Part shown: piece by piece, positions 1 through 64,000 of the stretch
Layout of the letters: each line of letters opens with the position of its first letter
How positions within the stretch are numbered: position 1 is the first letter of the stretch
NCBI GenBank assembly: GCA_012517155.1
Contig: JAAYVN010000026.1
Coordinates: 62,001 to 126,000, forward strand
Direction: 5' to 3'
Source: Ignavibacteriales bacterium
GTDB taxonomy: Bacteria > Bacteroidota > Ignavibacteria > Ignavibacteriales > Ignavibacteriaceae
Length of the DNA stretch: 64,000 nucleotides
The notes under the pieces: generated by a model
What the model saw: the letters and a program-made list of their open reading frames with translations, nothing else
Told to the model about the DNA's origin: nothing
Databases searched by the model: none
Program-made: the position numbers and the translations under genes

Positions 1-351
1 ATTGGGAGTATGTCAGAATTAAGAAACGAAGCGACCAAACTTCCTTCTGAAATGCGTATTGGCGCTGCTTATCTGTATTCGCTGGAGAATTACGATATGA
101 GTCTGCTTGTGGCAACTGAACTTAATAAATATTTTGATGTCGATGATTACCATATAAATACCGGAGCCGAAATCACTTACAAAAAAATGCTCAGTTTAAG
201 AGCTGGATATCAGGCATTCTACGAATCAAAAGGATTTACTGCCGGTTTGGGGATTAATTATGGTAACTTTTCGTTCGATTACGCCCTCACTCCGTTTTAC
301 TATAATTTAGGAACAGGACATTCATTTTCAGTTAACTTTAAATTTAATTAA
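1..351 (+). CDS. C-terminal part of a PorV/PorQ-like outer-membrane barrel protein (cut by window edge)
   Basis: The reading frame is open from base 1, so the 5' end lies outside the window; the first ATG at base 10 is internal. About 116 residues remain. They alternate polar and aromatic/hydrophobic residues as in antiparallel barrel strands, contain the LPSEMRIGAAY-type phrase typical of the last third of PorV/PorQ family proteins, and end in phenylalanine-rich SFSVNFKFN, a typical C-terminal outer-membrane strand. The family sits in the outer membrane and in some members serves type IX secretion. The full PorV gene at 31781 is a likely relative. It ends 2 bases before the next gene, so the two are probably co-transcribed. 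Family assignment is from pattern recognition only. Confidence 0.6.
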   Translation: MGSMSELRNEATKLPSEMRIGAAYLYSLENYDMSLLVATELNKYFDVDDYHINTGAEITYKKMLSLRAGYQAFYESKGFTAGLGINYGNFSFDYALTPFYYNLGTGHSFSVNFKFN

Positions 352-353
352 CG

Positions 354-1331
354 ATGCTGGATTATAAATTATTTTCTGATTCGGGAATATCCCTTGAGGA
401 TTGGGATTCTTTTGTTAATAATTCCGACAACGGAACCATCTTTCATAAACAGAAATTTTTGGGATATCATCCGAAAGGAAAATTTTCAGATAATTCTTTA
501 GTAATATTCAAAAACAAACAAATTCTTGCTTTACTCCCAGCAACAATAATTTCCCGCGATGGTAAAAATATTCTCTCCTCACATGGGGGTGCATCCTACG
601 GTAGCTTTGTCTATAAACAGGATTTGAATTTCCGTGAGGCTCACGACATGGTTGAGATTCTTATGGATTATGCTAAGGAGTTGAAAGTTGATGCTATTCA
701 GCTTACTCCGCCTCCCGTCATCTACCAGTCAAAATATTCAAACTACATTGACTTTGCCTTGGTTCGCAATGGCTTCGGTTATCTTAAAAGGGAAATTTCC
801 AGCGTCGTGCAGCTCGATGTCCCGCGGGAACATCTTCTTGGCACTTATCGTCAGGAAGCTCGGACTGCCCTTAAAAAGGCTATGAAAGGTGGCGTCGAAA
901 TCGCTGAGTGTGATAAATTCGATGAGTATTATGCAATCCTCAAAAAGAATTTGAAAATGCGCCATAATGTTAATCCAACTCATACTCTTGAGGAACTGAA
1001 GCTTATTAAAAAGTTATTCCCCGCTAAAGTTAGATTGTGGGGGGCATTCCTTGGCGATAAACTTATCGCTGGTGTTTGTAACTTCAAAGCCAACGAAAAA
1101 GTGGTTCTTGCTTTTTATATTAGTCATGATGAGGATTATCAGGAGTATCGCGCTGTCAATTTGTTGTTCTATGAAATTATGAATAGATCCCGCGATGAGG
1201 GCTTTAAATTCCTTGATTTTGGTATTTTTACTGTTAATATGGAGCCAAATTGGGGCTTGGGACGTTTCAAGGAAAATTTTGGAGCAAGAGGTATTTTCAG
1301 AGATTACTTCTTTAAAGAATTTCATAAATAA
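354..1331 (+). CDS. FemAB-like GNAT-family acyl/aminoacyl transferase
   Basis: This 325-residue protein has the layout of the FemAB/GNAT double-fold family: an N-terminal half with a hydrophobic core around residues 45-85, and a second half with LRPI-like strand/helix alternation ending in FKFLDFGIF and GLGRFKENFG, which match the last GNAT strands (usually 'G..rFK..fG'). Such enzymes transfer amino acids or acyl groups onto peptidoglycan precursors or surface sugars. The start is the ATG 2 bases after the preceding stop. The neighbours are glycosyltransferases and a flippase, so a role in modifying a surface polysaccharide or lipid-linked precursor is the natural inference. The substrate cannot be read from the sequence. 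Confidence 0.65.
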   Translation: MLDYKLFSDSGISLEDWDSFVNNSDNGTIFHKQKFLGYHPKGKFSDNSLVIFKNKQILALLPATIISRDGKNILSSHGGASYGSFVYKQDLNFREAHDMVEILMDYAKELKVDAIQLTPPPVIYQSKYSNYIDFALVRNGFGYLKREISSVVQLDVPREHLLGTYRQEARTALKKAMKGGVEIAECDKFDEYYAILKKNLKMRHNVNPTHTLEELKLIKKLFPAKVRLWGAFLGDKLIAGVCNFKANEKVVLAFYISHDEDYQEYRAVNLLFYEIMNRSRDEGFKFLDFGIFTVNMEPNWGLGRFKENFGARGIFRDYFFKEFHK

Positions 1332-1402
1332 AAAATATTTTTACCCGGATGCAGGTAATTTCACGGTCGATATGTTTGGGTATTTAACGTGAGCGTAACA
1401 TT

Positions 1403-2488
1403 TTGAATAGACAATTAAAGATTCTTCACATTGCTCCACAGAATTTTGCAGGAGTACCTTATGACTTCATGCGGATGCATAATAAACTTGGCGATTTCTC
1501 CCGCTTAATCACTCTGCATAAAAATCCTGTTACTTTCCCTGAGGATATTTGCTTAGATCTTCCGCTGCCTGGTTCGCTTCTTGCTAAGAAATGGCGCAAA
1601 AAAAAAGTTGCTCTCAGGAAAAAACAAAATCTTGCCTCCGCTCCCTATTTCTCCCCAAAAAATATTTTCGAAAAAATTTATTTCCGATTTTCAGATATTT
1701 CTAAAAGCAAAACTGTTGATGAACTGTTAAAGAAATATTCGCTTGACAATTTTGAAATAATTCACTATGACGGAGGCATCGACTTTTTCAGAAACAGTAA
1801 GCAGGCGCTAAGATGGAAAAGCGAAGGTAAGAAAATCGTCTGCTGTTATTATGGAAGCGACCTCAGATTGCGGGGTTTAATTAGAGATATGCATAAAATT
1901 TCAGATCTCAATATTACCTCCGAATTTGATCACCTTTCTTTACTGCAGAATATAAAATATCTCTTCTACCCTTATGACACTTCCGAACTGCCTCTTAAGG
2001 TAAATCGGGAAGATAAAAAGGTGCGCATAGTCCATTCTCCCACTAACAGGGCTTATAAAGGGACTGAACTTATTTTAAGAGTCATTGAAAGGGTGAAGAA
2101 AAACCGTGAAATTGATTTTGTCCTACTTGAAAATGTACCTCGGGATATCGTCCTCAGGGAAAAAAGTCTTTCTGATATCTCTATTGACCAGGTAGGCGGT
2201 TCAATGGGGGGGACTGGCTACGGCAAAGCTGGCTTGGAAACCCTTGCTATGGGATTGCCGACAATCACTAACATGACTGACGATTATCTGAACTGGCTCC
2301 CTGAGAATCCATTTGTTGTTGTCAATGACGAAGAAACTCTTTTCGAAAAACTGATTGAACTCATTGATGATTATAATCTCAGAAATTTCATAGGGGAAAA
2401 AGGAAAACTATGGGTTGAAAAATATCATGGTTTTGATTCAGTCAACTCCAGACTAATTGGCTACTATAAGGAAGCGGGGATCGTCTGA
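1403..2488 (+). CDS. Glycosyltransferase, GT-B fold (GT4-like)
   Basis: The product is 361 residues and starts at TTG, with no good ATG upstream in frame. The N-terminus (LKILHIAPQNFAGVPYDFM) is the usual first Rossmann strand of a GT-B enzyme. The C-terminal half carries the donor-binding features: HSPTNRAYKGTE, then GGSMGGTGYGKAGLETLAMG and LPTITN, the 'E-x7-E/LEALA-G-P' region that contacts the nucleotide sugar. GT4-like enzymes build lipopolysaccharide or capsule chains at the cytoplasmic face. The gene is followed 4 bases later by a flippase, and an acetyltransferase gene precedes it, so a surface polysaccharide locus is likely. The sugar specificity is unknown. Confidence 0.75.
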   Translation: MNRQLKILHIAPQNFAGVPYDFMRMHNKLGDFSRLITLHKNPVTFPEDICLDLPLPGSLLAKKWRKKKVALRKKQNLASAPYFSPKNIFEKIYFRFSDISKSKTVDELLKKYSLDNFEIIHYDGGIDFFRNSKQALRWKSEGKKIVCCYYGSDLRLRGLIRDMHKISDLNITSEFDHLSLLQNIKYLFYPYDTSELPLKVNREDKKVRIVHSPTNRAYKGTELILRVIERVKKNREIDFVLLENVPRDIVLREKSLSDISIDQVGGSMGGTGYGKAGLETLAMGLPTITNMTDDYLNWLPENPFVVVNDEETLFEKLIELIDDYNLRNFIGEKGKLWVEKYHGFDSVNSRLIGYYKEAGIV

Positions 2489-2492
2489 ACTT

Positions 2493-3935
2493 ATGAAAAC
2501 TGATAAAAACAGTCTCTTCGCTTCTACAATCTGGTACACTATCGGAAATGTTTTCCTTCGTGCTGTAAATTTCCTCTTGTTACCCTTGTATTCAAACTTG
2601 ATTCTTCCTGAAGATTTTGGGGTTTACTCTCTCATCCTTTCCACTTATACCATCGTGGCTGTTATTTATCAGGGAGGACTTCAGTCATCCCTTACAAAAT
2701 TCTATCTCGAAAGCGGAACATTCAGGGAAAGAAAAGTAGTATTTTCTACTATTCTTAACTTTGTCACAATCCTTTCACTCCTTTTAACATTTATCTTTAT
2801 AATTTTCTCAAAAGATCTTTCGAAACTGATTACCGGGAATGTCATCTATTATGGTGATTTTTCACTCATTTTTATGGCACTCTTTTTCGAAACAATCTCC
2901 TTTTATATATTACACCTTCTGCGTACACAGGAACTCTCCCGGAATGTTTTGAAGTATCTCGTGATCTCCGGTATATTGAATTTTGCACTTAACATTCTGT
3001 TTGTTTACTTCCTGCAATGGGGTATTCGTGGTATTATCGTTTCCCAACTCTTCTCATCATTCATTCTCACTTTACTGATGTCCCCAATAATGCTTGGAAA
3101 TTATGCTTTCGCTCTGGATAAATCCATTCTGAGTAAGTCTCTGCTTTTTGCTGTACCCCTTATCGCCGGTGGAATTTTTTCCAGTTTGGTCGATGTTCTC
3201 GACAGATTTTTAATTGATTACTTCAGAACCCCGGAGGATGTTGGCTACTATAGTTTTGCTTACAGGTTCGCTATGGTTGTTAATTTATTCGGAATTTCTT
3301 TTCGCACTGCCTGGCTTCCAAAATCTTTGAACAACTATGATAAGGAGAATTACTCATCTTATTTTGGAAATGTTTTCAACAGATACCTGCTTATCTCGTC
3401 AGCCATTCTTGTGCTCGTTTCTCTCTTTATTGATGACTTGTTTAAAATATCCTTCTCAGGTATAAATCTCTTTGATAATAAATATATTCCTGGTTTAATC
3501 GTTATCCCCTTGCTTATGGGTGGATACTTATTAAATGGTATAGCCGGTTTTTTTGCTTATTATCCGTATAAATCAGGTAAGAGTTATCATTTCCTGATCT
3601 CAGATGGTGGGGCTTTGATCATTAATATTATTCTGAACATTTTATTAATTCCAATATATGGAATGCTTGGTGCCGCGCTTGCTACTTTAATCTCATTTCT
3701 GCTATCGGCTATCTATATGGTCGTCTTGGCTCAGTCAAATCGTCCTCTCCGGTTTGATTTCCTGAAACTTGGAAGGCTCATCCTGCTGGTAATAGTTGTA
3801 TTGCTTGTAAGCAATAGATGGTCAAATATCTTCATAGATATTGGTGGCTTTTTAGTCTTTTCTTTTCTGAGCCTTTACATTTATAATGAAAAATTGAAAA
3901 ACATTCTACGCATTAAAGAACTTTTCAATAAATAA
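2493..3935 (+). CDS. Wzx-like polysaccharide flippase (MATE/MVF superfamily)
   Basis: This is a 480-residue polytopic membrane protein with roughly 12-14 hydrophobic helices along its length. It starts near residue 10 with the typical ASTIWYTIGNVFLRAVNFLL first helix and the PLYSNLILPEDFGVYSL phrase seen in O-antigen/teichoic flippases. It is expected to flip lipid-linked glycans across the inner membrane. The ATG 4 bases after the preceding stop is chosen; an upstream in-frame TTG at 2457 would overlap the glycosyltransferase. The 3' end overlaps the convergent glycosyltransferase gene by 30 bases, so no terminator separates the two. Confidence 0.85.
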   Translation: MKTDKNSLFASTIWYTIGNVFLRAVNFLLLPLYSNLILPEDFGVYSLILSTYTIVAVIYQGGLQSSLTKFYLESGTFRERKVVFSTILNFVTILSLLLTFIFIIFSKDLSKLITGNVIYYGDFSLIFMALFFETISFYILHLLRTQELSRNVLKYLVISGILNFALNILFVYFLQWGIRGIIVSQLFSSFILTLLMSPIMLGNYAFALDKSILSKSLLFAVPLIAGGIFSSLVDVLDRFLIDYFRTPEDVGYYSFAYRFAMVVNLFGISFRTAWLPKSLNNYDKENYSSYFGNVFNRYLLISSAILVLVSLFIDDLFKISFSGINLFDNKYIPGLIVIPLLMGGYLLNGIAGFFAYYPYKSGKSYHFLISDGGALIINIILNILLIPIYGMLGAALATLISFLLSAIYMVVLAQSNRPLRFDFLKLGRLILLVIVVLLVSNRWSNIFIDIGGFLVFSFLSLYIYNEKLKNILRIKELFNK

Positions 3936-5033
3936 TACCAACCTTCTTCCCTCAATTTCCCAGTTGTATTTAATCTCAGCCAGTTGTCTCCCGTTTTGAG
4001 AGTGAAACCGTAACAATTCTTTATCATTTATATATCTCTCAATAATTTTTATCGTTTCCCCCTCCTCATAAGGATTAACCAGGTAACCAAAATCTATTTC
4101 CGAAAAAAGGTTCTTCAGACTCTTTAAGCGTGAATAAACTACCGGCTTTCCGCACGCCAGATATTCAAATATTTTAATCGGTAATGAGTTATCATATATG
4201 AAATTAATCTCCCTCAGATCAACACAAATATCTGCTTCAGCAAGTTCTTCCGGTAGCTTTTCATAACTCACCCAATTCACTAATTCAATTCCTGTCCTTT
4301 TGCTTGCATTTCGATACAATTCCTCCATTCCCTTGTCAATAAATTTCCCAATTAGCTTTAGTCTGATTTTAACATCTGGATTCCTCAGGCTCAATTTTTC
4401 CGCAACCTGCAACACTCTTTCAAACCCTCTGTCACTTGTTAACAATCCTGCAAAACAAATTGTAAAAATATTTTCTGACCTGACCACAGATGACACATTA
4501 AATAAACTCAGCGGAGGATAATATGATATTACCTCTTTCTTACGGAATGGTGCGATTAAGTCATATCTCTTTTTCTTCAGTTCCTCTCCAATAATAATTC
4601 CGTTTGCCAGATTCGAAACCAATAAATTTAAGAAATACAATAAAAAATAAGTAGCATACTTGTTCAATCCTCTTTTCTTGTTTGCCACATTTTCCGGATA
4701 CCACTCGGTTACATCCAGTAGTAATTTCAATTTCTTATTCTTTTTTAGCTTAAAAACGAAAGCCGAGAATAACGCGAATGGCTCAGAACAGATTACCATT
4801 TCCGGATTACATAGGGGTAAATTATAGTTAATCCTTCTTAATTTTTGCCAAAAATTTACCCCTGGCTCAAAAAAACAATTAAATTCAATCCCATCTTCAA
4901 AACTCTTAATTTCTGCAGTCGAAGTAATTATTGTTACCTCATGATCTGCATTTGCTAAGAATTTAGCGAATTTGTGAAAAATTCTGTCATCTTTTGGAGG
5001 GTGACCGGTTGATAGGAGTATTATTCTTGCCAT
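3906..5033 (-). CDS. Glycosyltransferase, GT-B fold (GT4-like)
   Basis: The protein is 375 residues when started at the ATG whose product begins MARIILLSTGHPPKDDRIF. That is the normal beginning for this family (first strand, then glycine-rich loop and 'DDRIF.k'), and a longer reading to 5102 adds an unlike leader. The acceptor half carries LLLDVTEWYPENV. The donor half has FTICFAGLLTSDRGFERVL and the late SLPIKIFEYLACGKPVVYS, the 'K.fEymA.GkPvv' signature that binds the nucleotide sugar. It faces the flippase gene convergently and overlaps it by 30 bases. It probably belongs to the same surface polysaccharide pathway; the sugar is unknown. Confidence 0.85.
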   Translation of the reverse strand: MARIILLSTGHPPKDDRIFHKFAKFLANADHEVTIITSTAEIKSFEDGIEFNCFFEPGVNFWQKLRRINYNLPLCNPEMVICSEPFALFSAFVFKLKKNKKLKLLLDVTEWYPENVANKKRGLNKYATYFLLYFLNLLVSNLANGIIIGEELKKKRYDLIAPFRKKEVISYYPPLSLFNVSSVVRSENIFTICFAGLLTSDRGFERVLQVAEKLSLRNPDVKIRLKLIGKFIDKGMEELYRNASKRTGIELVNWVSYEKLPEELAEADICVDLREINFIYDNSLPIKIFEYLACGKPVVYSRLKSLKNLFSEIDFGYLVNPYEEGETIKIIERYINDKELLRFHSQNGRQLAEIKYNWEIEGRRLVLFIEKFFNA

Positions 5034-5277
5034 TAAGTTACTTTTAAGAAAATTAATACTCAAAATAGTTAAAAAAGCTGATTTTTCCCAAATTTCAAGC
5101 AAGATTGAAATGCTTTCACTCCAAAATTATCTGCTTTTTATCATCAATCTCTGCATTTCTTCACACATTTATTGAAAAACCCATAAAATCAACAGAATTC
5201 ATAACTTTCATATCCTCAACCTGGGAATTTTAATTATCTTCTGAAAACACCCCCAAAATTAGATTCTTACTTGCCTG

Positions 5278-5321
5278 TAAAGCCGTGGTAAAGCCGTGGT
5301 AAAGCCGTGCAAAAGCCGTGG
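5278..5321 (+). repeat. 11-bp tandem array, module B x4
   Basis: Four contiguous units of exactly 11 bp: TAAAGCCGTGG twice, TAAAGCCGTGC, then AAAAGCCGTGG. The array is followed directly by TAAACCC. The same module alternates with a second 11-bp module at 26077-26131. The units have no length slippage. Confidence 0.9.
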
Positions 5322-5519
5322 TAAACCCATCCTAATATTGATTCTCCATTTCCTCTTTATTCTCTTGAAATTATCGAATAAAGACACTATTGTAGATGTT
5401 CGGATGTTTACTCCTTTGATGTCAGTAGATTATCGCTGGTTATTACCGGATATCTTTACTTTTATTACGGTAATCATTGCATTCTTAAATTCATAAGGAC
5501 TTTTTGTAATGGTTATTTT

Positions 5520-5535
5520 TTAGTAAATTTACTAA
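5520..5535. promoter_or_regulatory. Perfect 16-bp palindrome upstream of thyA
   Basis: TTAGTAAATTTACTAA reads the same on both strands and ends 21 bases before the thyA start. It includes TAAATTTA, one base away from the Bacteroidota -7 consensus TAnnTTTG, with a TTTG 17 bases upstream (5503-5506). It may be an operator overlapping the promoter. In AT-rich DNA a chance palindrome cannot be excluded. Confidence 0.35.
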
Positions 5536-5556
5536 TTATTTAATTTTTATTAGTGT

Positions 5557-6393
5557 ATGAAAGAATATCTTGATTTAGTTAAACTTGTAATGAATGAAGG
5601 TGTCCGCAAAAAAAGCAGGACTGGTGTCGATACTATTTCCTACTTTTCTGCTTTTTATCGGGTTGATCTCTCAAAGGGTTTCCCTCTTCTTACTACCAAA
5701 AAGATGGAATGGAAATCTATTGTTCATGAACTCCTATGGTACTTATCCGGTGAAAATCATATAAGAAACCTTCGCAAGCATACAAAAATTTGGGATGCTT
5801 GGGCTGATGAAAATGGTGACCTTGAAACTGCTTATGGCTATTACTGGCGTCATTTCCCCAGCGCTAAAAAAGTTAATGGAGAATGGAAAGTTACCGAAAC
5901 AGACCAGATTCAATATGTCATCGACGAGATTAAGAAAAATCCGGTTAGCAGGAGATTGGTTGTATCGGCTTGGGAACCCGGCAATGCTGAGAAAAGCAAA
6001 CTCCCTCCTTGTCATTACACTTTTGCTTTCAATGTCGTAAATAATAAACTTAATTGTCATCTGACCCAGCGCTCTGGAGACATCGCACTCGGAATCCCTT
6101 TTAACTTAGCGGCCTATGCTGCTCTTTCCCAAATCATTGCTCAGGAAACTGATCTTAATCTCGGCTGGTTTGCTCATACTATTATTGATGCCCATATCTA
6201 TGTCGCCGAAAAGGGTAGCCCTGCTGAAAAATATGACCATCTGGAAGGTTTGAAACTTCAGTTAACCAGGGAACCAAAACCTTTACCAAAGCTAGTTATT
6301 GCAAAAAAACCTCTTAATGAACTTAAATTTGAGGATTTTCAGTTATTAGGTTATGAAAGCCATCCCAAAATTAAATTAGAGGTTGCAGTTTGA
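5557..6393 (+). CDS. thyA: Thymidylate synthase
   Basis: ThyA methylates dUMP to dTMP using methylene-tetrahydrofolate and releases dihydrofolate, in the cytoplasm. The 278-residue protein is slightly longer than the 264-residue E. coli enzyme and full length. Visible family marks are RTGVDTISYF near residue 20, FPLLTTKKMEWKSIVHELLW, the dimer-interface RRLVVSAW, the catalytic cysteine C152 in LPPCHY, and QRSGDIALGIPFN with the conserved Arg/Ser/Asp/Asn that bind dUMP. The stop codon overlaps the folA start by 4 bases, so product dihydrofolate is recycled by the enzyme translated next. Confidence 0.97.
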   Translation: MKEYLDLVKLVMNEGVRKKSRTGVDTISYFSAFYRVDLSKGFPLLTTKKMEWKSIVHELLWYLSGENHIRNLRKHTKIWDAWADENGDLETAYGYYWRHFPSAKKVNGEWKVTETDQIQYVIDEIKKNPVSRRLVVSAWEPGNAEKSKLPPCHYTFAFNVVNNKLNCHLTQRSGDIALGIPFNLAAYAALSQIIAQETDLNLGWFAHTIIDAHIYVAEKGSPAEKYDHLEGLKLQLTREPKPLPKLVIAKKPLNELKFEDFQLLGYESHPKIKLEVAV

Positions 6394-6884
6394 AACTGAT
6401 CATTATTGCAGCTATTGCAAAAAACGGTGTGATTGGTGCTAATGGATCCATACCCTGGCACTCAAAAGAAGATTTCAAACACTTTAAGGAAACCACCTTC
6501 GGAAGTCCGGTACTTATGGGACTAAAAACTTTCGAATCCCTCGGAAAACCTTTGCCGGGAAGGCTAAATATTGTATTATCTAATTTACTCGATGTCGAAA
6601 AAGAAGGTGAAAACCCGGTATTCTTCTTTAAAATGAATACCGCCCTCGACTTCTGCCGGCAAAGTAGCTTCGATAAAGTGTTTATTATCGGAGGTGGTAT
6701 TGTTTATAAACAAACAATTGAGTTCGCTGACGAAATGGTCTTATCTTTCATGAAATTCACTGTTGATGGGGATGTCCATTTTCCTGAAATTGATGACAAG
6801 ATTTGGGAAACTGAAAAAGAGGTGGATAAAGGTGAATTCTCTGTGAAGTATTTCAAACGAAGAACATCAGAATCCAAAAGGTAG
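6390..6884 (+). CDS. folA: Dihydrofolate reductase
   Basis: FolA reduces dihydrofolate to tetrahydrofolate with NADPH. At 164 residues it has normal length. The N-terminal KNGVIGANGSIPWHSKEDFK carries the Met20-loop Trp and the catalytic acidic residue (D). The NADPH loop reads MGLKTFESLGKPLPGR instead of the usual MGRKTFES, a small departure in which the cofactor-contacting Arg is Leu. The second glycine pair is FIIGGGIVYK. Initiation is at TTG overlapping the thyA stop (TTGA), implying translational coupling. mutL begins one base after its stop. Confidence 0.95.
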   Translation: MKLIIIAAIAKNGVIGANGSIPWHSKEDFKHFKETTFGSPVLMGLKTFESLGKPLPGRLNIVLSNLLDVEKEGENPVFFFKMNTALDFCRQSSFDKVFIIGGGIVYKQTIEFADEMVLSFMKFTVDGDVHFPEIDDKIWETEKEVDKGEFSVKYFKRRTSESKR

Positions 6885-6885
6885 T

Positions 6886-8751
6886 ATGAAAAAAATAGAA
6901 ATACTCCCTGAAAGTCTAGCCAACAAAATAGCTGCCGGTGAGGTTGTCCAAAGACCTGATTCTGTGGTAAAAGAATTGATGGAAAATGCAATCGATGCAC
7001 AGGCCGGTAAAATAGATGTGATTGTTAAAAAAGGGGGCAAAATTATCATCCAGGTTGTCGATAACGGCGAAGGAATGTCTGAGGAGGATGCCCTTCTCTC
7101 AATTCAGAAACACGCCACAAGTAAAATTAAGAGTTTGGAAGACCTCGAAGCAATATCTACTCTCGGATTTAGAGGCGAAGCACTATCCTCCATATCTTCT
7201 GTTAGTCAGTTTGAATTACGTACAAAATCCGGAAGTGATGAACTCGGAACTTTCTTACGGATGGACGATAAAAATGTTATTAGCAGAGAAAAAATTAGTA
7301 TGGAAAGGGGAACTAACATCAGCGTTAAAAACCTCTTCTATAATATTCCTGCTCGTAGAAATTTTCTTAAAACAGATGCTACAGAATTAAAACATATCTC
7401 GGATACTTTCAACAAAATTGCACTCTGCTATCCCTCAATCCATTTCCGCTTCTTCAATGAGGATGATTCTGTGTATGACTACTCCCCGGGAACCATGGAA
7501 AAAAGAATCAATGATATTTTCGGAGAGGGAATAAGCAAAGCCCTTATTAAAGTTGAGGAACTAACCGATTATATCTCTCTTTATGGATACATAGGAAAAC
7601 CTACACTCCTCAGGAAAAGCAGGGGTGATCAGTATCTCTTTCTTAACAAACGGTACGTTATCAGCAAACAAATTAATCATGCCGTTTTCTCGGCTTATGA
7701 AAACATTTTGGAGAAGGGGGAGTATCCCTTCTTTATTCTGTATCTTGATATCGATCCTAAAAGAATAGATGTCAATGTCCACCCTTCCAAACTTGAAGTC
7801 CGTTTCGATGATGAAAAAGATGTCTACTCATTCGTACTGGCTGTTGTCAGGAAAAGTCTCTCAACTCACGATCTTGTCCCGAATATTAGTTTCAAACAAC
7901 CTTCTGAGGATTTTCCTGATAGCGGAAGCGAGCGTATGGAAATCAATAAAGGAAATGAAAGTAGGAGAGGGGACTTTAGCGATCGCCCTTTAACTGGCGA
8001 ACAAAGTAAAAACAGGCAGCGTTACTCGGATTCGGATATCGAGAAGATTTTTGGATCTCTTACAAATATTATTGATAAAAGTAAATCACCTGAACCGGAA
8101 ATTCTTCCCTTCGAACCGGATAAACCTTCGGAAACAGTCGTAAAAAACGCTACCCGTGATGGTGATTCTATGGGCATAGACTCAGTTTTTATTGTCCAGC
8201 TTCACAATAAATACATCCTCTCACAGATTAAAAGCGGATTAATGATTATAGACCAGCATGTCGCACATGAACGCATTCTCTATGAACGGGTAAAAAATCT
8301 CTATGAAGCAAATTTGCCTTTTTCACAGCAACTGCTCTTCCCGCGAACTGTAAATCTTGATCCGGGCAGCTATCAGTTGATAAAAGAAATCTATCCTGCT
8401 CTTCAAAAGATAGGTTTCGAACTTAGATTCCATCCTAAATCACAAATCACTATTGACGGAGTCCCACAGGAAATAAAAAATGGCAGTGAAGAGGAAATTT
8501 TAAGAGAAATTGTCGATGAGTATGTTAATAATATTCGACAGAAGAATATAAGTGATGAAAAGGAAAATATAGCAAAGTCATACTCATGCAAAGCCGCAAT
8601 TAAAGCGGGCGATAAGTTAAATGAGAACGAAATGAGGATCTTGATCGATCAGTTGTTCGCAACTTCAATGCCTTACGTTTGTCCTCATGGCAGACCTATC
8701 GTAGTTAAAATATCTTTGGATGAATTTGACCGGAGATTTGGAAGAACTTAA
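6886..8751 (+). CDS. mutL: DNA mismatch repair protein MutL, endonuclease type
   Basis: MutL couples mismatch recognition by MutS to strand removal. The 621-residue protein has the N-terminal GHKL ATPase with ELMENAIDA (residues 30-38), [16 protein letters not shown] and [20 protein letters not shown] variable linker spans about residues 340-430. The C-terminal dimerisation/nuclease domain has D456[11 protein letters not shown], matching the DQHAx2Ex4E metal site with Val for Ala, plus SCKAAIKAG and C599-PHGRP, so strand nicking by MutL itself is expected, as in species without MutH. A FDRRFGR end is present. It is tightly linked to folA. Confidence 0.95.
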
Positions 8752-8773
8752 TTTAACAATTCAAGAGGGCAAA

Positions 8774-10429
8774 GTGAATTGGGAACAATATATAAAAGAG
8801 AAAGAAGCATTTGATAAAAAACTTCATTCGAAAAAAGGTGATGATAAATTCTTTACTACCGTAAGTAGCGCACCAATTAAAGAGTTTTACGGACCGGATG
8901 ATATTCATGAAAATGATTATCTGAAAGACCTGAATTTTCCCGGTGAGTTCCCATTTACTCGGGGGATTCACAATAATGGCTACCGTGGTAAAATATGGAC
9001 CATGCGGCAATTCGCTGGTTTTGGGAGTCCCGAAGATACAAATCAACGCTTTCATTATCTCCTGGACCATGGTCAGACGGGGCTTTCAATAGCCTTTGAT
9101 TTACCGACTTTAATGGGGTGGGATGCTGATGCTCCCATTAGCAACGGAGAAGTTGGGATGTGCGGAGTTTCTGTATCATCTTTTCACGATATGGAAATAT
9201 TGATGGATAAAATCCCGCTTGATCAGGTTTCAACATCAATGACAATTAATTCTCCCGCTGCTATGATTTTTGCTTATTATCTGGCAGTAGCGGAAAAACA
9301 AGGGGTTGCATTTGACAAATTAAGAGGTACTCTGCAAAATGATATTTTGAAAGAGTATATTGCGCAAAAGGAATATATATTTCCCCCCAAGCAGTCAATG
9401 CGCATAATAGTGGATATGATTGAGTTCTGTAAAAATGAAGTGCCTAACTGGAATCCGATATCAGTCTCCGGATATCATATACGGGAAGCAGGTTCAACAG
9501 CTGTTCAGGAACTTGCTTATACTTTGGCAGATGGATTTGCTTATATCGAAGCTTGCTTGGAACGTGGCTTGGATATTGATGATTTTGCTCCAAGAATTTC
9601 TTTCTTCTTCAATTCACATCTCGATTTCTTTGAAGAAATTGCAAAATTCAGAGCAGCCAGAAGAATTTATGCTAAAAGACTTAAAGAAGTTTATGGAGCT
9701 AAAAACCAGCGTTCCTGGTGGATGAGATTTCATACTCAGACTGCCGGCTGTACCTTAACCGCCCAGCAACCGGAAAATAATATTATTAGAACTGCCTTTA
9801 AGGCTTTAGCTGCAGTCCTTTGCGGTACTCAGTCACTTCATACAAATTCAATGGATGAAACACTTGCACTCCCTAGTGAGAAAGCTGTGAAAATAGCTTT
9901 GAGGACTCAGCAACTGATTGCCTATGAAACCGGAGTTATTAATACTGTTGATCCCCTTGGTGGTAGTTATTTTATTGAAAAACTGACCAATGAAATGGAA
10001 GAAGGCGCTAATGAGATCTTTAAACAGATCGATAGCTTCGGCGGGGTCATAGATGCTATTGAAGCCGGGTATTTTCAGAAGGAAATATCAGATGCGGCAT
10101 ATAGATATCAGAGACAGCTTGAGAAAAAAGAGAAGTTCATAGTTGGAGTAAATGAGTTTAAGGAAGAAAAAGAGAAAATTGACATACCAATATTAACTAT
10201 ATCTCCCGAGGTAGAGAAAGAACAGATTAAAAGATTGACTCAGCTCAAACAATCAAGGGATAATGATAAAGTCCGCCAATGCTTGCAGGAATTGTCCGAT
10301 GCCGCCAGGGATGGGAAAAACCTTATGCCGGTTCTGCTAAAAGGTGCCAGGAATTACGTTACCATTGGTGAGTCAGTAATGGAATTGAAAAAATTATTTG
10401 GTATATATGAGGAAAGAGTTGTATTCTGA
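8774..10429 (+). CDS. Methylmalonyl-CoA mutase family, catalytic (large) chain without B12 domain
   Basis: The enzyme family interconverts succinyl-CoA and methylmalonyl-CoA using adenosylcobalamin. The product (551 residues) has the TIM-barrel catalytic domain: [20 protein letters not shown] near residue 75, [41 protein letters not shown] in pieces, [15 protein letters not shown], and [16 protein letters not shown] near residue 370. It ends after the barrel, so the cobalamin-binding domain must be a separate protein not in this window. The GTG start at 8774 is preferred because AAGAGGG lies 4 bases upstream; ATG 8720 would overlap mutL by 32 bases. Isobutyryl- or other acyl-CoA mutase activity is possible. 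Confidence 0.85.
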
Positions 10430-11307
10430 TGTTTAAAGAATACTTAAAACTTATCAGGGTCGTTCAATGGATTAAAAACATTTTCGTTTTTATTCCGTTG
10501 ATCTTCTCAAAACATCTGTTTGAGTCAACTTACTTCTTGGAAGCCTTTTTAGGTTTTATTGCTTTCTGTTTTGCAAGCAGTGCAGTCTATATTGTGAACG
10601 ATTTATTTGATTTGGAAGCGGATAGAAAACATCCAGTAAAGAAAAAACGTCCGATTGCTTCCGGCAGTATTTCTAAATCCAAAGCTAAAACAACTCTGTT
10701 TGCTTTGTTAGTCCTTAATGTTCTTTTACTTTCCTTCTTGCCGGTTTACTTTGGTATTATTACTGCTGTATATTTCTTTCTGAATCTGGCTTATACTACT
10801 AAACTTAAAAAAGTTGTTTTACTTGATATATTCTCGATTGCTGCCGGCTTTATGTTAAGAGTCGCCGGGGGTGGTTATGTCATTGATGTCCCCATTTCCA
10901 GCTGGCTGATTTTAACAACCATGTTTTTATCCTTATTGCTTGCAGTGTTGAAACGGCGGTCGGAGCTGGAACTTACCGAATCACCTGACAAAGGTGGCGT
11001 GCGAAAGGTGCTTGGGGACTACAGCCTCGTTTTTTTGGATCAGATGGCTACTGTAGCTTCCTCCGGAGTTGTAATTTTCTATGCGCTTTACACTGTATCT
11101 CCAAGAACTATTGAGATCTTTGGAACCGAAAACTTGATTTATACTAGCCCTTTTATTCTGTTCGGAGTATTCAGATATATGTTTCTGGTAATGAGAGATA
11201 AATCTGGTGAATACACTACTGAAATTATACTCAAAGATGTTGCTATGGTGCTCAATGCAATTATCTACGCAATTTTCATAATCTTAATTGTTTATTATAA
11301 ATTTTAA
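10429..11307 (+). CDS. UbiA-family prenyl transferase, decaprenyl-phosphate phosphoribosyltransferase-like
   Basis: This is a 292-residue integral membrane protein with about eight hydrophobic helices. The aspartate-rich site is N57-DLFDLEADRKHPVKKKRP (the N/DxxDxxxD motif that holds Mg and the polyprenyl phosphate), and a second site occurs around YTTKLKKVVLLDIFSIAAG. The KKRPIASG and RVVQWIKN phrases resemble the DPPRT branch, which attaches phosphoribose to polyprenyl phosphate, more than menaquinone-type UbiA. It starts one base inside the preceding stop (TGATG overlap), so coupling is likely. Function on a lipid-linked sugar precursor is inferred. Confidence 0.75.
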   Translation: MFKEYLKLIRVVQWIKNIFVFIPLIFSKHLFESTYFLEAFLGFIAFCFASSAVYIVNDLFDLEADRKHPVKKKRPIASGSISKSKAKTTLFALLVLNVLLLSFLPVYFGIITAVYFFLNLAYTTKLKKVVLLDIFSIAAGFMLRVAGGGYVIDVPISSWLILTTMFLSLLLAVLKRRSELELTESPDKGGVRKVLGDYSLVFLDQMATVASSGVVIFYALYTVSPRTIEIFGTENLIYTSPFILFGVFRYMFLVMRDKSGEYTTEIILKDVAMVLNAIIYAIFIILIVYYKF

Positions 11308-11315
11308 CTATTGAT

Positions 11316-12533
11316 ATGTTATTTGATATTATTCTGATCGCAATTTTTCTTTTACTTAGCGCTTACTTCTCCGCTAGCGAGATGGCGTATATTATCGCCA
11401 ATAAAATAAAACTGGAGGTCAAAGCAAGAAAGAAAAATATTCCCGCTATGAGCGCGATGTTCTTCGTAAAAAGACCGGCAAATTTCTTCTCTACTATTCT
11501 TATAGGAAATAATGTCGTAAATATTGCGCTGGTATCAGTTAGTACAGTTATCCTTACTAATCTTTTCGGTTGGGGCGAAATGAGTATTTTGATTGTTTCA
11601 ACATTGACAATCCTCTTTTTTTGCGAATTGCTGCCAAAGTATATTGCAAGGGAAATTGCGGATTCTTTTTTCATGATTTCCTCCGTCCCAATGAGAGCTA
11701 TAAGTTTTGTTCTGACTCCTGTAATAAAAATAACCGAGACTATAACATCAGTTGTTTCGAAAACAAAATCAAATTCGGCTACAAATTTTTCACAACTCTT
11801 TTCAAAGGACGATCTCCAGCTCCTTGTGGATGAAAGTCAGGAAGCAGGCAATGTATCAGAGTCTGAAAGCACGATAATAAAAAAAGTGATGGCTCTGAAG
11901 GACCAAAGGGTTTATGAGGTGATGAGACCTCGTACTGAGATCGTTGGAGTCGAAATCAATAGTAGTATGAATGAGGTGATTGATACTTTTATTGAATCGG
12001 GTTTCTCTAAACTTCCTGTCTTTGAAGAAAATCTGGATAATATCCGGGGTTTTATTATCGCATACGATTTGTTTAACTTCCCCGAAAATTTACAAAGCAT
12101 TCTTAGGGAAGTATTGTTTGTCCCCGAAAGTAAAAAAAGTGTTGATATGTTGGATGCTTTTCTTGAAAAAGGAGTATCAATCGCTATAGTTGTGGATGAA
12201 TTCGGAGGAACAGCCGGGATCGTTGCCATTGAAGATATTATCGAGGAATTGTTCGGCGAGATTAAGGATGAATACGATGTCGAGGAAAATATTTGTAAAA
12301 AAACAGACGATAATTCCTTTATTATTAGCGGTAAAGTGGAGATAGATCATATTAACGAGAATTTTAATGTGCAATTGCCACAGGGAGAGTATGAAACTGT
12401 CGCTGGTCTGATCTCCTCATTTACCGGAAGAATTCCAATGTCCGGAGAAACAATTAAAATTGAAAAATTCAAGTTTTATATTATCAGATCAAACCAAACT
12501 AAAATTGAACTGGTAAAGATGTGGATTAGCTGA
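11316..12533 (+). CDS. CNNM/CBS-domain membrane transporter (hemolysin C/CorB family)
   Basis: The 405-residue protein has three expected parts in order. A DUF21/CNNM membrane domain covers about residues 1-150 and opens with LLLSAYFSASEMAYI. A CBS pair covers about 190-310 (VMRPRTEIVGVE...; SIAIVVDEFGGTAGIVAIED). A C-terminal CorC/HlyC domain reaches the end (DSFIISGKVEI, YETVAGLISSFTGRIP). Family members act in Mg2+ or Co2+ efflux at the inner membrane, with the CBS pair sensing adenine nucleotides. The gene faces the purine permease convergently across 9 bases without a visible terminator. Confidence 0.88.
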   Translation: MLFDIILIAIFLLLSAYFSASEMAYIIANKIKLEVKARKKNIPAMSAMFFVKRPANFFSTILIGNNVVNIALVSVSTVILTNLFGWGEMSILIVSTLTILFFCELLPKYIAREIADSFFMISSVPMRAISFVLTPVIKITETITSVVSKTKSNSATNFSQLFSKDDLQLLVDESQEAGNVSESESTIIKKVMALKDQRVYEVMRPRTEIVGVEINSSMNEVIDTFIESGFSKLPVFEENLDNIRGFIIAYDLFNFPENLQSILREVLFVPESKKSVDMLDAFLEKGVSIAIVVDEFGGTAGIVAIEDIIEELFGEIKDEYDVEENICKKTDDNSFIISGKVEIDHINENFNVQLPQGEYETVAGLISSFTGRIPMSGETIKIEKFKFYIIRSNQTKIELVKMWIS

Positions 12534-12542
12534 GAATATTTT

Positions 12543-13853
12543 TCAATAAGGATAAAAGATAAAGAAAAGCAACGATAAAACAGCAAGAATCCAAAGTCCC
12601 GGAGTAATTTGATTACGCTGTCCTGAAAAGATCTTAAATACCGGATAAAGTACAAATCCTGCGGTCATTCCAATTCCCAGATTATAACTGAAACTCATTA
12701 AAATAATAATTCCAAAAACCGGTATTGAATCGCTGAGATCATTAAACCTGAGTTTTGTAATTGGGGACATCATCAGCAATCCTACAATTATTAAAGCCGG
12801 TCCATAGGCAAATGACGGAATAATAGAGAAAGCGGGGGCAAAAAAGAGCGCACTCAGAAAAAGAATTGATACAACAATAGAGGAAAAACCCGATCTTGCA
12901 CCGGCTTCTATTCCGGTCGCAGATTCTATGTAAGTTCCCGTAGTCGTTGTTCCCAGTAAAGCACCAAACACTGTTGCCAGAGCGTCACATAACATCGGTT
13001 TTTCGATTTCGGGTAAGTTGCCCTTTTCATCCAGCATATTGGCACTGTATGCTAGTCCTATAAGTGTCCCGATCGTGTCCACAAAATCCATAACAAAAAC
13101 TGTCAGAATTACGGCAAAGAAACCCCAGGTGAATGCACCAATTAAATCAACCTTGAGAAATATTGGAGAAATATCAGGAGGGAGTCCGATTACTTTCTCC
13201 GGGATAGGGGAGATTCCAAAAAAAACTGAAATTGCGGTCACCGATAAAATACCAAGTAAAATAGCCCCCTTGATCTTCTTCATCATCAGAATTCCAATCA
13301 GGATGAAACCTAATATGGCTAGTTGAACGGTTGGATTCAGGAAGTTCCCAACTCTTACCGGAGCTCCCGGAACTCCTATTGTAATTATTCCTGTTTCATT
13401 CAAACCAATAAATGTGAGGAATAAACCAATTCCCACGGCAAAACCAATTTTTAGCGAGTCAGGAATTGAGTTTGCCAACCAGCTTCTGAGTTTTAGAAGC
13501 GTAATGATTGTAAATAAAATCCCGCCTATCAGAATTGCACCAATAGCAGTCTGCCATGAGTATCCCAGGACATTAACAACGGTATATGCGATGAATGCAT
13601 TTTCCCCCATATAAGGCGCAATCGCAAAAGGACGTTTGGCATAAATTCCCATCAGAAAAGTTCCGAAGAATGCGGATAATATTGTTGCCACCATTGAAGG
13701 ACCAAATGGAATTCCTGCAGCTTCAAGGATCTTAGGATTAACAATGAATATATATGCCATTGTTACAAAAGTAGTTAATCCCCCTATTAATTCCTTTTGA
13801 AAACTAGTATTAAGTTCCTTGAAATTAAAATATCTTGCAACTGCAGTTAGCAT
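12543..13853 (-). CDS. NCS2 purine permease, guanine/hypoxanthine (AzgA-like)
   Basis: The 436-residue inner-membrane protein has about 12-14 hydrophobic segments. The N-terminal GGLTTFVTMAYIFIVNPKIL is a hallmark of the AzgA branch of nucleobase permeases. Further marks are PYMGENAFIAYTVV, DFVDTIGTLIGLAYSANMLD and GTTTTGTYIESATGIEAGAR (positions about 285-310), which hold the substrate- and proton-coupling acidic residues. It probably imports hypoxanthine, guanine or adenine. It is the last gene of the minus-strand run starting at gltX, 14 bases after the PLP gene. Confidence 0.9.
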   Translation of the reverse strand: MLTAVARYFNFKELNTSFQKELIGGLTTFVTMAYIFIVNPKILEAAGIPFGPSMVATILSAFFGTFLMGIYAKRPFAIAPYMGENAFIAYTVVNVLGYSWQTAIGAILIGGILFTIITLLKLRSWLANSIPDSLKIGFAVGIGLFLTFIGLNETGIITIGVPGAPVRVGNFLNPTVQLAILGFILIGILMMKKIKGAILLGILSVTAISVFFGISPIPEKVIGLPPDISPIFLKVDLIGAFTWGFFAVILTVFVMDFVDTIGTLIGLAYSANMLDEKGNLPEIEKPMLCDALATVFGALLGTTTTGTYIESATGIEAGARSGFSSIVVSILFLSALFFAPAFSIIPSFAYGPALIIVGLLMMSPITKLRFNDLSDSIPVFGIIILMSFSYNLGIGMTAGFVLYPVFKIFSGQRNQITPGLWILAVLSLLFFIFYPY

Positions 13854-13867
13854 TGGTATAACACAAA

Positions 13868-14824
13868 TTAAACGCGCAGGTATTGTTCACGTTTTGAAAA
13901 TACACCAAATAATCCTCCTGTATGGAGGAAAATAATATCAGCAGTCTTTTTTGGAGAAAGAAAATAATCATTGAATGCGCAGAAAGCTTTTCCTGTATAA
14001 GCGGGGTCGAGTAAAATGCCGGTGCTTTGTGCAAATTCTTTAATAACCTTAACCTTTTTATCGGTTATATTCTTGTATCCTTCCTTGGAGTATCCGTCGA
14101 TAACCTCGAAATCCTTATGTGAAACGGAAATGTCGAGATTGAATTTAGCTATTGTTTTTTCAATTACAGACATAACTCTGTTTTCTATTAAAGATTTTGA
14201 TGTAAGCACATTTACGGCAAATACCTTCAGAGGAATTCCGAATAGCTTTGAACCTATCACTAAACCGGCGGTTGTTCCGCCTGAACCAGCTGCAGTCAAA
14301 ATGCCTTTCACACGTTTTGGTAAATCCTGGTAAAGTTCACTTACACAATTTGCGTAACCCAATATCCCATGAGGTGATGATCCCCCTTCAGGTACTAAAT
14401 ATACTTTTTTGTTCTTTTCTTTAGTTTCAGACTCATTCATTATTTCGTGGACGTTGTGGTATTCCGCTTCTGTAAGATATACGATTTTAGGCTTAAGAAT
14501 TTTATCCAGGAAAAGATTCCCCTCAGGTAATGAAATATCCTCCCCCCAGAGAAATAATTTAGTATCTAAACCTACAGATCTTCCTGCATAAAGTGTAGCC
14601 CGTGCATGATTTGACTGATCTCCTCCGCATGTATAGAGAAGATTAGCCTTCTTTCGTAATGCATCTGCTAAAATATACTCTAATTTCCGGATTTTATTTC
14701 CGGTTGTTTCTACTCCGGTCAGATCATCCCGTTTGATTAAAAATTTCGAATTACGAAAGGTTATTTGCTGTAAGGGAGTAGGTAGGTTGGCTAAATGAAT
14801 TCGTTGTGGAAGTGAACTAGACAT
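13868..14824 (-). CDS. PLP-dependent D-cysteine desulfhydrase / ACC deaminase family protein
   Basis: At 318 residues this belongs to fold-type II PLP enzymes. The cofactor lysine is K44 in TGNKIRKLEY, followed by TCGGDQSNHARA (phosphate/carboxylate contacts) and the glycine-rich AAGSGGTTAGLVIG that holds the PLP phosphate. These features fit the D-cysteine desulfhydrase/1-aminocyclopropane-1-carboxylate deaminase group. D-cysteine or another small D-amino acid is the likelier substrate in this kind of organism, but the exact substrate cannot be decided here. It lies 3 bases after kdsB. Confidence 0.82.
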   Translation of the reverse strand: MSSSLPQRIHLANLPTPLQQITFRNSKFLIKRDDLTGVETTGNKIRKLEYILADALRKKANLLYTCGGDQSNHARATLYAGRSVGLDTKLFLWGEDISLPEGNLFLDKILKPKIVYLTEAEYHNVHEIMNESETKEKNKKVYLVPEGGSSPHGILGYANCVSELYQDLPKRVKGILTAAGSGGTTAGLVIGSKLFGIPLKVFAVNVLTSKSLIENRVMSVIEKTIAKFNLDISVSHKDFEVIDGYSKEGYKNITDKKVKVIKEFAQSTGILLDPAYTGKAFCAFNDYFLSPKKTADIIFLHTGGLFGVFSKREQYLRV

Positions 14825-14827
14825 ATA

Positions 14828-15595
14828 TCAATCTTTCTTTTTTAATTTCTGAATTTTCTTGTAAAAATTTCGCGCATTAGTTAAGTCCTCCGGAGTATCA
14901 ACCGAAAGACTGTCCAGATCAGTTACAACTACCCGTATTTTATATCCATTCTCAAGCAAGCGTAACTGTTCGAGTTTTTCAACTTGTTCCAGATATGATT
15001 GAGGGAGTTGTGTAAACGCCTGGAGTTCAGCCTTCCTGAAGACATAAAGTCCGATATGTTTATAATACTCTGTATTCTGAACTTTCTCGATAAATGTTAT
15101 GGCATCACGCACATGGGGAATTGCAGCACGGGAAAAGTACAAAGCATTGTTATGCTGGTCAAATACAATCTTAACAACTGCTGGAGAACGCATTTCTGAA
15201 ACTGTATTAATTCTTTTTGCGAGTGTGCTTATATTAATTTTGGGGTCGAAAAGCAATGGTTCAATAGCTTTATCTATCATCATAGAAGGTATGAATGGTT
15301 CGTCTCCCTGAATATTGACAATAATTTCTGCTTCGGGGAAACGATCTGCAACGTAAGCAATTCTATCGGATCCTGTTTGTATATCTTTCGGGGTCATAAC
15401 AGCTTCTCCGCCAAAACCATAAACTACACTTTCCACCCGGTCATCATCAACCGCGACAACAAGTTTTGTTAACAAGCGGGATTTTGAAGCGCTTTCATAG
15501 GTGTGTTGAATCATAGGTTTGTCTCCAATTAAGGAGAGTGGTTTCCCGAATAATCTTGAAGATCCGAACCTTGCAGGTATTATGCCAAGTATCAT
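14828..15595 (-). CDS. kdsB: 3-deoxy-manno-octulosonate cytidylyltransferase
   Basis: KdsB activates Kdo as CMP-Kdo for lipid A core assembly. The 255-residue protein begins ILGIIPARFGSSRLFGKPL, the nucleotide-binding N-terminus of the family, and carries KPMIQHTYESA-type, VVAVDDDRV, IVNIQGDEPFI (metal-binding Asp) and YKHIGLYVFRK motifs in the right order. Its presence implies a Gram-negative lipopolysaccharide, in line with the polysaccharide genes at the left end. It lies between gatC and the PLP enzyme in a tightly spaced run. Confidence 0.95.
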   Translation of the reverse strand: MILGIIPARFGSSRLFGKPLSLIGDKPMIQHTYESASKSRLLTKLVVAVDDDRVESVVYGFGGEAVMTPKDIQTGSDRIAYVADRFPEAEIIVNIQGDEPFIPSMMIDKAIEPLLFDPKINISTLAKRINTVSEMRSPAVVKIVFDQHNNALYFSRAAIPHVRDAITFIEKVQNTEYYKHIGLYVFRKAELQAFTQLPQSYLEQVEKLEQLRLLENGYKIRVVVTDLDSLSVDTPEDLTNARNFYKKIQKLKKKD

Positions 15596-15605
15596 ATTAA
15601 ATCTC

Positions 15606-15893
15606 TCATTTTATAACCTTTGGGACTAGAAAAAAGGTACCGTCATGAAGCGGAGCATTTTTTAGCGCATCTTCATGCGAAATTGACTGAACAGGGACAT
15701 CTTCCCTTAGAAATGGCTTTATACTCACAGGATGAGTAAGCGGTTCAACGTCGCTTGTATCAAGTTCATTGAGTTTGTCCATGTATTCCAGAATCAGGGA
15801 AAGTTTACCCGAGTACTTAATGATTTCAGACTCGGATAAATTAAGCTTGGCTAGTTTGGCAACATGGATTACTTCTTCAGGAGTTACTTTCAT
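15606..15893 (-). CDS. gatC: Asp-tRNA(Asn)/Glu-tRNA(Gln) amidotransferase subunit C
   Basis: GatC is the small stabilising subunit of GatCAB. The 95-residue protein has the usual opening VTPEEVIHVAKLAKLNLSE, an EYMDKLNELDTSDVEPLTHP centre and a C-terminal HDGTFFLVPKVI. gatA and gatB are not adjacent. Because glnS and gltX lie just upstream in the same run, Gln-tRNA should be made directly, so the amidotransferase would serve Asn-tRNA or act redundantly. It starts directly after the plsC stop. Confidence 0.93.
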   Translation of the reverse strand: MKVTPEEVIHVAKLAKLNLSESEIIKYSGKLSLILEYMDKLNELDTSDVEPLTHPVSIKPFLREDVPVQSISHEDALKNAPLHDGTFFLVPKVIK

Positions 15894-16598
15894 CTAATTT
15901 ACCTTATTCTGAATTACAATTTCCCTTACTTTGTTCATCAATTCTATTTCATCAGCCCGGTTTTTAACATTGGTGGTTGGAATAGGTTTGTCAAAATGAA
16001 CTGTTATAGTACCGGGAGTTATACGGAGTTTTCCCTTGGGAAGAATTGCAGCTGTACCGCTTATTGAAGTTGGTACAACTGGAACTCCAATCTTTGCAGC
16101 AAGATTAAAAGCTCCTCTTTTAAAGGGTTGGACTTCACCTGTCTTACTTCTTGTTCCTTCTGCAAATAGCAACAGGGAAATTCTTCTTTTTTTCATCTGA
16201 TCAATTGCACGATCAATACTCTTTCTTGCTTTTTCTCCACTTTCCCTGTCCACTATAATATAGGGACCAAGATATAATTGCCAGCCGAAAATAGGAATTT
16301 TGGCAAGTTCTTTCTTAAACATCATTGTAGCACGATTTGGGAAAGCTATCTGCATCGCCGGGATATCATACATACTGCTATGATTGGAAACATATACATA
16401 AAGTTCAGAGGAGTCAAGATTTTCGAGTCCGGTAACTTTAAGTTTTATTCTGCTTATATCAAGAATACCTTTAGGAAACATTCTTGAAACCCAGAAGTAC
16501 ATAGTATACGATCTGTCAACTGCTAAAGAAAGCAGAGCAATTAAAGACCAGATTATTGTATGAATTACAATGAGAAAAAGTTTTATATATGTAAGCAA
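15894..16598 (-). CDS. plsC: 1-acyl-sn-glycerol-3-phosphate acyltransferase
   Basis: PlsC adds the second acyl chain to make phosphatidic acid at the inner membrane. The 234-residue protein has an N-terminal hydrophobic anchor (about residues 3-28), the catalytic NHSSMYD (NHxxxxD) near residue 75, the second block FKKELAKIPIFGWQ, the FAEGTRSKTG motif and the VPVVPTSISG block. All four acyltransferase blocks are present and correctly ordered. It sits between glnS (20 bases upstream) and gatC (no gap). Confidence 0.92.
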   Translation of the reverse strand: MLTYIKLFLIVIHTIIWSLIALLSLAVDRSYTMYFWVSRMFPKGILDISRIKLKVTGLENLDSSELYVYVSNHSSMYDIPAMQIAFPNRATMMFKKELAKIPIFGWQLYLGPYIIVDRESGEKARKSIDRAIDQMKKRRISLLLFAEGTRSKTGEVQPFKRGAFNLAAKIGVPVVPTSISGTAAILPKGKLRITPGTITVHFDKPIPTTNVKNRADEIELMNKVREIVIQNKVN

Positions 16599-16618
16599 TA
16601 CTTAACCCTAATATTAAT

Positions 16619-18322
16619 TTATTTTGGTGGTAATTTGAAAGTATCTTTTAACGAAACAGTGCGGTTAAAAACCAGCTTATTTGGTGAAGAATCTTTATTA
16701 TCAAGACAGAAATATCCAAGTCTTTCGAACTGATATCTTTCATTCACCTGTGCAGAGGCAAGGGAAGATTCAAGACGGCAATCTCTGAGAATACGCAGTG
16801 AATCAGGATTCAGGAAATCAAGGAAACTTTTTCCCTTATCTGAGTCGGGAGCTTCATTAGTGAACAGTCGGTCGTAGAGTCTTACTTCAGCTCTGATTGA
16901 ATAGGGAAGGGATACCCAATGAATAGTTCCTTTAACTTTCTTGTTTTTCGTTCCTGTGCCGCTTTTTGTATCTGGATCATATGTGCAATGCAGTTCGAGG
17001 ATATTACCATCCTGATCCTTTATTACTTCTTCGCATTTTATAATATAAGCATATCTTAATCTCACTTCGCCCCCGGGAGTTAAACGGAAATATTTAGGCG
17101 GTGGATTTTCCATAAAATCATCCTGTTCAATTAAGATTTCTCGAGAGAAAGGCAGAGGCCTTGCACCCATTGATAAGTCTTCAGGATTATTTACAGCATG
17201 TACTTCTTCGACCCCATTCTCGGGATAATTAGTGATAATGACTTTCAGTGGGTTCAATACTGCCATAACACGCTTAGCGGTTTTATTCAACTCCTCACGG
17301 ATAGAATGTTCAAGAAGAGCTACATCTATTACATTATCCCGTTTCGCCACTCCGATTCGCTCAGCGAAATTTCTGATTGAGGAGGGGGTATAACCGCGTC
17401 TTCTCAAACCGGAAATGGTGGGCATTCTGGGATCGTCCCATGCGCTGACATGTTTTTCCTCAACCAGCTGAAGGAGTTTTCGCTTACTCATAATTGTATA
17501 GTTAAGATTCAGACGGGCAAATTCGATTTGCTGAGGATGGTAGATGCCAAGTTCATCAAGGAACCAGTCGTAAAGAGGCCGGTGATTCTCAAACTCCAGC
17601 GTGCAAATTGAGTGGGTAATATTTTCAATAGAGTCTTCAAGACCGTGCGCCCAGTCGTATGTCGGGTAGATGCACCAATTATCGCCGGTACGGTGATGTG
17701 AATCATGAATAATGCGATACATAATCGGGTCTCGCAAATTAATGTTTGGTGAAGCCATATCTATTTTAGCGCGAAGGACTTTTTCACCATTCTTAAACTC
17801 GCCGTTTTTCATTCTGTGAAATAGGTCCAGGTTATCAGCGACAGGGCGATCTCTGTAAGGGCTGTTCTTTCCCGGTTCTGTAAGAGTTCCACGGTGTTGC
17901 CGGATTTCTTCAGCAGAGAGGTCATCAACGTAAGCTTTCCCTTTTTCAATTAATAAAATCGCCCAGTTAAACATCTGGTCAAAGTAGTCTGAACCAAAGA
18001 AAAGCCGGTCTTCAAAATCAGCACCGAGCCACTTAACATCCTCTATTATTGAGTCAACATATTCCTGATCTTCCTTACTAGGATTGGTATCATCAAATCG
18101 CAGATTGAATTTCCCATTATAATCTTTTGCTATCCCATAATTCAGGCAGATAGATTTGGCATGACCAATATGAAGATACCCGTTTGGTTCAGGGGGAAAA
18201 CGAGTGTGAACCCTGCCCCCATATTTGGCGGTAAGCAGGTCATTGTTAATAATTTCTTTAATAAAATTAACCGGAGTTTTTTCCGGGGTTATGTTTTGCG
18301 TATCGTTTAGGTTTTCGTTCAT
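16619..18322 (-). CDS. glnS: Glutaminyl-tRNA synthetase
   Basis: GlnRS charges tRNA-Gln directly. The 567-residue protein has [18 protein letters not shown] (HIGH) near residue 45, [10 protein letters not shown], the KMSKS equivalent [14 protein letters not shown], and a two-barrel anticodon-binding C-terminus. The presence of both GlnRS and GluRS side by side fits a gamma-proteobacteria/Bacteroidota style of Gln coding. It begins 23 bases after gltX, so the pair is probably co-transcribed. Confidence 0.96.
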
Positions 18323-18345
18323 TTTTTAAAAAGTAAGTATTTAAG

Positions 18346-19800
18346 TTAAGTCAAGACTGATAAGGCTTTATCAATTCTTTTAATAGTTTCTTCTTTGCCT
18401 AAAATGGCTACTATGTCAAAGACACCGGGACCTTCTCCCATTCCTGAAACAGCCAGGCGAAGCGGATGGATTAATTTGCCATTGCCCACATTATTTTCGA
18501 GAGCAGTATTGTGAAGGGAATTTTCAAAGTCCTCTTTTGTTGGATCTGAAAGTCTTACGAAATTATCCCGGAGTTTGGATAGTAACAAATGAGAATCTTC
18601 TTTCCATCTTTTTTTCAGAGTGGCTTCGTCGTAGCCGGCAGGGAGCTGGAAGAAATAGGGACTTTTTGTCAGGAGCTCCTTAACGAAAGAGACTCTTTCC
18701 CGCATAGATTCAATAACCTGAGCAAGATAATTATCCGGGAATTCATAACTCGAGAAGTCAGATGATTTTAATTCTGTCCTAAGCATCGAGATTACTTCGT
18801 GAACAGGCTTTTGACGAAGGTGTTCAAAGTTAAGCCAATTAAGTTTCTCAATATTAAAAACTGCACCGGATTTATTGACACGTTCCAGAGAAAAACCGGA
18901 AATAAGTTCATCAAGGTAGTAAAATTCACGGTCGTCCCCTGCATTCCAACCCAGAAGAGCAACGAAATTAACGAGTGCTTCTTTAAGAAAACCTTTGGAA
19001 CGATAATCCTCAACCGCAACATCTCCCTGACGCTTACTTAGTTTTGATTTGTCGGGATTAAGGAGGAGTGGAAGGTGTGCAAATTCCGGGATTTCCCATC
19101 CAAAAGCATTGTAGAGGAGAACATGTTTAGGAGTTGAAGGAAGCCATTCCTCACCCCTTATTACATGAGTAATTTTCATTAAATGATCGTCAACAACATT
19201 TGCAAGATGATATGTTGGGTATCCATCACTTTTAAGCAGGACCTGATCATCTACTGTGTTACTATCAAATTCAACAGTTCCTCGAATAATGTCGTGGACT
19301 GTTACAATCTCATTTGCCGGGACATTCAGGCGAACAACATGAGGAATATTATTATTAAGTTTGTTTTGTATTTCATCCGCTGATAAACTGAGGCAATGTT
19401 TGTCATATTTGCCCTGAAGTTTTTGTTCTGTCTGACTTTCTCTAAGTTCTTTGAGTCTTTCGGGAGTACAGAAACAGTAGTAAGCTTTACCACTATTAAT
19501 TAACCGGGTAGTATATTCTTTGTATATTTCAAGACGTTCTGATTGAATGTAGGGACCAAATCCTCCATCTTTATCAGGTCCCTCGTCGTACGTCAGACCT
19601 GACCACCGGAGTGTATCAATCAGGTTTTCCACAGCGCCGGGGACGAAACGCGCCCGGTCAGTATCCTCAATACGCAGGATGAATTTCCCACTGGTGTGTC
19701 TGGCAAACAAGTAATTATATAATGCTGTTCTTAAGCCGCCAACATGGAGGTATCCGGTTGGACTTGGAGCGAAACGAACTCTGACAATATCTGAAATCAT
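18346..19800 (-). CDS. gltX: Glutamyl-tRNA synthetase
   Basis: GluRS charges tRNA-Glu. The 484-residue protein opens VRVRFAPSPTGYLHVGGLRT (HIGH-type HVGG), has the FILRIEDTDRARF strand, HVIRGEEWLPSTPKH, and the KMSKS equivalent SKLSKRQGDVAVEDYR, then a helical anticodon-binding domain. It is the first gene of the minus-strand run gltX-glnS-plsC-gatC-kdsB-PLP enzyme-permease (19800 down to 12543) and lies 76 bases from the end of the multi-receiver gene. I see no clear terminator in that gap. Confidence 0.96.
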   Translation of the reverse strand: MISDIVRVRFAPSPTGYLHVGGLRTALYNYLFARHTSGKFILRIEDTDRARFVPGAVENLIDTLRWSGLTYDEGPDKDGGFGPYIQSERLEIYKEYTTRLINSGKAYYCFCTPERLKELRESQTEQKLQGKYDKHCLSLSADEIQNKLNNNIPHVVRLNVPANEIVTVHDIIRGTVEFDSNTVDDQVLLKSDGYPTYHLANVVDDHLMKITHVIRGEEWLPSTPKHVLLYNAFGWEIPEFAHLPLLLNPDKSKLSKRQGDVAVEDYRSKGFLKEALVNFVALLGWNAGDDREFYYLDELISGFSLERVNKSGAVFNIEKLNWLNFEHLRQKPVHEVISMLRTELKSSDFSSYEFPDNYLAQVIESMRERVSFVKELLTKSPYFFQLPAGYDEATLKKRWKEDSHLLLSKLRDNFVRLSDPTKEDFENSLHNTALENNVGNGKLIHPLRLAVSGMGEGPGVFDIVAILGKEETIKRIDKALSVLT

Positions 19801-19876
19801 AACGGTCTGTTAAGTTAATTGTTTAAAATGAAAAAGTACTCTGATTTCTGAAAGAAGCTGGAATGTTCGAGAGAGA

Positions 19877-22219
19877 TCACTTTCCGGATGTATAGAAATT
19901 GACCTTTTCAATAAATTCCTGACTGTCTATTGGTTTAGGGATATAATCAGTGGCACCGGCGTTCAGGCATTTTTCCTTATCACCTTTCATTGCAAAAGCA
20001 GTGAGTGCGATAATAGGGGTGTCTTTATATTCCGGGAAAGTCCGGATTTTTTCAGTTGCTTCAAAACCGTTCATTACGGGCATCTGCATATCCATTAGAA
20101 TTAAGTCAAACTTTTGTTTTTTGACCTGTTCAACTGCTTCTGCACCATTTTCGACCACAACGACGGTGTTGAAATTGTTTTTCTTCAGCAGGCGTGTAAC
20201 AATAATCTGTGAGTGTTTATAGTCTTCAACGAGAAGGATTTTAACAGTATCTTTTTCTTTGGCAGCAACTTCAGGTGCAGTTGGTTCTTCGTATCGGTTA
20301 AGCATGCCGTTAATGACATTAGCCAAATCTTCCATATTAGTACTTCTTTTGCTAAGAAGTTCGGTGAAAAGCCCATCAAGGCTCTTAAGGTCCTCTTCAA
20401 AGTTTTCTTTACCGGTATATATGATAATCGGCAAGTTTTGAAATTTTGGATTGGATTTAATAAGTTTAATAAGTTCAAAGCCGTTAATTTCAGGCATATC
20501 CAAATCAACAATTGCAAGGTCAAGATCAATATTTTCAATAAGCCGCATAACCTGGCTGGAGCGATGTGTTGCAACTGCATTGAATCCAACTGATTCGATA
20601 GCCTCCTTAACCATACTAAGAGTGGGTACATCATCGTCGACACAAAGGATGTTGGAGTTTTTTCTTAAGCGATATGAAGTCAGTACTTCTACAAGATCTT
20701 TATATTTTATTGGTTTAACGAAATACTCCACAGAACCCATTAAAAAGGCTTTTTGTTTTTCAGCTTCAACTGAGCAAACGATAATGGGAGTGTTTTTTGC
20801 TTGAGGCGTTTTTCTGATGCGAGTAAGGAGTTCCAGACCATTAATATCAGGCAGGACAACATCGGTGATAATAGCAAGGTATTCTTCAGTTTCTAAAAGT
20901 TTAAGTGCTTTTTCTCCGGAATTAACAACAGTGGGGACATAGTTCCACTTATTCAGATAGTTGTTAAGGAGTCTTGAAGTTGCGAAATCATCCTCGATTA
21001 CCAGAATTTTATTATTAACTTCTGTTACTTTTGGAAGTGAGGCAATTTGAGACTCGATGGGGGAGACGAATTCAGCAGGCATCTGGAATGAAATGAGAGT
21101 ACCTTGTTCTCTTGAGCTTTTAACACTAAGATCTCCAGAAAGCAATGAACTGTATTTTTTCATCAGAGGGATTGAAACAGGGGACAGTCCCTCCGTTTTG
21201 GAAGACTGCATTTCTGATTCCACCGGCGAATTTATGCTTGAGATAAGGTGCGGAGTAAGCAGGGTCGATTTTTCCGAGACGACAACCTGGAGTGAATTTT
21301 TTTGAAAGTTTACTTCCACACCAATCTTTCCCTGAGTGATGTTTTCATAAAGTATCGTAATCATATTTAAGACAATATACTTGACTTTATGAATATCCGT
21401 ACTAACTAATCCCAGAGTGTTATTTGTGAATAAATCAATTGAAATAGATTTATTCTGAGATTTTTCTTTAATTTCCTTAATAATATCTTTAACAGCTGCT
21501 GGTACGTCAAGCGGACCAAAGGATTCCGAGACTGAACCTGACTCAAGTTTTGCAAAATCAATGAGTTCATTCAAAAGAAAGAGGAGTTTGCGGGCATTAT
21601 CTTTCAGTGCAGAAATATGTTCGAGCTGAGTAGTGGATAAATTCTTGTCCGAAAGGAGCGAAGCAAAACCAAGGATACTATTCGAAGGAGTTCTCAGGTC
21701 ATTACTGGTATCAAGAAAGAGTTTGGTAAAAGATGTTACATATGCAGGCGAAATAGTGGAGTTCCAATCTGCGATCAGGTTATTGCAGAAATTTGCAATT
21801 ATTTCAAGACTTTCTTTTTCAAGTTGTGTGAAAGGAGTTTTCTGGGCAACTTTCAGTACATATTTATCATCATGGTTATGAAAAAGAAGTACACAAGCCT
21901 CATAAATCATGAAATCGGTTATTTGAATTCCACACTTTGCATCGGAATAAACTGTACCACTTGGTGTATCTGATCTGTGAATGAGGCATTTTGAACAAGG
22001 GTAAGAGTAGCCACCAACAAGTGACTTCTTGCTATTTTTGGATTTACCTATTAAGAGTAATTTTTCATCCGGGAGCTGTTTATAGAGGACTGCTGCCTGA
22101 ATCTGGAATTGATCGACTATAAAATTGCAAAGAGCTTCAGGGAAGTGGGCATCTTTTTTAAGCAGAAATTTCTGAAGTTCTGAAAAACTTGCTATTAAAT
22201 TAGTATTTGATATCTGCAT
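19877..22219 (-). CDS. Pseudo-histidine-kinase with three receiver domains
   Basis: The 780-residue protein has a GAF-like N-terminus (about 1-155) with a cysteine cluster C75, C78, C96. A HisKA-like segment follows (about 160-230), and here the phospho-accepting His is missing: the usual SHELRTP reads SNDLRTP with N173 at the His position. A degraded HATPase-like region (about 240-385) lacks clear N and G boxes, although its last strand is recognisable (SSREQGTLISFQM). Three receivers come next: 404-515 with D453, 523-640 with D572 and 659-780 with D710, each keeping the Lys region (VKPI, LSKR, PKPI). It is cytoplasmic, with no membrane segment. A phosphate-shuttling scaffold fed by another kinase is the likely role. 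Confidence 0.85.
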   Translation of the reverse strand: MQISNTNLIASFSELQKFLLKKDAHFPEALCNFIVDQFQIQAAVLYKQLPDEKLLLIGKSKNSKKSLVGGYSYPCSKCLIHRSDTPSGTVYSDAKCGIQITDFMIYEACVLLFHNHDDKYVLKVAQKTPFTQLEKESLEIIANFCNNLIADWNSTISPAYVTSFTKLFLDTSNDLRTPSNSILGFASLLSDKNLSTTQLEHISALKDNARKLLFLLNELIDFAKLESGSVSESFGPLDVPAAVKDIIKEIKEKSQNKSISIDLFTNNTLGLVSTDIHKVKYIVLNMITILYENITQGKIGVEVNFQKNSLQVVVSEKSTLLTPHLISSINSPVESEMQSSKTEGLSPVSIPLMKKYSSLLSGDLSVKSSREQGTLISFQMPAEFVSPIESQIASLPKVTEVNNKILVIEDDFATSRLLNNYLNKWNYVPTVVNSGEKALKLLETEEYLAIITDVVLPDINGLELLTRIRKTPQAKNTPIIVCSVEAEKQKAFLMGSVEYFVKPIKYKDLVEVLTSYRLRKNSNILCVDDDVPTLSMVKEAIESVGFNAVATHRSSQVMRLIENIDLDLAIVDLDMPEINGFELIKLIKSNPKFQNLPIIIYTGKENFEEDLKSLDGLFTELLSKRSTNMEDLANVINGMLNRYEEPTAPEVAAKEKDTVKILLVEDYKHSQIIVTRLLKKNNFNTVVVVENGAEAVEQVKKQKFDLILMDMQMPVMNGFEATEKIRTFPEYKDTPIIALTAFAMKGDKEKCLNAGATDYIPKPIDSQEFIEKVNFYTSGK

Positions 22220-22401
22220 TTTGCTAATCTATTTAATTAATAATTGCTACAAAAAACCTGCAAATTGTTTAAATTGCAATTGTAATTATAAGAAAAAATA
22301 TTCAAATAAGTAAATGAGTATTGCAGCCCGTGCGATAGAATACAAATTTATTTTGAGGAAATCATCAATAATGTAAAATTAAATAAAAAGGCTTGAGTGT
22401 T

Positions 22402-23577
22402 ATGAGTTCAGAAAAAGCAAAATTTGAGACAAAGTGTGTCCATGCAGGAATTGAAGAAGACGTATATGGGGCTGTAGTTCCACCGATATATCAGACATCT
22501 ACTTTTAAGTTTAAGTCAGCGAAACATGGGGCATCTTTATTTGCGGGGGAAGAAAAGGGGCATATTTATACAAGAATGAGCAATCCAACAATTAATGCAA
22601 TGGAAAACGCAATTGCAGAGTTAGAGGGGGGATACAAGGCACTTGGTTGCGGAAGCGGGATGGCGGCAATCCATACTGTTTTTGCAGCTTTAACCGGATG
22701 CGGAGATCATGTAGTATGTTCCACAGCGGTGTATGGACCTACAAATACGCTTTTAAGAGATATCTTCAAGAGAATGGGAGTGGAAACAACCTTTGCGGAT
22801 ACTTCCAACTTAAGTGAGATTGAGGCGAACATTAAGAAAAATACCAAAATCATCTATATTGAAACGCCCGGAAATCCCACGCTGGCGATAACCGATATTG
22901 AGAAGAGTGCGGAGATAGCTCATAAAAGTAAAGCTGTGTTGATCGTTGACAATACTTTTATGTCCCCAGCGTATCAAAGACCTTTGGAATTTGGTGCAGA
23001 TGTAGTTGTGCACAGTATGACAAAGTTTTTAAATGGTCATGCAGATGTGGTTGCCGGTTTAATAGTGGTCAAGGAAGAAGAGATGTATAAAAAGATGAGG
23101 AAAACTCTGAATCAAACCGGGGGGGTAATTGATCCGTTCAACTCATTTTTAGTACACAGAGGGATTAAGACACTTTCTATAAGAATGGAAAGACATGCAG
23201 AAAATGCAATGAAGATTGCTAAATTCCTAGAGCAGCATCCAGCGGTTGAAAGTGTATCTTATCCCTGGTTAGAAAGTCATCCGCAGTATGATATGGCTAA
23301 GAAGCAACAAACAAGTGGCGGAGGAATAATTTCCTTTGAATTAAAAGGGGGATTTGCAGCCGGAGAAAAGATGATGAATACCGTTAAGCTGTGTGCATTA
23401 GCAGTGAGTCTGGGGGGAGTAGAAACACTAATTCAGCATCCTGCCAGTATGACTCATTTTACAATGGGTCAAGAGGCAAGAAAAGCTGCGGGAATTACAG
23501 AAGGGCTTGTAAGACTTTCAGTGGGAATTGAAAATGTTGATGATTTAATAGCTGATATAAATCAAGCGATGGAATAG
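22402..23577 (+). CDS. Cys/Met-metabolism PLP enzyme (cystathionine gamma-synthase/lyase or methionine gamma-lyase)
   Basis: At 391 residues this is a fold-type I trans-sulfuration enzyme. Marks are KCVHAGIEEDVYGAVVPPIY, YTRMSNPTINAMENAIAELE, the PLP stacking region AVYGPTNTLL, IETPGNPTL, VDNTFMSPAYQRPLE, and the Schiff-base Lys K208 in HSMTKFLNGHAD. Methionine gamma-lyases usually have YGCT at the stacking loop; here it is YGPT, so lyase or synthase activity on cystathionine, or homocysteine synthesis, is equally possible. The ATG at 22402 is chosen because AAAAAGG lies 10 bases upstream; a TTG at 22393 is less suitable. Transcription ends at the hairpin at 23593. Confidence 0.85.
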   Translation: MSSEKAKFETKCVHAGIEEDVYGAVVPPIYQTSTFKFKSAKHGASLFAGEEKGHIYTRMSNPTINAMENAIAELEGGYKALGCGSGMAAIHTVFAALTGCGDHVVCSTAVYGPTNTLLRDIFKRMGVETTFADTSNLSEIEANIKKNTKIIYIETPGNPTLAITDIEKSAEIAHKSKAVLIVDNTFMSPAYQRPLEFGADVVVHSMTKFLNGHADVVAGLIVVKEEEMYKKMRKTLNQTGGVIDPFNSFLVHRGIKTLSIRMERHAENAMKIAKFLEQHPAVESVSYPWLESHPQYDMAKKQQTSGGGIISFELKGGFAAGEKMMNTVKLCALAVSLGGVETLIQHPASMTHFTMGQEARKAAGITEGLVRLSVGIENVDDLIADINQAME

Positions 23578-23592
23578 GGAATAATTTAAGAT

Positions 23593-23625
23593 AAAAGGGA
23601 GTCCGGAAAGACTCCCTTTTTTTTA
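23593..23625. terminator. Bidirectional intrinsic terminator between convergent genes
   Basis: Stem AAAAGGGAGTC / GACTCCCTTTT (11 perfect pairs; 23593-23603 and 23610-23620) with loop CGGAAA. On the plus strand it is followed by further Ts, and on the minus strand the stem's own A/T end gives TTTTAT. It serves the PLP gene on the left and the small RHH gene, whose stop codon touches it, on the right. Confidence 0.92.
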
Positions 23626-23778
23626 TGTCTTTTCAGTTTTACGTCTTTTCTTTACAGCTTCCCGAAGGATATATTCAATTTGGGCATTAACACTTCGGAT
23701 CTCATCTTTAGCCCATTCAGAGAGGTGATCGGAAAGCTTTGAATCAATTCTGAGTATGATAGTTTTCTTTTTTTCCAT
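23623..23778 (-). CDS. Small Arc-like ribbon-helix-helix DNA-binding protein
   Basis: A 51-residue frame starts at ATG 23778, 8 bases after the SPFH stop, and ends at the terminator. The product begins MEKKKTIILRIDSKLSDHL: a short strand with alternating residues (TIILRID), then a helix (SKLSDHLSEWAKDE), the turn RSVN and a second helix (AQIEYILREAVKKRRK). This is the strand-helix-helix layout of Arc/MetJ-type dimers, in which the strand reads DNA bases in the major groove. Pairing with an SPFH gene suggests it regulates its own operon. Three phased ATGATAT sites upstream of the SPFH gene are candidate operators. Confidence 0.85.
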   Translation of the reverse strand: MEKKKTIILRIDSKLSDHLSEWAKDEIRSVNAQIEYILREAVKKRRKTEKT

Positions 23779-23786
23779 ATGTCCGG

Positions 23787-24671
23787 TTAATATAAAGATC
23801 CGGTGTTGACAATCGGTTGGGTTTCCCGATCGCTGCAGAGAACGACCATGAGATTACTGACCATGACAGCTTTCCGTTCTTCGTCCAGTTCGACCACACC
23901 TTGCTCTTTAAGTTTGGTCAGAGCCATATCGACCATACTAACGGCACCTTCAACGATTTTCTGTCTGGCAGCAATTATAGCTTCAGCCTGTTGGCGTTTG
24001 AGCATTGCCTGGGCAATTTCCTGAGCATAAGCAAGGTGGTTGATACGAGCTTCTTCAATGACGACACCAGCAGGATTAACCCTTTCCTGGATTTCTTTTT
24101 TCAAGGATTCTGAGACCTCGTCAATGGAAGAGCGAAGGGATATTTCTTCTCCCTCGGAATTATCGTAAGCATATGAGGTTGCAAGATGTCTTAGAGCTGA
24201 TTCAGTTTGAATATGGACGTAATCGATATAGCTATCCACATCGAAGAATGCCTGGGCTGTGTTCTTTACTTTCCAAACGATTACGGAAGAAATTTCGATA
24301 GGATTACCATTTTTGTCGTTAACTTTAATTTTCTGGCTATCGAAATTACGGGAACGAAGTGAGATTTTCTTTTTAGTATAGAAGGGGTTTGCCCAACGAA
24401 AACCAGAGGTTTTTTCGGTGCCCTTGTACTTTCCGAAGAGAAGGAGTACCACTGCTACATTTGGTTCGACAATAAAGAGACCAGTTAGCAAGATTATAGT
24501 AATTACTATACCAATTATGCAGAAAATAATCTGGAAGACACCACTACCTTCATTTGCATCCTCGGCAACTATTCCAAGAATAAAGAAGATAATAAAAGCA
24601 ATTAAGATGATTAAAAGAGAGAAAAAAAAGCTCCATCCATTTTTTTGGATTTTGGGTATTTCGTTTGTCAT
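23787..24671 (-). CDS. SPFH/Band 7 family membrane protein
   Basis: The 294-residue protein has two N-terminal membrane segments (about residues 14-35 and 45-68), then the Band 7 domain starting [20 protein letters not shown] and including [19 protein letters not shown], and a helical region rich in Ala/Gln ([19 protein letters not shown]) that mediates oligomer formation. Stomatin/flotillin relatives organise membrane microdomains or control membrane proteases. It precedes the small RHH gene by 8 bases and lies behind a promoter region with phased repeats (24685-24724). No partner protease (NfeD/HflC type) is visible nearby. Confidence 0.9.
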
Positions 24672-24684
24672 GGTTGTATTCCTT

Positions 24685-24724
24685 ATGATATTAAAATGAT
24701 ATCAAAAATATATATTAATGATAT
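24685..24724 (-). promoter_or_regulatory. Three phased ATGATAT sites around a TATTTTTG -7 element (SPFH/RHH operon)
   Basis: ATGATAT occurs (plus-strand reading) at 24685-24691, 24696-24702 and 24718-24724, so starts are 11 and 22 bases apart, i.e. on one face of the helix. Between sites 2 and 3, the minus strand reads TATTTTTG (24703-24710), a match to Bacteroidota TAnnTTTG, 32 bases before the SPFH start. Binding by the co-encoded RHH protein would block initiation. Confidence 0.5.
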
Positions 24725-24787
24725 GTAAAGATAAGGAAATAAAATGGAATGTCAAGCACTATTTTGTAAAAAAATCAGGGATTTTCT

Positions 24788-25282
24788 TTATTTATGACTT
24801 TTGGGGAAATCGAAATGTTCGAGGAGTGAGTGAGAATGCTCGATTTTACTCCATTTATCGGTTTCGATATTAATAACTGCAAAGGATGCAGTTGGCATGT
24901 TCATAATAAATTTTTTACCCAGATGGTTGGCAAGGTCAGTAATTCCGGGGTTGTGACCAAAGAGGGCAACGGAATTAATGGAATTGTCAAGGAGTGAAAG
25001 AGCGCCAAGTATTTCTTTCGGAGATGCAAGGTAAAGGGATCTGTCGAAGTCAATATTTGCGGGCTCAAATCCGTATTCGAGTGCGAAAATCTCAGCTGTG
25101 GTTTTAGCCCGAAGAGCCGGACTGGAAAGGAAATGATGTACTGAGGGATAGTTTTGTTTTAAGAGTTTGCCCATAAGCGGGGCATCGTTTTTGCCACGTT
25201 CATTAAGGGGGCGGTCGAAATCGCTTGGATAGGGATTTTTTGAATCAGCTTTTGCGTGTCTAACGAGGATAAGTTTTTTCAT
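24788..25282 (-). CDS. sixA: SixA-like phosphohistidine phosphatase (histidine phosphatase family)
   Basis: The product is 164 residues from the ATG beginning MKKLILVRHAKADSKNPYP. LVRHAKAD carries the catalytic RH(G/A) motif, with DRPLNERGKNDA and FLSSPALRAKTTAE giving the second Arg, and SVALFGHNPGITDL giving the second His. SixA removes phosphate from histidine phosphotransfer domains; small relatives may act on other phosphoesters. I chose this start over an ATG six codons upstream because the family begins at this strand. Its start lies 23 bases inside the end of the HD gene, so the two are translationally linked. Confidence 0.85.
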   Translation of the reverse strand: MKKLILVRHAKADSKNPYPSDFDRPLNERGKNDAPLMGKLLKQNYPSVHHFLSSPALRAKTTAEIFALEYGFEPANIDFDRSLYLASPKEILGALSLLDNSINSVALFGHNPGITDLANHLGKKFIMNMPTASFAVINIETDKWSKIEHSHSLLEHFDFPKSHK

Positions 25283-25883
25283 TGATTTTTTTAAGGTCAT
25301 AAAGACGTTTTTTATAAATTTCGAGGTTTTTAAGCCTGACAGGATTCATTTCCTGAATGCAATAGTCAGAAAAGAAGAGGTTATCCTCGAGAAAGCGGAT
25401 ATTTATATCAAGCCATTCTTCTTCTGAGTAAGTGCGATTATAGACAATTTCCCACTCCATCCGGAGTTGGTGGGAACGAGCGTCGAAATTATCCTTGCCC
25501 ATATGGGAAATATCAGCGTCGGAGATTATTTTTTCTAATATATCACCCGGGATATGGGGCATTTTTGTAGCAAGGATAATTCGTTTAATTATATTAATTT
25601 TGGGCTGTGGATAAGAAATTCCGAAAAGGAAATTTTCTGCCAGAATGACACTAATGTCTTCATGACCCTGGTAGATCTGAGTGAGGCCTGAATCATGGAA
25701 CCAGCATGCAATAAGAAGCATTTCAGTATCAGTGGGGGAAACGTTAGAATTATCAGCGATCAGCTTTGCGGTATTAACAACATCAATTGTGTGATCAATG
25801 TTATGATAATAGTACTCAGAAGGCAATTTGCCTGATAGCAAATTAAGTACATATTTTTCAGTTGATTTAAGGGCTGAGTTCAT
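25260..25883 (-). CDS. HD-domain metal-dependent phosphohydrolase
   Basis: This 207-residue soluble protein has the HD-domain set: YYYHNIDHTIDVVNTAK (first His), LLIACWFHDSGLTQIYQGHE (the HD pair and next His) and IISDADISHMG (distal Asp). HD proteins of this size hydrolyse nucleotides or cyclic dinucleotides, or act as sensors; no other domain is present to decide. The promoter proposed at 25904-25936 lies 21 bases upstream. The gene overlaps the start of sixA. Confidence 0.78.
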   Translation of the reverse strand: MNSALKSTEKYVLNLLSGKLPSEYYYHNIDHTIDVVNTAKLIADNSNVSPTDTEMLLIACWFHDSGLTQIYQGHEDISVILAENFLFGISYPQPKINIIKRIILATKMPHIPGDILEKIISDADISHMGKDNFDARSHQLRMEWEIVYNRTYSEEEWLDINIRFLEDNLFFSDYCIQEMNPVRLKNLEIYKKRLYDLKKINEKTYPR

Positions 25884-25903
25884 AACGGTTATTATTAACT
25901 TTG

Positions 25904-25936
25904 TAAAGTTAAGAAATTATTTATTAAATAAACAAA
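25904..25936 (-). promoter_or_regulatory. Bacteroidota-type promoter for HD gene/sixA
   Basis: On the minus strand TTTG (25936-25933), 21 bases, then TAACTTTA (25911-25904), one mismatch to TAnnTTTG. The HD gene starts 20 bases downstream. Spacing is within the 19-21 range known for this sigma factor. Confidence 0.5.
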
Positions 25937-26076
25937 CCCATGTGATTTAAAGTACGAACATCAAAAAGTCGGAAATTGTTTCATTCCGGAATGGATGATT
26001 TAGTTTTTTCTTCTATGCTGCGTTTGGGGAGAAAAAGAGCTGAAATGGGAAGAAAGAAGGGACTAAATCGAGTTTA

Positions 26077-26131
26077 GTACGTATTCACCACGGCTTTAGT
26101 ACGTATTCACTACGGCTTTAGTACGTATTCA
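26077..26131 (-). repeat. 11-bp tandem array, alternating modules A-B-A-B-A
   Basis: Read on the minus strand there are five exact 11-bp units: TGAATACGTAC, TAAAGCCGTAG, TGAATACGTAC, TAAAGCCGTGG, TGAATACGTAC, followed by TAAAC. Module A alone forms the array at 63813 and module B alone the array at 5278. On the plus strand it appears as repeated 22-bp TTTAGTACGTATTCACYACGGC blocks. Confidence 0.93.
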
Positions 26132-26236
26132 TATCGAAGGGAGAAGGGGGTTAGAAGGAGAGAAAAGACGTTCAATTTTGTTTGTCCAAGAATTTGGGAG
26201 AATTGAATTGAATATTTTCTTAATTATGTAACCGAA

Positions 26237-26268
26237 TTGTGGAAAAGTAGAGATTTTGATTATATTTA
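26237..26268 (+). promoter_or_regulatory. Bacteroidota-type promoter for nth
   Basis: TTG at 26237-26239, 21 bases, TATATTTA at 26261-26268 (one mismatch to TAnnTTTG). nth begins 21 bases further on, with GGAG in the leader. Confidence 0.5.
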
Positions 26269-26289
26269 CACTGAAAATATGGAGATTAT

Positions 26290-26928
26290 ATGGCAGATTT
26301 GGTAAAGCAAAGAGCAAAGAAGGTTATAAAACTGCTTAAAAAGGAGTATCCGGAGGTGAAAATTGCGCTGGATTTTGAAAGTCCTTTTGAACTGCTTATT
26401 GCAACGATTTTATCAGCTCAATGTACAGATGCAAGGGTAAATGTTGTTACGGCTACGCTGTTTAAGAAGTATAAGAGTCCAATGGATTTTTTGAGTGTGA
26501 GTAATGAAGAGCTGGAAAAGGATATATTTTCAACCGGTTTTTATAAACAAAAAGCAAAAAGTATAAAGGCGTGTTGCAAAACTTTGCTTGAGGAGTATGC
26601 CGGGAATGTACCAAAAGACTTTGAATTACTGATTACATTGCCGGGGGTTGGAAGGAAAACAGCATCGGTAATTGCCGGGAATGCATACGGGATACCAGCT
26701 ATTGCAGTGGATACACACGTCAAGAGAATCTCGAATTTATTGGGTTTGTCTGAAAGTGATGATCCGGTAAAGATTGAGTACAGACTTAAAGAGATAATTG
26801 ATGAAAAGGATTGGGTGATTTCTTCGCATTTAATTGCGACGCATGGGAGAAATGTTTGCTTTGCGAGGAAACCAAAGTGTGAAATTTGTGTAATCGGGGA
26901 TTTATGTCCGAGCAGGAGGAAAGGATGA
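26290..26928 (+). CDS. nth: Endonuclease III (DNA glycosylase/AP lyase)
   Basis: Nth removes oxidised pyrimidines and cuts the AP site in base excision repair. At 212 residues it is full length. It shows the helix-hairpin-helix LPGVGRKTASVIAGNAYG with the catalytic Lys, the catalytic Asp in AVDTHVKR, and the C-terminal iron-sulfur site CFARKPKCEICVIGDLC (spacing C-x6-C-x2-C-x5-C). A GGAG ribosome site lies 6 bases before ATG. The stop overlaps the start of the next gene. Confidence 0.97.
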   Translation: MADLVKQRAKKVIKLLKKEYPEVKIALDFESPFELLIATILSAQCTDARVNVVTATLFKKYKSPMDFLSVSNEELEKDIFSTGFYKQKAKSIKACCKTLLEEYAGNVPKDFELLITLPGVGRKTASVIAGNAYGIPAIAVDTHVKRISNLLGLSESDDPVKIEYRLKEIIDEKDWVISSHLIATHGRNVCFARKPKCEICVIGDLCPSRRKG

Positions 26929-27482
26929 TGCGAGACAGAGAATTTTGTATGGGATTGTTAAGGGAATACACAAAATCCGAGAGTTTGATTAAGCATGCTC
27001 TGGCGGTTGAAAGTTGCGTGGTTGAATATGCAAGGAAATTTGGTGAGGATGCTGATTATTGGGGAAATGTTGCATTACTGCACGATTTTGATTATGAGAG
27101 GTATCCAGGGGCTAATCAGCATCCTTTCGAAGGGGGAAAGATACTAAAAGAGAGAGGTTTTGATGAGGAATTTGTGAGTAGTGTACTTTCGCATGCTGAT
27201 TATACAGGAGTTCCAAGAGATACAAAGCTTAAGAAGGTTCTTTTTGCATGTGATGAATTAGCGGGGTTTATCACTGCAGTTGCATATGTGAGGCCCTCAA
27301 AGTCGGTGGATGAAGTTGAGGTAAGGAGTGTTATTAAAAAGATAAAGGACAGGGCTTTTGCGAAGAATGTGAGCAGAGAGGATATCAGAAAGGGAGCAGA
27401 AGGGTTGGGAATTGATCTTGAAGAACATATAGGATTTTGCATAGAAGCAATGAAAAAAAGAAGACATGAATTAGGACTTTAA
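26925..27482 (+). CDS. HDIG-type HD-domain phosphohydrolase
   Basis: The product is about 185 residues and begins MMRDREFCMGLLREYT. HD marks are LIKHALAVESCVVEYARKF (first His), VALLHDFDYERYPGANQHP (HD pair plus His) and FVSSVLSHADYTG (distal His/Asp). This family is common next to DNA repair or housekeeping genes in Bacteroidota; the substrate is not known. A strong AGGAGG (26914-26919) inside nth sets the start at ATG 26925 (or 26928). A frame beginning at 26886 is longer but would lie mostly inside nth. Confidence 0.8.
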   Translation: MMRDREFCMGLLREYTKSESLIKHALAVESCVVEYARKFGEDADYWGNVALLHDFDYERYPGANQHPFEGGKILKERGFDEEFVSSVLSHADYTGVPRDTKLKKVLFACDELAGFITAVAYVRPSKSVDEVEVRSVIKKIKDRAFAKNVSREDIRKGAEGLGIDLEEHIGFCIEAMKKRRHELGL

Positions 27483-27693
27483 GGGGAAACCGGGGGAATT
27501 AAATTTGCATTAATTAATAAGTAAAAATTTTTGATTTAATGGATTTAATTTGTTAAATTTACAATTAATTATTTTGTAATTATTGTAAAAACATAGTTAA
27601 TTTTCAACTTTATATATTGTAGGAGAATTTTTCGGAGAAATTGCTACACAATTTTTTTTGTAACTAAATAAAAGTATTCATTCACTTATTTCG

Positions 27694-30600
27694 ATGAGAA
27701 GCAATTTCTTTATAATAGTTTTCCTATTGACCATGTCAATATACCCGCAGGGTGATGTAAAAATCACAGCCACCGGCTCAAATTATACGGTTATTGAGTT
27801 CCATCCATCATACACAGACAGTTCAGTTGTAAGTTTAAATGGTATTAATTACCGCAATATTTCATTCCGTGGTGGAGTGGTTAGAAATCCAATGGAATTT
27901 GGAGCGCCTGAAATACCAGTGGGAATGATCAATCTTGGGGTTCCGTCCGGAGATAATCTGACTATTCAGATACTGGATATTGAGTATAAAGAAATTGAAG
28001 GAAGGATAAAACCAATTCCTTATTCCAGGAAGAGGGAAGGGACAATAGTTTACACTTTTTCGGAGGGGGAGGGGTATTACCAGACTATGGGGACACAGAA
28101 CGGAGAATTTGAACCAGTTACATTTGGCGAATTTGGTGTTGCCAGGGGACTGGGAATTCAGACATTTATAGTAAATGCAGTTCAGTTTGATGCTTTTCAG
28201 AACAGGATAAAGCTAATTGAGCGAATTTTATTCAGAGTTAACTTCAGCGGTGGAATAAGAAACAACAGACCTGCAGAAGATGAGCTTCTTGACGGAGCGG
28301 TAATAAATTATTCTCAGGCAAGATACTGGGTGGAGAAGAAAAGTTCGAGTCTTAAAAAAGCAGGTATTGAAAGCAGTGTATTAGCGACAGGGAAATGGTA
28401 CAGATTTGAAGCGCCTGAAGAGGGGATTTATAAAATTACAAAATCGCAGTTGAGTTCAATTGGGATGGATGTGAATTCAATTGATCCGAGGACAATAAAG
28501 ATTTATAATAATGGTGGTTTTGTGGTTCCCGAAAAAGTTTCAGGAAACCGACCAAAGGATCTTTTAGAGAATGCAATTCTGGTTGCAGGTGAAGAGGATG
28601 GGGTGTTTAATGATAGTGATTACATCTTATTTTACGGCAGAGGGGTGAATTTTTGGTATTATGATACGGTCAGCAGAAGAATTGTAAGAGCTTCCAATCC
28701 ATATTCTTTCGAGAATTATTATTGGATTACTGCAGGGGGATCTAATGGAAAGAGAATGGGAAATCAGGTGAGTTTGAATGCAGGTAATCCGAATATTAAA
28801 ACAACATCCACGGCATATAGTCATTGGGACGTAGATAAAATAAATATTGGGAAGAGCGGGAGATTATTTTTAGGAGATGATTTTTCGACAAGCACAAAGA
28901 GCAGGACATATACTACAAAACTTGACGGTTATTTAGCAAGTCAGCCGATAAGATATAATTTCCGGATGGTAAACAACTCGTCAAAGAGCGTACCTTTACT
29001 AATTGAAGAGAGCAGTTCAACAATAGTCAATACAAATTTACCGGGATTCGGAAATGACGATTATACGTACGGAGAGGTTTTGGAAACTTCCGGGCAGTTT
29101 TCGGGTCAGTTGGTTGACAGCAGGAGTGTTCTAAGGTTCACATATAATGCCAGCACAACTTCATCCTATGGATATTTAGATTATTTTGAAATAATTTACA
29201 AAAGAGAGTTAAAAGCTGATAATCAGCCAATTGTTTTTTATTCTGACGGAGAAGCGGGGACACTGGAGTACAGATTATATAATTTTGGATCGAGTGATAT
29301 ACATGTTTATAATATTTCTGATTATGCGGGAGTTAAGAGAATAATTAATCCCGTAGTGCATAGCGGGGGTGAATTCAGATTCCAGGCAGATGAAACAGTA
29401 AACAATAATTCAAAATATATTGCTTTGCTGGGTTCAGAATACAAAACGCCAATCAATTTTACTGAGATGAAGAACCAGGATATCCGAGGTATTACTGCGG
29501 GGAGCAAATTTATAATAATCACTCATAAGAATTTTGTTGAGCAAGCGGAGCGATTAAAAAAATACAGAGAAACAGAGAGCAGGATACCATTATCGACTTC
29601 AATTTTCACAGCAGATGAGATATACAATGAGTTCAGCGGAGGGAACAGAGACGTATCGGCCATAAGGGATTTTATTAAATATGCTTACGAAAACTGGACA
29701 ACTGAACCGGGTTACGTATTATTTTTTGGAGACGGTGATTACGACTACAGAAATATTGAAGGGTTGGGAAAGAATTTTGTACCGACATTTGAGACATTAA
29801 ATTCGCATTACGAATTGTACTCATTTTGCATGGACGACTATTTCGGTTACATAGTTCAAGATGACAGCAGGTTAGATATTGCAGTTGGAAGGCTTAACGT
29901 ACAAACTGTGAATGAGGCGAGCACGGTAGTAAATAAGATCATTGATTATGAACAGAATTCAGAGTTTGGAACCTGGAGGAATTTAATAACCTTAGTTGCG
30001 GATGATCAGACGATCTCGAGCGGATACGACGGAGCACAGAATAATCAGCAATCGGAGGATCTTGCAAATTATTATATTCCAAAGTCATTTGATATAAATA
30101 AAATATATCTGGTAACCTATCCTACGGTACAAACAAGTTTAGGGCGAAGGAAACCCGGAGTAAATCAGGCAATTATTGATGCGGTAAACAACGGGACATT
30201 AATACTGAATTTTATCGGGCATGGAAGTCCGGAGGTCTGGACGCATGAGCAAGTGTTTGTAAGAAGTACGACGATACCACAGTTTAACAACAAGGATTAT
30301 TTTTTCCTTACAGCAGCAACATGTGATTTTGGATATTTTGACAATCCAAATTCCCAAAGTGCAACAGAGGAGATGATGTTAAAGTCAAACTCAGGAACGA
30401 TAGGAGCATTTACATCAACCAGACCGGTTTATTCTTATCAGAATGCTTTATTAAATCAGGAGTTTTTCAGTCGATTACTGTCAAGTCCAAGAGATTCGCT
30501 AAATTTCCCGCTACCTGTAGGGAAAGCATATTTATATACGAAGTACAATTTTTATGATCAGAATGATCAGAAATACACATTGTTCGGAGATCCGACATTA

Positions 30601-31686
30601 AGATTGAATATACCGCATTATCAGGCTTCCATTGACACAATAAACGGGATGGTTTCAACAAGCACAATACAGTTAAAAGCATTGAGTAAAGCGACAATTA
30701 AAGGGACGATAAGGAATAGTGACAATGCGATATGGGATAATTTTTCCGGGGAGGGATTATTAACGGTATTTGATTCCGAGCGAAAAGTAGCAGCGCCTGA
30801 AGTGGGACCAGATTTTAAGATAACATTAATGGGGGGGATAATTTTCAAAGGAAGAATATCTATTCAAAACGGAAGATTCTCAACAGATTTTGTAATTCCG
30901 AAAGATATAAGTTATGAAAATAAAAACGGAAAAATAGTTCTTTACATATTTAACAATAATACAGACGGAGTAGGTTTTAACTCGAATGTGGTAATAGGGG
31001 GAACAGATACAACAAATACAGATGATGGCAAAGGTCCGGATATCGAGATAACTTTTGATAACGCGGAAAATATGGGGGGGTATTTAGTAAATCCAGATTC
31101 GAGGTTAATAATTAGACTTGCTGATGAGACAGGGTTGAATACAACAGGAGCTGGTGTTGGTCATAAGCTACAAGCGGTACTGAATGATGATGATGCAAAT
31201 CCGATAGACCTGACAAATTATTTTTCAGGAGATCTGGATGCGGGGGGTAAAACCGGTTTTGTAAATTACAGGTTTAGTAATCTGCCAACGGGAAATCATG
31301 AGATTTCTGTGAAGGCATGGGATGTATTCAACAATTTTTCAACAGAGTCAGCATATTTTAAGGTGGTAAGCGGAAACAATTTAGTAGTAGATAATGTTTA
31401 TAATTATCCAAATCCGTTCAGCACAAGCACGGCATTCACATTTCAACACAATATACCGACAGCAATAAAAGTCAGGATAAGGATATATACGATTGCCGGG
31501 CGTTTAGTAAACGAAATAGAAGCAGATAATCTGGGGGAAGACAGATTTGTAAAGATTGACTGGGACGGAAGAGACAAAGACGGATCGGTATTAGCAAATG
31601 GCACCTATCTGTATAAACTAATCGTTGAATCGGAAAATGGAGAATTCCGAGAGGCTGTTTTAGGTAAGATTGTAAAAATGAATTAA
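27694..31686 (+). CDS. porU: Type IX secretion system sortase PorU (C25 gingipain-family peptidase)
   Basis: PorU sits at the outer surface, removes the C-terminal sorting domain of type IX cargo and attaches anionic lipopolysaccharide. The 1330-residue protein has an N-terminal signal peptide (about 1-19), a long beta-rich region, and a C25 peptidase domain around residues 610-980. The catalytic His is H843 in NFIGHGSPEVW and the catalytic Cys is C877 in TAATCDFGYFD. A C-terminal domain begins about residue 1232 (NVYNYPNPFS) with the FlgD-like IYTIAGRLVNE and GTYLYKLI pattern of sorting domains. porV follows after 94 bases, as is usual. No Shine-Dalgarno is seen. Confidence 0.95.
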   Translation: MRSNFFIIVFLLTMSIYPQGDVKITATGSNYTVIEFHPSYTDSSVVSLNGINYRNISFRGGVVRNPMEFGAPEIPVGMINLGVPSGDNLTIQILDIEYKEIEGRIKPIPYSRKREGTIVYTFSEGEGYYQTMGTQNGEFEPVTFGEFGVARGLGIQTFIVNAVQFDAFQNRIKLIERILFRVNFSGGIRNNRPAEDELLDGAVINYSQARYWVEKKSSSLKKAGIESSVLATGKWYRFEAPEEGIYKITKSQLSSIGMDVNSIDPRTIKIYNNGGFVVPEKVSGNRPKDLLENAILVAGEEDGVFNDSDYILFYGRGVNFWYYDTVSRRIVRASNPYSFENYYWITAGGSNGKRMGNQVSLNAGNPNIKTTSTAYSHWDVDKINIGKSGRLFLGDDFSTSTKSRTYTTKLDGYLASQPIRYNFRMVNNSSKSVPLLIEESSSTIVNTNLPGFGNDDYTYGEVLETSGQFSGQLVDSRSVLRFTYNASTTSSYGYLDYFEIIYKRELKADNQPIVFYSDGEAGTLEYRLYNFGSSDIHVYNISDYAGVKRIINPVVHSGGEFRFQADETVNNNSKYIALLGSEYKTPINFTEMKNQDIRGITAGSKFIIITHKNFVEQAERLKKYRETESRIPLSTSIFTADEIYNEFSGGNRDVSAIRDFIKYAYENWTTEPGYVLFFGDGDYDYRNIEGLGKNFVPTFETLNSHYELYSFCMDDYFGYIVQDDSRLDIAVGRLNVQTVNEASTVVNKIIDYEQNSEFGTWRNLITLVADDQTISSGYDGAQNNQQSEDLANYYIPKSFDINKIYLVTYPTVQTSLGRRKPGVNQAIIDAVNNGTLILNFIGHGSPEVWTHEQVFVRSTTIPQFNNKDYFFLTAATCDFGYFDNPNSQSATEEMMLKSNSGTIGAFTSTRPVYSYQNALLNQEFFSRLLSSPRDSLNFPLPVGKAYLYTKYNFYDQNDQKYTLFGDPTLRLNIPHYQASIDTINGMVSTSTIQLKALSKATIKGTIRNSDNAIWDNFSGEGLLTVFDSERKVAAPEVGPDFKITLMGGIIFKGRISIQNGRFSTDFVIPKDISYENKNGKIVLYIFNNNTDGVGFNSNVVIGGTDTTNTDDGKGPDIEITFDNAENMGGYLVNPDSRLIIRLADETGLNTTGAGVGHKLQAVLNDDDANPIDLTNYFSGDLDAGGKTGFVNYRFSNLPTGNHEISVKAWDVFNNFSTESAYFKVVSGNNLVVDNVYNYPNPFSTSTAFTFQHNIPTAIKVRIRIYTIAGRLVNEIEADNLGEDRFVKIDWDGRDKDGSVLANGTYLYKLIVESENGEFREAVLGKIVKMN

Positions 31687-31780
31687 ATAAAATAATTAGT
31701 TGTTTAAGGAGAAATTGATAGTAAAAAGTTGTTACTTATTTACTAAACAGTTGAAATAAATTATATCGGAGGTATATTAA

Positions 31781-32941
31781 ATGAAGTCATATATTGGCTT
31801 ATTGGTAGTGTTAATAATGTTGACAGGAATCAACAGAGAATTGTATGGACAAGGAGAAGCTGCAGTAACATTTTTATTGCTTGCTCCTGATTCAAGAGGA
31901 GGTGCATTAGGAGAGACCGGAACAGGATTAGCGGACAACTCTGCTGCGATATTCTGGAATCCATCAGGAATTGCATTTCTAACGGGGCAAGAAGTAAGCA
32001 TAACGCACAGTAACTGGCTACCGCAATTCAAGCTAGATCTTTTCTATGATTATCTGACATACAGGAATTATATTGAGGAAATAAACGGAAGTGTTTTAGC
32101 GAGCATAACATATATGAACTATGGAGAATTTGTAAGGACGGGACCGGATTCACCGGATCCAATCGGAACATTCAGATCATTTGATGCTGCGCTTACATTA
32201 GGTTATGCGACAAAGGTACATTCAGACTGGGGTTTGGGATTCAACTTCAGGATAATACACAGTAATCTTTCGGACAAACCAACAGCTGAAGAGCAAGGAA
32301 CAGGGAAAGCAACAACAGTAAGCTTTGACATTGGAGCGATGTGGCGACCCGAAAAGCTGGTACTTCCATTTATTGATGAGGATATAGGAAAGAACCTGAG
32401 TATAGGATTCAATTTAAGCAACGTAGGTCCAAAGATATTTTACATTGATCAAGATCAGGCGGATCCGATACCAACAAACCTGAGATTAGGATTTGCTTAC
32501 AGGATTTTCACTGATGATTTCAATTCATTAACTGCAACGCTTGATTTCAGCAAATTATTAGTTTCAAAAGACTCCACCGGACAGAGCGACGAAGTTTATA
32601 AAGCATTATTCACAAGCTGGACAAACAGACCATTCAATGAAGAGATAAGAGATATCGTAACGTCATTCGGAATAGAGTACTGGTACGGGCAACCGGGAGA
32701 TTTTCTGTTTGCATTAAGAGGAGGATTTTTCTATGAAGATCCATCATTTGGCAACAGGAAGTTCATCACTTTAGGAGCCGGAATCCGATATGCAATTTAC
32801 GGATTTGACTTTGGATATATTTCCACTTCAGTATTTAAGGACAGAGAAAAACATCCACTAGATGACACACTCAGATTCACATTTTTAGTTGGATGGGGTA
32901 GTCAAGTTGATAACACAAAAGGATTACCAAGAGGAATCTAA
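31781..32941 (+). CDS. porV: Type IX secretion outer-membrane protein PorV
   Basis: PorV is a FadL-like outer-membrane barrel that binds sorting domains after export and hands cargo to PorU. The 386-residue protein has a signal peptide (about 1-24, ending near LYGQ) and the family opening LLLAPDSRGGALGETGTGLA with ADNSAAIFWNPSGIAFL. Barrel strands alternate to the end (HPLDDTLRFTFLVGWG). A clear GGAGG (8 bases before ATG) marks the start. A hairpin follows at 32963. The partial gene at the left edge of the window belongs to the same broad family. Confidence 0.93.
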   Translation: MKSYIGLLVVLIMLTGINRELYGQGEAAVTFLLLAPDSRGGALGETGTGLADNSAAIFWNPSGIAFLTGQEVSITHSNWLPQFKLDLFYDYLTYRNYIEEINGSVLASITYMNYGEFVRTGPDSPDPIGTFRSFDAALTLGYATKVHSDWGLGFNFRIIHSNLSDKPTAEEQGTGKATTVSFDIGAMWRPEKLVLPFIDEDIGKNLSIGFNLSNVGPKIFYIDQDQADPIPTNLRLGFAYRIFTDDFNSLTATLDFSKLLVSKDSTGQSDEVYKALFTSWTNRPFNEEIRDIVTSFGIEYWYGQPGDFLFALRGGFFYEDPSFGNRKFITLGAGIRYAIYGFDFGYISTSVFKDREKHPLDDTLRFTFLVGWGSQVDNTKGLPRGI

Positions 32942-32962
32942 GGAATAATTATCAGATTGATT

Positions 32963-32987
32963 GGGATCAGAACTATGTTTTGATCCC
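32963..32987 (+). terminator. Hairpin after porV
   Basis: GGGATCAGAAC / GTTTTGATCCC forms 11 pairs (one G-T) around a TAT loop. It lacks a run of Ts, so it may be a transcript-stabilising or pausing hairpin rather than a full terminator. Confidence 0.45.
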
Positions 32988-33016
32988 TAGTCATTTATAA
33001 TAATAAGAAGCTAATA

Positions 33017-36000
33017 ATGAAAATTACAAAATACTGGATAGTAATAGCGATATTTTTTATTTCTATTGCAACTGCACAAGATATAACCAGGCAATTTCAA
33101 ATTAATATGCCGGTAGACAAAACTTTAGAAGTCGGACAAGCACCATTAAATGATGAGGTAAGGATACTTGCAGTCATGGTGGAATTTCAAACTGACAATG
33201 ATCAGACCACAGTAGGTGACGGGAAATTCAATTCGATTTATACGCAAACTTATAATAATATCCTTGATCCACTTCCTCACGACACTAGTCATTTTGAAGC
33301 ACATCTGAAATTTGCGAAGAATTACTTTGAAAGAGCTACAAAAGGTAATTTAACAGTGATGTATAAAGTGTTGCCTGGAATAATAACAGTTTCCAAAACG
33401 ATGAAGAGTTATTCGCCGACCATCAACTCGAATGATTTTTCAGGGATGGCGGAGTTGACAAAAGAAGTATGGGAGATGACAATTGCACAGAATCCCGATT
33501 TTGATTTTTCATCTTACAATTTATTTACAATTTTTCATGCAGGAGTAGGAAGAGATATTTCGTTGCCAGGCAGTTTGGGAAACGAAAGAGATTTACCTTC
33601 GATCTATATGGGATTGTCCTTACTACAAAAATCATTTGGAGCAGGTTTTACCGGAATCCAAGCGGGAACGAATTTTAAGATAACCAACAGCATGATACTT
33701 CCGCAAACCAACAGCAGGGAGGTAGAATCATATGGTACGAAGTATCTATTTGAAGTAACTATTAATGGATTACTAGTAGCAAATATAGCGAGCCATATAG
33801 GACTACCAGACCTTTTTGATACAAAAACAGGATTAAGTGCAATTGGCAGATTTGGTTTAATGGATGGACAATCAATATTTGCATACAACGGAGTTCTACC
33901 CCCTGAACTATCAGCCTGGGAATTACTATATTTAGATAAAAAGTACAATTGGAATATTCCGGTTAAAACTATTAATAAAGATACTGATCTAACTTTAAGA
34001 ACGGAATCGCCATTGTTTGCCGGAGATACATTTATAGTTAGAGTACCAATTAACTCAACAGAGTACTATTTAATTGAAAACAAGCAAAGAGATCCTCAGA
34101 AAAACGGAATAACATTAACTATAAATTATCAAGGCAACTTATACGAGAAAAGATTTTTGAAAGACACCACAGGATTTCTAAGCTATAATATTGATTCGTT
34201 AGAGGGAGTTATTGTAAATGCCGATAATTTTAACTGGGCTATACCCGGAAGCGGAATACTAATCTGGCATATTGATGAAGATATTATAAGTAAAAATATT
34301 TCCGAAAACAAGATAAATACGGACAAGAATAAAAGGGGAGTAAGAGTAATTGAAGCTGACGGGATAAATGATATTGGGGAGCAATTCCAGACTATTTTCG
34401 GCGATTTACTTATTGGAGAGGGGGATCAGGATGATTTATTTTTCGCATCAAATTCATCCGATTTGTACAAAAAGAACAAGAATAAATATAACAGCAAGAC
34501 CAGACCTGCTACACTGACAACCTCCGGGGCTAACTCGCTGATAAGTTTTAGTGATTTCTCGGACACAAGCAACATAATGACCTTTAAGATAAGTTTTGGC
34601 GACTCAATCGTTAAACCTATAGCAAGAGTCAGGATTCCTTATATCCCAGAAGAATTAATGACCATCAGCAAAAACGGATCAAATGATTACTATTTTATGA
34701 GTAACAGTTCTCTATATAAGATTGATAATAATGGTGCCATTATTGATTCGACGCTAAATTTTTCAACAAGCAAGCCACTAGTAACTACTGCGAATGAGAC
34801 TGATTATATAATAGGGACTATGGGAACAACACTGAATGTCGTATCATATAACAGTGGTGTAAAAAGTTATAACAGCATTGATACCGGTGACAGCATAAGC
34901 ACTAATGCTGTTCTCTCATTAACTCCTGTTGAGCAACGCAGGATTTTGGTGGGAACCAAATCAGGAAAACTATTCACATACTCACTGGCTACATCACCGG
35001 TTATTGTGAGTGTTGACAGTGCATTTTCAAAAGAGGGGACTACAGAATTTATAGTAACAAATGATCTTTATACTGCATACGTTATCAATAATATTTCTTT
35101 AGAGCATACAACCTTCCAAAAAGGCTATAGTGTAGGCTTCCGGTATAAAGATAATAATCATTCACTTATTATTAATGACAGATGTCTGGGGCTTTCACTG
35201 ACGAAGACGAATGACGGAAAATATTTGGCAGTAGCTTTAGGGGAATCAAACAAATTTTACCTGATTAGTGATGGAGCTGTAAAAAAAGAAATAGCAGTTG
35301 GCGAAAATGAACCGATTAGGAAGTTTATACTTTCAGATCTAAAAAACGACGGTGAAAATTATATTGTTTACACACAGGGCAACAGGATCCATGCAGTCAA
35401 TTTAGCCGGAGCGAGTGCTGATAATTTTCCGTACACAGCCCCAGTACAAACGGAGTTTACAGGCTTATTAGCAAGTGCTGATATTGAAGGGGATAAAAAA
35501 GGAGAATTAATAGCCCTAACATCAGATGGTCGAATATATGCTATTGACGGAGGATCAGCAAAAACCCTTCAAAGTTTTCCAATTGATATCGGGAAAGAAA
35601 GCATTAACAATATATTATTATTTCATACTGAAAACCAAGTCGCACTTGCAGCAATGGACAGGTTAAAAAACTTTTACATTTGGAGCATAAGTCCAGCAAA
35701 AGGAGAAATCTACTGGTCAGGTCAGACTGCCAATAGCGGAAATAATAATTTTAAAGATGCAGCATCCAAGACATCAATGATAATAGGAAATTTTCTACCA
35801 AAAGAAAGAGTGTATAACTATCCAAATCCGGTATATTCGGGTTCAACAAACATCAGGTATTACGTATCTGAAAACTCATCAGTTACTATTAAAATATTTG
35901 ATTTATCAGGCGATTTTGTAGCGGAATTAAGTGATAAGGCAGCAGGTGGAACGGACAATGAAACAAAATGGGATGTTACCAACATACAAAGCGGAATTTA

Positions 36001-36076
36001 CCTTGCAAGAATTGAAGCAAAAGCAGAAAGTGGCAAGAGTGAATCAGCGATAATAAAAATTGCAGTTATAAAGTAA
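33017..36076 (+). CDS. Secreted M6-like pseudo-peptidase with type IX sorting domain
   Basis: The 1019-residue exported protein has a signal peptide (1-20, cleaved near ATAQ). An N-terminal M6 (immune-inhibitor-A-like) region spans about residues 45-320, with YFERATKGNLTV and IGRFGLMDG. Where M6 enzymes have HExxHxxGLPDLYD, this protein has ANIASHIGLPDLFD (A255, N256, S259 in place of His, Glu, His), so zinc binding and catalysis are lost. Further on come a LIWHIDED segment, a beta-rich region with propeller-like repeats (residues about 540-890), and a sorting domain from about 935 (RVYNYPNPVYSG to the end). It is likely a surface-anchored binding protein. Confidence 0.82.
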   Translation: MKITKYWIVIAIFFISIATAQDITRQFQINMPVDKTLEVGQAPLNDEVRILAVMVEFQTDNDQTTVGDGKFNSIYTQTYNNILDPLPHDTSHFEAHLKFAKNYFERATKGNLTVMYKVLPGIITVSKTMKSYSPTINSNDFSGMAELTKEVWEMTIAQNPDFDFSSYNLFTIFHAGVGRDISLPGSLGNERDLPSIYMGLSLLQKSFGAGFTGIQAGTNFKITNSMILPQTNSREVESYGTKYLFEVTINGLLVANIASHIGLPDLFDTKTGLSAIGRFGLMDGQSIFAYNGVLPPELSAWELLYLDKKYNWNIPVKTINKDTDLTLRTESPLFAGDTFIVRVPINSTEYYLIENKQRDPQKNGITLTINYQGNLYEKRFLKDTTGFLSYNIDSLEGVIVNADNFNWAIPGSGILIWHIDEDIISKNISENKINTDKNKRGVRVIEADGINDIGEQFQTIFGDLLIGEGDQDDLFFASNSSDLYKKNKNKYNSKTRPATLTTSGANSLISFSDFSDTSNIMTFKISFGDSIVKPIARVRIPYIPEELMTISKNGSNDYYFMSNSSLYKIDNNGAIIDSTLNFSTSKPLVTTANETDYIIGTMGTTLNVVSYNSGVKSYNSIDTGDSISTNAVLSLTPVEQRRILVGTKSGKLFTYSLATSPVIVSVDSAFSKEGTTEFIVTNDLYTAYVINNISLEHTTFQKGYSVGFRYKDNNHSLIINDRCLGLSLTKTNDGKYLAVALGESNKFYLISDGAVKKEIAVGENEPIRKFILSDLKNDGENYIVYTQGNRIHAVNLAGASADNFPYTAPVQTEFTGLLASADIEGDKKGELIALTSDGRIYAIDGGSAKTLQSFPIDIGKESINNILLFHTENQVALAAMDRLKNFYIWSISPAKGEIYWSGQTANSGNNNFKDAASKTSMIIGNFLPKERVYNYPNPVYSGSTNIRYYVSENSSVTIKIFDLSGDFVAELSDKAAGGTDNETKWDVTNIQSGIYLARIEAKAESGKSESAIIKIAVIK

Positions 36077-36084
36077 AATCGGAA

Positions 36085-39000
36085 ATGAAAAAAATAATTA
36101 TTCTTATAGCAGCAGCGCTAGTCTCAATTCAGGCACAATTTAACGATTTTCATCCGGAACTAAACTGGTTCACAATCAAAGGGGAAAAAGTTGTAGTTCA
36201 TTATCATGAAGGAGCAGAGAGAACCGCAAGAGTTGTATGTAAAATAGGTGATGAAATATGGGGACCAATAACGAGTCTTTACGAATATGAACCTGATGTT
36301 GTGCATTATGTAATTAAAGATATTGATGATTATTCAAATGGCGCCACATATTTTTTTGACAATAAAATTGAGATCTGGACGAGCGCGCTTGATTCTGATT
36401 TAAGGGGTACGCATAACTGGTTAAGGAATGTAATTTCGCATGAGTTTACTCACATGGTGCAAATTCAGGCTTCATTAAAGACTTCGAGGAGAGTTCCGGC
36501 ATTTTATCTGCAGTGGTTAAACTATGAAGATGAAAGAAGACCGGATATTTTGTATGGATTTCCCAATATTATTGTTTCATATCCTTTAGCATCACTTAAT
36601 ATGCCGGCATGGTTTGCCGAGGGAACAGCGCAATACATGAGGAGTGAGTTTAATTATGACAATTGGGATACTCACCGGGATATGATACTCAGGTCATATG
36701 TACTCGACGGGAATATGTTGACGTGGAATCAGATGGGAGTATTTGGAAAAAATAGTCTGGGTAATGAATCAGTATATAACAGTGGTTTTGCATTTACGAG
36801 ATACATTTCTCAAAAATATGGAGAAGATAAATTAAGGGAGATAACTAAGGCTTTAGGGAAGTTGAGTAATTTCACTATAGATGCGGCAATAAAAGATGTT
36901 TTAGGATTAAAAGCGGAAGACATTTATTATGAATGGAAAGAGACTCTAAAAGAGGACTATAATAAAAGATTATCCACAGTTTTACAAAATCTGGTTGTGG
37001 GAGATACACTTATGAAGGATGGGACAGGAAATTTCTATTCATTATTTTCTCCCGACGGTGAGTATATTTTCTTTACTTCAAACAGGGGTTATGATTATTT
37101 AAGCATGTTATCACTTTACAAGTATTCCTTAGAAACAGGTGAGACGGAGTTAGTGAAAGCAGGGGTCAAATCTCAATTCAGTTTTATTCCCGGTACTAAT
37201 AAAATTATCTATTCTAAAATCAGTGATGATAATAATAATTGGTATAATGTGCACGATCTCTATGTTTATGATCTGGGCACTAAGGATGAAACGCGATTGA
37301 CAAACAACCTAAGAGCCGACCAGCCTAATGTATCGGTTGACGGGAAAGAGATTGTATTCATATTTCAGAGAGACGGGACAACAAATTTAGGAATCGTAAA
37401 TATAGAAGGAAAAGAATTCAGGCAAATAACTTTTTTCAATAACGGAGAGCAAGTATATAATCCAAAATATTTGAATGGAAATGAGAGTATTGTGTTTGAT
37501 TATTCCTATCATCACACAAGAGATATTGCGATGGTTAATTCTGATGGGTCTGATCTTAAGTTTATAATTCAAACGGACAAAGATGAAAGGAATCCTTTTG
37601 TTCTTGACTCAAGTACAATTTACTATTCTTCCGACAAGACCGGAATATTTAATGTGTATAAATATAATTTGGAGACGAAAGAAGAGACTCAAATCACAAA
37701 CGTGACTGGAGGAGCATTTATGCCTTCAGTCAGTAATAAAGGAGAAGTCGCTTATTCGGGATACACTTCCGGGGGATACAAAATATTTAAAATTAAAACT
37801 GACAGGTACAAAGATATTCCAGCAGGGAGCTCGTATGTCTGGCTAACGAATCCACCCCTTGAGTCATCAAAACCAAATGGAGATATTGATAATTTCAAGA
37901 TTAATAAATTAAGAAATTTCGATGATCACTCAACTCCAGAGTATAAACAAGAAAAGTATTCGGGCTCATTCAGCAGCCTAATGTTCTTTCCATTCGTCAG
38001 GTATGACAACTATAATACTTCCAACAAATTTACAGAGAAAATTAAACCTGGTTTGTATGTAACATCTTCAGACATGTTGAACAGATATGCAATTTTTGCC
38101 GGAGCATCAATAAACTCAAGAATGGAGAGAGACCTATTTTTACAATTTGAGTACAGGAATAAGCTACCTATACTGTTTAATCTTGGAATTAAACCGGAAG
38201 TATTTCTTGAATTATACAACATATCGCGAAAAGCGGATGTAGATGTATTAATTGATGAATTTGATCCAATAAAGACAGATGTAACATATAGTCTATTTGA
38301 ATTCGATATCGCAGCTAAGCACAAGTTCATTACAAGCAACCAAAACCTTGAATTCAGATATATTTTCAGCAGTTATACTGCAACAATCGGAAGTTTTATA
38401 TTTCCAAATTCCTCTACTTTGTATCCAACAAATTACGATACTTATTTTATAGGAAGTAATTTTCAATTAACCTACAATGCAAATTTTGAATTACCCTATA
38501 TTGACAGTGATATAAATCCCCTTGGAGGGAATATAGAGCTGAAGTATAATTATGAGATGGACAGGTACAATCCTGACGGGGAGTACACAGTTGAAGATGG
38601 AACATTAGTTCCGCAATATAAAAATTTCAAATTTCATAAACTTGAATTAAATACAGAGTTTGGGATGCCGTTATGGAAGTCTCACTCATTGTACTTGAAA
38701 TTAAGAGCAAATACAATATTTGGTCCACCTATTCCTGATTTCTTTGATAGTTATCTGGGAGGCTTGGTGGGAATGAAAGCCTATCCATTCTATGCAATAA
38801 GTGGTAATGAGCTATTCTGGATGAATCTTACTTACAGGTTCCCATTGTTTAGAAATATTGACAAACAGGTAGGGCATCTTTATATTGATAAAATATTTCT
38901 GTCGGTTTATGGAGATTTTGGGAATGCCTGGAACACAAAAATTCCAGCAATAAAAGACTTTAAGAAAGGAGCGGGTGCAGAATTACGATTTGCATTAAAT

Positions 39001-39144
39001 TCATTTTATCTCTTCCCGACGAGTGTTTTTATAAATGCCTCATATGGTTTTGATCGAGTCGAAAGAGTAGTAAGAGATGAAGTGATCAAATATGGGAAAG
39101 AATGGAGATTCTATGGGGGAATTTTGTTTGGATTTGAATATTAA
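36085..39144 (+). CDS. Metallopeptidase–TolB propeller–outer-membrane barrel fusion
   Basis: A signal peptide (1-17) leads a 1019-residue protein. Residues about 60-200 form a gluzincin-like peptidase: H119-EFTH123 with the third ligand E179 in PAWFAEGTAQYM, a normal active site. Residues about 300-610 contain repeated TolB/WD40-like blocks (SLFSPDGEYIFFTSNRG, NVSVDGKEIVFIF, PSVSNKGEVAYSGYTSG). The last 350 residues alternate as barrel strands and contain GGLVGMKAYPFYAISGNELF, like the BamA/surface-antigen barrel. It ends in a Phe-rich strand. The result is a protease displayed on an outer-membrane barrel. It begins 8 bases after the pseudo-peptidase gene. Confidence 0.8.
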   Translation: MKKIIILIAAALVSIQAQFNDFHPELNWFTIKGEKVVVHYHEGAERTARVVCKIGDEIWGPITSLYEYEPDVVHYVIKDIDDYSNGATYFFDNKIEIWTSALDSDLRGTHNWLRNVISHEFTHMVQIQASLKTSRRVPAFYLQWLNYEDERRPDILYGFPNIIVSYPLASLNMPAWFAEGTAQYMRSEFNYDNWDTHRDMILRSYVLDGNMLTWNQMGVFGKNSLGNESVYNSGFAFTRYISQKYGEDKLREITKALGKLSNFTIDAAIKDVLGLKAEDIYYEWKETLKEDYNKRLSTVLQNLVVGDTLMKDGTGNFYSLFSPDGEYIFFTSNRGYDYLSMLSLYKYSLETGETELVKAGVKSQFSFIPGTNKIIYSKISDDNNNWYNVHDLYVYDLGTKDETRLTNNLRADQPNVSVDGKEIVFIFQRDGTTNLGIVNIEGKEFRQITFFNNGEQVYNPKYLNGNESIVFDYSYHHTRDIAMVNSDGSDLKFIIQTDKDERNPFVLDSSTIYYSSDKTGIFNVYKYNLETKEETQITNVTGGAFMPSVSNKGEVAYSGYTSGGYKIFKIKTDRYKDIPAGSSYVWLTNPPLESSKPNGDIDNFKINKLRNFDDHSTPEYKQEKYSGSFSSLMFFPFVRYDNYNTSNKFTEKIKPGLYVTSSDMLNRYAIFAGASINSRMERDLFLQFEYRNKLPILFNLGIKPEVFLELYNISRKADVDVLIDEFDPIKTDVTYSLFEFDIAAKHKFITSNQNLEFRYIFSSYTATIGSFIFPNSSTLYPTNYDTYFIGSNFQLTYNANFELPYIDSDINPLGGNIELKYNYEMDRYNPDGEYTVEDGTLVPQYKNFKFHKLELNTEFGMPLWKSHSLYLKLRANTIFGPPIPDFFDSYLGGLVGMKAYPFYAISGNELFWMNLTYRFPLFRNIDKQVGHLYIDKIFLSVYGDFGNAWNTKIPAIKDFKKGAGAELRFALNSFYLFPTSVFINASYGFDRVERVVRDEVIKYGKEWRFYGGILFGFEY

Positions 39145-39157
39145 AAAGTTAATTAAA

Positions 39158-40054
39158 ATGAAAAATATGATGTATTTTGTAATTATTCTGTTCCTGACGC
39201 TGAACATTTCGAATTATGCCCAACTACCAGAGACTGAAAAAACAGATTTCGTATTAACCGGAAACCTTAGAGAAGATTCGAAAAATATATTAAAAACAGA
39301 GAGCAGGACTAATCTAAATCTTCATTTTGATGAATCCCAAAAGAAACCATTTCTTGCAGGTGTGCTCTCTTTAATCTTACCCGGAGCGGGGGAATTTTAT
39401 TCAGAAAGTTATATAAAAGCAGGAGTGTTTCTTGCTCTTGAAGCAGCAGCAATTACAACTGCGATAGTCTATGATAAAAAGGGAGATGATCAGACTTCGG
39501 TATATCAACATTTTGCAGATAGAAACTGGGATGTTAGTAAATATGCTGTATGGTTATGGAATAACAGAGAAGCTCTGGGAATTCCGAACACACACGGTAT
39601 TAATTCAATAGATGAGATAATCATTAACAATGATCCAAATTTAGCCTACTGGGAGAGAGTTGATTTTTCAAAGCTGAATCTTCTGGAGTCGAAATTTTCT
39701 CATAGACTACCAAAACACGGGGACCAGCAATATTATGAAATGATTGGGAAATATCCACAGTATAATCATGGTTGGGTTGACCAGTTAAATGATAACACAC
39801 CACAGTATAATGAGATACTTACACCAATGTTCCATAACTATTCTTTAATGCGAGGCGAAGCAAATAATTTCTACAATGTGGCTTCCAAAGCTGTAATAGT
39901 GTTGTATGTGAACCACTTTTTAAGTGCATTGGATGCGGTATGGAGTGCTGTTTCTTACAACAAAGACCTTACAATGAAACTAAGAGTAAAAGAAGAATTT
40001 GTTGCAGACAGGTTTGAAATAGTCCCCAGAGTCAGCTTTTCTTTCAATTTTTAA
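39158..40054 (+). CDS. DUF5683-like exported protein, unknown function
   Basis: The protein is 298 residues from the ATG that yields MKNMMYFVIILFLTLNISNY, a signal peptide; an in-frame upstream ATG at 39092 overlaps the previous gene and is rejected. Residues about 65-110 contain KKPFLAGVLSLILPGAGEFY and GVFLALEAAAITTAIVYDKK, a membrane-inserting glycine-rich helical segment seen in DUF5683/PorV-neighbour proteins ('PGaGqfYn'). The rest is polar with a late hydrophobic stretch (KAVIVLYVNHFLSALDAVW). No catalytic motif is visible. It is probably part of the same operon as the preceding gene. Confidence 0.65.
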   Translation: MKNMMYFVIILFLTLNISNYAQLPETEKTDFVLTGNLREDSKNILKTESRTNLNLHFDESQKKPFLAGVLSLILPGAGEFYSESYIKAGVFLALEAAAITTAIVYDKKGDDQTSVYQHFADRNWDVSKYAVWLWNNREALGIPNTHGINSIDEIIINNDPNLAYWERVDFSKLNLLESKFSHRLPKHGDQQYYEMIGKYPQYNHGWVDQLNDNTPQYNEILTPMFHNYSLMRGEANNFYNVASKAVIVLYVNHFLSALDAVWSAVSYNKDLTMKLRVKEEFVADRFEIVPRVSFSFNF

Positions 40055-40137
40055 CCAATCCTAAGTTTTCTATCGTGGGGCTATTGTGGGTAAGACAGAA
40101 TTTATTAAAATTGGTTTTATTATAATTCATTTTTTCG

Positions 40138-40168
40138 TTAGATTTAATTACCAATTTAAGTAGTTTTG
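40138..40168 (+). promoter_or_regulatory. Bacteroidota-type promoter for phosphatase/kinase pair
   Basis: TTAG (40138-40141), 19 bases, TAGTTTTG (40161-40168), an exact TAnnTTTG. The PP2C start lies 22 bases downstream. The 136-base gap before the gene also contains TATAAT, but without a fitting -35. Confidence 0.5.
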
Positions 40169-40190
40169 TAAAAAACACCCGAAGAAATAC

Positions 40191-40925
40191 ATGATTATTA
40201 ATTATATACTTAACTCACAGACCGGTTTAATAAGAACGCAGAATGAAGACGCAGCTTCTTTTTATGACCTTGGGGACTCGGTATTAGCCATTGTATGCGA
40301 TGGAATAGGAGGTAACAAAGCCGGAAACATAGCCAGCCAGTTGGTAATCGATTCAATTTATCCTTTTTTTCAGAAATCAGCTGAAACTGATCCATTGAAA
40401 AAAATTGAAGATGCAGCAATAAAAGTAAATGAATTAGTTATTAATGCAGCTGAAACGCGAAATGAATATGAAGGAATGGCCACAACGGCAGAGATTTTAT
40501 ATATTAAGGATGCAGTTGCATATTGGGGACATGTTGGTGATTCAAGCATTTATTATTTTCAAAATGAAGACCTGATAAAAATTACAAAAGATCATTCTAT
40601 AGTGCAAAAACTCATGGATTTAGGAGCGATCACTGCACGAGAAGCAAAAATTCATCCTCATAAAAACATAGTATTAAGAGCAATTGGCGATAAGACCGGT
40701 TTTGGGATCGATTTAAACTACATGAAACTTAAGACAAACAAAAAATGGAAATTTATACTTTGTACAGATGGGGTGACAGGTGTTATTGACAAGGATGAAT
40801 TGAAGTATTTACTGATTGAGGACGATCTTGAAGGTATATCAGAGAAAATTGAGAAGCTGATTTTAGAGAGGGGAGCTCCTGATAATTATACATACATAAT
40901 TGTAAGCAATAAAGGTTTGAAATAA
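40191..40925 (+). CDS. PP2C-family Ser/Thr protein phosphatase
   Basis: This 244-residue cytoplasmic phosphatase removes phosphate from Ser/Thr using two metal ions. All PP2C signatures are present: RTQNEDA near residue 16, AIVCDGIGGNKAG, GMATTAEILYI, WGHVGDSSIYYF, KFILCTDGVTGVI and GAPDNYTYI with the metal-binding Asp-Asn. No membrane segment is present. It overlaps the kinase gene by one base (TAATG), the classical phosphatase-kinase pair, so it probably dephosphorylates that kinase and its targets. Confidence 0.93.
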   Translation: MIINYILNSQTGLIRTQNEDAASFYDLGDSVLAIVCDGIGGNKAGNIASQLVIDSIYPFFQKSAETDPLKKIEDAAIKVNELVINAAETRNEYEGMATTAEILYIKDAVAYWGHVGDSSIYYFQNEDLIKITKDHSIVQKLMDLGAITAREAKIHPHKNIVLRAIGDKTGFGIDLNYMKLKTNKKWKFILCTDGVTGVIDKDELKYLLIEDDLEGISEKIEKLILERGAPDNYTYIIVSNKGLK

Positions 40926-42835
40926 TGCAACTCAAACCGGGATTCATAATAGAAAATTTTAAGATAGTAAGTATGTTAGGGGAAGGGGGGATGGGTATAG
41001 TCTATAAGGCACTTGATTTAAAGCTTGAAAGATACGTTGCACTTAAAGTATTAAACCCGCAGGCATATCAGAATCCGCAGTTTTTAGAAAGATTTAAGAG
41101 AGAAGCAAAAAACCAAGCAAAATTAAATCATCCAAATCTAGTAGCGGTTTATGGCTTTACAGATCAGTACAAATTGCTTGGAATTGTAATGGAGTACGTT
41201 GAGGGGGAAACGCTGGAGAAGTATATTGAGAAAAGGGGAAGGTTGGATTATTTTGAAGCAATGACAATTATGGAACATATCCTGGCAGGAGTTGGTTATG
41301 CCCATTCCAAGGGATTCATTCACAGGGATATAAAGCCATCAAATGTAATTATAAGCCGAGAGGGGATAGTAAAGATAATGGACTTTGGTATATCAAAGTC
41401 AATGTTTGAAAAGAGTATAACAAGAACTGGAACCAAAATAGGGACACTACTCTATATGAGTCCCGAACAGCTAAAAGCCGAAGAACCAACCAGACAAAGT
41501 GATATTTACTCGATCGGTGTTACACTATATGAAATGGTTGCGGGAATACCTCCTTTTAATTATACTACTGAATTTGAAATTATGGAAGGACATTTAAAGA
41601 AAAATCCACCCAAAATATCAACAGTTGTATCAAATGTACCAGGCGAACTAGATAAGATTATTCAAAAAGCGATGGAAAAGAGTATCTATAAAAGGTATTC
41701 AAACTGCGAATTATTTTTAGCAGATGTTCAGGCATTAATGCGAAAAGCCGAAACATTTAAAACACAAAAAGTAACTGCTCCAGTAAAGAAAAAGAGTAAA
41801 AGCAGCAATATAAAGTTTTATTTGATTGCACTTCTTGTGTTAACATTATTTGGATTACTATTTTATTTCTCATTTGGTTTGATAAAGGATTTCTGGACAG
41901 AGATGAAATCCGGAAAATTTTCAACGGAAGATTCTACTTTTGTACCGTATAAAACAAATCCAGCATATACTAATTTAGGCAATTTGAAGATTGTATCGAC
42001 TGGTACAAATAAGAATTTGAGTTCTGTTTATTTTGTTGACAGACTTTCGGGCTATGCATGCGGAGAAGAAGGGACAATTATCAAAACCGTTGACGGTGGA
42101 GAAAACTGGTTAATGATACCTTCTTTTGATGGAATGAACTTCAACAATCTCTACTTCTTTAATATTTCCGATGGAATAATAATTGGAGATAACGGAGACC
42201 TTTATGTAACAAAGGATAGTGCGACAACATTAAACAAAGTTGCATTACCGGTAGGGGAACGATTGCTTAAGATTTATTTTTATGATAATTATAATGGCTA
42301 TGTAACCGGTGCCAATGGGGTAATTCTTAAAACAAGTGATCAGGGGAATACGTGGAGCCTGACTTCAACGCAAACGAATGAACATATATTGAATATCTTT
42401 TTTACCAACAGAGATCTGGGATTTTCAGTGGGAAGAAGCGGGACAGTATTAAAAACAACCGATTCAGGCAATTCATGGACTCCATTGAAAAGATTCACAA
42501 ATAATTATTTGAGGTGCGTATATTTTATAGATACACAGAAAGGATTTGTTGCAGGGGCGGGAGGTCAAGTATTTAAGACCGAAAATGGAGGGAAGGACTG
42601 GAAAAAGATAGAGACCGAAATTATTTCCGGAATTATCGGGATCAAATTTACGGATGACAAACATGGATTTGCAGTTTCAGGTAAGGGGGAATTTTTATAT
42701 TCTGCAGACAGCGGTGAGACCTGGAACTTAAACAGAACAGGCCGATATGTGAATTTGACTGACATGTCAGTTTCACCAACAAACGATGTCTATTTTTCCG
42801 GTCTAAACGGAATAGTACTTAAGCAAGATAAGTAA
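40925..42835 (+). CDS. Ser/Thr protein kinase with extracytoplasmic Ycf48-like seven-repeat propeller
   Basis: Residues about 12-270 form a complete Hanks-type kinase: GEGGMGIVYK, the ATP-lysine K41, catalytic H133-RDIKPSN, D153-FG and MSPEQ. A Lys-rich linker and one membrane helix (about 297-320) follow. The outer part (about 355-636) carries seven repeats of the type 'YF.d...GyA.G..Gti.kT.dgG.tW' (residues starting near 364), the Ycf48/BNR-like blade pattern, which would close a seven-bladed propeller. Bacterial kinases more often carry PASTA repeats. The ligand is unknown; the location facing the periplasm makes it a sensor. It is coupled to the PP2C gene. Confidence 0.9.
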   Translation: MQLKPGFIIENFKIVSMLGEGGMGIVYKALDLKLERYVALKVLNPQAYQNPQFLERFKREAKNQAKLNHPNLVAVYGFTDQYKLLGIVMEYVEGETLEKYIEKRGRLDYFEAMTIMEHILAGVGYAHSKGFIHRDIKPSNVIISREGIVKIMDFGISKSMFEKSITRTGTKIGTLLYMSPEQLKAEEPTRQSDIYSIGVTLYEMVAGIPPFNYTTEFEIMEGHLKKNPPKISTVVSNVPGELDKIIQKAMEKSIYKRYSNCELFLADVQALMRKAETFKTQKVTAPVKKKSKSSNIKFYLIALLVLTLFGLLFYFSFGLIKDFWTEMKSGKFSTEDSTFVPYKTNPAYTNLGNLKIVSTGTNKNLSSVYFVDRLSGYACGEEGTIIKTVDGGENWLMIPSFDGMNFNNLYFFNISDGIIIGDNGDLYVTKDSATTLNKVALPVGERLLKIYFYDNYNGYVTGANGVILKTSDQGNTWSLTSTQTNEHILNIFFTNRDLGFSVGRSGTVLKTTDSGNSWTPLKRFTNNYLRCVYFIDTQKGFVAGAGGQVFKTENGGKDWKKIETEIISGIIGIKFTDDKHGFAVSGKGEFLYSADSGETWNLNRTGRYVNLTDMSVSPTNDVYFSGLNGIVLKQDK

Positions 42836-42868
42836 GAGTCAGAATTGAAGTATGAAAGAAACTGACCC

Positions 42869-45073
42869 GTGCAAATTAAAATTAAAGAAGGAATTATAAA
42901 GGAAAATATTTTATTTATTTTTTTGGCAGCATTGTTGATGGCAGCTGCAGTATTGCAGTTGACAATTCCGCTTACCAAATTCTTCAGTTTTGAGTATTCG
43001 GTTGTAAACAGTATATTAATTACTTTCTTTATTTCTATCATTACCATTCAAAACCTTCATAAAAAGAATCCAGAATCTTATCGTGATTTCAATACAGGGA
43101 CTGCATCAAATCTGTTTTTATTTTTTATAATACCGCTGATTATAGCTTTTATAAATACAGTTCTTAAAAATCAATGTCCATTTTATCATGGATTGCCATA
43201 TTACTTCACTATTGTTTTTCCTGCAATCTTTGTTGGGCGAGGTATTGGGATTTTTGTATTTTGCGCAATTAGGAGATTTAGAAGTATCGGACTGATTTTT
43301 GTCTATCTTCTTATTCTCACTATTCCTCTTATTGAGTTTTATCTCAACCCACAGGTATATTTTTACAATCCGATTTTTAGTTTTTTCCCAGGAAATATAT
43401 ATGATGAATCAATAAGAGTAGATGTAACATTAATTACATACAGACTAATAAATCTCATATTTTTCGAATCGATTGCAGTAATTTACTTTTTAAGTAAGAA
43501 AATTGAATTTAGAAGGGGAATTATTGTTATATATACTTTGATAACCAGTTTAATTTTCATAATTCTCTCACCTTACTTAGGATTCTCAACCAATATGGAG
43601 AGAATAAAAAGAAAATTACCTGTTTCTGAAGAAACAGCAAATATCAGATTTCATTATGGAAATGAGAGGACGAAAAAGGAAATGAGCTATTCTACTTTTG
43701 AGGCAGAATACTATTATCATGAACTTAGCGAGTATTATAAGACTGAACCGGATAAAAAGATCGATGCCTTTGTTTTCAAGGATAGTGGTGAAAAAAGAGA
43801 TATTTTCGGTGCCGGAAATGCTGATGTTGCAAAACCTTGGATGAATCAAATATATCTATCAGAGCAAACTTTAAATAGAACGTTAAAACATGAAATGTCA
43901 CATGTTTTCACCTCGAAATTTGGTAAATATGTGTTTGAAGTTGCGGACAAAATTAATCCAGTCTTAATTGAAGGAATTGCGACCGCAAGTGAAGGATTTT
44001 ATGATGATTACCCTTTGCATTATCTTGCATTTCAAGCCTATAAGAATGGATATCTCACAGAACTTCCGGAATTATTTTCGGGATTAAACTTTTTTGCTAA
44101 AGCATCTTCGTCGTCATATCTAACTTCAGGATCTTTTGTAAAATTCTTAGTTGATAAATATGGTATAGAAAAATTCAAGTTACTTTATCGGGATATAGAT
44201 TTTATGAAACATTATGGGAAGGATATTGCAACTCTTAATAAAGAGTATATTGAGTTTATAAGCATACAGGATTTTCCTTCAAACAAAGCAGTAGCCAATT
44301 ACTATTTTGGTCGAAAAGGGCTTATACAAAAGAACTGTCCCAGATACATTTCAGCAAAGACGGAAGAAATTTTCGAATTAATAGCAAAAAGGAATTATCT
44401 CGATGCAAAAGAGATAATTTCAGAATTAGAGTTAAAAAACACAAGTTGGGCGTTGACTTACGCGATGATTGAATGTAATCAGGGATTAGGGGAAATCCGT
44501 TCATGTTTGAGATACATTGAAAATAAAGAAACAACTTATAAAGGAACTGCATACGAGGAAATACTAGCTATCCGCAAAGCCGATATGCTATTTTTAGATG
44601 ATCAAACTGATAAAGCAATGAATATTTTAGTAAATATTCTGAGCACCTCATCTGTGCACAGAGTCTACTTTTTAGCTAAAACAAGAATAATATTAAGTGA
44701 AAAAATGGTAATCAAAGAATATATAATGGGAAACGAAGAAACAAGAGCACACATTTTTAAGAAGATATTTCTGCAGACGAGTAATATTTCTTTAATACCA
44801 GCAATACAGGATAAAATAAATTATCAAGATAAAAAAAATGACTGGATCTTAGAAGTAGTATTGAAGGGAACCGTCAAAAACAACTATGAAAAATATGCAC
44901 TCATTAAACTTTCGGAACTTCTAGCGAGGCAGGGAAATTATGGAAAGGCAAAGCAAATATTAGATAAAGCTAAAAAACCAGAAGGGGAATGTATTTTTAA
45001 TGAATTGTTAAAAAGTGTTGAACTTAAATTATTAAGACTATCAGAAGGGAAAACACAATTACAAAATGAATAA
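42869..45073 (+). CDS. Polytopic membrane metallopeptidase (peptidase MA-like) with helical C-terminus
   Basis: The 734-residue protein begins at GTG (weakly supported; no Shine-Dalgarno). Residues about 10-240 hold around seven membrane helices. A periplasmic or cytosolic gluzincin domain follows with H341-EMSH345 and E368 in LIEGIATASEGF, a complete HExxH plus distal Glu site. The last 250 residues are helical with repeating 30-40 residue blocks (LAKRNYLDAKEIISELE, ALIKLSELLARQGNYGKAKQ), like TPR repeats. The substrate is unknown. It overlaps the cca gene by 8 bases and follows the kinase by 33 bases. Confidence 0.72.
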   Translation: MQIKIKEGIIKENILFIFLAALLMAAAVLQLTIPLTKFFSFEYSVVNSILITFFISIITIQNLHKKNPESYRDFNTGTASNLFLFFIIPLIIAFINTVLKNQCPFYHGLPYYFTIVFPAIFVGRGIGIFVFCAIRRFRSIGLIFVYLLILTIPLIEFYLNPQVYFYNPIFSFFPGNIYDESIRVDVTLITYRLINLIFFESIAVIYFLSKKIEFRRGIIVIYTLITSLIFIILSPYLGFSTNMERIKRKLPVSEETANIRFHYGNERTKKEMSYSTFEAEYYYHELSEYYKTEPDKKIDAFVFKDSGEKRDIFGAGNADVAKPWMNQIYLSEQTLNRTLKHEMSHVFTSKFGKYVFEVADKINPVLIEGIATASEGFYDDYPLHYLAFQAYKNGYLTELPELFSGLNFFAKASSSSYLTSGSFVKFLVDKYGIEKFKLLYRDIDFMKHYGKDIATLNKEYIEFISIQDFPSNKAVANYYFGRKGLIQKNCPRYISAKTEEIFELIAKRNYLDAKEIISELELKNTSWALTYAMIECNQGLGEIRSCLRYIENKETTYKGTAYEEILAIRKADMLFLDDQTDKAMNILVNILSTSSVHRVYFLAKTRIILSEKMVIKEYIMGNEETRAHIFKKIFLQTSNISLIPAIQDKINYQDKKNDWILEVVLKGTVKNNYEKYALIKLSELLARQGNYGKAKQILDKAKKPEGECIFNELLKSVELKLLRLSEGKTQLQNE

Positions 45074-46481
45074 GGATGACTTAAAAAAAAATATTAAAAA
45101 AGAGATTGAATCAATAAGCTTTATAAGGGAGATTTCCGAGTTTGCCAGTAAAGAACATGAAGTTTATATTGTCGGAGGGTTTATAAGAGATATCCTACTC
45201 GGAAGAGAACGAAGTGAAATTGATTTTCTAATTGTGGGAGATGGAATTGAATTTGTCGAAAAATTAGCCGCTCACTTAGGAGTTTATAAAATATCAGTCT
45301 ATAAAAATTTCGGAACAGCACATTTTAATTATAAGGGATATGCTTTGGAGTTTGTTTCATCCAGACAGGAATCATATACATCAGAAAGTAGAAATCCGGT
45401 AGTAAGCAGCGGAACCTTTGAGGATGACATTAAGAGAAGGGACTTTACAATTAATACCTTAGCCGTGTCACTTAAGAGTTCTAATTTTGGTGAGTTAATT
45501 GATTGCTATTCCGCCCTTGACGCTATTGAGGAGAGAATCATCAAAACCCCATTGGAAGCTGAAAAGACATTTAATGATGATCCTCTAAGAATAATGAGAG
45601 CATTCCGTTTTGCTGCTCAGCTTGATTTCAGGCTTGATGAGCAAGTATTAAACTCTGCAGAATCAATGCGTGAAAGATTATCCATAGTTTCTCAAGAAAG
45701 AGTTACGGATGAATTTATGAAGATTCTCTCTTCGAAAAAACCTTCTGCTGCATTGATCCCTATGTATAAGACAAAAGTACTTGAAATAGTATTCCCGGAA
45801 ATCCATAATTTGGGTGGGGTGGATCAGAGGAAGGATTTCCATCATAAGGATGTATTTTACCACACTTGTAAAGTTGTGGATAATGTTGCGCTTGTTTCAA
45901 ATAATGTTTGGTTAAGGTTTGCTGCAATTGTCCATGATATTGCAAAACCGCAGACTAAAAGGTTTGACGAAGCAACAGGCTGGACTTTTCACGGACATGA
46001 AGAAATTGGAGCTCGAATGATGAATGGGATATTCAAAAGAATGAAGCTTCCATATCATAAATTGGAATATGTAAAAAAACTTATCAGATTGCATCTAAGA
46101 CCCATTGCTTTAGCTAAAGAGGAAGTGACTGACTCTGCAATCCGAAGATTGATAGTCGAAGCTAATGAGGATCTGGATGACTTGATTTACTTATGCAGAG
46201 CGGATATCACTAGCAAGAATGTTGAAAAAGTGAACTCTTTTTTGGCTAATTATGATAGAGTAATGGCAAGAGTTTACGAAGTTCTGGAGAAGGACGCTTT
46301 GAGAGCCTTTCAATCACCAGTTCGTGGGGAAGTAATTATGGAAGTATGTGGATTAAAACCATCAAAAACAGTGGGACTTATTAAGTCAGAGATTGAAGAG
46401 GCAATTCTTGAAGGCAGCATAGGAAATAATTATGAAGAAGCATATGAGTATATGCTTAAAATAAAAGACAAATACCTTTAA
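45066..46481 (+). CDS. cca: CCA tRNA nucleotidyltransferase / poly(A) polymerase family with HD domain
   Basis: The 471-residue enzyme adds CCA to tRNA 3' ends. The nucleotidyltransferase head has VYIVGGFIRDILLGRERSE and then EIDFLIVGDG: the metal pair is E51/D53, so the first Asp of the usual DxD is Glu. The flexible-loop and base-reading region (RRDFTINTLAVSL, FNDDPLRIMRAFRFAAQL) is normal. The second half holds an HD domain (HKDVFYHTCKV, AAIVHDIAKPQTK, FHGHEEIGARMM). It is needed here because neither tRNA gene in the window encodes its CCA. It overlaps the preceding gene by 8 bases. Confidence 0.9.
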   Translation: MNKDDLKKNIKKEIESISFIREISEFASKEHEVYIVGGFIRDILLGRERSEIDFLIVGDGIEFVEKLAAHLGVYKISVYKNFGTAHFNYKGYALEFVSSRQESYTSESRNPVVSSGTFEDDIKRRDFTINTLAVSLKSSNFGELIDCYSALDAIEERIIKTPLEAEKTFNDDPLRIMRAFRFAAQLDFRLDEQVLNSAESMRERLSIVSQERVTDEFMKILSSKKPSAALIPMYKTKVLEIVFPEIHNLGGVDQRKDFHHKDVFYHTCKVVDNVALVSNNVWLRFAAIVHDIAKPQTKRFDEATGWTFHGHEEIGARMMNGIFKRMKLPYHKLEYVKKLIRLHLRPIALAKEEVTDSAIRRLIVEANEDLDDLIYLCRADITSKNVEKVNSFLANYDRVMARVYEVLEKDALRAFQSPVRGEVIMEVCGLKPSKTVGLIKSEIEEAILEGSIGNNYEEAYEYMLKIKDKYL

Positions 46482-46592
46482 GTTTATAGTTAACTTAATA
46501 AATACCGTTAATCATTTATTTTAACCGTTTGAGAATTTGTTTAATAAAAAAAAAGAATTTTAACTAATTTTAGTAAAGGAATTAATAAAATT

Positions 46593-47999
46593 ATGCAAAA
46601 ACGAAAAAATACCGGAGCAGTAATGTATTTGAGATATTCTTTGATAGCTCTATTTCTCTGTCTACTCTTAACAATTCAAACTTCCGGACAAGAGATTACT
46701 TCACAAAATACAAAATCTCTGACATTAGACCAGTCAATTTCCATTGCTTTAAAGAGAAATACAACTTTGGCTAAAAGTGAGTATGGAATCAGCGGATATG
46801 AGTCAACCGTATTATCTTCATATGGTGACCTTTTACCAAGAGTATCTGCAAGTGGCGGATGGGAGTGGTATAGAACTGAAGATGAAGGAAGATTAGTAAA
46901 TATCGGTGGAGCCCTTATACAAACCTCAAAGCAGGTAAAAGAAAACCGAAATTGGTCAGCCAGAGTATCCTCCAACTGGACTTTGTTCAATGGTCTTTCC
47001 AATTATGCAAGCATAAGGAAGAATGAAAAAGAACTTGAATCTGCAAAATTGACGTTGGAGAGATTAAAGCAAGATATAGTATTTCAGACAATCAGTCGTT
47101 ATTATGCAATCCTAAATCTGGAGCAATTAGTTTTTGTTAAAGAAGAAAATGTTAAGTGGAATCAAAAAAATTACGAAATAATTAAAGAAAAGAGCAGACT
47201 TGGAGCAGGAACAATGGCTGATGTTTATGCTCAACAAGTAAAATTAGGAACTGCAGAACTGGAACTGTTAAAATCCAAAAATGATTACGAAAACGAAAAA
47301 AGCAATTTTTTATTTTATCTAGGATTAGATGTATTAGAAAAATATTCATTTGTCGATCCGAAAATTGATGGGACACTAAAAAAGGAACCGGAAGCTGTAA
47401 CGAAAGAATATGCGGAGTTCAGGGAACTGATTGAACAAGCTCTTGAAAACAGACCTGACTACAGAAGCGCCCAATATAGTCTTGATGCAGCTTATGATGA
47501 CCTCTCAATAGCAAGAGGAAGTTACATGCCTTCTCTTACAAATAATGCTTCTTTCAGTTTAGACGGTGAATCACCGAATGTACTTTTTGACAGTAAGCTT
47601 TATTCCTTTGGACTTACGCTGAGTATTCCGATATTCCAGGGGTGGAAAATTGATAATAGTGTTCAATATGCCAAGATACAAGCAAAAAATTCGGAAATTG
47701 CATTATCAGATCTCGAAAGAGAAATAAAACTAAATATTCAGAAAATTTATCTGGACCTTCAGACCGCGGAGAAAAGGCTTGATGTAAGTCAGAAAAATGT
47801 TGATGCAGCAAGAGAGAATTTAAAAATTGAGGAAGAGAAATACTCACTCGGGTCCACAACATTGTTAAATGTTCTAATTGCAAACGCTGATTATGTTAAT
47901 GCCCAAACAAATTTAATTAATTCAAGATTCGAGTATTTGAGATTAAAGGAAGAAATTAATTACTACTTAGGAATAATAGATTTTAAGAAGTTTGAATAA
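46593..47999 (+). CDS. TolC-family outer-membrane efflux channel
   Basis: A signal peptide (hydrophobic stretch about residues 12-30) leads a 468-residue protein with two repeats of long helices and short strands: LTLDQSISIALKRNTTLAKS at residue 44, then a second OEP repeat from about residue 270 (FRELIEQALENRPDYRSAQY). The periplasmic coiled-coil helices are rich in Glu/Lys/Ala. It forms the trimeric exit duct for the adaptor and ABC transporter encoded immediately downstream (9-15 base gaps). The AT-rich 110 bases upstream likely hold its promoter. Confidence 0.93.
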   Translation: MQKRKNTGAVMYLRYSLIALFLCLLLTIQTSGQEITSQNTKSLTLDQSISIALKRNTTLAKSEYGISGYESTVLSSYGDLLPRVSASGGWEWYRTEDEGRLVNIGGALIQTSKQVKENRNWSARVSSNWTLFNGLSNYASIRKNEKELESAKLTLERLKQDIVFQTISRYYAILNLEQLVFVKEENVKWNQKNYEIIKEKSRLGAGTMADVYAQQVKLGTAELELLKSKNDYENEKSNFLFYLGLDVLEKYSFVDPKIDGTLKKEPEAVTKEYAEFRELIEQALENRPDYRSAQYSLDAAYDDLSIARGSYMPSLTNNASFSLDGESPNVLFDSKLYSFGLTLSIPIFQGWKIDNSVQYAKIQAKNSEIALSDLEREIKLNIQKIYLDLQTAEKRLDVSQKNVDAARENLKIEEEKYSLGSTTLLNVLIANADYVNAQTNLINSRFEYLRLKEEINYYLGIIDFKKFE

Positions 48000-48013
48000 T
48001 TCAGGAGTTGAAA

Positions 48014-49291
48014 ATGGCGAATGGAAATAAAAAGAAATCAAAAAAGAAATTAATAATTTTTGGCGGAATTGGGGTTTTAATTCTGTTGCTTGTTATAGTT
48101 GTTATTGCTCAGGGCGGCAAGGAAGAAATCATTCCTGTAACAACTGAGAAAGTTCAAAAGAGAACTATTACTCAAACGGTGACAGCAACAGGAAATATCA
48201 ACTCTGAATTCCAAGTTATTATTACTCCTGAAGTAACCGGAGAAATTGTTGCAATAGCTGTAAAAGACGGGGATTTTGTGAAAAAGGGTCAATTACTTTT
48301 CAAGATAAAAGCAGATACATATTTGGCAGCAAAAGAGAGAGCAGAGGCAAGTCTCCTCTCGGCAAAAGCTAGTTTAAGTATGTCCAAAGCCGAATTAGAT
48401 AAGATAACCGCTGATTATAAAAGAGTTCAGGAAATGCATACCAAGAAACTTGCAAGCGATGCTGAATTAGAAACAGCAAAAAGTTCTTATCTCTCAGCAC
48501 AAGCCAGATACGAATCCTCACTGGCAGGCGTTCAGCAAATGGAAGCTGCATTACGGGAAGCAAAAGAACAACTTAATAAAACTACGATCGTCTCACCAAT
48601 GGATGGAACAGTTACCGCACTGAATGTTGAAGTAGGTGAAAGAGTTCTAGGCAGCGGTTTTACTCAAGGTACGAACGTTATGACAATTAGTGATCTGAAG
48701 AGCATGGAAGCAACTGTTGAAGTTGATGAGAATGATATTCCTAATGTAACACTCGGCGATACTGCAAGGGTCAAGGTGGATGCATTTGGAAATAAAATAT
48801 TTGTTGGAATAGTTTCAGAGATAGGGAATAGTGCAATAACATCCGCCTTAGGGACCCAAGAACAGGTTGTTAATTTTCAGGTTAAAATAAGAATTTTAGA
48901 TCAGGATAATAAACTACGACCTGGTATGTCATGTAATTCAACTATTGAAACTGAAACCAGACAGAATGTAATTTCAGTACCGATTCAAAGTGTAACTGCA
49001 AGAAGCGATTTTAAGGAAGAAGAATCAGATGACGGTGAGCTTAAAGTTGTAAATGGGAAAAAGAAACAGGAGGATGAAATCAAGGAATTGGTTTTTATAA
49101 TCAAAGAAGGGAAAGCTGTTACAAAAAATGTTGAAACAGGTATTAGTGATGATAATTACATTGAGATAATCAAAGGACTTAATGGAGATGAAGAAGTTGT
49201 TTCTGGTAGTTACAAAGCAATTTCCAGAGAACTTAAAGAAGGATCGCTTGTAACTAAAGAGGATAAAAACAAGAAAAAATTTGAAAAATAA
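48014..49291 (+). CDS. HlyD/MacA-type periplasmic adaptor
   Basis: The 425-residue protein has an N-terminal membrane anchor (about residues 10-33), the lipoyl half-motif pair (VTGEIVAIAVKDGDFVKKGQ and STIVSPMDGTVTALNVEVG in pieces), a coiled coil between them (about 95-185), and a beta-barrel and membrane-proximal domain. The Lys/Glu-rich insertion near residue 335-355 is unusual but acidic/basic balanced. The ATG at 48014 is preferred to TTG 48008 because AGGAG (48003-48007) gives normal spacing. It bridges the TolC channel and MacB-type transporter. Confidence 0.92.
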   Translation: MANGNKKKSKKKLIIFGGIGVLILLLVIVVIAQGGKEEIIPVTTEKVQKRTITQTVTATGNINSEFQVIITPEVTGEIVAIAVKDGDFVKKGQLLFKIKADTYLAAKERAEASLLSAKASLSMSKAELDKITADYKRVQEMHTKKLASDAELETAKSSYLSAQARYESSLAGVQQMEAALREAKEQLNKTTIVSPMDGTVTALNVEVGERVLGSGFTQGTNVMTISDLKSMEATVEVDENDIPNVTLGDTARVKVDAFGNKIFVGIVSEIGNSAITSALGTQEQVVNFQVKIRILDQDNKLRPGMSCNSTIETETRQNVISVPIQSVTARSDFKEEESDDGELKVVNGKKKQEDEIKELVFIIKEGKAVTKNVETGISDDNYIEIIKGLNGDEEVVSGSYKAISRELKEGSLVTKEDKNKKKFEK

Positions 49292-49306
49292 AACAGAATA
49301 TTTCCA

Positions 49307-50014
49307 ATGAATATCATCAACATAGAAAACATAAGCAAAGTATATCAAGTCGGGACAGAAGAAGTTCATGCTATCAGGGATATTAGTTTAAAGATTAATA
49401 AGAATGAATATGTTGCTATCATGGGACCTTCAGGATCTGGGAAATCGACACTTATGAACATGATAGGCTGTTTAGATACTCCTACCTCGGGAATATATGA
49501 GTTAAATGGTCTTAATGTTAGTCAGATGTCAGATAATGAGTTGGCAAAAGTCAGGAATAAAGAAATTGGATTTGTTTTTCAAACGTTCAATTTGCTGCCC
49601 AGATCTAATGCGCTTCATAATGTTGAACTTCCCTTAATCTATGCTGGTGCGTCATCTGGTGAACGAAGAAAAAAATCAAGGGAAGCTTTAGAAAAAGTTG
49701 GGCTTGGTGATAGAATACATCATAAGCCAAATGAACTATCTGGAGGACAACGTCAAAGAGTCGCGGTTGCTAGAGCTTTAGTTACAAATCCTTCGATTAT
49801 TTTGGCTGACGAACCAACCGGAAACCTTGATTCTAAAACAGGGGAGGAAATAATGATACTTTTCAATGAGATTTACGAAAACGGCAATACAATAATTCTG
49901 GTTACCCACGAAGAATATATTGCTGAACATGCAGCAAGGATCATAAGAATAAAGGATGGTCTTATTGAATCTGATGAAAATGTAAGGAATCGATTTATTC
50001 CTCATAAGAATTAA
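49307..50014 (+). CDS. MacB/LolD-type ABC transporter ATPase
   Basis: The 235-residue ATPase has Walker [10 protein letters not shown] near residue 41, Q-loop [20 protein letters not shown], signature [15 protein letters not shown], Walker [13 protein letters not shown] and the H-loop [12 protein letters not shown]. This subfamily energises MacB/LolCDE-type mechanotransmission rather than substrate translocation through the membrane domain. The two following permeases complete the complex. Confidence 0.95.
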
Positions 50015-50040
50015 AAAATAAGGTAATTAATAGTTAAGAA

Positions 50041-51276
50041 ATGTTGAATTATTTTTATGAATTAAAAGAAGGACTGATGATTGCTCTCCGAGCAATAAGA
50101 GCTAATAAGGTCCGATCAATTTTAACGACGTTAGGCATCGTTATCGGAGTTTCATCAGTAGTGCTAATGTCGACTGCGATAAAGGGAATTGATAATTCAT
50201 TTAAAGAGGGAATCAGTTCGCTTGGATCAGATGTTCTCTACATTGACAGATGGGAATGGTTCTCAAATACAGAGTGGTGGAAGATACGAAGACGACCAAA
50301 TATTTCTTTTGATGAATATGAGCGATTCAAATCAATGGTTAAATTGCCTAATGCTGTGGCTCCAACATTGTGGACAGCGCAGACGGTCAAAAATGGAGAA
50401 ATGGCCCTTGAGGGGATTTTCGTTACTGGTACAACTAGTGAATATATTAGAACTACTAATATGTCTTTTAGCTCCGGAAGATTTTTTTCAGAGATGGAAG
50501 GCCGTGCATCAAGATATGTTTGTGTCTTAGGTAGCGAAATAGCAACCAATCTGTTTTCCAGAGAAAATCCTATTGAGAAAACTGTGAAGATAGGGGGCTA
50601 TGACTTTAAGGTTGCTGGAATACTTGAAAAACAAGGCAGTTTTATGCTAGGTGGTATGAATCCGGATAATCAAATTTATATTCCTATCGGAACCGTCCAA
50701 AAACATTTTATAACAACATTCGTAAGAAGTATAACAATCAATGTTCGTGCTGGTTCAACTGAACAATTATCTGAGGTTAAAGAAGAAGCTATTGGTGTGA
50801 TGAGAAAAATTCGGGGACTAAGTCATTCGCAGGAAAACAATTTTTCAGTGAATCAGCAAGAAGGACTCACACAAAATTATGATAGTACAGTTGGTGTTAT
50901 TCAGATCGCAGGGCTGTTCATCACAGGGTTATCACTATTTGTCGGGGCAATTGGTATTATGAATATAATGTTTGTGTCAGTCAAAGAAAGGACTAAAGAA
51001 ATTGGTGTTAGAAAAGCTATTGGAGCTAAAAGAAGAACGATATTAACACAATTCTTATTGGAATCATCGATAATTTGCCTGCTCGGAGGTTTTATTGGAT
51101 TGATAATAGCAGTAATTCTCAGTATGGTGGTTGATCAGTACCTGCCAACTTCGGTTCAGGTTGATGCAGTAATTATCGCCATCATGGTATCATTAATCAC
51201 CGGTATTTTTGCCGGATTAGCGCCTGCATATAAAGCAGCTAAACTTGATCCGGTAGATGCATTGAGGTATGAATAA
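50041..51276 (+). CDS. MacB/FtsX-type ABC permease (first copy)
   Basis: This 411-residue protein has the MacB-type topology: one N-terminal membrane helix after RANKVRSILTTLGIVIGVSSV, a large extracytoplasmic domain (about residues 50-280), then three C-terminal helices with GAIGIMNIMFVSVKERTKEIGVRKAIGAKRR and the final AYKAAKLDPVDALRYE. The next gene encodes a second, different permease, so the transporter is probably a heterodimer. The genes overlap by 8 bases. Confidence 0.93.
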   Translation: MLNYFYELKEGLMIALRAIRANKVRSILTTLGIVIGVSSVVLMSTAIKGIDNSFKEGISSLGSDVLYIDRWEWFSNTEWWKIRRRPNISFDEYERFKSMVKLPNAVAPTLWTAQTVKNGEMALEGIFVTGTTSEYIRTTNMSFSSGRFFSEMEGRASRYVCVLGSEIATNLFSRENPIEKTVKIGGYDFKVAGILEKQGSFMLGGMNPDNQIYIPIGTVQKHFITTFVRSITINVRAGSTEQLSEVKEEAIGVMRKIRGLSHSQENNFSVNQQEGLTQNYDSTVGVIQIAGLFITGLSLFVGAIGIMNIMFVSVKERTKEIGVRKAIGAKRRTILTQFLLESSIICLLGGFIGLIIAVILSMVVDQYLPTSVQVDAVIIAIMVSLITGIFAGLAPAYKAAKLDPVDALRYE

Positions 51277-52510
51277 CATGAGAATAAGTGAATCTTTTGC
51301 TTTGTCAATAACTTCTTTGGTGACCAATAAACTGCGTGCTTCTCTTACTATTTTGGGGATTGTCGTTGGTATATTTTCAATCATTCTTATCATGACTATA
51401 CTTACCATGCTACAAAACACTATTGAGAGTGGTTTTTCAATGCTTGGGCAAAATACATTTCAGGTTCAGAAATATCCTGCTATACGGATGGGGGGACCAC
51501 AAATGGGTAGAAAATACTGGAATCGAAAAGATATTACCATTGAGGATTTTTATAGATTGAAGGAATCTTTAACCGATGCAAAGTATGTAGCTGCTGAATT
51601 ACATAGAGGCGGAAGATTGGTCAAATTCCAGAATAAAGAAACAAATCCGAATGTCTCTCTTGTCGGCATAACTCAGGAAGCAGTTAATACTAATGAATGG
51701 TTTGTGGAACAAGGAAGATCTATAACAAATACAGATGTTGATCGTGCAATGCCCTATATACTTCTTGGTCAGGATGTTGTTGACTTATTGTTTGAGAATG
51801 TTAATCCAATCGGACAAATTGTTAAAGTCGATAATCGTCCTTTAAGAGTAATAGGTATTATGGAACGAAAGGGACAAATGTTTGGCCAGTCCAGGGATAA
51901 TATTATTGTCATCCCCATATCTGTTTTTATGAGTATGTATGGAAAAAAAGATCGTAGTGTCAATATTACTGTCATGTCTCATAGCAAAATGGATTATAAT
52001 GAAGTTATCGAAGCTGCTACAGGTCATATGCGTACAATTAGGAAAGTTCCTCCCGGAGAAGAAAACGATTTTGAAATATTCAGTAATGAATCTCTGCTTG
52101 CAGAGATAAACAAAATAACAAAATATGTGGAAATTGGTGCTATGGTTGTCTCTTTTATAGCTTTGCTTGCCGCAGGTGTAGGTATTATGAATATTATGCT
52201 GGTGAGTGTTACCGAACGAACTCGTGAAATCGGTATTAGGAAGGCGGTTGGTGCCAAAAAATCAAGTATTCTAACTCAGTTTCTTTTTGAGGCGATTACT
52301 CTTTGTTTGGTAGGTGGCATTATAGGGATAATATTGGGAGTGGGGTTCGGTAATTTAGCAGGTAGTCTTCTTAAAGCCGAAGCAACGATTCCATTCGATT
52401 GGGTATTCATAGGTTTGGCAATATGTGTCCTGGTTGGAGTGATTTTCGGTACATATCCGGCATATAAAGCAGCCAATCTGGATCCGATTGAAGCTCTCAG
52501 ATACGAGTAG
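51269..52510 (+). CDS. MacB/FtsX-type ABC permease (second copy)
   Basis: 413 residues of the same design as the first copy: NKLRASLTILGIVVGIFSII at the start, an extracytoplasmic domain containing EQGRSITNTDVDRAMPYILL, and three helices with GVGIMNIMLVSVTERTREIGI and AYKAANLDPIEALRYE. The outer domains of the two copies differ strongly. Together with TolC, the adaptor and the ATPase this makes a five-gene tripartite exporter. Cargo is unknown. Its 3' end overlaps the convergent exonuclease fusion gene by 14 bases. Confidence 0.92.
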   Translation: MNNMRISESFALSITSLVTNKLRASLTILGIVVGIFSIILIMTILTMLQNTIESGFSMLGQNTFQVQKYPAIRMGGPQMGRKYWNRKDITIEDFYRLKESLTDAKYVAAELHRGGRLVKFQNKETNPNVSLVGITQEAVNTNEWFVEQGRSITNTDVDRAMPYILLGQDVVDLLFENVNPIGQIVKVDNRPLRVIGIMERKGQMFGQSRDNIIVIPISVFMSMYGKKDRSVNITVMSHSKMDYNEVIEAATGHMRTIRKVPPGEENDFEIFSNESLLAEINKITKYVEIGAMVVSFIALLAAGVGIMNIMLVSVTERTREIGIRKAVGAKKSSILTQFLFEAITLCLVGGIIGIILGVGFGNLAGSLLKAEATIPFDWVFIGLAICVLVGVIFGTYPAYKAANLDPIEALRYE

Positions 52511-54155
52511 ATCCGAGATCTTTGAATAAATTCTCTTTATTCTGGTATTTTTTTAAGTAATAAATCTTTGTTTTTGTGCGGTTTCGTATTATCCAATTTA
52601 GCGTGATTTTCATCTTTTCAAGATCTTCGTCTGTCGGAAGATTATCCAATCGCAATGTTCCGCCAAAATAATCTTCCAGAGCATTCATAAACTCATGATC
52701 TTTTCCCGCTTTCGTATTTCTAACAAAAATTTTGCCTTCCAGTAATAGGATATAATCTTTTTTTTCTGGCATATCGCAAATTTCCATCAATACATTCGCA
52801 CTGTTAATTGGTTCGGCTAGCAAAGCCGATTTGTGAACTTGCGATAAAATCAACTGAATAGTATCTTTAACCTCTGCAGCCTTTTCAAATTTCAACTCGT
52901 CGGAATAACGCCTCATTTTCTCCAGAAGGCGGTTTAATGCAAATTGGTTTTCACCGAATATAAATCCATACAATAGGCTTAGTTCATTTGCATAAAGTGA
53001 AACTCCATTATTTACACAAGGAGCTGTACATCTTTCTATATCAGCTAGTAAACATTGTCTTTTTCTTGAAAATTCTTTATCACTGCATTCTCTCAGCATA
53101 AATGCACTGTCAATTATTCGTAACACTTCTTCTGCTTTTTTCCTCGATACAAAAACACCAAAATAATCATTCCCATCAAAATCAAAATAGTTTATTAATT
53201 CAACCCTTGGAAAGGGTGTCTCATTGCTTATCCTTAAGAAATATTTATCATTGTACTTCTTAAGTTGAACATTCAAACGTGGGTTTACAACCTTAATAAG
53301 TTCAGCTTCTAGCAGCAAAGCCGTTAATTCTGAGTTTGTTTCCTCAATCTTTAAACTTTGCGCTTGTTTTACAATTTTTTTTGACTTCGTTGATGAATTA
53401 GGAGAGAAGTACGATTTGACCCTGTCCTTAAGCGATTTAGCTTTTCCGATATAAATTATCCGGTTTTTGGAATTTAGAAAATAGTAAACCCCCGGACTTT
53501 TGGGTAGTGAGTGCACATCATTTAATAAATCTGGTTTTATAACAATTTTTGATACCGACTTGCTTTGTGAATATTGATAATTTAATAACTCATCGACATG
53601 TGTTATTCCTTCCCCGCTTAATTCCTTCAAAAGCTTCACCATTATGAATGCTGTGGTCTTTGCGTCGGACAGTGCTCTGTGTGCACTGGGATTTTTTATA
53701 TTAAGATGATTTGCTAGGTTTCCCAGTGACCTGCTTTTGAGTTCAGGATAAAGTCGCTTTGCAAGTCTTAATGTGCATAATTGATGAGGCTTAAAATAAT
53801 CAAGACCTACTCTCTGAAATTCTTTTCTTAAGAAGCCATAATCAAATGCTAGATTATGACCAGTGACTATTGTACCTTCAAGAAAATCCAAAATGTGTCG
53901 GTAAATATCTTCCCACATTGGAGCATCGTCCACATCTCTGTTGGATATACCGGTTAGTTGTGTGATAAAAGGCGGGATATATCTGCATGGATTTACAAAC
54001 GTTGAAAAGGTATCGGTAATTTTACTATTTTTAACTTTAACTATTCCGATTTCTATTATGCTATTCGTATACGGAGAAATTCCCGTTGTTTCAACGTCAA
54101 GTACTGAGAACGTGGCATCACTGATTTTTAATTTTAAGAGTTCCGAATAACCCAT
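52497..54155 (-). CDS. DnaQ-like exonuclease fused to UvrC-like GIY-YIG nuclease
   Basis: Residues about 12-175 form a DEDDh 3'-5' exonuclease: D20/E22 in VLDVETTG, D105 in HNLAFDYGF, H159 and D164 in HRALSDAKTT. Residues about 218-295 are a GIY-YIG nuclease: SPGVYYF, RIIYIGKAKSLKDRVKSYF, E285. Then come four cysteines C357, C368, C376, C380 (…RKRQCLLADIERCTAPC), the UvrC cysteine cluster, and a UVR-like helical hairpin (about 405-445). The RNase H-like second nuclease and HhH of UvrC are absent. This matches known 'exonuclease–Cho/UvrC' fusions that may act in nucleotide excision repair. The mRNA leader is the terminator hairpin of rny. Confidence 0.88.
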   Translation of the reverse strand: MGYSELLKLKISDATFSVLDVETTGISPYTNSIIEIGIVKVKNSKITDTFSTFVNPCRYIPPFITQLTGISNRDVDDAPMWEDIYRHILDFLEGTIVTGHNLAFDYGFLRKEFQRVGLDYFKPHQLCTLRLAKRLYPELKSRSLGNLANHLNIKNPSAHRALSDAKTTAFIMVKLLKELSGEGITHVDELLNYQYSQSKSVSKIVIKPDLLNDVHSLPKSPGVYYFLNSKNRIIYIGKAKSLKDRVKSYFSPNSSTKSKKIVKQAQSLKIEETNSELTALLLEAELIKVVNPRLNVQLKKYNDKYFLRISNETPFPRVELINYFDFDGNDYFGVFVSRKKAEEVLRIIDSAFMLRECSDKEFSRKRQCLLADIERCTAPCVNNGVSLYANELSLLYGFIFGENQFALNRLLEKMRRYSDELKFEKAAEVKDTIQLILSQVHKSALLAEPINSANVLMEICDMPEKKDYILLLEGKIFVRNTKAGKDHEFMNALEDYFGGTLRLDNLPTDEDLEKMKITLNWIIRNRTKTKIYYLKKYQNKENLFKDLGSTRI

Positions 54156-54182
54156 AATAAAAAATCCCCTTTCCAGGGGATT
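54155..54182 (-). terminator. Intrinsic terminator of rny, overlapping the next gene's leader
   Basis: On the minus strand AATCCCCT / AGGGGATT (8 pairs, loop GGAA; 54182-54163) is followed by TTTTTATT and then directly by the ATG of the exonuclease fusion. The G-rich descending arm is the only Shine-Dalgarno-like sequence available to that gene. Confidence 0.75.
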
Positions 54183-54188
54183 AGAAAA

Positions 54189-55751
54189 TTATTTAGCGTA
54201 ACTGATTTTTCTAACTTCCCGGATAACTGTAACTTTTATTTGTCCCGGGTACTCCATTTCCTGTTCAATTTTTTGTGCGATCTCACGGGAAAGTTTATCT
54301 GCTATAATGTCATCAATTTTTTCATGCTCCACTACCACTCTTACTTCTCGGCCTGCTTGAATAGCGTAGGTCTTCGCAACTCCCTGAAAAGACCTGGCGA
54401 GTGTTTCTAGTGTCTCCAGTCTCTTAACATAACCCTCTATTGGTTCTCTTCGGGCTCCCGGACGAGCACCGCTTATTGCGTCAGCTGCTTGTACAAGCAC
54501 AGCAATAGGATGCTCCATATCCATATCTTCGTGATGGGATCCAATAGCATTTACCACGATTCCCGGTTCCTTGTATTTCTTTGCAATCTCATACCCGATA
54601 AGCGCGTGAGGACCTTCGAAATCTTTGTCTAATACTTTACCAATATCGTGTAACAATCCTGACCGTTTTGCTATTACTGGTTCTATTCCCAGTTCTGCTG
54701 CTAAGATTCCTGTTAGGTAGGCAACTTCAACTGAGTGTTGTAGCAGATTCTGACCATAACTTGATCGGTATTTCATCTTTCCAATCAGTCTTACTAATTC
54801 CGGATGCATACCATGAATACCAAGCCTCATCAGAGTATTTTCCCCCTCCTTAAAAATATCCTCCTCAAGTTCCTGTCGAACCTTTTCAACAATCTCTTCA
54901 ATTCTTGCAGGGTGAATTCTGCCGTCAGCAATTAGTCGTTCAAGAGAAACTCTTGCTACTTCGCGCCTGAATTGATCAAATGATGAAAGTATTACAGCCT
55001 CAGGTGTGTCATCCACTATCACATCAACGCCCGTTGCGCTCTCAAAGGAACGGATATTTCTCCCTTCCTTGCCAATAATTCTTCCCTTTAACTCATCATT
55101 TTGGATTTGCACTACAGAGACTGTTGTCTCCACTGCATAATCCGCAGCAGTTCGTTGTATAGCTTGGACAATTGCCTTCTGTGCCTCTTTTTTTGCGTCC
55201 TTTTTTGAAGTCTCGTAAATTTCTTTAACAACTTTTGTTACATCTACCTGCGCAGCTTGAACCATTGACTCCATAAGCATTTTTTTGGCTTCATCAGCTG
55301 TTAATCCGGATATTTTCTCCAGTCTTGTGTTTGTTTCCCCTTCGATCTTTTCAACTTCTTTAAGCCTCATATCCAGGTTCTTTTTGAAATTGTTGAGTTC
55401 AATTTCTCTTTGTTTATTCTCTTTTTCCTTTTTTACTGCCAGGTCTAATTTTTTATCAACGTTTTCCTCCCGATTTGAAATCAGTTTTTCATGCGCTGCT
55501 AATTTCTGCTTCTTCTGATTTACATCATTATCAAACTCAACTTTTTTCTTAAACCATTCGTCCTTTGCCTCAAGAATTTTTTCCCGCTTAATATTTGCTG
55601 CTTCCTTATTAGCATCATTTATTATAGATTTGGCTCTTTCTTCAGCGGCAGCGATACTCTTTTTTCCTACTCTGGAATTGAACATCCAACCCAGGTAGAA
55701 AAAGAGCGCAACAAGAAAAATGATCATTGGTATTAATAGAACAAGATCCAT
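54189..55751 (-). CDS. rny: Ribonuclease Y
   Basis: RNase Y starts mRNA decay at the membrane. The 520-residue protein has one N-terminal membrane helix (about 3-24), a long coiled coil (about 30-190, Lys/Glu/Ala rich), a KH domain with GRIIGKEGRNIRSFE, and an HD domain with QNLLQHSVEVAYLTGILAAE, LLHDIGKVLDKDFEGPHALIG in pieces and GSHHEDMD. It ends VTVIREVRKISYAK as is typical. It lies after 6S RNA and zapA on the minus strand. Confidence 0.96.
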   Translation of the reverse strand: MDLVLLIPMIIFLVALFFYLGWMFNSRVGKKSIAAAEERAKSIINDANKEAANIKREKILEAKDEWFKKKVEFDNDVNQKKQKLAAHEKLISNREENVDKKLDLAVKKEKENKQREIELNNFKKNLDMRLKEVEKIEGETNTRLEKISGLTADEAKKMLMESMVQAAQVDVTKVVKEIYETSKKDAKKEAQKAIVQAIQRTAADYAVETTVSVVQIQNDELKGRIIGKEGRNIRSFESATGVDVIVDDTPEAVILSSFDQFRREVARVSLERLIADGRIHPARIEEIVEKVRQELEEDIFKEGENTLMRLGIHGMHPELVRLIGKMKYRSSYGQNLLQHSVEVAYLTGILAAELGIEPVIAKRSGLLHDIGKVLDKDFEGPHALIGYEIAKKYKEPGIVVNAIGSHHEDMDMEHPIAVLVQAADAISGARPGARREPIEGYVKRLETLETLARSFQGVAKTYAIQAGREVRVVVEHEKIDDIIADKLSREIAQKIEQEMEYPGQIKVTVIREVRKISYAK

Positions 55752-55791
55752 TCAGCCTCCAATTAATCCCTTAAAAAGGGGAGTTATTAAA

Positions 55792-55989
55792 ATCCGCATC
55801 TGCCGGCCAATGCAAACAGGGATAAAACCCAAGATTGCACGGTGGGAAATTTCCCGATTGCTTCTTGCTTCCACTGTCACTTATGTGATTTCCACCTAAG
55901 TGGAAATGAGGCCTGCCTTAGGCATCGAAAGTCAATTTCCCATAAAGATATAAGTTAGTTATATATGTTTTTTGACCGACAGTGCGGTA
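55792..55989 (-). ncRNA. ssrS: 6S RNA (RNA polymerase-binding regulatory RNA)
   Basis: The zapA–rny gap encodes a clear three-part fold on the minus strand. A closing stem pairs CCGCACTGTCGG (55987-55976) with CCGGCAGATGCGG (55806-55794): 12 pairs with one bulged A. An upper stem pairs GGGAAATT+TTTCGAT (55941-55924) with ATCGGGA+AATTTCCC (55858-55844): 15 pairs with a GAC bulge. A hairpin TTTCCAC/GTGGAAA caps the interior. Between the stems lie two unpaired strands, forming the large open bubble that mimics a melted promoter. Length (about 198 nt), architecture and position next to zapA fit 6S RNA, which holds housekeeping RNA polymerase in slow growth. I could not compare it with a covariance model. 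Confidence 0.8.
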
Positions 55990-56023
55990 ATTATTTTGAG
56001 TGGATACGAAAATCTGGCAGAGG

Positions 56024-56314
56024 TTAATCGAGTAACTGAGAATTATTTAAAAGTATCTTTATTCTTTTCATTTTATCATTAGCTTGAATAAAGAACTCTT
56101 TACTTCTGTTCTTTTCCAAAAAGAAATCATATGCAATGTTAAGTGCTGCTATTACCGCAATCGTATGGGTTGGCTGGTCTTTAAGTTCATTCTTCGTATC
56201 ATCCATCATTTTATTAACGTATGCAGCCAGCTCTCTTGCGATATCCTCATCATCAACCAGTAGTGAATACTCCCGGTCGAATATTTTAACTTTTAACTTC
56301 TTTTTTCCTGACAT
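56024..56314 (-). CDS. zapA: Cell division protein ZapA
   Basis: ZapA binds FtsZ and bundles its filaments at midcell. The 96-residue protein has KKLKVKIFDREYSLLVDDED, ELAAYVNKMMDDTKNEL and AVIAALNIAYDFFLEKN, the globular head then dimer helix of the family. The gene follows the small coiled-coil gene by 21 bases and precedes 6S RNA; the same order is common in Bacteroidota. Confidence 0.9.
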   Translation of the reverse strand: MSGKKKLKVKIFDREYSLLVDDEDIARELAAYVNKMMDDTKNELKDQPTHTIAVIAALNIAYDFFLEKNRSKEFFIQANDKMKRIKILLNNSQLLD

Positions 56315-56335
56315 TATTTCGTTTCCACAATAATT

Positions 56336-56650
56336 TTACAACTTGGAAAGGTAGTTATCTATCTTCCCAATTGTAGATGAAATTTTTTCCTTAAGAGCAA
56401 TTCGTATTTCCTCTGGAATCACTTCTTTATTGTCTGTACTGCTCTCTTCGGTAGAATTCATAAATTCAGTCTCAGGTGAACTTATCTGACTTCTCAATGC
56501 CTCATTTTCAGCCTGTAAGTTCTTTAACTGATCTTGTAAGAGGTTATTCTGTTTAAGCAGCTCGTTGAAACGGGATGTTAAAACTTCAACCTGAGTCTCC
56601 AGGAAATCCAGGTCAATCAACAACGATGCATACTTATTTGAATTCGGCAT
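56336..56650 (-). CDS. Small coiled-coil protein between pheT and zapA
   Basis: This is a 104-residue protein I do not recognise by name. Residues about 8-56 form a heptad-repeat coiled coil (IDLDFLETQVEVLTSRFNEL, then QDQLKNLQAENEALRSQI), followed by an acidic Ser/Glu/Thr linker and a C-terminal amphipathic helix (EIRIALKEKISSTIGKIDNY). Size and design resemble ZapB-type division coiled coils, and it stands directly before zapA, but I see no specific ZapB motif. It starts at the codon after the pheT stop. Function in division is inference from position. Confidence 0.6.
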   Translation of the reverse strand: MPNSNKYASLLIDLDFLETQVEVLTSRFNELLKQNNLLQDQLKNLQAENEALRSQISSPETEFMNSTEESSTDNKEVIPEEIRIALKEKISSTIGKIDNYLSKL

Positions 56651-59065
56651 TTAATTACCTCTTAATACAGCATTAAAATTACTTTTTATCTTTTCAATCA
56701 GACCAAAGAAATCTGCATCAATCTCTTCGTCTTTTAGTGTCCTGTTAAAATCGTAATAAACTAGATTAAATGCAAGACTCCTTTTTCCGCTCCCCATCGA
56801 TTCATTCTTATACAAATCAAACAAACTAATCTCCTTAAGAAGTTCCGAAGACGATTTTTTTATAAAATCATTTATCTCGCTGTATTTTACCTTATCATCG
56901 AAAATAAAGGCAAAATCCTTCTGAATTTTAGGAAATCTTAAGAGATCCTTAAACTTTGGAAATGGTCTTTGCACTGATTTTAATTCTGAAAGCGAAAGTT
57001 CAAAACAATACACTTCCTGGTTTATTCCATACTCTTTAAGAACATTCTTGCTTATTGATCCACCAAACCCTATCGGATGAGTTTTGCCGTCTTTCTGGAC
57101 AGTCAGCTCGCATGATAAATCAAAAAGATTATTCTGGGTCGAATAATAGGAATATGAAACGAAATTATCAAGTAAAAAATTCGAAACTATTAAGTTGAGT
57201 ATACTTTTTATGTCAAAAAAATCAAATTTTCGTGGTTTTGTTAGCCATTCTTCCTGGTTTGCCTCTCCTGTAATAAGGAAAAGTGCTTTTTTATCTTCTG
57301 TGAAATCACTGAAAGTCGCAGGCTTAGGATTTACAAGATTAAAAACTGAACCAATTTCAAACAAACGCAAATTCTTTTCACTTACATTAATATTTTTTGC
57401 AGTCATCTCAATCGCTCCCGGGATCAGGGATGTCCTCAACCGGGATAGCTCAATGCTCTGGGGGTTAAGCATTGTTATCGGTTTACCATAAAGTGCCGCG
57501 GTTTTTTCACTCAGCAACGTATTCCCGTATGCTTCATTAAAACCAAGTCCCACAAAAATGTTCCTCAATCTCGAAGCTAATATCGTATCATCATTTTTCT
57601 TTTCTAACGAAATTGCGATTCTCTCTACTGGGGGTATAAAACCGTAACCGTATATCCTGGCGATTTCTTCAATTAGATCTATTTCTCGTTCACAGTCTGG
57701 TCGGAAAAGGGGAGAGTTTACTATAAACTTATCCTCTTTCTTTTCCGTTATTGAAAAACCTAGTGAAGTAAGTATTTTTTCAATTTTATCAGTTTCAATA
57801 CTGTAACCCAAAATCCTTTCAACCTGACTTAATCTTAACGTTATCTGAGGTTCTGATATTTTCTCGGGATAAATATCTATATGTCCCTCAACAACAGTTC
57901 CTCCTGTTAAAGATGCTATTAACTCTGCTGCTCTTTCAGCAGCTTCAAGTGTTATCGAAGGGTTACATCCTCTTTCAAATCTATAGGAAGAATCAGTTGA
58001 AAGTCCAAGCATTTTGGAGGATTTCCTTATCGATGATGGATTGAAATACGCACTCTCGATTAGAATGTTCTTCGTAATTTCAGTAACTTCAGAGTTTTCC
58101 CCACCCATTATTCCCGCAATAGCAACTGGTTTTATCCCATCGCAGATAAGTAAAGTCTCAGGATCAATTTTTCTCTCCTTCGAATCAAGCGTTATAAATG
58201 ATTCAGTACTTCCGGCTTTCCTTACAATTATTTTACTTCCGCTTAGATGCGTCATATCGAATGCATGTAGAGGTTGTCCAAGTTCCATGAGTATAAAATT
58301 TGTTACATCCACAACATTATTGATCGGCCTTAAACCCACCGCCTTTATTTTATCTTTGAGCCAGTCGGGGGAATCTTTCACTGTAACATTCTGAACGATC
58401 TTAGCAGAATACCGGGGGGCCAGTTCTGGATTCTTTATCTCTATGCTGAAAATGGAAGAAGCTGCATTTGAATTGGATAAAGTTGGAAAGCTTGGTAGAT
58501 TAAGCTCTCTGTCGAAAATTGCAGCAAGATCACGCGCAACTCCTGTATGAGAAAGTGCATCGGGACGGTTTGGTGTTATTCCAACTTCAAAAATAATATC
58601 ATTTAGTTTCAAGGCCTCAGTTATTGGCGTCCCCTCCACGCTATCTTCCGATAGCACCATAATTCCCGAATGATCGTTACTTATCATTAACTCGGCTTCC
58701 GAACACAACATCCCAAATGATTCCACCCCTCTTATTTTAGCTTTCGAAAGCTTGAAATTATTTTGTGGAACCACCGCTCCCATTTTCCCCAAAACAACTT
58801 TTTGATTTGCTGCAACATTTGGTGCCCCGCAAATTATCTGCAATGTCTCTTTTCCGTCAAAAACTTTGCACAGAGTTAGCTTATCCGCATTAGGATGCCG
58901 CCCGGCTTCAACAACCTTCGCAACAACAAAGCCTTTATATATCTCGTTCTGATTCTCAAAACTTTCAACCTCCAGTCCGCACATCGTTAGTGTCGTTTCG
59001 ATTTCTCCGAAAGATATGCCTGTGAGATCAACGTATTCTTTTAGCCAATTTAGTGATATCTTCAA
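56651..59065 (-). CDS. pheT: Phenylalanyl-tRNA synthetase beta chain
   Basis: PheT is the large subunit of PheRS (alpha2beta2) and proofreads Tyr-tRNA. The 804-residue protein opens MKISLNWLKEYVDLTG, then the tRNA-binding EMAP-like domain (about 40-150, FVVAKVVEAGRHPNADKLTL), B3/B4 editing domain (about 210-385, VVDVTNFILMELGQPLHAFD), B5 (about 405-475), a catalytic-like core and the FDX-ACB domain at the end (about 710-803). Complete. It follows pheS by 27 bases. Confidence 0.97.
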   Translation of the reverse strand: MKISLNWLKEYVDLTGISFGEIETTLTMCGLEVESFENQNEIYKGFVVAKVVEAGRHPNADKLTLCKVFDGKETLQIICGAPNVAANQKVVLGKMGAVVPQNNFKLSKAKIRGVESFGMLCSEAELMISNDHSGIMVLSEDSVEGTPITEALKLNDIIFEVGITPNRPDALSHTGVARDLAAIFDRELNLPSFPTLSNSNAASSIFSIEIKNPELAPRYSAKIVQNVTVKDSPDWLKDKIKAVGLRPINNVVDVTNFILMELGQPLHAFDMTHLSGSKIIVRKAGSTESFITLDSKERKIDPETLLICDGIKPVAIAGIMGGENSEVTEITKNILIESAYFNPSSIRKSSKMLGLSTDSSYRFERGCNPSITLEAAERAAELIASLTGGTVVEGHIDIYPEKISEPQITLRLSQVERILGYSIETDKIEKILTSLGFSITEKKEDKFIVNSPLFRPDCEREIDLIEEIARIYGYGFIPPVERIAISLEKKNDDTILASRLRNIFVGLGFNEAYGNTLLSEKTAALYGKPITMLNPQSIELSRLRTSLIPGAIEMTAKNINVSEKNLRLFEIGSVFNLVNPKPATFSDFTEDKKALFLITGEANQEEWLTKPRKFDFFDIKSILNLIVSNFLLDNFVSYSYYSTQNNLFDLSCELTVQKDGKTHPIGFGGSISKNVLKEYGINQEVYCFELSLSELKSVQRPFPKFKDLLRFPKIQKDFAFIFDDKVKYSEINDFIKKSSSELLKEISLFDLYKNESMGSGKRSLAFNLVYYDFNRTLKDEEIDADFFGLIEKIKSNFNAVLRGN

Positions 59066-59092
59066 TTTTTTGCTCCGGTTAAAATAAGAAAA

Positions 59093-60115
59093 TTATTTGA
59101 GTGCGGGGAACTGCTTTAGGAATCTGACATCGTTCTCAAAAAAGATCCTTATATCAGTAATATTATATTTTAGTAATGCTATTCTTTCTATACCCATTCC
59201 AAATGCATATCCGGAATATACATCCGGATCCAGATTAACTGATTTGAAGACATTCGGATCCACCATTCCGCATCCAAGTATCTCTAGCCATCCGCTGTGC
59301 TTGCAGATTCTGCATCCTTCTCCCTTACAGATAAAACATGTTATATCCATTTCAGCTGAAGGTTCCGTGAAAGGGAAGTAGCTTGCCCTGAAACGGAATT
59401 TAATATCTGAACCGTAAAACTGCTTTGCAAATGCAACCAGTGTCCCCTTTAATTCTGCAAACGTTACTTTATGGTCAACAAATATTCCGTCAATTTGATG
59501 GAATTGATAATGGCTCCTTGTCGAAACCGCCTCGTTCCTGAACACTTTCCCTGGCATTATTGCTCTCACTGGGGGGGCTTGCTTCTCCATTATTCTTATC
59601 TGTACCGGCGTTGTATGTGTTCTTAAAAGGAAAGTATCATTTATGAAAAATGTGTCTTGCATATCTCTGGCAGGATGATCCGGAGCAAAGTTCAATGCTT
59701 CAAAATTATAATAGTCAGACTCTATCTCTGGCCCTTCATAAACACCAAACCCCAAAGTCTTGAAAATATCTGTTATCTCCTCCATAGTTTGTGTAATTAT
59801 ATGCTTTGAGCCTAAAGGAAGAGCTCGTGCCGGTAATGATAAATCTATCGTTTCTTTGGAAGAACTTCCTGCTGAATCAATTCGCTCCTTTATCTCCTTA
59901 AATGAACTCTCAACAAAATTTTTGAGCAAATTGAGTTCTTTTCCTATAGCCGGTTTATCCTCCTTCGCTACGTTTTTTAGGTCAGATAATAATGCCGGTA
60001 ACAAACCGTTTTTTGAAAGATACTTGATCCTCAAAATCTCTAGTGCTTTTGTATCGCTTACGGAAGCTGATTCGGTTATAAAAGAATTTTTTATTGATAA
60101 GATACGTTCATTCAT
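59093..60115 (-). CDS. pheS: Phenylalanyl-tRNA synthetase alpha chain
   Basis: PheS is the catalytic subunit. The 340-residue protein has an N-terminal coiled-coil arm (about 1-85), motif 2 FRNEAVSTRSHYQFHQIDG, a four-cysteine insertion CFICKGEGCRICKHSGWLEI (common in this family), and motif 3 GYAFGMGIERIALLKYNI. It sits 70 bases after rplT, with a stable hairpin in between (60153-60179) that could reduce readthrough from the ribosomal genes. Confidence 0.97.
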   Translation of the reverse strand: MNERILSIKNSFITESASVSDTKALEILRIKYLSKNGLLPALLSDLKNVAKEDKPAIGKELNLLKNFVESSFKEIKERIDSAGSSSKETIDLSLPARALPLGSKHIITQTMEEITDIFKTLGFGVYEGPEIESDYYNFEALNFAPDHPARDMQDTFFINDTFLLRTHTTPVQIRIMEKQAPPVRAIMPGKVFRNEAVSTRSHYQFHQIDGIFVDHKVTFAELKGTLVAFAKQFYGSDIKFRFRASYFPFTEPSAEMDITCFICKGEGCRICKHSGWLEILGCGMVDPNVFKSVNLDPDVYSGYAFGMGIERIALLKYNITDIRIFFENDVRFLKQFPALK

Positions 60116-60139
60116 GTGATGCCCGTCTGGATGGATTTA

Positions 60140-60179
60140 TAGAAAAGAAATGCCCCCCACTTCTTCTTGAAGTGAGGGG
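60140..60179 (-). terminator. Terminator/attenuator hairpin between rplT and pheS
   Basis: On the minus strand CCCCTCACTTC / GAAGTGGGGGG (11 pairs, one T-G; 60179-60169 and 60163-60153, loop AAGAA) is followed by CATTTCTTTTCTAT. Position between a ribosomal gene and a synthetase operon fits partial termination; the U stretch is interrupted. Confidence 0.6.
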
Positions 60180-60185
60180 ATGGAA

Positions 60186-60533
60186 TTAATTTTGTACATA
60201 GGTTACTAAATCAGAAAAGCTCTTTGGATTCTCAACTGCTAATGCAGCAAGGACTTTTCGATTTATCTTTACACCCTTTGCATCAAGTAGGTGTATTAAT
60301 TTCGAGTATGTTAATCCATACTGACGTGCTGCAGCATTGATTCTTACTATCCATAGCGATCTGAACGTCCTCTTTTTTAGTTTTCTGTCACGATATGCAT
60401 GTACTAGGCCTTTTTCAACTGAATTCTTTGCTACTGTCCATACATTTCCACGAGCGCCCCAATAGCCTTTGGCTCTTTTGAGGACTTTTTTTCGTCTTGC
60501 TCGTGATGCAACTTTGTTTTTTGATCTTGGCAT
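60186..60533 (-). CDS. rplT: Ribosomal protein L20 (50S)
   Basis: L20 is an early 23S rRNA assembly protein. The 115-residue, Lys/Arg-rich protein has the standard opening [20 protein letters not shown] and [11 protein letters not shown], with [20 protein letters not shown] near residue 60. It follows rpmI by 10 bases in the conserved infC-rpmI-rplT order. Confidence 0.98.
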
Positions 60534-60543
60534 ATTTCCTCCT

Positions 60544-60735
60544 TTATCCCAGCATTATATTTACACGTTTGAAATCTTGCTCCGATATTAATGTCGTCTG
60601 TCGGAGTTTTCTTTTCCTTTTGGTGCTCTTGGAGGTCAATATATGACTTTTATACGCTTTCTTGCGTTTTATAAGACCTGATGCAGTTACTTTGAACGTT
60701 TTTGAAGCACCACGGTTACTTTTCATTTTTGGCAT
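60544..60735 (-). CDS. rpmI: Ribosomal protein L35 (50S)
   Basis: The 63-residue protein has the family opening [20 protein letters not shown] and [17 protein letters not shown], then VNIMLG. It lies 9 bases after infC and 10 bases before rplT. Shorter than some L35s by one or two residues, otherwise standard. Confidence 0.97.
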
Positions 60736-60744
60736 AGCTTTACC

Positions 60745-61278
60745 TTATTTTTTTTTAGTTTTTGTTTTTAATGGAACCACTATTATATTCATGTTTCGTC
60801 CCTCCATTTTCATAGGACTTTCTATTTTTGCAATATCCTTTATTCTTTCTATAAATCTGTTCAATATATCTTCACCAAGATTCGTGTATGCCATCTCCCG
60901 TCCCTTAAACAGAACTGCGGCTTTCACTTTATGACCTTCCTCCAAAAAAGAAATTGCATGTTTAGTCTTAAATTCAAAATCATGAACGTCTGTATTCGGA
61001 TGAAATCGGATTTCTTTTAACAAAGAGATAAATTGATTCTTCTTCTGTGTCTTGTCTCTCTTTTGCTGTTCATACTTGAATTTTCCAAAATTAATAATTT
61101 TGCAGACTGGGGGATCAGCCTTCGGAGCGATCTCTACTAAATCTAGATTTCGTTCATTTGCAAGTCTTAACCCGTCTTTTACTAGAAAGATACCTAATTG
61201 TGTACCATCCTGATCAATCACCCTTACCTTCGGTGATTTGATTTCTTCATTTACGCGAATTTCATCTACTTGGGAGAT
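60745..61278 (-). CDS. infC: Translation initiation factor IF-3 with an AUC start
   Basis: IF-3 binds the 30S subunit and rejects wrong start codons. The conserved N-terminal block (EIRVNEEIKSPKVRVIDQDG) continues upstream of any ATG/GTG in frame, and the frame closes at TAA just before codon ATC at 61278. AAGAGGTG (61290-61283), a good ribosome site, sits 4 bases before that ATC. Starting at ATC gives 177 residues (the E. coli protein has 180). A GTG at 61221 would cut off 19 conserved residues. IF-3 itself discriminates against non-standard starts, so a rare AUC allows self-control, as the AUU does in E. coli. Later marks: PPVCKIINFGKFKYEQQK, KEIRFHPNTDVHDF. Confidence 0.93.
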   Translation of the reverse strand: MSQVDEIRVNEEIKSPKVRVIDQDGTQLGIFLVKDGLRLANERNLDLVEIAPKADPPVCKIINFGKFKYEQQKRDKTQKKNQFISLLKEIRFHPNTDVHDFEFKTKHAISFLEEGHKVKAAVLFKGREMAYTNLGEDILNRFIERIKDIAKIESPMKMEGRNMNIIVVPLKTKTKKK

Positions 61279-61299
61279 TTAACACCTCTTCTTTTGTTG

Positions 61300-63222
61300 T
61301 TAAATTTTATTCTTAATTTCTTCTTTTAATTGAGCCAAAAAGCCCTCCATCTGGAATGTTCCCAGATCTCCAACTTTATGCTTCCTTACCGAAATAGCTG
61401 AGGAATTCATTTCCTTCTCTCCTACAATCACCATATATGGTGTCTTCTGAGATTCCCAGTCACGGATCTTAAAGCCTATCTTCTCATTCCTCTTGTCTGT
61501 TTCACTTCTTATATCATTTTTCAATAGTTCATCATTTATTTTTTCTGCATATTCAAAGTAATTCTGCGATACCGGGATAACAGCCACTTGTACTGGTGAT
61601 AACCAAAGTGGGAAGGCTCCCGCATAATGCTCAATCAATACACCGAAAAATCTTTCCAATGAACCCAGCAGTGCCCTGTGAATCATATATGGACGATGTT
61701 CCTTCCCATCCTCGCCTATGAAAGTCAGTCCGAATCTTTCAGGCAGATTGAAATCAAACTGTATGGTGCTCAACTGCCATTCACGCCGTAATGCATCCTT
61801 GATTTTTATATCAATTTTAGGACCGTAAAAAGCTCCGCCTCCTTCATCAAGTACATAAGGAGTGTTCTCTTTCTCAAGCGCTGTAATTAATGATTTGGTA
61901 GCGCTTTCCCATTCTTCATCATGTCCTTCAATAGCTTTTTCCGGCTTTGTGGCAATATAAAAATTCATATCGCTGAAACCGAATGAAGTCAGCATATGCT
62001 TGCAAAATCTCACCGTACGTATAATCTCCGACTCCATCTGATCCGGAGTGCAGAATATATGCGCATCATCTTGAGTGAATCCTCTCACCCTTAATAATCC
62101 GTGGAGTACTCCGCTCTTTTCATATCTGTACACTGTCCCTAACTCAGCCCATCTCAATGGAAGATCTCGGTATGAGTATAGTTTCGTCTGATAAATCAAA
62201 ATATGGAAAGGGCAATTCATCGGTTTGATATAGTAATCATTCTCATCAATCGACATCTTGGAATACATATTTTCTTTGTAATTTACCAGATGTCCCGATG
62301 TTTCCCATAACCAGCTTTTACCCATATGCGGCGAGAACAATAACTCATATCCATTCCTTAAATGTTCCTGACGCCAGAATTCTTCAATAATATACCTTAT
62401 TCTTGCTCCCTTTGGATGCCAGTATATCAATCCTGCACCGGCTTCATCATGTATACTGAAAAGATCCAGTGCTTTGCCGATCTTTCTGTGATCTCGTTTC
62501 TTCGCCTCTTCAAGAAATGCTATATGATCATCAAGCATCTTCTTCTTTGGAAATGAAATTCCGTAAATTCGTTGTAACTGTTTGTTCTTCTCATCCCCTC
62601 TCCAGTAAGACCCGGATACCGAAAGCAACTTGACAAACTTGATCTTGCTCGTATCGGGTATATGAGGTCCGGTACAAAGATCAGTAAAAGAACCTTCCCT
62701 ATAAATAGATATAACTGCATCATCCGGTAATTCACTCAGAATTTCCAATTTGTAATTATCCCCAACCTTTGTAAAGAAATCAATAGCCTCGGTTTTTGGA
62801 AGTACTACCCGGTTAAAAGGATTTGCATTTCCTGCCAACTCAAGCATTTTATCTTCAATTGACTTAAGATCTTCTTCACTCAGTTTATGTTCAATGTCAA
62901 TATCATAATAAAATCCGGACTCAACTGCAGGACCCACACCAAACTTTGCTCCTGGATAAAGTTCGGTTATGGCATGTGCCATTAAGTGTGATGTCGAATG
63001 CCAGTACGTCTCCCGTCCTTCAGACTCATCGAATGTGAAGAATTTAACTGATGCGTTTTTATGAATGTTGGAGGAAAGATCAACAAGAACCCCATCAAGT
63101 GTCGCCACTAAGGCGGACTCTCCAAGGCGCTGTGAAATTGAACGGGCTACTTCCATTAAGGTCGTTCCCGCTGAATACGGTTTACTGTTCCCGTCAGGGA
63201 ATGTTATTTCTATACTTTTCAT
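61300..63222 (-). CDS. thrS: Threonyl-tRNA synthetase
   Basis: ThrRS charges and edits tRNA-Thr. The 640-residue protein has a TGS domain (about 1-60), the editing-domain H75-STSH79 (HxxxH), and the class II core with the zinc-binding Cys in IKPMNCPFHI, RYEKSGVLHGLLRVRGFTQDD (motif 2) and YMIHRALLGSLERFFG (motif 3), then the anticodon-binding domain (PVQVAVIPVSQNYFEY). It starts 16 bases after the T-run of the tRNA-Val terminator, so it must use readthrough or a promoter within the tRNA. infC follows. Confidence 0.97.
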   Translation of the reverse strand: MKSIEITFPDGNSKPYSAGTTLMEVARSISQRLGESALVATLDGVLVDLSSNIHKNASVKFFTFDESEGRETYWHSTSHLMAHAITELYPGAKFGVGPAVESGFYYDIDIEHKLSEEDLKSIEDKMLELAGNANPFNRVVLPKTEAIDFFTKVGDNYKLEILSELPDDAVISIYREGSFTDLCTGPHIPDTSKIKFVKLLSVSGSYWRGDEKNKQLQRIYGISFPKKKMLDDHIAFLEEAKKRDHRKIGKALDLFSIHDEAGAGLIYWHPKGARIRYIIEEFWRQEHLRNGYELLFSPHMGKSWLWETSGHLVNYKENMYSKMSIDENDYYIKPMNCPFHILIYQTKLYSYRDLPLRWAELGTVYRYEKSGVLHGLLRVRGFTQDDAHIFCTPDQMESEIIRTVRFCKHMLTSFGFSDMNFYIATKPEKAIEGHDEEWESATKSLITALEKENTPYVLDEGGGAFYGPKIDIKIKDALRREWQLSTIQFDFNLPERFGLTFIGEDGKEHRPYMIHRALLGSLERFFGVLIEHYAGAFPLWLSPVQVAVIPVSQNYFEYAEKINDELLKNDIRSETDKRNEKIGFKIRDWESQKTPYMVIVGEKEMNSSAISVRKHKVGDLGTFQMEGFLAQLKEEIKNKI

Positions 63223-63238
63223 TATCTCGAAATTTTAT

Positions 63239-63261
63239 AAAAAACCGGAGTAAACTCCGGT
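63239..63261 (-). terminator. Intrinsic terminator after tRNA-Val
   Basis: On the minus strand ACCGGAG / CTCCGGT (7 pairs, loop TTTA) is followed by TTTTTAT. It stands between the tRNA pair and thrS, whose ATG is 16 bases past the T-run. Confidence 0.88.
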
Positions 63262-63272
63262 CAATGCATTTG

Positions 63273-63347
63273 TGGGTTCTATAGGATTCGAACCTATGAC
63301 CTTCTGCACGTCAAGCAGACGCTCTAACCAAACTGAGCTAAGAACCC
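63273..63347 (-). tRNA. tRNA-Val (GAC)
   Basis: 75 bases that fold as a standard cloverleaf: acceptor GGGTTCT/AGAACCC, D arm GCTC/GAGC, anticodon arm TCTGC-TTGACGT-GCAGA with anticodon GAC, T arm ATAGG-TTCGAAT-CCTAT, discriminator A. The CCA is not encoded. It follows tRNA-Leu by 10 bases. Confidence 0.97.
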
Positions 63348-63357
63348 CAGTTTGTAG

Positions 63358-63443
63358 TACCGAGGGCCGGACTCGAACCGGCACGGGTGAAACCACCCAC
63401 AGGATTTTAAGTCCTGTGCGTCTACCAATTCCGCCACCCCGGC
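63358..63443 (-). tRNA. tRNA-Leu (UAA)
   Basis: 86 bases with a long variable arm typical of Leu: acceptor GCCGGGG/CCTCGGT (two wobble pairs), anticodon arm CAGGA-CTTAAAA-TCCTG with anticodon TAA, T arm GCCGG-TTCGAGT-CCGGC, discriminator A. No encoded CCA. Confidence 0.97.
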
Positions 63444-63465
63444 GAAACTCAAAAAAATAAGAATA

Positions 63466-63496
63466 CAAATATAGATAAAAACTTATGAATTGCAAA
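63466..63496 (-). promoter_or_regulatory. Bacteroidota-type promoter of the tRNA-Leu/tRNA-Val operon
   Basis: On the minus strand TTTG (63496-63493), exactly 19 bases, TATATTTG (63473-63466): a perfect match to the -33 TTTG / -7 TAnnTTTG consensus. tRNA-Leu begins 22 bases downstream. Confidence 0.8.
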
Positions 63497-63812
63497 GAAA
63501 AAATTATTTCGGAATGTCCCCCTCTGGCAAATAATGCAGTATAATAGCCTCCCAAAGTGTTTGACTTAACTTGATCCTGGTTTCCATTATATTAACGTAG
63601 TCCTTATTTTCTCATCTGAAGGAAATATGGTTTGAGTAAATATAAAATTAACCTTCCACCCCCCCCCGAAAAATTCCCCCTAACATTTCATCCTTTCTCA
63701 AAATACTTTCCAAACTATCACACAAAACTCGAAACATTTAACTCCCATAAAAACCCCAAAACATTCAAATTTTGCTATAGCTCAACCTCTTCTTTCCCAT
63801 CTCCTATCGTTG

Positions 63813-63878
63813 TGAATACGTACTGAATACGTACTGAATACGTACTGAATACGTACTGAATACGTAGTGAATACGTAC
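63813..63878 (+). repeat. 11-bp tandem array, module A x6
   Basis: Six exact 11-bp units of TGAATACGTAC (the fifth ends in G), then TAACATGG. Each unit contains the palindrome TACGTA. It is the same module A as at 26077-26131. Confidence 0.93.
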
Positions 63879-64000
63879 TAACATGGACTAGACTCCCTTT
63901 AGAAAATCCCTCTATTTTGACCTGTTTTTACTTCCTTTCTCGTCTTTTCCAAAAATCCATTCAAATTTTAAGGTTTTATACATTCAAAGAACGGCTTCAA

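Follow-up and report, generated by a model that had tools for sequence, protein, structure and literature searches.

The window analyzed here, a 64,000-nucleotide stretch of an Ignavibacteriales genome, encodes a receptor serine/threonine kinase whose sensor domain is a Ycf48-like propeller. The protein (636 amino acids; 40925..42835, + strand) was assigned by Pfam, NCBIfam, and ortholog matches and consists of a kinase domain, a transmembrane helix, and the propeller, in that order. Its gene is conserved across the order, forms an operon-like pair with an upstream PP2C phosphatase gene, and adjoins murA in most relatives. We give about an even chance to the interpretation that the protein belongs with the PrkC/PknB-type receptor kinases of the envelope, has a propeller in place of the PASTA repeats, and most likely serves to control peptidoglycan synthesis.

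The Hanks-type kinase domain (residues 9–275; 40949..41749, + strand) was recognized from its catalytic residues and PknB fold, and matches Pfam Pkinase at 4.6e-56. Residues K41, E60, H133, D135, D153-F-G, and P180-E181 are identical in all 41 aligned sequences, and R134 is kept in 40 of the 41. Among solved structures, those of PknB are closest (top match: Z 36.4, rmsd 1.2 Å, 258 aligned residues, 36% identity). The best NCBIfam match is likewise a PASTA-kinase model, NF033483, at 338.9 bits for the whole kinase, which is below the curated cut-off of 450; three orthologs score from 298.9 to 344.1 bits. A reading as an anti-phage kinase was rejected, since the PADLOC matches (PD-T4-6 and mad6) are generic and cover the kinase domain alone.

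The core of the single transmembrane helix (residues 301–320; 41825..41884, + strand) is the most hydrophobic 20-residue stretch. Across the 41 sequences, the best 20-residue mean hydropathy between the two domains is at least 1.8 (average 2.4), and beyond residues 270–365 no such stretch exceeds 1.64. These results agree with the preliminary description, which had seen a complete Hanks kinase followed by one membrane helix. The flanks of the helix in the window protein carry net charges of +5 (N-terminal) and 0 (C-terminal), and in 39 of 41 orthologs the N-terminal side is more positive than the C-terminal side (mean net charge +3.6 versus −0.3). Based on this charge bias, the kinase is predicted to lie inside, and the propeller probably sits in the periplasm, outside the inner membrane, rather than in the cytoplasm. 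A full-length AlphaFold2 model built from the alignment of 41 shows the kinase, one long helix, and the propeller (pLDDT 88.8), with a pTM of 0.49 that leaves the orientation of the two domains to each other uncertain.

Modeling of residues 346–636 with AlphaFold2 yielded a closed seven-bladed propeller (pLDDT 93.7, pTM 0.90), the structural check that had been proposed for this ectodomain. The Ycf48-like propeller proper, as delimited with AlphaFold2 and Foldseek, spans residues 365–636 (42017..42832, + strand), and its seven inner strands recur at an exact 41-residue period. Blade 7 has no outer strand of its own and ends after its third strand; DSSP on both models indicates that it is completed by an N-terminal strand at residues 354–357 (41984..41995, + strand). 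The ectodomain matches Pfam PSII_BNR (Ycf48) at 3.4e-29. The preliminary description had counted seven consecutive sequence repeats in it. Seven blades are indeed predicted, but the full motif is clear in only four or five of them. Scored as G..G, two hydrophobic residues, T/S, D/N, G, and W, the strict form fits four blades (starts 380, 462, 503, and 544), and a fifth (start 585) fits when Ser is accepted in place of the initial Gly; in blade 2, the motif is without its terminal Gly and Trp. In its loose form, the motif has five matches in the ectodomain versus none in 20,000 shuffles of that domain. Thus, the view of this protein as a receptor kinase with a Ycf48-like ectodomain is borne out by the model, and the periplasmic side by prediction.

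The kinase protein has no PASTA match in Pfam, the propeller standing in that place, and no NHL match among Pfam families at E ≤ 0.1; a PHROGs search with the ectodomain also gave no match. The 12 best Foldseek rows are all Ycf48 chains or a complex holding Ycf48 (E 2.9e-18 to 1.4e-14, TM 0.78–0.82, 18–20% identity). With VIA-align, many unrelated propellers tie (Z 26.9–28.1, rmsd 2.6–3.2, 278–289 aligned residues) and Ycf48 is absent from the best 50 matches; this method does not single out a closest propeller family.

The protein shares with Ycf48/HCF136 the seven-bladed fold and the Pfam family PSII_BNR, and these likenesses, together with the Foldseek result, are what might suggest that the propeller acts as Ycf48 does, in the assembly of a photosystem or another membrane complex. 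We regard such a role, which the preliminary description had raised, as very improbable; for glycan sensing, also raised there, there is no specific indication. Ycf48 is described as a free-standing protein of the lumen that most cyanobacteria lipidate and that docks on D1 via a conserved Arg-rich patch (PMC11449106). In contrast, the propeller here is the sensor of a kinase, and the Ycf48 equivalog model NF010237, with a cut-off of 326 bits, gives the protein a score of 113 bits. Only one column of the propeller alignment has Arg in at least half of the 41 sequences (24 of 41), and seven columns have Arg or Lys in at least 70%, a comparison made column by column. Moreover, Melioribacter roseus, an isolated member of the same order that very likely carries the propeller kinase, is reported to be without photosynthesis genes (PMC3534657), and similar repeats are present in many other frames of the window's genome.

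The best conserved residues beyond the Gly/Trp motif fall in blades 4 and 5 (42386..42631, + strand). Position 504 is W in 35 of 41 sequences and R in the window protein, Y528 is invariant (41 of 41), and position 530 is always K or R (41 of 41). From conservation, this compact set is the best candidate for a binding site. Average conservation of the D-A loops does not exceed that of the A-B loops (permutation p 0.45), and therefore no broad binding face is apparent. The idea that loss of W504 marks murA loss was rejected, because three loci without murA (L082, L084, and L100) retain W. Averaged over 40 orthologs, identity to the window protein is 60% for the kinase, 17% for the linker and helix, and 33% for the propeller; the sensor thus changes faster than the enzyme.

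A search for the same architecture, as had been proposed, found orthologs throughout the order. Among 164 genomes of the order, 118 (counting the window's own) contain a match to the window kinase at E ≤ 1e-90, one in each. Of these matches, 107 extend to at least residue 605, and 8 of the 11 that end earlier do so within 25 bases of a contig end. Orthologs outside the order were found neither in a class sample (294 genomes, E ≤ 1e-80; 52 matching, all within the order) nor in a phylum sample (395 genomes, searched with a profile; 36 above 735 bits, all within the order), the best three or four candidates per genome being scored in both. The next match in the phylum sample, at 383 bits, covers positions 1–334 of 631. 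A scan of genome contigs returned one full-length relative (L050), one kinase-only match, and one propeller-only match.

The pairing of the kinase with a PP2C phosphatase, also proposed previously, is confirmed by Pfam matches to PP2C_2 (40191–40925) and Pkinase (40925–42835) on the + strand. The phosphatase (244 amino acids; 40191..40925, + strand) is Stp1/IreP-like. It matches PP2C_2 at 3e-13, and its best library match is NCBIfam Stp1_PP2C_phos (NF033484; 7.1e-63), at 212.2 bits against a curated cut-off of 230. The two frames overlap by one base, which ends the stop codon of the PP2C gene and begins the ATG of the kinase gene. A PP2C gene lies directly 5′ of the kinase in 20 of 20 loci of family f1, to which the window's genome belongs, and in none of 20 loci of families f2 and f3. 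Relatives of the PP2C (E ≤ 1e-15) are found in 76 of 80 f1 genomes versus 4 of 84 f2/f3 genomes.

We compared the surroundings of the kinase in 40 fetched loci, 20 from f1 and 20 from f2/f3, in which murA, tig, and clpP were identified by NCBIfam (L081) or by BLAST (the remaining loci). In 34 of the 40, murA follows the kinase downstream in the same orientation, and in 32 the distance is at most 150 nucleotides. In the window, a short gap (42836..42868) occupies this position without murA, and for this reason the preliminary description did not name the gene as a neighbor. The gap is followed by a conserved downstream gene (42869..45073, + strand) for a membrane protein that has several helices, a peptidase-MA-like domain (HEMSH), and a tail resembling TPR repeats; its Pfam Peptidase_MA_2 match (2.1e-07, 31.4 bits) is just below the cut-off of 32.4. 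This gene is present downstream in 38 of 40 loci, including five f1 loci and one f3 locus without murA, and all 38 neighboring relatives keep HExxH. BLASTP found no significant match between its product and the peptidase-MA protein encoded upstream (36085–39144; best E 2.1). A CCA-transferase-like gene (our query label "PolyA") is downstream in 38 of 40 loci. The divergent tig gene is upstream in 29 of 40, and clpP accompanies tig there, also divergent, in many relatives. Since the genes around the kinase, between tig/clpP and the ABC transporter, largely keep their order, the adjacency to murA may be a frozen order.

Among 61 f1 genomes, a sample that overlaps the fetched loci, 33 carry both kinase and murA, 11 the kinase only, 14 murA only, and 3 neither. 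Where both are present, they share a contig in 29 of 33 genomes, and murA then lies no more than 200 nucleotides downstream in 27 of the 29. The 11 of 44 kinase-bearing genomes without full-length murA include the window's own and a single-contig genome, as well as two (G010 and G021) whose assemblies are cut near these genes; MurA therefore cannot be the sole target. Because kinase and murA are absent independently of each other in f1, we view their pairing as old and common, although not obligatory. Loci around murA were fetched for 11 of the 14 murA-only genomes, the murA of one (L116) being taken from a separate genome search for that gene. The peptidase-MA/TPR gene is kept in all 11; a PP2C frame is kept in eight (one a 144-amino acid remnant) and absent from two, and the locus L109 ends at a contig edge. 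The PP2C frames left beside murA as orphan phosphatases in these kinase-less genomes (L111–L114 and L116–L119) include one, in G046 (L119), with an internal stop.

PASTA kinases such as PrkC, PknB, Stk1, and IreK likewise combine a PknB-like kinase domain, a single helix, and a C-terminal sensor predicted to lie outside, and the Stp1-like PP2C adjoining the kinase in f1 recalls their PrpC/IreP-type phosphatases. However, their sensor is built from PASTA repeats instead of a seven-bladed propeller, and the f2/f3 relatives here have no adjoining PP2C. The lineage of the window, unlike the hosts of PASTA kinases, is not Gram-positive. Propeller-sensor kinases as such are already known. Mycobacterium PknD is described as a transmembrane kinase with a six-bladed propeller sensor (PMC6213207), made of NHL repeats according to a second source, which also describes PQQ- and WD-repeat bacterial kinases (PMC1262709). 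PknD thus shares a transmembrane Hanks kinase with a propeller sensor but has six NHL blades in place of seven Ycf48-like ones, and the PQQ- and WD-repeat proteins share the fusion of kinase and propeller repeats with another repeat family. Within the scope of our literature searches, what looks new is the Ycf48-like sensor, its conservation across the order, and the linkage to murA. These searches of open-licence papers, directed at this architecture and at kinases of the lineage, turned up no description of a Ycf48-like kinase sensor, which is weak evidence.

We infer the following scheme for the location, ligand binding, activation, and substrates of the kinase. A cytoplasmic kinase would be anchored by one helix, with its propeller in the periplasm binding a putative partner, most likely a protein or peptide and possibly a wall-related ligand. 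By analogy to PrkC and PknB, binding would change the oligomeric state and thereby kinase activity, and in f1 the co-encoded PP2C would reverse the phosphorylation. Most likely, the kinase would regulate the synthesis of peptidoglycan, acting on the MurA step or close to it, with further targets besides. Three systems described in the cited sources act at this point: PrkA and PrpC set the MurA level via ReoM and ClpCP in Listeria (PMC7286690), IreK acts on MurAB through IreB in Enterococcus (PMC12077105), and PknB controls the MurA step through CwlM in mycobacteria (PMC7286690, PMC12077105). The nearness of the kinase domain to PASTA kinases and of the phosphatase to Stp1/IreP, together with the adjoining murA, suggests that the propeller kinase helps to tune wall growth, the sole link to MurA being gene order. 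Against this, 14 f1 genomes retain murA without the kinase, and PP2C does not adjoin the kinase in the 20 f2/f3 loci.

The same observations could describe a receptor kinase of the envelope that has a general role and is not specifically tied to the wall, whose place beside murA merely reflects an old, stable order running from tig/clpP to the CCA-transferase, TolC, and ABC genes. The surrounding order is largely kept too, kinase and murA have been lost independently, and kinase-less murA loci keep the peptidase-MA/TPR gene (11 of 11) and mostly a PP2C frame (8 of 11). However, the junction between kinase and murA is tight (32 of 40 within 150 nucleotides, same strand), and kinase domain and phosphatase are nearest to the group that controls MurA elsewhere. 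We take this alternative seriously while leaning against it. It is also conceivable, but unlikely, that the kinase mainly controls the peptidase-MA/TPR membrane protein or the TolC/MFP/ABC exporter. The persistence of the peptidase gene downstream (38 of 40 loci, including those without murA) and of its HExxH (38 of 38) would fit such a role, whereas its retention in all 11 kinase-less loci and its sub-threshold Peptidase_MA_2 match would not, and we know of no link between this protein and phosphorylation.

In the window's genome (99.65% complete), neither murA nor murB gave a match at E ≤ 1e-3. Among the 61 f1 genomes, a murB match is missing from 7 of the 14 lacking full-length murA versus 2 of the 47 with murA. 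Tannerella forsythia, described as lacking MurA and MurB and needing external MurNAc (PMC7670621), offers a precedent. A division/wall cluster of the window's genome (L107) holds four Mur-ligase-type genes along with mraY-, ftsW-, and murG-family frames.

PASTA matches occur in all 160 genomes of the order that were examined, and among the matches listed the frames are 242–310 or 524–677 amino acids long; other genomes of the order may have PASTA kinases. The window's genome has four, three on a stand-alone protein and one on a penicillin-binding protein of the division cluster. Its three Hanks kinases above the Pfam cut-off carry the propeller, a PEGA domain, and no other recognized domain, respectively, and none has a PASTA match. 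The stand-alone three-PASTA protein (about 250 amino acids; L134:4385-5143 and L135:5298-6020) is encoded immediately upstream of rpe, and a gene for a diadenylate cyclase of CdaA type is close by, with the same neighbors in both loci read (the window's genome and G129, likely that of M. roseus). In Firmicutes, prkC is found near rpe. We speculate, as an improbable elaboration, that the wall sensor is split: The propeller kinase would adjust the activity of MurA after reading the stand-alone PASTA protein or a piece of peptidoglycan held by that protein. This would amount to a PrkC circuit in which a docking propeller has taken the place of the detached wall-binding part. Under the main interpretation, an order-wide kinase of the PASTA-kinase group with another sensor fold and close linkage to murA would mean that Ser/Thr kinases govern the first committed step of wall synthesis well beyond Gram-positive bacteria, here in the Bacteroidota/Chlorobiota group, and by way of a sensor that works differently. 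In the sources cited above, PASTA-kinase control of MurA comes from Firmicutes and the PknB/CwlM route from mycobacteria.

The previously suggested link to type IX secretion was not sustained. It relied on upstream genes that are not conserved neighbors: In the fetched stretches of 40 relatives (E ≤ 1e-8), the queries DUF5683 and M6i found no match and PepMA1 found one. Within the window itself, 33017–36076 matches the NCBIfam model "T9SS-dependent M6-like inactivated metalloprotease" at 934.8 bits (cut-off 600). A scan of the window's genome gave 39 matching stretches, comprising the window gene, 2 to the kinase part, and 36 to the propeller part. Frames with similar Ycf48-like repeats and no kinase lie on contigs C2, C3, C27, C34, C38, C90, C96, and C115, among others.
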